Source: a virus
IMG/VR virus record: IMGVR_UViG_3300020203_000106
Location: 1-22,358 of that record
Direction: 5' to 3' (one strand)
Length of the DNA stretch: 22,358 nucleotides
Shown: piece by piece, positions 1 to 22,358 of the stretch
Layout of the letters: each line of letters opens with the position of its first letter
How positions within the stretch are numbered: the first letter of the stretch is position 1
Made by a program: the position numbers and the translations under genes
Notes under the pieces: generated by a model
What the model saw: only the letters and a program-made list of their open reading frames with translations
Databases searched by the model: none
Told to the model about the DNA's origin: nothing

Positions 1-12
1 GTACCAAGGCTA

Positions 13-42
13 TTGACATACAAACGAAAAGAACTGTAATAT
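13..42 (+). promoter_or_regulatory. Sigma70-like promoter ahead of the sliding-clamp gene
   Basis: A perfect -35 box TTGACA (13-18) is followed after 18 bases by TAATAT (37-42), which matches four of six bases of the -10 consensus. It lies about 30 bases before the first gene on the + strand and could drive the whole replication block as an early host-type promoter. This rests on sequence resemblance only. Confidence 0.5.
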
Positions 43-70
43 CAACAATCGCCATTCGGGAGAAAAAAAC

Positions 71-1027
71 ATGGCAAAACAAATTGACGGATTTAAACTA
101 GCCGCGCTGGCATCTGCAAAGCGTACTACGTTACCAGTCTTGAAGCAAGTGTTTGTCCGAGATGGATGGGCCAGAGCAACAAATATGGATATGGAAATTC
201 TCGCCCGCACAAATAAGGGGGATGGAATATACAATGCGCGCGGCGAAGAAATTCTCAATCCTGTATCATTCGATGATTACATTCACGTTTCGGAAGCGTT
301 CGAGAACATCGAAACTCACGAGATTGGAGATTTAGGCGCGTACCTGGTGCAGGTCGAGTCATCAATGTCAAGCGAAGAGATCCGTTATTATCTTCAGGGA
401 GTATATTGTGAATTTCAGGAGGGTAGCCTCAAATTTACTAGTACGGATGGCCACAGGCTAATGCACCTAAAGGTGCCTCATCCCGGTTTCGGCATGGTCG
501 AGCCTTTCATCTTGCCAAGCGAAACAGTGAAAACTATTTCTTCAATCAAGGGTGGAAACTGGATTATGCAGCGGGGAAAACTCTGGGTTCAGTTTACGGA
601 AACAAATAGCCGAACGATTGTTCGGTCGGTTTTAATTGACGGAACATTCCCCTGTTACACAAGGATATTGCCAGACGACGATACCGACAATTCGACACTC
701 TACGGTAACGCTAAATCCTGCCTGCCATTTATCAAAACGTGCACATCATATGGGTGGGATCGTAACAATCGAGTGAAATTAGACGGTAACAGTATTTCTG
801 TTGCTTCTGCCGAATTGGCAGACCTCAAATTAATCTGGCCCGTTACCGTCCCCAAGCCTTTTAGCATCTTGTTTAACGCTAAATATCTTCGAGACATGAT
901 CGAAACGGCGGCGCTTGAAAAGGATGGGGAGTTCGTAATCGCTATCAAAGACGCGCTTTCCCCGGCGAGGTTTAATTTTCCTAAATCTCCTGGCCTTGTC
1001 GGCGTGCTAGTGCCAAGGAGGTTTTGA
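71..1027 (+). CDS. dnaN: DnaN-like DNA polymerase sliding clamp (beta subunit homologue)
   Basis: This 318-residue protein resembles the bacterial beta clamp, the ring that holds DNA polymerase on its template. Visible landmarks are LPVL at 21-24 of domain I, RYYLQG at 105-110 (E. coli RYYLNG), TDGHRL at 125-130, DGTFPCYTRILP at 190-201 (E. coli DGRFPDYRRVLP), FNAKYL at 268-273 and a C-terminal VLVPRRF (E. coli VVMPMRL). It is shorter than the usual 365-380 residues, and most of the loss is in domain I (about 95 residues before domain II). A GGGAG ribosome site lies 8 bases before the ATG. It opens the replication block, so it probably replaces or competes with the host clamp. No polymerase is visible here, so its partner is unknown. 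The fold assignment is firm; the role is inferred. Confidence 0.85.
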   Translation: MAKQIDGFKLAALASAKRTTLPVLKQVFVRDGWARATNMDMEILARTNKGDGIYNARGEEILNPVSFDDYIHVSEAFENIETHEIGDLGAYLVQVESSMSSEEIRYYLQGVYCEFQEGSLKFTSTDGHRLMHLKVPHPGFGMVEPFILPSETVKTISSIKGGNWIMQRGKLWVQFTETNSRTIVRSVLIDGTFPCYTRILPDDDTDNSTLYGNAKSCLPFIKTCTSYGWDRNNRVKLDGNSISVASAELADLKLIWPVTVPKPFSILFNAKYLRDMIETAALEKDGEFVIAIKDALSPARFNFPKSPGLVGVLVPRRF

Positions 1028-1047
1028 CGTGACATTGGAGTAAACAA

Positions 1048-1512
1048 ATGAGTAATATCAAAGATAACGCAGAAGTTGAATACAACGCATGTGTTGGCGA
1101 CAGGGCCACTGTCAGCGGGAACGCGATTGTTGGAGGCCACGCAATCGTCAGCGGATACGCATGGATATGCGGCGAAGCACAGGTAAGAGGCTACGTAATG
1201 GTAAGCGGCCACGCATATATTGGCGGCAACGTGAGCCTGCGCGACAACGCTCACGTGTCGGGAACGGCCTCGGTTACTGAGCAAAAGCAGGTTGCTTGGG
1301 GCCGGTTCAAGGCTCGTTCGGGCACTTACATGCTCACTCTGTATATACAGGCAGGAGACTCAATCGGTTTTACTTGGGGTTGCCGCTCCAACGATAATCT
1401 GCGCCTCTATCTGGCACAGCGCCCGGATTACGCGGAACGTGGCCTGGATGTTGCACCGCTTGAGTTCCTCGCGGCTTTTGAAAAGGCAAACGGAATGGGA
1501 GTATACAAATGA
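1048..1512 (+). CDS. Left-handed beta-helix (hexapeptide-repeat) protein A
   Basis: Residues 4-77 of this 154-residue protein are about twelve imperfect hexapeptides of the type GNAxVx (for example GNAIVG, GHAIVS, GHAYIG). This is the signature of a left-handed parallel beta-helix of about four coils. Residues 78-154 are a separate domain with EQKQVAWGRF, IGFTWGCR, RPDYAERGL and a C-terminal FEKANGMG, shared with the next gene. There are no acyltransferase catalytic residues that I recognise, so enzyme activity is not implied. A TTGGAG site precedes the ATG. The stop overlaps the next start as ATGA, so the pair is probably co-translated. Its position between clamp and SSB points to an early intracellular role, such as a host-takeover or anti-defence protein, but that is speculation. 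Confidence 0.75.
   Translation: MSNIKDNAEVEYNACVGDRATVSGNAIVGGHAIVSGYAWICGEAQVRGYVMVSGHAYIGGNVSLRDNAHVSGTASVTEQKQVAWGRFKARSGTYMLTLYIQAGDSIGFTWGCRSNDNLRLYLAQRPDYAERGLDVAPLEFLAAFEKANGMGVYK
1421..1512 (+). repeat. First copy of a gene-end duplication (second copy 1954-2045)
   Basis: The last 92 bases of gene A match the last 92 bases of gene B (1954-2045) at 84 positions by hand count. Both copies include the ribosome-binding purine tract GGGAG and the ATGA overlap that starts the following gene. This shows that the two genes arose by tandem duplication, and that the downstream gene now sits behind a copied translation signal. Confidence 0.85.
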
Positions 1513-2045
1513 GTAATGTTACCGAGCGCGCAACGGTTGGCGGAAACGCAACGGTCAAAGACAAAGCTTGCGTCAGGGGCGACGCGACAGTCAGAGATTC
1601 CGCTGTTATTAGCGGCATCGCATATGTCGAGGGCTGCGCGACAGTCAGAGATTCCGCTGTTATTAGCGGCATCGCATATGTCGGCGAGCGCGCAACTGTA
1701 GGAGGATCGGCATGCATCACTGAGCGTGCCTCTATAACAGGATTTTCGAATGTAAGCGGCAATGTAAAGATTGGTGGCTCCGCGCGGGTCAGAGGCACGG
1801 CGGTAGTTTCCGAGCAAAAGCATGTCGCTTGGGAATATTTTCGAGGGCGCTCTGGCGTGTATACGCTGACGCTATTTATGCAGGCAAATAGTTCCATCGG
1901 GTTCGTATGGGGTTGCCGCCGTGGCGACGACCTGCGCGCATACTTTGCCGAGCGCCCGGACTATGCGGAACGTGGCCTGGAAGTTGCACCGCTAGAGTTC
2001 TTGGAGGCTTTTGAAAAGGCAAACGGAATGGGAGCATACAAATGA
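1509..2045 (+). CDS. Left-handed beta-helix (hexapeptide-repeat) protein B, paralogue of A
   Basis: This 178-residue protein has the same layout as its upstream neighbour: about sixteen hexapeptides (4-101), then the same C-terminal domain (102-178) with EQKHVAWEYF, GFVWGCRR, RPDYAERGL and FEKANGMG. The two genes are tandem duplicates; their last 92 bases agree at 84 positions by my count. Part of the length difference is an 18-residue repeat, RDSAVISGIAYV plus six residues occurring twice at 29-64, which is exactly one three-sided coil of such a helix. The shared C-terminal domain must matter, because it is better conserved than the helix. Translation starts by an ATGA overlap, with GGGAG 8 bases upstream inside gene A. 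The function is unknown. Confidence 0.75.
   Translation: MSNVTERATVGGNATVKDKACVRGDATVRDSAVISGIAYVEGCATVRDSAVISGIAYVGERATVGGSACITERASITGFSNVSGNVKIGGSARVRGTAVVSEQKHVAWEYFRGRSGVYTLTLFMQANSSIGFVWGCRRGDDLRAYFAERPDYAERGLEVAPLEFLEAFEKANGMGAYK
1583..1683 (+). repeat. 47-base perfect direct repeat, 54-base period
   Basis: Bases 1583-1629 recur identically at 1637-1683. The period of 54 bases equals 18 codons, three hexapeptides, or one full turn of the beta-helix encoded by the gene. Identity without silent differences suggests a very recent duplication, or ongoing slippage or recombination, that adds one coil without breaking frame. Confidence 0.9.
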
Positions 2046-2458
2046 AAAACCAAACAATTTATGAGCGCCTGTGTTCTGCAAAACGTGTTATTCCGCGCGC
2101 TCGCCCATTTTGGATTAGCGCATGGATCAACAAAATGAGATTTCGAGGCAAACATTACAGCAAGAGGAGTGAAAAAATGCAATACGGAACCGTTAACGGA
2201 AACGCATGTCGATCTCAATATAACGAAACGAATTTCATGCAAAGGTGGAATGAACGAGACGTTGGAATGTTTCTTGATTCTTTGAATTTTTCAAGGTGTG
2301 TCGGGTACAATCACTTGATTTTAGTGCAGATAGGTGATAGCTACTGCGCCCAAGCAGATTACAGCAAGAAAAATTGGCTGTCGCCAGACTTGATGCATTA
2401 CGCTGGCAGGGATATCGAGATTATGGCAAACGCAACAAAAGTGGAGCAATCAACATGA
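2042..2458 (+). CDS. Hypothetical protein, 138 residues (or 93 from an internal start)
   Basis: I do not recognise this protein. Two starts are credible. The ATG at 2042 overlaps the preceding stop as ATGA and has the duplicated GGGAG site. The ATG at 2177 has a better site, GAGGAG, 7 bases upstream. The 45 residues between them are strongly basic (many Lys/Arg) and differ in composition from the rest, so they may be a by-product of the upstream duplication. The 93-residue core begins MQYGTVNGNA, faintly like one hexapeptide, and contains WNERDVGMFLDSLNF and a later Tyr/Asp-rich stretch. There is no signal peptide or membrane segment. Its stop overlaps the start of the SSB gene, so it belongs to the same operon. 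Confidence 0.55.
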   Translation: MKNQTIYERLCSAKRVIPRARPFWISAWINKMRFRGKHYSKRSEKMQYGTVNGNACRSQYNETNFMQRWNERDVGMFLDSLNFSRCVGYNHLILVQIGDSYCAQADYSKKNWLSPDLMHYAGRDIEIMANATKVEQST

Positions 2459-2865
2459 ATAACTATACTGCAATCGGACGCCTGACGCGCGACACTGAGA
2501 CTCGTGCGGCGGGAGGCGGAAACGTCACGTCTATATCCATCGCTGTTAATACCCCTTGGAAAGATAAAAGCGGCGAATGGAAAGAATCAACGCTTTTCCT
2601 GAGAGTAACAGCATGGGGAAAATTGTCCGACAAGGCGTCAGCTTTGAAAAAGGGAGATTCCATCCTTGTCGCAGGAAACCTGGAGAGTAAATCATGGGTT
2701 ACTTCTAACGGGGAAAAAAAGGAAAGCATTGAACTAAAGGCACTGACAATCGAGTCAATCAATACGGTTACGCGCTCCGGCGCGGCTAATGACAACTGGA
2801 AAACCAAGGGCAAGAGTAAATCAGACACATCTTCCAGTGACCTGAACGACGATATCCCATTTTAA
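2455..2865 (+). CDS. ssb: Single-strand DNA-binding protein
   Basis: This 136-residue SSB coats single-stranded DNA during replication and recombination. The OB-fold begins MNNYTAIGRLTRDTE and continues through a WKES strand and VAGNLESKSW, as in bacterial SSBs. A flexible Ser/Lys/Asn-rich linker follows, and the protein ends in the acidic tip DDIPF. That tip is the known docking peptide through which bacterial SSB recruits repair and replication partners. The ATG at 2455 overlaps the previous stop (ATGA) and has GGAG 8 bases upstream. An upstream in-frame start would add 27 residues not found in SSBs. The intact tip suggests it can engage host SSB-binding proteins. Confidence 0.93.
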   Translation: MNNYTAIGRLTRDTETRAAGGGNVTSISIAVNTPWKDKSGEWKESTLFLRVTAWGKLSDKASALKKGDSILVAGNLESKSWVTSNGEKKESIELKALTIESINTVTRSGAANDNWKTKGKSKSDTSSSDLNDDIPF

Positions 2866-2883
2866 CCAGCGCGGGAGTGCAAA

Positions 2884-3126
2884 ATGAATAATGATGAAGC
2901 ACGGTTGCTTGCACACGAAGCGGGCGAGAAAATATCAGTGGCCGAAGCAAAGGCCATTGAAAACCTGATAGAAGTAATTGAGGACAAGGCGCTGGTAATC
3001 TACCTGTGCGAGACAATATGTGAGCATTACGGGTGGTTTCAGGACGCCGACGCGGAACACCTGGAGTATACTGGTGACATTCTGCAACAGTGCGCGCTTA
3101 TATCTTTGGGGTCACTCAAGCCATGA
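2884..3126 (+). CDS. Small acidic hypothetical protein
   Basis: This is an 80-residue, Glu/Asp-rich and probably all-helical protein (MNNDEARLLAHEAGEKIS, then a long helix of the pattern AKAIENLIEVIEDKAL). It has three Cys residues (56, 60 and 70) but no recognisable metal-binding pattern. A GGGAG site lies a few bases before the ATG. Its stop overlaps the next start (ATGA at 3123-3126), so it is translationally coupled to the exonuclease. It may be a small partner or regulator of its neighbours; the sequence does not say. Confidence 0.65.
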   Translation: MNNDEARLLAHEAGEKISVAEAKAIENLIEVIEDKALVIYLCETICEHYGWFQDADAEHLEYTGDILQQCALISLGSLKP

Positions 3127-3962
3127 TCGATCCAATGGAAGCGTTTACAATGTCCGAGGCTGACAAGGCTCGGCGTCGGCTGAGTTTTGGAGGCTCGGAC
3201 GCAAACTCCCTCATGTCTGGAAAACCTGAGTACGTGCATGATATGTGGCTGGAAAAACGTTCCATGAGCGTCAAGGCAGACGCGCCAACTATAAATATGT
3301 TAATGGGTAACGCAACTGAAGCGCTAAATGCGGCGTGGTACAGCAAGCGCAGTGGTGATATCGTTACAGATCAACAGGGATTCGTTCGCGCGGAAAACCT
3401 TGGTTATCCGGCGCACGCTACTCTTGACGGTTTGTGCATGGGAGGAAAAGCAATCTGGGAAGCAAAACATACTGGCGGGTTTGATTTCGGAACTCGCGCC
3501 AAACGGACTGTGGAAACCGTTGCCGCAAATTACAACCCACAGTTGCAACACAATATGTTCGTGTGCGGAAAAATTCTATCAGTTATCAGCGTGTTTTTCG
3601 ACAATAACGCACATGAATATATGGTGGTGGAGGCCGATCCATTTTATCAGGCGGAACTAAGGGAGGCGGAAAGGGATTTCTGGAACTGTGTTGAATCTGG
3701 TGCACGACCTTGCACATTCGAGCAAATTCAGACTGACACGAAAGAAAAAGTTACAAAATTTCGTGAGGTTGATATGAGCGGCAACAACACGTGGGGTTAT
3801 GCGGCGAGGGATTATCTCGCAAACAAACAATCGAGCGAATTGTTCGCTGACTCGGTAGCGTCACTTAAATCATGCATGGAGGAGGACGTTAACGTGGCGC
3901 GAGGCCACGGTGTGATAATTAAACGTGACAAGCGCGGAGCGCTGAGCGTACGCGAGGCGTAA
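3123..3962 (+). CDS. YqaJ-type viral recombinase exonuclease
   Basis: This 279-residue protein of the YqaJ/lambda-exonuclease family (PD-(D/E)XK nuclease fold) is expected to degrade one strand of duplex ends and expose single strands for annealing. Visible motifs are FGGSDA at 22-27, MGNATE at 61-66, the catalytic Asp in ATLDG (Asp102), the E-x-K pair in WEAK (Glu113, Lys115), and NPQLQHNM at 138-145, the typical final helix. The ATG at 3123 overlaps the previous stop. An alternative ATG at 3150, giving MSEADKARRR, has a better-spaced GGAAG site and loses only nine residues. It is followed by a helicase and an ERF protein, the usual partners in phage exonuclease/annealing recombination. Confidence 0.85.
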   Translation: MIDPMEAFTMSEADKARRRLSFGGSDANSLMSGKPEYVHDMWLEKRSMSVKADAPTINMLMGNATEALNAAWYSKRSGDIVTDQQGFVRAENLGYPAHATLDGLCMGGKAIWEAKHTGGFDFGTRAKRTVETVAANYNPQLQHNMFVCGKILSVISVFFDNNAHEYMVVEADPFYQAELREAERDFWNCVESGARPCTFEQIQTDTKEKVTKFREVDMSGNNTWGYAARDYLANKQSSELFADSVASLKSCMEEDVNVARGHGVIIKRDKRGALSVREA

Positions 3963-3967
3963 AGGAT

Positions 3968-5476
3968 ATGAGCATCACACTTAGGCCGCACCAACTGGCG
4001 GCGAAGAAAGAAGTTTACGACGAATTGGACGTTGGCGGCAAGCGGATCATTGTGCAGGCGCCATGTGGATTCGGAAAAACGGCCCTGGCTGGCTCGGTCA
4101 TTCTCGATAAACTGAAGGAAAGAAAACGTTCTATATTCACGGCACCTGCGCTTTCGCTTATAGACCAGACAGTTGAGAGATTCCACGAGTACGGAATACG
4201 CGACATTGGAGTACTTCAGGCTAATCACCCCATGACGGCGCCGCATCGGCCGGTTCAGGTGTGCTCGATCCAGACACTATTGAGGCGGCGCGTTCCGGCA
4301 GCCGACATAGTTTTTATTGACGAAGCGCACATGCAGTTCGATTTCGTCTATCATTGGATGAATAAACCGGAATGGCAGGATACCACATTTATCGGGATGA
4401 CAGCGACGCCGTGGGCAAGGGGAATGGGAAAACATTGGAAAAAACTAATCGTCGCGGGGCGAATTGGTGAAATGGTGGATGGAGGCTGGCTGAAGCCCTT
4501 GAGATATTATGCGCCGATCACGATTGACACGACCGGTGTTAAAATGATCGCAGGCGACTACCACGAGGGTCAATTATCCGAAGCTTCATGCAAGACGACT
4601 ATCCTTGCTGATACAGTTAAACAATGGCTGGAACGCGCAGTTGACAGGCCAACAATTGCGTTTTGTGTGGATCGAGCGCACGCTAGGCACATGCAGGCGA
4701 GGTTTCAGGCGTGCGGAGTCGCGTGCGAATATATCGACGCTAACACCGAAGCGGGCGAGCGTGTGGCAATCGGTAAGCTATTGGAAAGCGGATCATCAAA
4801 GGTTTGCGTTTCGGTTGGGTGTCTCATCGCTGGCCTGGATTGGACGTTCGTTTCCTGCATATTGTTTGCCCGAAAAACAAAGTCAAAAATGCTTTGGGTT
4901 CAGGGTATTGGCAGGGGTATGCGCCTACACCCGGGACAGGAAGATTTGCTACTCCTCGACTGTGCGGGAAATTCAGAACTCGGACATCCATATGATATCC
5001 ATTACGATGTAATGGATGATGGCAGCCTGACTGCAAAAGAACTTAAGGAAAAAGAAAAGAAAAAGGTTCAGGAACCCAAGGAGTGTAAAAAATGCGGGGC
5101 CATGCGCCAGCCTCAAATAAAAGCCTGTCCTGTATGCGGACATGTTCCTATGCCCCCGCCATCGGTCAATGAAGAAGATGCGGATTTAAGGGAAGTCAGG
5201 CGCAGCGGAATTTCTCCTTCTCTCTCCAAACAGGCAAAGATGAACCTTGCAAACAAGGAAGAAATGCAGGATTGGCACTCATCGTTTCTTGCGATCCGAG
5301 ACCAAAGAGGGTATAAGGAGGGATGGGCAGCGGTGCAATTCAAGGAAAGGTTTGGAGACTGGCCAAACAAGTTTGGCCTGCATAATGCAGCGCTCGATTA
5401 CCCAACACCAAATGTTTCATCATGGGTCACTAGTCGAATGATAAAGTTTGCTAAATCAAAAAGAAGGAACGGATAA
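3968..5476 (+). CDS. SF2 (DEAH-type) helicase with C-terminal zinc ribbon
   Basis: This 502-residue superfamily 2 ATPase resembles the phage ATP-dependent helicases of the RecG/Rad25-like group. Motifs in order are Walker A APCGFGKT (31-38), DEAH (118-121), TATPW (145-149), and motif VI QGIGRGMR (312-319). Four cysteines (373, 376, 387, 390) spaced CxxC and CxxC form a zinc ribbon. A conserved-looking C-terminal domain contains RGYKEGWAAVQFKERFGDWP. It probably unwinds or remodels DNA in phage replication or recombination. AAGGAT lies just before the ATG, and the stop overlaps the next ATG (TAATG). It sits between exonuclease and annealing protein, which supports a recombination role. Confidence 0.85.
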   Translation: MSITLRPHQLAAKKEVYDELDVGGKRIIVQAPCGFGKTALAGSVILDKLKERKRSIFTAPALSLIDQTVERFHEYGIRDIGVLQANHPMTAPHRPVQVCSIQTLLRRRVPAADIVFIDEAHMQFDFVYHWMNKPEWQDTTFIGMTATPWARGMGKHWKKLIVAGRIGEMVDGGWLKPLRYYAPITIDTTGVKMIAGDYHEGQLSEASCKTTILADTVKQWLERAVDRPTIAFCVDRAHARHMQARFQACGVACEYIDANTEAGERVAIGKLLESGSSKVCVSVGCLIAGLDWTFVSCILFARKTKSKMLWVQGIGRGMRLHPGQEDLLLLDCAGNSELGHPYDIHYDVMDDGSLTAKELKEKEKKKVQEPKECKKCGAMRQPQIKACPVCGHVPMPPPSVNEEDADLREVRRSGISPSLSKQAKMNLANKEEMQDWHSSFLAIRDQRGYKEGWAAVQFKERFGDWPNKFGLHNAALDYPTPNVSSWVTSRMIKFAKSKRRNG

Positions 5477-6213
5477 TGTCAGTACTATTCACGTCAATGC
5501 CTCCCAATATCGCTGCTGCAGTTGTAGCAGTAGCGTCCAAGGTGACCTCTGTATCAAAGGACAACTCGAACGAACACGGCAGATATATGTTCGCTTCCGT
5601 AGACCAGTTTTACGCTTTGGTAGGGCCCCTTATGGCGGACGCTAACCTGTTCATCCTGGCGGACCTTGTTCGTTCAGAAGTGATACGGTCTGATAAAGCG
5701 GGTCAACTTAACGTTGAATTTAATCTTTACCTGGTTCATGCCAGCGGGGAAATGTTTGGACCGATCACACGAGAAGTTACCGTAGTGGCTGCTGGACCAC
5801 AGGCTTACGCAAGCGCAGAGTCGTTTGTGACCAAGTACTTTATGCGTAACCTGTTCAAAGTACCGACAGGAGACAAGGATGATGATGCGGACGATCAGAC
5901 AAAAGACATTCTGTTAGATTCGAAAACCATGCCGAAGAAGGCAAAGGGTGAATCAAAAAGCGAAGTATCAGTAGCTAACAATGACGCAGTTTTGCACTTT
6001 GTAGAGATTGTGAATAAATTCCTTGACACTGAACCAAGCGCAGCCTCAATGTTTACATATGAGGGAGCGCCTGAAGTCAATGACAGGTTCAAGAAAATAC
6101 GAACTGACAAGTATTCTGCCACTCCGGTTGTTAGCGCCCTGCTCGCTCGGATAAATGCAATATACGCCTCTGAGGCAGTAGAGACGGATAATGAAACCGA
6201 ACACGACGATTGA
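5476..6213 (+). CDS. erf: ERF-family single-strand annealing protein
   Basis: This 245-residue recombinase of the ERF family (P22 Erf) pairs complementary single strands, for example when circularising or repairing phage DNA. The hallmark region is present: YMFASVDQFYALVGPLMA near 37-54, and GPQAYASAESFVTKYFMRNL leading to FKVPTGDKDDDADD at 107-140. Beyond 145 the protein is Lys/Glu-rich and then carries a less conserved C-terminal domain. ERF proteins normally act with an exonuclease and SSB, and both are encoded just upstream. The start codon overlaps the helicase stop by one base, so the two are coupled. Confidence 0.85.
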   Translation: MSVLFTSMPPNIAAAVVAVASKVTSVSKDNSNEHGRYMFASVDQFYALVGPLMADANLFILADLVRSEVIRSDKAGQLNVEFNLYLVHASGEMFGPITREVTVVAAGPQAYASAESFVTKYFMRNLFKVPTGDKDDDADDQTKDILLDSKTMPKKAKGESKSEVSVANNDAVLHFVEIVNKFLDTEPSAASMFTYEGAPEVNDRFKKIRTDKYSATPVVSALLARINAIYASEAVETDNETEHDD

Positions 6214-6220
6214 CTGACAT

Positions 6221-6252
6221 AGGCGGCGGCGCAATAGTGCACCGTCGCCTTT
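6221..6252 (+). terminator. GC-rich hairpin after the ERF gene (weak terminator or leader structure)
   Basis: AGGCGGCGG (6221-6229) can pair with CCGTCGCCT (6242-6250) over nine positions with one G-T wobble. A GCA/TGC pair extends the stem inside. Only three T follow (TTTAC), so it would be a weak intrinsic terminator. It may equally set an expression step between the recombination genes and those that follow, or stabilise the mRNA 3' end. Confidence 0.4.
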
Positions 6253-6271
6253 ACACCATATGGAGAAACGA

Positions 6272-6442
6272 ATGAAAAGTTTGCTTTTAAAAATTTCGTT
6301 GGATTATATTTTTCCACCAATTCCAGTCAGGCGTTTCGATTGGTGTGCAACCCTGGAAGATCATCAAGAGGGCGATCCCAAGGGATGGGGTAGAACACGA
6401 TATGAGGCGGTTCAAGACCTTATGGACAACCTGGATGAATAA
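6272..6442 (+). CDS. Small hypothetical phage protein
   Basis: This 56-residue protein begins MKSLLLKISLDY and contains FDWCATLEDHQEGDPKGWG followed by RTRYEAVQDLMDNLDE. The pattern DW-A--ED----GDP-G-G-T--EA--DL recurs in small phage proteins of unknown function, so it is likely a real gene. I chose the ATG at 6272 because GGAGA lies 5 bases upstream; the ATG at 6260 would overlap that site and add only four residues. It stands alone between the hairpin and the next small gene. Confidence 0.6.
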   Translation: MKSLLLKISLDYIFPPIPVRRFDWCATLEDHQEGDPKGWGRTRYEAVQDLMDNLDE

Positions 6443-6533
6443 CGTATTCCACACCTCTCAATAAGATGCGCATAGGATTTATTGATTTCTGTTGAAGTTA
6501 TCAGTACTGTACGCAAACAGTTTGGCTTACAGT

Positions 6534-6749
6534 ATGATGAACGACGATCCAATCAAGGACACTATGGACACAATCGCGGTTGCGTCCGGCCTCGCTGTTT
6601 TCCTGCAATGGCTACCGGCCCTTGTCGGCGTTCTAACCATTGTTTACACTCTATGGAGACTCGCTGCAGGGTTAGACCATAGAAAACGTGAAGGACTATG
6701 GCCATTCGCACCATTCGGTAGCGGTGGTCCTGGAAAACCAGAAGCCTGA
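6534..6749 (+). CDS. Small membrane protein (unknown; holin-like size)
   Basis: This is a 71-residue protein with a short acidic N-terminus (MMNDDPIKDT), an amphipathic stretch, then a hydrophobic segment around 25-44 (QWLPALVGVLTIVYTLWRL). A basic loop (DHRKREG) and a Pro/Gly-rich tail follow. Small one-membrane-segment phage proteins of this kind are often annotated as putative holins, but the lysis genes here are elsewhere on the other strand. The start is uncertain: there is no clear ribosome site before 6534, and an in-frame TTG at 6492 would add 14 residues. About 90 bases before it hold no gene that I can see. It precedes the phosphoesterase by 19 bases. Confidence 0.5.
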   Translation: MMNDDPIKDTMDTIAVASGLAVFLQWLPALVGVLTIVYTLWRLAAGLDHRKREGLWPFAPFGSGGPGKPEA

Positions 6750-6768
6750 ACAAAGCGCGGAGAGTCGA

Positions 6769-7986
6769 ATGACGAAGACCAATATCCACACCGGAACCTT
6801 ACATGATCCGGGGTACGATAATGTTATCAACCTTATGGATTACGCCGCAACCGACTGGCAAAAACAAGTTCTGCAGTCACTGTCCGAGACAAAGAACGCG
6901 CGGGAGACTGGAAGGATACTCAAGCTTGACTCAAGCCGGGTTTCCAAAATATTGCGAACCGTAAAGATAAGGGCAGCAAGTTCTGGGTTCGCGCCAGAGC
7001 ATGATTACACCCGGACGGTTCCCGATGGGTATACGGTAAAGGGAGTATCGACATATTACGACAGTGAGGGCGCCGTAAAGGGCCAATGGGTAAAGTCAGC
7101 CGCCGACCGCGAGAGGATGGTAGAAATTGCGCGGGATATGGTAGCTGACATTTGCGAAGGCGTTAGCAGGCTAGACCCCCTGCCAGAGCCAAAAACAAAA
7201 GTTCTGACTGATCTGCTCAATCTATACACAATGACTGACTGCCATATAGGGATGCTGGCATGGGGCAGAGAGTCCGGAAAGGACTGGGACCTGAAGATCG
7301 CTGAGGAAACACTATCTGGATGCTTTGCGGACATGCTGCGACGTTCGCCGGAGTCCGAAACCTGCGTTATCGCACAGCTTGGAGACTGGATGCATTATGA
7401 CAGCCTTACTCCGGTAACCCCATCATCCGGGCACATCCTGGATGCAGACTCGCGTGCAGGCAAAATGGTTTCAACTGCGTGCCGCGTTCTACGGTCTATT
7501 GTTGACATGGCCCTGGTCAAGCACAAGATGGTTCACCTGCTTATCGCGGAAGGCAATCATGATATGTTTGGTTCTCTGATGATGAGGACATTATTTCGTA
7601 TGGTTTACGAAAAAGAGCCACGAGTTCAGATGATCGAAAGCGAAAATCCATATTACGCTATGCAGTTCGGCTCGAACATGCTTGCATGGCACCATGGACA
7701 CAAGAAGGGCCTTGACGCCTCGACAGCGCTATATATGGCTAGTGTGTATCCCAAGATATTTGGTAGCACTGAATACCGCGTTATCCACTTTGGAGACAAG
7801 CACCACAGGAGCGTGAAGGAGTTCGCTGGCATTACGCTGGAGCAGCATGGAACGCTTGCCGCAAATGACGCATACGCTACACGTGGCGGTTGGAAGTCAA
7901 ACCAGTATTGCGAAGCGATCACATATCACAAGGAATTGGGCGAAGCCGGGAGGATCAGGTCCACTCCTGCAATGATAGGCATGTAA
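6769..7986 (+). CDS. Calcineurin-like metallophosphoesterase with N-terminal helix-turn-helix
   Basis: This 405-residue protein has two parts. Residues 27-66 (WQKQVLQSLSETKNARETGR, then ILKLDSSRVSKILR) look like a helix-turn-helix of the resolvase/sigma type. The rest is a metallophosphoesterase with TDCHIG (156-161), GDWMHYD (205-211), GNHD (262-265), HHGHKKG (308-314) and a later HFGDKHH, which supply the usual Asp/His/Asn metal ligands. Such phage enzymes are often placed next to replication genes and may be DNA nucleases or phosphatases; the substrate is not known. The ATG at 6769 was chosen for GGAGAG 5 bases upstream. The primase gene starts one base after its stop, so they probably work in the same process. 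Confidence 0.75.
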   Translation: MTKTNIHTGTLHDPGYDNVINLMDYAATDWQKQVLQSLSETKNARETGRILKLDSSRVSKILRTVKIRAASSGFAPEHDYTRTVPDGYTVKGVSTYYDSEGAVKGQWVKSAADRERMVEIARDMVADICEGVSRLDPLPEPKTKVLTDLLNLYTMTDCHIGMLAWGRESGKDWDLKIAEETLSGCFADMLRRSPESETCVIAQLGDWMHYDSLTPVTPSSGHILDADSRAGKMVSTACRVLRSIVDMALVKHKMVHLLIAEGNHDMFGSLMMRTLFRMVYEKEPRVQMIESENPYYAMQFGSNMLAWHHGHKKGLDASTALYMASVYPKIFGSTEYRVIHFGDKHHRSVKEFAGITLEQHGTLAANDAYATRGGWKSNQYCEAITYHKELGEAGRIRSTPAMIGM

Positions 7987-7987
7987 C

Positions 7988-8890
7988 ATGAACGCTCGGG
8001 AGATAGTTGCATCTCGTGGAGGCATATGGTCCGGACGGTACGGGGTATGTTCCTGCCCTGTCTGCCAGCCAGAAAGCCGCAAAGACCAGTCTGCGCTTTC
8101 AATTTCGGACCAATCCGGACGCATGCTGATGAAGTGCCACAAAAGCAATTGCGACTATGTTTCCATCCTCAAGAGCCTTGGAGTAAACGTCAACAGAACT
8201 GACGCTCCCACAGGGGATTATATGACGGCAATAAAGGATGAGGAAGCGCGCCGAGGAATGGAAGCAATCGTCACTTCAGAAAGGATTATGGGTGCGACGG
8301 AAAAAAGAAGTCATCCATACACAACCCGCAAAGGGTTTCCTGACAAAAGGTTCTCCGTCATCACGGTAATGAAACTCAAGAAAATAATGAATATACCACG
8401 TCCTTTGCGTGGCCTTGGAAGCAATGAATTGCTTTTGTGCGTACCGATGAAAAGTTATGAGGGCGATTTGAAGTCAATAGAGTTTATTTCAGCAAATGGA
8501 ATAAAGTGCTTTCTTCCTGGCGGTAAGCTTCAAAAAACTGCCTGCTGGATTGGCACTGAGGGGCCTATAATCATTTGCGAGGGCGTTGCCACCGGACTGA
8601 GCATATCGCGCTGTGCGGCCAACCTGGGGCTTCCTGTGATAGTTGCGTGTGCTGGAAGCGCTGCTAACATGCTAGGGTTGAAAACAAAGTCTTTTTTCGT
8701 CATGGCGGACAATGACAAGAGCGGGGCTGGAGAATCGGCCGCACGCAAGATGATGAAAAGCTACGTCATGCCTCCCGTTGTCGGAATGGACTTTAACGAC
8801 TACGAGTTAGCGCAACCACAGGAAGCCTCTGCTTTGCTTTCTTCGCTTTTGAGCGGCGCTGGGTTGCGGGCAGGCCATCCGACAATGTAA
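7988..8890 (+). CDS. Zinc-ribbon/Toprim DNA primase without a helicase domain
   Basis: This 300-residue protein is expected to make RNA primers. The N-terminus has a zinc ribbon: CPVC (23-26) and C50-x4-C55. A Toprim domain follows with the conserved acidic motifs ICEGVATGLS (196-205, Glu198) and MADNDKSG (239-246, Asp241/Asp243), ending near MDFNDYELAQ (267-276). It lacks the helicase half found in T7 gp4-type proteins, so unwinding must come from another protein. The last 98 bases overlap the end of the convergent DUF1064 gene on the - strand. Those bases encode only the non-conserved tail (roughly 269-300), so both genes can be real. Confidence 0.8.
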   Translation: MNAREIVASRGGIWSGRYGVCSCPVCQPESRKDQSALSISDQSGRMLMKCHKSNCDYVSILKSLGVNVNRTDAPTGDYMTAIKDEEARRGMEAIVTSERIMGATEKRSHPYTTRKGFPDKRFSVITVMKLKKIMNIPRPLRGLGSNELLLCVPMKSYEGDLKSIEFISANGIKCFLPGGKLQKTACWIGTEGPIIICEGVATGLSISRCAANLGLPVIVACAGSAANMLGLKTKSFFVMADNDKSGAGESAARKMMKSYVMPPVVGMDFNDYELAQPQEASALLSSLLSGAGLRAGHPTM

Positions 8891-9185
8891 TATCGAATCC
8901 ATGAATGGCCTTGAACAGTTTCGCCTTTAGCCGGAACTCTGGAAGTATCATCCCCTTGGCGTCATACACAATTCTCTTGCCGCCATCAATGTAAACAAAA
9001 TCGGCAACGTATGAGCAGACTTTAGTGCCGTTGACGATAAGGTCAAAGCGAACCTGGCGATCAAGGGACGATATAGCGCCAGCCTTTTGCAGGAGACATA
9101 ATTCCTGCCACTTCCTTGCCTCAAGTGCAGAGTCGAAAGTTATACCCTCAACCAAAGTCTTGTGATTACCATATTTGGTCTTCAC
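8793..9185 (-). CDS. DUF1064-family putative nuclease
   Basis: This 130-residue protein of the DUF1064 family, a PD-(D/E)XK-like group in phages, may be an endonuclease or junction resolvase. Conserved parts are KYGNHKTLVEGITFDSALEA (4-23), LQKAGAISSLDRQV (32-45), VADFVYIDGGKRIVYDAKG (60-78, with Asp62 and D-x-K as candidate active site) and FRLKAKLF (84-91). I chose the GTG at 9185: it lies just after the upstream stop (TAG at 9189-9187), has GGAAG about 7 bases before it, and gives the family's usual MKTKYGN beginning. An ATG at 9221 would add twelve residues. It is the last gene of the virion block and ends inside the primase gene on the other strand. Confidence 0.75.
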   Translation of the reverse strand: MKTKYGNHKTLVEGITFDSALEARKWQELCLLQKAGAISSLDRQVRFDLIVNGTKVCSYVADFVYIDGGKRIVYDAKGMILPEFRLKAKLFKAIHGFDITLSDGLPATQRRSKAKKAKQRLPVVALTRSR

Positions 9186-9186
9186 G

Positions 9187-11130
9187 CTATTCTTCCGGCT
9201 GGCTGTTCCCGATACCTGCATAGGCTGCCATGCCCTGATAAAGGTCAAGGATTTGCTGCTGACTGTGCCCGGCTGCCTGAAGCGCCTGAATGGCTTCACC
9301 TGCGGTTGCCGGGTCAAGCATCATTTCAGCGACACGAACGCGCACCCTGTTAGGCAGGGCTATACCCATCGAGACACGGTTCGCAATACCGGCCTTTGCA
9401 GCGCCACCAAGGGGAGAAAGGACACCCATAAAACCCGTAACGGCGTCACCAAAATTACGAACGTTTTGTTGGTCTTCCGTAATCGCACCACGACCAGTAA
9501 TAGCGCGCACGGAATCCACTCCCCTGCCACGTGCATCAATAGACGCTGAAACCCCGTCAAGGTCTTCAGGATTAACTATACGCGCAAGGCGATCACGCAA
9601 TCCGCCCAACCGCATTTGATTTGAAATACTTCCGGGGTTCTCGGTAGCCGCCCCTTGGAGACGATCAAGAGCGCCCTCCCGGAATCCCGCTGCCGATGTT
9701 ATGTTGGAAACAGGATCACGGGCGCCCTCTGGAATAGAAGCCTGGAAATTGTCCGGAGTCATGGACCCCAAAATTCCAGACGCGCCCTTGTCGGCTCCAT
9801 CGCCCCTTGCAAATTGTTGTCTATAGCTGGCCAGAGCGGGTCCATATGTAGGATGCTGCTGAGTAACCATATCAACAAGCAAGTTGACTCCGGGTGCGTT
9901 AACGCCCGATTCCTTGCTGTAGTGGGAGCGAAGTCTTTCCATCAAGTCTACTGTTACGTTACCACTCTCCATTGCTGCTCTATCTGACCGTGTTATACCA
10001 TTCACACCGTTATTACGAAGCATCTGATACATTGACGGAGTAAGAATTACAGTATTGGGACGAATATCGTTCATTACTTCAGTCAAAGCCCTGCTTGCGT
10101 CACGAGTTGTGACGTTAGAGCCTTGTGAAGAACCAAGCTGTTCTACATCCTGTCTTACACCGTCCCTGAACCTGGCCTCTGCTGCCTCTGAGCCAGCCTC
10201 AAAGGTATTTGCAGAGCCTGGCGCCTTAGCCGCAAACTGAGAGATTGCTTTAGCTTCTTCCGGATTCAAAACTTCGCCAATTAAAGGATCACGTCCTGTG
10301 AGACGGGAGAATTGAGCCATCCTTTCGGGAATATCTATTCCTATGCGTCTCGCAATTTCACCCGCAGCGGCAGTATCAACAAAAGAAGGAAACCGTGAAG
10401 TAACAGACTTTACACCGGCCCCAATAGCGTCGCCACCAACCTTGAGCGCAGGTCCGGCTGCTGCCATAATTGCAGCCTCCTCTACAGTTGGCGCCCTGCC
10501 TTCTGATATTGCAACCGTTGCGGCTCCGGCTCCAAGTCCTGTGGCTGCAAGTTTTGCAGCATTGGCGCCAAACTGCCCGGGCCGCAATCTGGCAAAGTTG
10601 CCCACCCCCTCAACAGCAGTCTTAAGCGCAGGAACGGCTGCTGCGACACCGCGACCAGCAACCTTGGCGCCAGAGGCTATTGCTCCACCAGAGCCAATCG
10701 CACCAGCTACGGCGCCGGTTCCCATAGCAAGCGGCTGTAGCTTTAATACTTCATCGCGGTAAGAAAGCATTGCCTCTTTGGCGTCTTCATCCGTCATCCA
10801 CGGATTCTCTTTTTTAAACTTCTTCCGAATGGCGGCATCGCCTACGCCAAAGGCTGCCGAGCCTGCTCCTACAACTTGGGCCCCAAACGCTTGAGTCACA
10901 CCGGAAACAAATCGGTCCAAAGGTGACTTTTTAGTTTTTGCAGAGCCCAATGTATCGCGCGCATACTGGCGCCCACCCTCAACATTTATCCGTGAGCGCG
11001 TAGCTGGGTCTTTCAGCTTTTCTTTCATGGTTGGCTTTACAAGACTGAAGCCATCCGGAAGGGGAGGGGAGGACCCGGAAGGGGGTGCGTCTTCAAGAGC
11101 GAAACCGGGAGGAAGCGGAGGAACAGGCAT
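9187..11130 (-). CDS. Putative ejection (internal virion) protein, 647 residues
   Basis: This is a large, Ala/Gly-rich protein and the last of three consecutive putative ejection proteins. It starts with a proline-rich tract in which a motif occurs twice (PPLPPGFALE, residues 4-13, and PPLPDGFSLV, residues 22-31). Hydrophobic Ala/Gly segments cover about 135-210 and could enter membranes; the remainder is polar and probably helical. P22 gp16, which is injected and helps DNA cross the membrane, has 609 residues and holds the same third place after gp7 and gp20. Sequence identity to it is not evident to me, so this is a call from position, size and composition. The ATG at 11130 overlaps the previous stop (TAATG) and has GGAGG upstream. 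Confidence 0.5.
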   Translation of the reverse strand: MPVPPLPPGFALEDAPPSGSSPPLPDGFSLVKPTMKEKLKDPATRSRINVEGGRQYARDTLGSAKTKKSPLDRFVSGVTQAFGAQVVGAGSAAFGVGDAAIRKKFKKENPWMTDEDAKEAMLSYRDEVLKLQPLAMGTGAVAGAIGSGGAIASGAKVAGRGVAAAVPALKTAVEGVGNFARLRPGQFGANAAKLAATGLGAGAATVAISEGRAPTVEEAAIMAAAGPALKVGGDAIGAGVKSVTSRFPSFVDTAAAGEIARRIGIDIPERMAQFSRLTGRDPLIGEVLNPEEAKAISQFAAKAPGSANTFEAGSEAAEARFRDGVRQDVEQLGSSQGSNVTTRDASRALTEVMNDIRPNTVILTPSMYQMLRNNGVNGITRSDRAAMESGNVTVDLMERLRSHYSKESGVNAPGVNLLVDMVTQQHPTYGPALASYRQQFARGDGADKGASGILGSMTPDNFQASIPEGARDPVSNITSAAGFREGALDRLQGAATENPGSISNQMRLGGLRDRLARIVNPEDLDGVSASIDARGRGVDSVRAITGRGAITEDQQNVRNFGDAVTGFMGVLSPLGGAAKAGIANRVSMGIALPNRVRVRVAEMMLDPATAGEAIQALQAAGHSQQQILDLYQGMAAYAGIGNSQPEE

Positions 11131-12662
11131 TATTCCACAGCCTCCCAAGGGGCGCCATTAACGCTTTTAATCCTTTCACCCTTAGCATTTTTGGCAAATC
11201 TTGTACCGTCTTGGGCACCGTCTTGGGCACCAGCGTTGGAACCGGCTGGGGCACCAGCTTTGGCAATGGTCGAATCAAACAGCGAAAGGAAGGACGAAAT
11301 GGAGCTATCAATCTGTTTGGCAGAAGAATTAGGGTTCGCTACAATTGATACGAGTAGTTCCAATTCCTTTGGTGTATCAGCAAGACGGGCGGCGTCCAAG
11401 CCGGGCAGGGTGCGCAACGCTTGCACAAGCGGAACAGTCGCAGACCTAATGTCCTGTAGCGCCGTGAAACGATCCGGAAACATAGCGGCATAAGCGGCGG
11501 CAACACCTGGGTCTTCCATACCACCGGGAGCAGCCATAGCAGCAGATATGGCACGCTCGGTGAAATTAAGTTCTTTGCCTCCACGAACGGCCCCGGCCTG
11601 TTTTGCCCTACCTAAAGCTGACTTAAAATTCTCTACGTAACTCTTGACAACTGCCGGGTCAGAGAATCCGCCCGTTTTACCTTCGGAACCGGAACCCTTG
11701 GGCCGGTTGCTACGGTTCGCCTGGCCAGTCCTCGCTTCCAAGAGGGAAATCTCCGCACGTTCCTTATCGGTAAGATCTTGGACTGGCGACTCAATCCATT
11801 TACCATCATTCATGTCATAGAGACCGCCGCCAACACTAAGATAACGATCCTTGCCGGACAGTGCACCACCCCCACCAACCATTGCAGAAAGAGCAGGAAT
11901 CCCACCTTGGTTATACGCATCCATTTGACTTTGAGTGAAAGTGTCTGGATTTTGTTCCAAGAACTTCTTCACTGCCTGTTCTTTATTCCCGGGATTGGAT
12001 TGAATTATTGATTGAAGCGCCTGAACAGCGCGGCCTGCACCGACAAGCTTTTCGTTGTCTCGTTTAAAATTCTGATTCTCAATAACATTGCCGGTTTCTG
12101 GATCAATTCTTGCTACGTCAGCAAAGTTTCCACCTGCAATCGCATCGTCAAGAGATTTTTGACGGCCTTGGTTATAGGTATTTTTATCGACACCCTGAAC
12201 TCTTGCTGCAGAATCTGGGTCAAGACGCTTTATTGCCTCAACGTCGCCGGTCGCCAGTGCGCGACGAAGCTGCTCCGGCGCAACGGAATCATTATAGTCA
12301 CTCTCCATCTGCTGAACGGAGTTGAGGCCCATGAGGGCACGGCCAATATTTGCGAACCCGTCCGCTGCGTCACCGCGAGTCCCACCCTTCGGAACGAAAC
12401 CCATAAGACCCGAGAAAGCACGTCCAGCTTTTGATCCAAACGATTCAGGAGCGACAGGGCCAACCGGCCTGTTGGAAGGGCCAACCGGCCTGCTGGAAGG
12501 GCTAACCGGCCTGCTGGAATGGCTAACCGACCTGTTGAGGGAAACAGGTTGCTTGTTTCCGGAGCCGGTATGGTTCTTTGACGGGCTCGCCTCTTTTGGA
12601 GAGCCGCTACTCTGCTTATTCCGGTTTCTGACAGTACCGATAAGATAATCTGGAAAGCTCAT
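11130..12662 (-). CDS. Putative ejection (internal virion) protein, 510 residues
   Basis: This is a soluble-looking, Ala/Asp/Gln-rich protein. Residues 10-75 are low-complexity Ser/Pro/Asn/Lys and hold four heptapeptides of the form RPVxPSx (44-71). Next comes a helical region with ANIGRALMGLNSVQQMESDY, a stretch rich in DPxT/DPDS motifs (145-195), and a C-terminal region with a small GAQDGAQDG repeat. Its length and place match P22 gp20 (471 residues), a DNA-injection protein, but I cannot point to diagnostic motifs. It is the middle gene of three likely ejection proteins and overlaps the next gene by one base. Confidence 0.45.
   Translation of the reverse strand: MSFPDYLIGTVRNRNKQSSGSPKEASPSKNHTGSGNKQPVSLNRSVSHSSRPVSPSSRPVGPSNRPVGPVAPESFGSKAGRAFSGLMGFVPKGGTRGDAADGFANIGRALMGLNSVQQMESDYNDSVAPEQLRRALATGDVEAIKRLDPDSAARVQGVDKNTYNQGRQKSLDDAIAGGNFADVARIDPETGNVIENQNFKRDNEKLVGAGRAVQALQSIIQSNPGNKEQAVKKFLEQNPDTFTQSQMDAYNQGGIPALSAMVGGGGALSGKDRYLSVGGGLYDMNDGKWIESPVQDLTDKERAEISLLEARTGQANRSNRPKGSGSEGKTGGFSDPAVVKSYVENFKSALGRAKQAGAVRGGKELNFTERAISAAMAAPGGMEDPGVAAAYAAMFPDRFTALQDIRSATVPLVQALRTLPGLDAARLADTPKELELLVSIVANPNSSAKQIDSSISSFLSLFDSTIAKAGAPAGSNAGAQDGAQDGTRFAKNAKGERIKSVNGAPWEAVE
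12462..12545 (-). repeat. Four tandem 21-base repeats inside an ejection-protein gene
   Basis: Units beginning with AACCGGCCTG on the + strand start at 12462, 12483, 12504 and 12525 (the last is AACCGACCTG). The 21-base period encodes a seven-residue repeat, RPVxPSx, on the - strand. The first two repeats transcribed are the most diverged. Such in-frame repeats can vary in number by slippage without breaking the gene. Confidence 0.9.
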
Positions 12663-12664
12663 TT

Positions 12665-13282
12665 TTAACCCCCAAACAGCTTGCCAAGGAAGCTTGCGTT
12701 CTTTTTCTGGGCCATAGTTTCAGCATGACCCAGGATGTTTTCATTCATAAAGTTACCCTCCGCCATATCCAGATCAGACTGTGCACCGGAAGCGTTCATA
12801 CCCATGGATTGTTGGTTCATAAGGTTGGAAAGATAGTTTCCAAACGACCCTTGGGCCAATTGTGAGGCATTATCCTGGAATACCCTGCCAGTACCGCTTG
12901 AGCCCAGAAGACCTCTTGCAGCAGCATTGGACGCGACGCCACCCATAGCGGAGTTCAAGGTATCTTGATAACCTGAGGATTCTCGAAAACGGTTAAGCCC
13001 CTCTGCCCCGGAAGTGTCTCCCGGTTCGCCGGTTCCAAGCAGGCTTCCAACAAGAGAGTTGGCACGACCACCAGTCTCTGCGTATGGAGTAAAACGGTCA
13101 CTCGCCTTTTTGAAAAACGGAAGTACCGCCTTACGGGCGTCCAGATAGCCCTTTCCCATGCGCTTTACCGCACGGTTTGAACTGCCACCAAGGCCCAATG
13201 CTGATCCAAACCGCCTCCAACCGTCAGCACTACCGCCGCCGCCCGCGCCGCCGAACATCCCCATGATTGCAGAAAAGTCCAT
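12665..13282 (-). CDS. Small virion/DNA-transfer protein, 205 residues
   Basis: This Gly/Ser/Asn-rich protein has the layout of small phage DNA-transfer proteins. It has a glycine-rich N-terminus with GGAGGGGSADGW, then KKASDRFTPYAETG (58-71), FRESSGYQDTLNSAMGG (99-115), NAAARGLLGSSGTGR (119-133) and a Gln/Asn/Met-rich C-terminal helix region. The combination F-x-x-S/D-P/G-GYQ followed by AAARGLLGSG-T is one I associate with podophage injection proteins. P22 gp7 (229 residues) is the likely counterpart by size and order. It has its own 59-base leader with AGGA 9 bases before the ATG. It is first of the three ejection-type genes. Confidence 0.55.
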   Translation of the reverse strand: MDFSAIMGMFGGAGGGGSADGWRRFGSALGLGGSSNRAVKRMGKGYLDARKAVLPFFKKASDRFTPYAETGGRANSLVGSLLGTGEPGDTSGAEGLNRFRESSGYQDTLNSAMGGVASNAAARGLLGSSGTGRVFQDNASQLAQGSFGNYLSNLMNQQSMGMNASGAQSDLDMAEGNFMNENILGHAETMAQKKNASFLGKLFGG

Positions 13283-13306
13283 TATTCTAATTCCTATTTG
13301 TAAACA

Positions 13307-13335
13307 AACATAGCTTATTAACCAAACGGTTGCAA
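13307..13335 (-). promoter_or_regulatory. Possible weak promoter before the ejection-type genes
   Basis: In the 59-base gap between endolysin and the 205-residue gene, the - strand has TTGCAA (13335-13330), 17 bases, then TATGTT (13312-13307). Each hexamer matches the sigma70 consensus at four of six bases. It could give extra transcription of the ejection genes, but the match is weak. Confidence 0.25.
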
Positions 13336-13341
13336 TAGCGT

Positions 13342-13767
13342 CTATTTCTTCCAGTCATCACGGGAACCGGGGTAAAACCACCGTGCTACAGGGCCTTTGC
13401 GCATGTCCAGATGGATAAACGTCTTACCGTATCCAATGCCGGTGAACCCAAGGCTATCCGCAAGGTTTGACAGTATGTGTCGGTCATGTCCTTCAAGGCT
13501 TATGTCTGCCGCCAAGTCAAGATGCTGTGAGGCTTTTGCCCCTCCCACCTTCTCGTTGTGTATCTTGCAACGATGGCCGGAGTTTACCTTGAAAGGTTTT
13601 CCGACAAGAAACCGAAGCGCCTGCAGTTTGTCAAGGAACTGCTTGTTATGGACATACTGACCGCAATGAGGGCAGGCAAGCTCTGAGGGCGTAAAGTTAG
13701 GCCACCTATCCCGCCAGTAATCATTGGGGATAGGCGCCTTGGCGTATATGCCGTTTGGAAGTGCCAT
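13342..13767 (-). CDS. Endolysin, peptidase M15 family
   Basis: This 141-residue zinc peptidase of the M15 (D-Ala-D-Ala carboxypeptidase-like) family should cut peptidoglycan cross-links at lysis. Visible are FTPSELACPHCG (25-36, with a CxxC pair), SGHRCKIHN (63-71), the zinc motif SQHLDLAADI (80-89: His82, Asp88), and FIHLDMR (117-123: third ligand His119). There is no signal peptide, so it needs a holin to reach the wall, and the holin-like gene lies two bases upstream. No good ribosome site is visible; the ATG follows the holin stop closely (TAGTAATG), so it is probably translated by re-initiation. No spanin genes were found beside it. Confidence 0.9.
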   Translation of the reverse strand: MALPNGIYAKAPIPNDYWRDRWPNFTPSELACPHCGQYVHNKQFLDKLQALRFLVGKPFKVNSGHRCKIHNEKVGGAKASQHLDLAADISLEGHDRHILSNLADSLGFTGIGYGKTFIHLDMRKGPVARWFYPGSRDDWKK

Positions 13768-13769
13768 TA

Positions 13770-14024
13770 CTATTTGAATACAGGGGTCTTGGTGAAGAAT
13801 CGAACAACGGTGTTGACGATAGCAAGAATACCCATAATTGAGGCAATAATAATGTCAACATTGGTTGCAATCGTGTCAAACGATTCGCCAACCGAAGCTT
13901 CAGTGACGCCTGCAACTTCCGCCGCAGGGATGACGCCGGACGCGACACCAAGAGCAACGAAAAGGGTTACGGCCTGAATAACGAGGGTGCGCCAGCCGCG
14001 AATTGCAGCAAGAAATTGAGTCAT
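13770..14024 (-). CDS. Holin-like membrane protein
   Basis: This 84-residue protein has two hydrophobic segments: about 12-33 (RTLVIQAVTLFVALGVASG) and 57-77 (DIIIASIMGILAIVNTVV). An acidic amphipathic loop joins them, and the tail is basic (RFFTKTPVFK). Size, topology and position directly before the endolysin fit a two-segment holin that permeabilises the inner membrane at the time of lysis. GGAG lies 8 bases before the ATG. A strong promoter is in the 65-base gap upstream. It resembles no holin I can name, so the call rests on topology and context. Confidence 0.7.
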   Translation of the reverse strand: MTQFLAAIRGWRTLVIQAVTLFVALGVASGVIPAAEVAGVTEASVGESFDTIATNVDIIIASIMGILAIVNTVVRFFTKTPVFK

Positions 14025-14061
14025 GGTATAAGCTCCGAAAGGATTGCTGAGGGGTTCGGTA

Positions 14062-14089
14062 ATTATACCAGGTTATCTGGATAAGTCAA
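14062..14089 (-). promoter_or_regulatory. Strong sigma70-like promoter for the lysis genes
   Basis: Reading the - strand, TTGACT (14089-14084) is followed after 16 bases by a perfect TATAAT (14067-14062). It starts right after the stop codon of the fibre gene and ends about 38 bases before the holin ATG. The spacer contains CCAG and CTGG separated by five bases, a short dyad that could be an operator, though it is too small to insist on. It would let holin, endolysin and ejection genes be transcribed independently of the upstream structural genes. Confidence 0.65.
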
Positions 14090-15034
14090 CTATCTACCGT
14101 AAGTAAGAAGGCGACCGCCAGTCATGTTTCCTGATCCGCTATTAGATACAAAACGGATAGCGTCGATAGGAGATGTTGAGCCAACAAACAGGTAATTATC
14201 GCTATTTGAGCCCGATATGATTTTAGGTCCGGTTAGCTTGCAGCCGAACACTGTCTGCATACCTGAGCGGGCCGCGCTAGAGGCAGTTGTATGCAGGTTT
14301 ACGTTCGGCTCCGGATCGGTGGCGCCGCTGCCCACAAACCTTGTGTAATCTGAAGCTCCACTAAAGAAAGTTGCGCCATTATCAACGCTTACGACAAGCG
14401 CTGTTGCGGCTGAAACTGATCTTGTCATGTCAATGCACACGACCATTATATCATCGTATGCAGAAAGGCCGGTAACAGTGCGCGTTGCAATAGGAGAGGC
14501 GACAGTAAAGTCCTCTACGAGAACCCAAGCCCCGCCGCCGCCGCCTCCGGGGATAGTGACAAGAGCCTTGTTTCCGCCTGCGTTAGTTACAAGAACGCCT
14601 GCGCCAGCGAAGTTCAGGGCTGTTGCTGCTGCAACTATGCTTGTGCCCTCATCCTCTACCAGGATGCTGCCGCCTGATCCGTTGGCGGCTGATGTTAGCC
14701 TACCCTTGGCGTCTACTGTGATATTGGATGATGTATATGAACCGGGACTAACAGCGGTATCAGCAAGTGATAGAGTTATGTTACCAGCGCTCAAGGCTGC
14801 AGGAAGCGGTAGAATCTGGCCTGCTGTGCCACCGATGGTGCGAGCAAGTAGGGCCGCAAGGGCTCCGTCTACCGTGTTTATATCATTCTGAACTTTAACA
14901 ACGGATTGCACAAGGTCCACGAGATTGCGCCATTGCCGCGCGAAAAAGTCTGTTGCCCTGCCGCTTTTGTCTGTGATTTCAGCGTAAGCAATAGGGCCAA
15001 TCCGCTTTTCATTAGGGGTTGGAGGAGTGGCCAT
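14090..15034 (-). CDS. Tail fibre-like protein, 314 residues
   Basis: This is a modular, beta-rich protein typical of phage fibres. A helical N-terminal part (25-65, FFARQWRNLVDLVQSVVKVQ onward) may trimerise or attach it to the tail. Then come a short fibre motif PGSYTSSNITVDAKGRLTSA (97-116), a VEDEGTSIVAAATALNFAG segment (126-144), a six-glycine linker (163-168), and a C-terminal beta domain from about 170 that may be the receptor-binding head. It lies directly after the second tail-hub piece and overlaps it by one base (TAATG, with GGGGG before it), so it is probably made with the hub. No enzymatic motif is visible. Confidence 0.65.
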   Translation of the reverse strand: MATPPTPNEKRIGPIAYAEITDKSGRATDFFARQWRNLVDLVQSVVKVQNDINTVDGALAALLARTIGGTAGQILPLPAALSAGNITLSLADTAVSPGSYTSSNITVDAKGRLTSAANGSGGSILVEDEGTSIVAAATALNFAGAGVLVTNAGGNKALVTIPGGGGGGAWVLVEDFTVASPIATRTVTGLSAYDDIMVVCIDMTRSVSAATALVVSVDNGATFFSGASDYTRFVGSGATDPEPNVNLHTTASSAARSGMQTVFGCKLTGPKIISGSNSDNYLFVGSTSPIDAIRFVSNSGSGNMTGGRLLTYGR

Positions 15035-15831
15035 TAGCTATCCCCCAGCAGGACCTGCAGGGTTTGAATACGGCGCAAAGAGCCCTCATCCTGAATCTGG
15101 TAAACACGGCCCGGCGATGTGACGGACCCAAGGTCATAGAACATGACGTTGGCGTTCCGAACACCCGGAACCGTGCTGACTGTCTGGTTAGCGGACCACG
15201 TTGAGCCTTCATCATCGGAATAGCGCAGATTTACGTTGCCGCCACGTCTGCCAATCGAACCGAAAAGCTGTACCTCCGGATTAGAAATAAAACCACGTTC
15301 CTGACTTTCGAGACGGCCCGTCGAAATGAACGTATTGGTCCTGAAGCTATCATCAAAAATAGATTCAGGGTTCACAATGTTCAGGGCGTTGCCAAACATG
15401 GTGGAGGCATAATACTTGTCATTCCACCGGACATGGAACTGAGCGTTCCAGAAAGGAAAGTCCGCTGTTCTCCATTCCGTCCATTGGCTGGTCATCAGGT
15501 CATATACAAATGTGCCACGGCCCCGGATATGAATACCGTAGAAAACGTGTCCATCAATGTCATACGGGAAAGCATTAATTGCCAATGGCTGCTCCGGAAA
15601 CACTCCGGTAGCCCCAACAATAACAACTTCCTCCTCATGAACTCTTATCACGGTGCCGAACCCCAAATCGGTTCCAATGAAGACCGAATGTTCGTTCTGG
15701 ACAAAGATGTATTCCGCAACCAAACCGCCAACAGAAACGACATTGAAATCAGATACACGGATAGCGCCAATGCCGCCCATGACTGACGTAACATTACCGT
15801 CTGAAACCCTGATGGTGTCTGAGGCTGCCAC
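15034..15831 (-). CDS. C-terminal half of a split gp10-like tail hub protein
   Basis: From about residue 84 this 265-residue protein matches the second half of P22 gp10-type tail hub (phage stabilisation) proteins: INAFPYDIDGHVFYGIHIRG, then GTFVYDLMTSQWTEWRT, LRYSDDEGSTWS and FYDLGSVTSPGRVYQI. Residues 1-80 are different: four short beta repeats of the type I-R-V-x-D-x-N-V-x-S-V (starting near 7, 24, 42 and 62). The start is a GTG two bases after the stop of the LamG gene; AGGA lies 10 bases upstream. The missing N-terminal half of the hub is encoded about 2.1 kb upstream at 19197-17974. The two halves minus the extra domains total about 475 residues, close to the 472 of P22 gp10. Confidence 0.6.
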   Translation of the reverse strand: MAASDTIRVSDGNVTSVMGGIGAIRVSDFNVVSVGGLVAEYIFVQNEHSVFIGTDLGFGTVIRVHEEEVVIVGATGVFPEQPLAINAFPYDIDGHVFYGIHIRGRGTFVYDLMTSQWTEWRTADFPFWNAQFHVRWNDKYYASTMFGNALNIVNPESIFDDSFRTNTFISTGRLESQERGFISNPEVQLFGSIGRRGGNVNLRYSDDEGSTWSANQTVSTVPGVRNANVMFYDLGSVTSPGRVYQIQDEGSLRRIQTLQVLLGDS

Positions 15832-15835
15832 ACTA

Positions 15836-17977
15836 CTACGTTGTCCTGTTTACTCTGACTTTGCTACCTAGCATTGCTGTAGTAGTCCACGCAACGCCGC
15901 CATTGGAGCTAAAAAGGTCAATCTGCCAGGATGGTGTTGCAGACGGTGAAGTATCTGCACCATTGCTCACCGCAAGGGCTGAGTCAACAAAGCCGGGCTG
16001 AACTGTAGCGCCACCTGTGCCAAAGACAGAGCGCCGCGTGAACAGTGACACAGAGTCTATGCGAGTGATGCCGCGAGGAATACGCTCAAGCCCATATTCG
16101 CTGGCAACTGGAATATTAAGGCCGCCCGTGAGTGTTCCGGCTCCGGAAATGACTGCCCCGGTTACTGTAGTCGTGAAGACAAGGGCGTTACCAGCAGTAC
16201 CGGGAAGAACGGCGACCATGCGTCCGATTGCGCCCGGAAGCGGCTCTCCTGAGCAGTCAGGGTTGATTACAGTTCCGGTGCCGTAGAGTGTTCCAATACC
16301 GGGACCAAAGTTGATCGCCGCAAGAAGGTTACTCATGGTAGCGTCTGTGTCAACACCAATCAGAATATCATTCGCGGCTGCAAGCGCTGTGCGGAAACGG
16401 TAGGTTGTCGGTCCTACTCTCACGTTCTCATCGTTCAGCGGATTGGCCGTCAGCTCGAATGTGCCGCTGGCTGAAGTTAGCTGTGCGAATACAAACGTGT
16501 CATCACGGCCACTCTTGTCTATAGACTGGAAGCCAAAGAAGCCATCATCCGTCACAAGAGCGGTTGCGATTCCGCGAATACTGACGATCCTGCCAGCGCT
16601 GGACTGGTCGATTGTAAAGCCATTATCCCATCCAATTAGAAGTTGGACGCTGGCAAAACTTGGGTCTCCCGCAACATCACGTGGGAAAGCAGTAGTAATA
16701 GGCGTGTATTCGGCGATGTAGCGGCCAACTCCTACCGTAAACCTGGCCTCATCCATCCAGCCACGGAAAGAATCAGTAAGGGTTGAAGTACCGCTTTGGA
16801 CTGCAGAGACCGACATTACGGAAGTGGCATTAAAGTATGTGGCACTGTCAGCAATGGCCGGGCCAACGCGCACGCCATCAATGAACAGACGATTGAAGCC
16901 TCCGGTGCGCGACACGGCTATACTGTATTTCCGCCAACGGACCGGGCTAAACGGGAAGTCATGGACAACGACTACCGTTCCGGTCGTGCCATCCGTAGAG
17001 TATTCAAATCCGAGGAACGTGTTGCCGCCAGACTCGTACAGGAACAGGCGCCATGAACGCTGGTCTGTCCCGCTTCTCCACTTGGCCATAAGGGTTTGGG
17101 TAGCGCCAGCAGTTGGAACTGTATCCCACCGGAAGTTGCCTTCTGCAGTAAAGGCGCCAGACCCAACTTCAAGGCCAGCAGAGTCGGGAACCGAAAAGCC
17201 TTCATCACCCGACAGGAGCGATTGACCAACACCATTATTAAACGTGCGGCGGGCCACATAAGGCCATTGGGCAGCAGAAGAATCAGAGTTAGGGCGAAGC
17301 AGGTAATTGGCTACACCGCCCGTAGGATACCATGTATTCTGGAAGGCAGTTGCTGTGCTTTTGACGGAAAGGTCAGTAAAGTAGAAATCCTTTCCAGCAA
17401 CAGCGACACCGCTGTTCTGGCCGCGTGGAACGATGATAGCAATAGTTCCGGGGATGACAAGAGCACTTACACTGAGTAGTGTAATACCTGCCGCGTCCCT
17501 GATTTGAACCACCCCGCTACCATTGCCCATAAGAACACGAAATTCCAAGAACTTCCATTCTCCGGAAGTTATGATAATATCTGTAGTTTCAGCAATGACT
17601 GTTCCTGATGAGTTACGGAAAGCAATACGTCCGGTTGGCTCGACATTGAAATAGCACAACACCAAGTTACTTGAGTCATGCAGGCGAATTTGAACAAGGT
17701 TTGACACAGACGGAAGGGCTGGAAGGTAAAGAGCTATTGCAAGGAATATCTCGCCAATAGCAGACCCCTGAATGTTGCCGCGAAGGTCTCCGGTGGTTCC
17801 GATGGTATCAATATAGAAAGCTTTCTGTCCGGTGCGGGCCCCAAAGGATGGGATTACAACCTGAGCGTTGCCGGAAGCGGGTCCGGTTGGCACCGCCGCC
17901 CAAGGGCCAAGCATACCGTTTACTTCGCCCTCACCCACTACATAGCGGTCAGCAGCATCAACAAAAACCAAGCTCAT
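15836..17977 (-). CDS. LamG/lectin-like tail protein inserted between two hub genes, 713 residues
   Basis: This is a large beta-rich virion protein, probably exposed on the tail for binding sugars or the cell surface. Residues 1-215 look like one jelly-roll lectin domain. Residues 235-435 are a second, clearer concanavalin A/LamG domain ending in the typical WMDEARFTVGVGRYIAEYTP (407-426). Residues about 507-622 form a separate module (ENVRVGPTTYRFR, then LIGVDTDATMSNLLAAIN and YGTGT) that also occurs inside the upstream hub piece. The last 90 residues are unassigned. The ATG overlaps the upstream stop (ATGA), with GAGG about 9 bases before it. Sitting between the two halves of the hub, it probably attaches to that structure. 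Confidence 0.65.
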   Translation of the reverse strand: MSLVFVDAADRYVVGEGEVNGMLGPWAAVPTGPASGNAQVVIPSFGARTGQKAFYIDTIGTTGDLRGNIQGSAIGEIFLAIALYLPALPSVSNLVQIRLHDSSNLVLCYFNVEPTGRIAFRNSSGTVIAETTDIIITSGEWKFLEFRVLMGNGSGVVQIRDAAGITLLSVSALVIPGTIAIIVPRGQNSGVAVAGKDFYFTDLSVKSTATAFQNTWYPTGGVANYLLRPNSDSSAAQWPYVARRTFNNGVGQSLLSGDEGFSVPDSAGLEVGSGAFTAEGNFRWDTVPTAGATQTLMAKWRSGTDQRSWRLFLYESGGNTFLGFEYSTDGTTGTVVVVHDFPFSPVRWRKYSIAVSRTGGFNRLFIDGVRVGPAIADSATYFNATSVMSVSAVQSGTSTLTDSFRGWMDEARFTVGVGRYIAEYTPITTAFPRDVAGDPSFASVQLLIGWDNGFTIDQSSAGRIVSIRGIATALVTDDGFFGFQSIDKSGRDDTFVFAQLTSASGTFELTANPLNDENVRVGPTTYRFRTALAAANDILIGVDTDATMSNLLAAINFGPGIGTLYGTGTVINPDCSGEPLPGAIGRMVAVLPGTAGNALVFTTTVTGAVISGAGTLTGGLNIPVASEYGLERIPRGITRIDSVSLFTRRSVFGTGGATVQPGFVDSALAVSNGADTSPSATPSWQIDLFSSNGGVAWTTTAMLGSKVRVNRTT

Positions 17978-19197
17978 GTAACGGTCCTCAAGCGAATTTC
18001 TTCTTCAATGTTATGGGGCGTCAGGCGTTGGCCAGAATTATCGCGTCCGATCCCCTTATCGTCGATGAATATCACACGATCCTCAAGAACCAAAGCAGTT
18101 CCCGGGATAATTCCATAACTCATTTGACGGCCCTGGATTGGGGCGAATGGTGTATCCGGGTCGCCTGTAGCGCTGAATGGCTCTATCGTGGAGCGACCAA
18201 GAGCCCAGAATATAGAGCCAACGGTCACAACCTGAAGCACTTCATCCGGCTCGGATTCAGCCTCGAAGAATACCTCTACCCAGTATTCAGCAGGACGGAT
18301 TGCATACATACGCTGGCTGGCGGCAACAGAAATAATCACATATGCAGAAACGATTGTGACGGAAACCGCTGATTGAGACCCACCCTCCGGAACAGGGACG
18401 GGGATAAGAAGGTGAAGGCCACCGTTGGCAAGTGTACCACCGCCCCATGTAAGGTTGGCGGAAGTCTCTGTTGTGACAATCGAATCACCTGCCACACCCG
18501 CAACAATTGCTTGAACGGAAAGGCGGACGCCAGCAACACGACGCACTTCTACGTTAGGGTTTGCGATCAGGGCTGAGGAATAGGTTCCACCCGGAGTCCC
18601 TGTTGCACCGATTGCCGCACCAAGGTTCTGAAGCGAACCAAGAGTTGTCAGACCGAGAAGCACAAGCCACGGATTCGCAATCGTTCCAGCCGGGCTTCCA
18701 GCGTTTACGCCAGAAGCAACAAACTGATAGTAAACAGAATCAACGCGCACCACATCGGTAGCAACCGGATTGGCAGTTGCGTCAAGGTTTCCAACCGCCT
18801 TGCTAAGCCCCTCATAGTAGAAAAGCGTGTTTCCGTCCGCAAGCCATAGACGGGCGACACCGGGAGAGGCTTGATATGTCATGGAAACCGGGCCGGGATT
18901 TGAGTTCATGGCCCCGACAATCGGTATGGAAGTAGTTCCATTCCAACGAAATAGCTGATTACCAGAGGCAACAAAAAGGTCACCACCCAGAAACCCCGGC
19001 TGCGAGAAGTTCCCCCGCATTGGACCATTACCGAACGTGCGGAAGAAGTCTGTTCCCGGACGGGAAACAAGGGCTGTATCGTCAATAGTTGAAGACGGAT
19101 CACCCTCGAAGAATCGGTTCAGCAATTGCAGTTCAACACTGCCGGTGTAGTCCCGAGTGTATGTGCTGCGAGTAAGGGAAACCTTCTCTTTGGGCAT
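17974..19197 (-). CDS. N-terminal half of a split gp10-like tail hub, with an extra inserted domain
   Basis: This 407-residue protein resembles the first half of P22 gp10-type hubs. It has SRPGTDFFRTFGNGPMRG (45-62), beta-propeller-like strands (GGDLFVASGNQLFRWNGT), and, after an insertion, GSIFWALGRSTIEPFSATGD (327-346), VIFIDDKGIGR (375-385) and RLTPHNIEEEIR (391-402). Residues about 145-266 (VVRVDSVYYQF, then LGLTTLGSLQNLGAAIGATG and TTETSANLTWGGGTL) are a separate module that resembles one in the adjacent LamG protein. The protein ends where an intact hub would continue; the continuation is encoded at 15831-15034. The ATG overlaps the gp4-like stop (TAATG). In P22, gp4 and gp10 also adjoin and close the portal. 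Confidence 0.6.
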   Translation of the reverse strand: MPKEKVSLTRSTYTRDYTGSVELQLLNRFFEGDPSSTIDDTALVSRPGTDFFRTFGNGPMRGNFSQPGFLGGDLFVASGNQLFRWNGTTSIPIVGAMNSNPGPVSMTYQASPGVARLWLADGNTLFYYEGLSKAVGNLDATANPVATDVVRVDSVYYQFVASGVNAGSPAGTIANPWLVLLGLTTLGSLQNLGAAIGATGTPGGTYSSALIANPNVEVRRVAGVRLSVQAIVAGVAGDSIVTTETSANLTWGGGTLANGGLHLLIPVPVPEGGSQSAVSVTIVSAYVIISVAASQRMYAIRPAEYWVEVFFEAESEPDEVLQVVTVGSIFWALGRSTIEPFSATGDPDTPFAPIQGRQMSYGIIPGTALVLEDRVIFIDDKGIGRDNSGQRLTPHNIEEEIRLRTVT

Positions 19198-19919
19198 TAG
19201 TAGTAGGCGCCCGTATCGCTATTTGTTGCAAGGCTGGAATCCCATAGAATGTCAGGATCAGCGCTACTGTTTTCTGACAAATAGCGTCCAGTGTGGCGGG
19301 ACCGGATAGACTGGTAAATCTCTGACGTAATTGGGCTTATTTCCTTACCGTACCGAGGATTGAGGCGCATCGCCAGTTCAATGACAAACATATCATCAAA
19401 CTCATCCGGGAATGGGATGCTTTGCAGTTGCGTCAAGGGGGAGACACGTATCCATTCAGCAAGGTCACGCCGGAACATAATGCTGGTGTTCTCAAGGCTG
19501 GTGGAGAGAACAAGAACAGAGTTTCCAAGGATATTATTTCCATTGCCATTCAATGTCAGCGGGAAAGAGGCCAGGCTACCCAGAACGTCAATGAATGTAA
19601 GTCTTGCGCCATCACCCGGCGACGGTGGAAGCAGGAGGGTTCTGGCAGCGTCCGACAAAAGATTGACGTAACAATTCTGTGGAACGGCCCGATTGTCCAT
19701 GAATGGAGTAAAGTTCTTCAGCGTAATGCCGCGCTGCTCTCGCACTGCCGCTACGTTACCCAGCCAGATTGTCTGCACTGCAGGTCGGATATGACGTGAA
19801 ATAATGCCATTCAGGATTGGCAGGGCTTCAGCAATCTGCGCATCAGACGGGGGGCGGTTGATATCCAGAATCTGGCTCTCCCGGAATGACCGGGTAATAA
19901 TATCAGAGAGAGTTGACAT
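19197..19919 (-). CDS. P22 gp4-like tail accessory (head-tail adaptor) protein
   Basis: This 240-residue protein begins MSTLSDIITRSFRESQILDI and has the helical ALPILNGIISRH that marks gp4-type adaptors. Later comes FPLTLNGNGNNILG, then a conserved-looking stretch RRDLAEWIRVSPL and FPDEFDDMFVIELAMRLNPRYG. In P22, gp4 binds below the portal and receives the gp10 hub; here the hub gene starts at the stop codon of this gene, which supports the call. GAAGG lies 8 bases before the ATG. The portal gene must lie further right, outside the window. The family match is from memory of the pattern, not an alignment. Confidence 0.65.
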   Translation of the reverse strand: MSTLSDIITRSFRESQILDINRPPSDAQIAEALPILNGIISRHIRPAVQTIWLGNVAAVREQRGITLKNFTPFMDNRAVPQNCYVNLLSDAARTLLLPPSPGDGARLTFIDVLGSLASFPLTLNGNGNNILGNSVLVLSTSLENTSIMFRRDLAEWIRVSPLTQLQSIPFPDEFDDMFVIELAMRLNPRYGKEISPITSEIYQSIRSRHTGRYLSENSSADPDILWDSSLATNSDTGAYY

Positions 19920-19923
19920 TCAG

Positions 19924-20379
19924 TTAGCCTTCAACATCAGTGTATGTTGTAATTTTATTGTCAAGAGACCCTACATCAATGCCGTATTGTGCGCAACCCA
20001 TACGAAGGGCCGCAACCAAGGCGGCTTTACCTGCTGTGGCACCCATGTCCAGCGCACCTAATGCTATTTCGGAGCCGGACCCAGACGAATATACGTGATC
20101 GCCAGGAACAATCGTGAAACCGCTTGCATCGCAAAGGTAAACCGCTTCTGAAGTAAAGGCTATTCCGAACATATTTTCCGCCTCATCCATATCATATGGA
20201 ATCTCCATGTCGTGCTCTACCCATTCCCGAAAAAGCTTTGCGTCAATAACTGAGCCAGCCATAGCGCCCATTGTTGTTTTTCCGCGATAAATCTTGCAGG
20301 CGGCATAAAGGTGCTTGCCATCAACAGTGGCGGAGCGATCAGCCGCCATTACACCATCACGATAAACGATAATAGTCAT
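19924..20379 (-). CDS. HslV/proteasome-like Ntn-hydrolase
   Basis: This 151-residue protein looks like a small N-terminal-nucleophile protease of the HslV/20S proteasome fold. Removal of Met1 would expose Thr2 as the nucleophile. Asp14 in MAADRSAT (11-18) and Lys29 in CKIYRGKTT (28-36) fit the Asp17/Lys33 pair of proteasomes. AMAGSVIDAKLF (39-50) corresponds to the HslV GFAGGTADAFTLF, and YSSGSGSEIALGAL (97-110) to the GSGG turn. It is shorter than HslV (about 175). Lying among head-tail genes, it may process virion proteins or act on host proteins. Phage proteins of this type exist, but I know of no settled function. GGGG lies 5 bases before the ATG. Confidence 0.7.
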   Translation of the reverse strand: MTIIVYRDGVMAADRSATVDGKHLYAACKIYRGKTTMGAMAGSVIDAKLFREWVEHDMEIPYDMDEAENMFGIAFTSEAVYLCDASGFTIVPGDHVYSSGSGSEIALGALDMGATAGKAALVAALRMGCAQYGIDVGSLDNKITTYTDVEG

Positions 20380-20393
20380 ACATACCCCGAATT

Positions 20394-20705
20394 TTACTCT
20401 GAGGGTTTACCATATCCCGGTATTGATCCAGTCTCAACAGCCAGCTCAAACAATTTACGTGGAGAATAATTGGCATGGATTTTATGGCCAGCCTTGCGGA
20501 GCGCCATAATCAGGGAAGCCTTGCTATGACCGGCCCATGAATCGGGGCTATCCGGCAATGGGGGCGCACCGGGTTCCACAACCTTGTCTCGGTCGTCGTA
20601 ACAAAACCAACCTTCCGGAACCTCCTCAAGTGAGTTGAAGATAGCAGAACTACCGCCCGGACCGTAATACCATGCTGGCCAACGAATAACCTGATTAAAA
20701 GCCAT
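20394..20705 (-). CDS. Small virion-associated hypothetical protein, 103 residues
   Basis: The N-terminus RWPAWYYGPGGSSAIFNSLE, followed by EVPEGW, follows a pattern seen in many small phage proteins encoded among head genes (P-W-Y-GP-G-S-F-s-EDVPEGW). A proline/acidic linker follows (EPGAPPLPDSPDS), then a SAP-like helical hairpin SKASLIMALRKAGH and SPRKLFELAVETG (75-110 counted from the longer frame). The function is unknown. I chose the ATG at 20705 because it has a GGTGG purine tract about 8 bases upstream and matches the usual first residues; a longer in-frame start at 20747 adds residues unlike the family. It overlaps the end of a 35-residue membrane peptide by 11 bases. Confidence 0.7.
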   Translation of the reverse strand: MAFNQVIRWPAWYYGPGGSSAIFNSLEEVPEGWFCYDDRDKVVEPGAPPLPDSPDSWAGHSKASLIMALRKAGHKIHANYSPRKLFELAVETGSIPGYGKPSE

Positions 20706-20802
20706 CACTGTCACCACCGTTAATTTGACCCAAACAAAGCCCAACAAATAGCAATACCATTGCTAGCCATGAGCAAAACCCAAAAAACCAAAATTCCCAC
20801 AT
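20695..20802 (-). CDS. 35-residue single-span membrane peptide
   Basis: This very short gene lies in the 112-base gap between two virion genes. The peptide starts MWEFWFFGFCSWLAMVLLFV and continues GLCLGQINGGDSDGF. It is one long hydrophobic helix with four aromatic residues near the start, then a short polar, acidic tail. GAGGG stands 4-5 bases before the ATG, and the TAA overlaps the next gene's start by 11 bases, an arrangement that couples their translation. There is no lipobox (VGLC does not fit). Possible roles are a small membrane anchor, lysis modulator or superinfection factor; none is shown. Confidence 0.6.
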   Translation of the reverse strand: MWEFWFFGFCSWLAMVLLFVGLCLGQINGGDSDGF

Positions 20803-20817
20803 AATACCCTCGAAAGA

Positions 20818-21114
20818 TTAAACGTCTATCAGGAGCCCGAAAAGGGTTGTCTCTCCCGCAACACCATCCTCAAGGACTCGTATCCAGTAAAGCCCGGCTG
20901 AGGCCGTATCCTTGATAAAAACATGCCCGTCAGACTGCACCTGAGGATTCATGGAAAGAACACTGTTTGCGTTAGTCGGGGCGCCTGAGGCGGTGACGCC
21001 AATCTGCCAGGATCGACTCGTTCGGTTACGAATCTGCAGGTACTTCGGGTTTGTTGCAACCAGCGTCCACCCTGCCTGAGGACCAATATTAACGCTTGAG
21101 GTAGTAAGAGCCAT
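20818..21114 (-). CDS. Small beta-rich virion protein, 98 residues
   Basis: This short protein made mostly of beta strands begins MALTTSSVNIGPQAGWTLVA, with YLQIRNRTSRSWQIGV and a C-terminal YWIRVLEDGVAGETTLFGLL. The pattern resembles small phage proteins that may decorate the capsid or form part of a fibre. It has no catalytic, membrane or signal features. AGGA lies about 9 bases before the ATG. It follows two fibre-like genes after a 68-base gap that may hold a promoter. Confidence 0.55.
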   Translation of the reverse strand: MALTTSSVNIGPQAGWTLVATNPKYLQIRNRTSRSWQIGVTASGAPTNANSVLSMNPQVQSDGHVFIKDTASAGLYWIRVLEDGVAGETTLFGLLIDV

Positions 21115-21147
21115 GGGATTTTTCCTGGGTCAGAATGGAACAGTCAA

Positions 21148-21176
21148 GGATTACTTTACTGCTGGGGTTGTGTCAA
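21148..21176 (-). promoter_or_regulatory. Possible promoter in the gap before the small beta-rich gene
   Basis: On the - strand a perfect TTGACA (21176-21171) stands just after the stop of the fibre-like gene, but 17 bases later the sequence is TAATCC (21153-21148), a poor -10 box. Only the -35 half is convincing. I see no terminator hairpin in this 68-base gap. Confidence 0.25.
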
Positions 21177-21182
21177 CTCTTT

Positions 21183-21773
21183 TCATATAGGGACAAATCC
21201 TCCATATACTGCCAGACCAGACTGGTCCCATCCGGTCATGGTCTGGGTCGCGGGCATAATCGCCGTTGTGCGGCTCTTGGAAGCCGAGGTTGTTACAGAT
21301 GCATTATGACTAGGCAATGTCGTGTAAATCAGCAGGTCTATACTTTGAAAAGTCAGAAAGTAATTCACGATTTCTAAGGCAGAGGCATCGGTTACGTTGG
21401 AAGACACAGAGACCAGCGCGGATTGGTTTAATGCAAAGTAGTACAGTTGACCGGCGACCAGAGTGACGTTGGTCGTCGTCACCTGGTGCAAGCCGACAAC
21501 CGTACCGGAATCTAAGGCGCAATCGGTCAGTAGTGTTCCGGTTCCGCTATAAATCCCGACAAAGACATTTGCCGCAGTTACGACGCCGCGCACCCAAAAA
21601 ACTCGGTTGATCGTAACATCTGCTCGCGCGACGAACGCGGTCAGATAATCCCGGTTTATAACCCCAACGTTGACAGCAGTGGCGGTGCTCATTCTGCGCA
21701 CACTATACGGAACCAAAGGAAGGTACGGCAGATTGCCTCCCGCTTCTGGAAAAATTGCTTCCCAAGTGCTCAT
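21183..21773 (-). CDS. Beta-rich fibre-like protein, 196 residues
   Basis: This Thr/Val/Ser-rich protein is likely to be a beta-sandwich such as a fibre tip or carbohydrate-binding domain. The middle part VFVGIYSGTGTLLTDCALDS and LVAGQLYYFALN alternates hydrophobic residues in the way of phage receptor-binding heads. The N-terminus (STWEAIFPEAGGNLPYLPLV) may attach it to another virion part. It begins with an ATGA overlap with the preceding gene, so the two are probably subunits of one structure. No enzyme motif is visible. Confidence 0.55.
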   Translation of the reverse strand: MSTWEAIFPEAGGNLPYLPLVPYSVRRMSTATAVNVGVINRDYLTAFVARADVTINRVFWVRGVVTAANVFVGIYSGTGTLLTDCALDSGTVVGLHQVTTTNVTLVAGQLYYFALNQSALVSVSSNVTDASALEIVNYFLTFQSIDLLIYTTLPSHNASVTTSASKSRTTAIMPATQTMTGWDQSGLAVYGGFVPI

Positions 21774-22348
21774 CCTTCAAACGCCTTCCATCCGATTGCC
21801 CCTCCGGCGAACACAAATCCGCCAGAGGTGTTTTTTCTTGATACGGTCATGTTCTCTGCAAGTCCTTCTACTAACTCACCGTTTCTCGCGATTGTCAACA
21901 ACACAAGGTTATGTCCGGTGATGAAACCGACGCGCAAGCCTGTCGCAGGCGAGGCCGGAAGGGTTCCGGTGTGCGTGCTGTTCACATAAACCGGCGGTTC
22001 GTTGTCGCCGAATGAAAAATTACCCGCCGGAGCGCTGGAATTACCGATACCCAGCTCAAGTTCATTAATGGCCGCCTGAACTGTGACAGCACTGATACTG
22101 CCTGCCGGAACATTTGTTACTTCAGAGGCTGTTTGGGGGAAATCCCCAAGGTAGCTCCATGTCGTGCCATTGCTATAGTAAGCACCCTTGTTATGGCGGT
22201 TGACAAGCCAGACGCCTGTTGAAGCAAGAACCCACCAGCGTTCACCAGAGTTTGTTCCATCCGGAGCGGGCAGAGCAGCAAAGTTGGCAACCGTAACAGC
22301 ATCACGTCCTTCATAAAGCTCAATGAAGTTATCATTGGACTTTATCAT
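21770..22348 (-). CDS. Fibre or virion protein, 192 residues; start may lie beyond the window
   Basis: The reading frame stays open to the right edge of the window, so the ATG at 22348 may be internal; no clear ribosome site is visible in the ten bases left. The protein has FAALPAPDGTNSGERWWVLA and NKGAYYSNGTTWSYLGDFP (17-72), a pattern common in phage fibre subunits, then a short helix VQAAINELELG and a beta-rich end. It is probably an attachment or N-terminal fibre subunit, made together with the next gene through an ATGA overlap. The exact role is unknown. Confidence 0.55.
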   Translation of the reverse strand: MIKSNDNFIELYEGRDAVTVANFAALPAPDGTNSGERWWVLASTGVWLVNRHNKGAYYSNGTTWSYLGDFPQTASEVTNVPAGSISAVTVQAAINELELGIGNSSAPAGNFSFGDNEPPVYVNSTHTGTLPASPATGLRVGFITGHNLVLLTIARNGELVEGLAENMTVSRKNTSGGFVFAGGAIGWKAFEG

Positions 22349-22358
22349 GGCCGCGCGG

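Follow-up and report, generated by a model that had tools for sequence, protein, structure and literature searches.

A P22 gp10-type tail hub probably divided into two chains around a lectin-type gene

Introduction

In short-tailed phages, the ring formed by gp10-type (nozzle) proteins seals the packaged DNA and opens on infection. The locus described here raises the question of whether such a ring can be built from two chains instead of one. The window, by which we mean the entire stretch of viral DNA analysed (22,358 nucleotides; IMG/VR record IMGVR_UViG_3300020203_000106), was described in a first-pass annotation, made from the sequence alone, as carrying a P22 gp10-like tail hub split in two by a 713-residue LamG gene. 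Three minus-strand open reading frames (ORFs) are present at positions 19197–17974, 17977–15836 and 15831–15034, with strands and ends exactly as that annotation gave them. Their ends overlap or nearly touch, as was also described: an ATGA at 17977–17974 combines the stop codon of the first ORF (hub N half) with the start codon of the second (the LamG-type gene), and 4 nucleotides separate the LamG stop codon from the GTG start of the third (hub C half).

The two halves match complementary parts of one hub family

The N half (17974–19197, minus strand, 407 amino acids) and the C half (15034–15831, minus strand, 265 amino acids) match phrog_578, the ‘head closure Hc3’ or P22 gp10 family, at adjacent and non-overlapping ranges. 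Profile searches place the N half at positions 1–279 of 486 (E = 1e-25) and the C half at positions 291–452 (E = 2.6e-7), and the two jointly cover the family length. These complementary ranges are repeated in the related records L011 and L012 and in further records. When profiles made only from split sequences were aligned with an independent set of fused hubs by hhalign, the N-half profile took columns 2–268 of 479 (probability 99.5) and the C-half profile took columns 222–456 (probability 97.7); a mutual match between the N-half and C-half profiles is absent (probability 0.2).

The motifs listed in the first-pass annotation are all present, with TIEPFSATGD at residues 337–346 and RLTPHNIEEEIR at residues 391–402 of the N half, and GHVFYGI at residues 94–100 and GTFVYD at residues 106–111 of the C half. 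Only the spacing from GTFVYD to the following tryptophan requires correction, from 6 residues to 5. The combined length of the two halves without their extra domains was put earlier at about 475 residues; we obtain about 277 + 187 = 464, which is near the 472 of P22 gp10, as had been proposed, and compares with 442–446 for Pam1 and Pan3.

A gp10-type fold is found for both halves in AlphaFold models of low confidence (mean pLDDT 59 for the N half and 51 for the C half) with low TM-scores. Against 350,542 PDB chains, Foldseek ranks Pan3 (9vyg_M) first, Pam1 (7eeq_1) second and P22 gp10 (8u10) fourth for the N half, and the top six matches of the C half are all gp10-type hub chains, so that the Pan3, Pam1 and P22 hubs are among the leading matches of both halves. 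Seh1 is also among the N-half fold matches. A second aligner (VIA) superposes the N half on P22 gp10 residues 55–293 (Z 15–17) and the C half on residues 281–472 (Z ~9). Because the alignments used for modelling included fused relatives, these fold matches depend in part on the sequence matches.

In a MAFFT alignment, the break separates the RIS-x-H-x-IEE helix from the GH-x-FY strand, and only approximately 10 residues of the linker seen in fused proteins are absent. A count of predicted strands yields a platform segment and propeller blades 1–5 for the N half, and blades 6–7 plus a C-terminal platform domain for the C half. With blades numbered by this count, the cut would lie in the linker that joins predicted blade 5 to blade 6, although its geometry is seen only coarsely because the models are poor and the TM-scores low.

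Each half also carries additional sequence. The N half includes an extra Ig/beta-type domain (18412–18801, minus strand, residues ~133–262) between predicted blades 2 and 3, which is missing from every fused relative aligned. The C half opens with a region of ~78 residues (15598–15831, minus strand) made up of four beta-type ‘IRVSD’ repeats, which is missing from fused gp10s and is less conserved than the remainder of the C half. These repeats matched no convincing known family, and none were found near fused hubs.

The gene between the halves

The ORF between the halves (15836–17977, minus strand) encodes a multi-domain LamG-type protein of 713 amino acids, and a GAGGA at 17985–17989 (minus strand) is its likely ribosome binding site. 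The size and place of this gene are as first annotated, whereas its LamG class is weakly assigned in the window. There the protein matches phrog_38322 and phrog_701, and Laminin_G_3 falls below the Pfam cut-off (no Pfam hit) but above it in the orthologues from L011 and L012. A LamG/concanavalin-like domain is placed at 16673–17221 (minus strand, residues ~253–435). No solved-structure match was found for the protein by sequence.

An Ig/beta-type domain of the same protein (16091–16495, minus strand, residues ~495–629) is related to the extra domain of the N half (18412–18801), with 30–31% identity (blastp within the window, E = 1.7e-7), which would fit the spread of a single decoration domain through the tail module.

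The N-terminal third of the LamG-type protein is its most variable part, and the C-terminal two thirds are more conserved, a pattern that would fit a protein anchored by its C terminus with its N terminus exposed. The protein is a candidate receptor-binding or decorating protein that probably attaches to the hub, perhaps via the repeats at the start of the C half. A role as receptor binder is plausible.

The surrounding tail module

The split hub occupies the order expected of a P22-type head and tail module, in which the adaptor is followed by the hub. A gp4-type adaptor gene (19197–19919, minus strand) lies directly upstream of the N half and matches phrog_31104 and tail families. Its product aligns with the proteins in the upstream adaptor position of Pan3, Pam1, DSL, VvAW1 and ctNMl277 (hhalign, probability 97.4), and the gene adjoins the hub upstream as in Pan3, DSL-LC05 and VvAW1. 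In L011 the order is terminase, portal, coat, adaptor, hub. Directly downstream of the C half, in the gp26 position, is a gene for a needle- or tail-fibre-like protein (14090–15034, minus strand) that matches a tail-fibre phrog; its N-terminal region is conserved and the rest variable, and no solved-structure match was found by sequence.

Several further observations were made on this module and elsewhere in the window. The needle-like protein is 314 amino acids long in the window (14090–15034, minus strand) but 270 in L003 (7306–8118), although these phages are near-identical and their hub halves 100% identical. The adaptor contains an insert (residues ~59–156) that is a tailspike-type domain, and a related stretch occurs again at 21770–22348. 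Just upstream of the adaptor gene is an HslV-family peptidase gene (19924–20379, minus strand; phrog_1040, E = 1.5e-23). Two adjacent plus-strand ORFs at 1048–1512 and 1509–2045 both match phrogs 7964, 5070 and 5353, which suggests that a gene was duplicated in tandem, or that a second gene is split, at 1048–2045.

The split arrangement recurs and is under purifying selection

IMG/VR scans recovered the order adaptor, N half, LamG-type gene, C half in at least four further lineages with 49–71% identity, always as separate ORFs. The arrangement is near-identical in L003 and L004, and N-half identity is 70–71% in L014–L017, 67% in L005, 63% in L012 and 62% in L011; L013 is a truncated case. All relatives of the LamG-type gene found in IMG/VR are located between two hub halves, and no one-ORF fusion of N half, LamG and C half was found among them. 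Every split example is an independently assembled metagenomic contig of an uncultured short-tailed virus of bacteria. No isolate with a split hub was found, and neither half had a relative in two scans of sequenced prokaryote genomes.

All three genes bear signs of constraint. The N half has a dN/dS of about 0.11–0.15, indicating purifying selection, and the same applies to the LamG-type gene (about 0.14–0.20 where dS is unsaturated). For the C half, dS is mostly saturated and pN/pS is 0.27–0.45, with a dN/dS of 0.12 in one unsaturated distant pair. No second phrog_578 copy was found in the window or in relatives of 45.6 kb and 44.5 kb, none of these records being certified complete. Both fragments are therefore under selection without an intact copy in the records searched.

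Fused relatives give the point of comparison. Of the fused hubs fetched from IMG/VR, 80 of 80 are single ORFs (442–513 amino acids), a count that is biased toward fused forms because the scan required the two halves to lie together. The split sequences are monophyletic (support 1.0) in the full-core, N-half and C-half trees, and in the N-half tree their clade is nearest to the Pan3/Pam1 group. No insertion common to the fused relatives was seen at the cut site in those aligned, and the extra residues of the 509–513 amino acid members lie later, in the predicted platform region. The split is most simply explained if the hub gene was opened once, in an ancestor, at a linker joining two blades, and its parts have since been maintained as separately translated chains that would assemble in trans. 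Because the hub is coded as two ORFs, in every lineage of the split clade, it is a variant and not an ordinary member of the otherwise single-chain phrog_578 family.

Evaluation of the two-chain hub and its alternatives

That a gp10-type hub has been split in two, as first proposed, has strong support from profile, fold, synteny and comparison across several lineages. Taken together, we put a probability of roughly 0.85 on the reading that a single ancestral tail hub of the P22 gp10 type (a protein also named nozzle or tubeB) has become two separately translated chains that most likely fold in trans. The N and C halves would be the parts of this hub, each translated on its own from one gene cluster, and would fold together to complete one seven-bladed propeller plus platform. 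The ring would then hold two chains (presumably 6+6) instead of one, and the cut is occupied by a lectin-type gene that has a start codon of its own. Because both halves are under strong purifying selection, gene order is strict and the larger relatives lack an intact copy, we infer that the two proteins most likely reassemble as a two-chain ring.

A more elaborate form of this reading, which we regard as doubtful although worth stating, has three chains in the ring. In it, the lectin-type protein would dock in the space separating blades 5 and 6, with the N half on one side and the C-half repeats on the other, such that what was once a one-piece domain insertion is now three non-covalently joined chains.

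The N half alone might instead form a reduced hub ring, with the C half acting as a structural protein in its own right (a platform or decoration protein, for instance) and the propeller left incomplete. Independent translation of the halves, each with a gained extra domain, would fit such a division of labour. However, the predicted blades of the two halves together give the usual complement (5 + 2 plus platform), short of only ~10 linker residues, and the C half keeps the predicted strands of blades 6–7 in addition to the platform. We therefore consider the reduced ring improbable.

Programmed frameshifting, stop-codon readthrough or protein splicing could in principle yield a single N-LamG-C chain with a very large insertion, as might be imagined from ORF ends that overlap or nearly touch and from LamG relatives that occur only at the hub break. 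However, the frame offsets of N half, LamG and C half differ among lineages (2/1, 1/0, 2/0, 1/1 and 1/2). Each downstream ORF also has its own start, and for the C half a GTG start with an upstream AGGA is present in 6 of the 6 loci compared (in the window at 15844–15847, minus strand, within the 3' end of the LamG-type gene). Varying frame offsets with a retained GTG and AGGA exclude a conserved frameshift or readthrough and point to separate translation. No intein family was matched in the domain and profile scans run. Furthermore, a whole endonuclease gene stands between LamG and the C half in L011. A single chain is thus very unlikely, and we rejected it on the basis of the unconserved frame offsets.

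In L011 only, an HNH-type endonuclease gene (11341–11805; phrog_3322, E = 2.4e-30) lies exactly between the LamG-type gene and the C half. Its presence at the break may be secondary.

A decayed or mis-assembled gene, with a working hub elsewhere in a genome whose missing part could hold one because none of these metagenomic contigs is certified complete, is scarcely credible and was rejected, given the same structure in independently assembled contigs at 49–71% identity under strong purifying selection and the lack of any further phrog_578 match across the window and records as long as 45.6 kb. Recurrent separate ORFs, varied frames, the kept GTG and AGGA, and purifying selection lead us to exclude assembly error, frameshift, intein and pseudogene, and the two-chain hub is the reading carried forward.

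Comparison with known systems

P22 gp10, Sf6 gp8, the Pan3 stabilization protein and the Pam1 needle head protein belong by profile and fold to the same family (phrog_578) as the split hub, and they likewise come immediately after the adaptor in the tail module. They are single chains of 442–472 amino acids, whereas the hub described here comprises two chains encoded around a 713-amino acid lectin-type gene, and adds an inserted domain in its N half and a repeat region in its C half. No published split gp10 or nozzle protein was found in the literature searched, which took in few subscription journals.

In Sec13 and Seh1, an open propeller is closed by a blade that a partner chain contributes. 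These are unrelated eukaryotic proteins that receive one donated blade, and the likeness lies in a propeller closed in trans. Among phage nozzles, T7 gp12 and SU10 gp17 form hexameric seven-bladed propellers plus platform, already open at two points and closed in velcro fashion (PMC6702177, PMC9509320), which makes a further break in the propeller structurally conceivable. The SU10 nozzle has Ig-like domains between blades 2 and 3 (PMC9509320), the same position as predicted here for the extra domain of the N half. However, each of these nozzles is a single chain, uninterrupted from blade 5 to blade 6.

In split phage genes, the break often holds an endonuclease gene (PMC2988022), a pattern echoed by the endonuclease gene beside the hub break in L011. 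In Aeh1 nrdA, phage 25 gene 43A/43B and T4 topoisomerase 60/39, one ancestral protein has likewise become two reassembling chains. These examples are enzymes, mostly split by endonuclease genes, whereas the present case is a virion ring protein divided around a lectin-type gene. If a two-chain hub is true, then a pressure-bearing propeller tolerates a break between two of its blades, these phages offer a ready-made system for hub assembly in trans, and the hub locus provides a route for embedding host-recognition genes. The gp10 hub family is known; what is new is its two-chain form, and not a new kind of machine.
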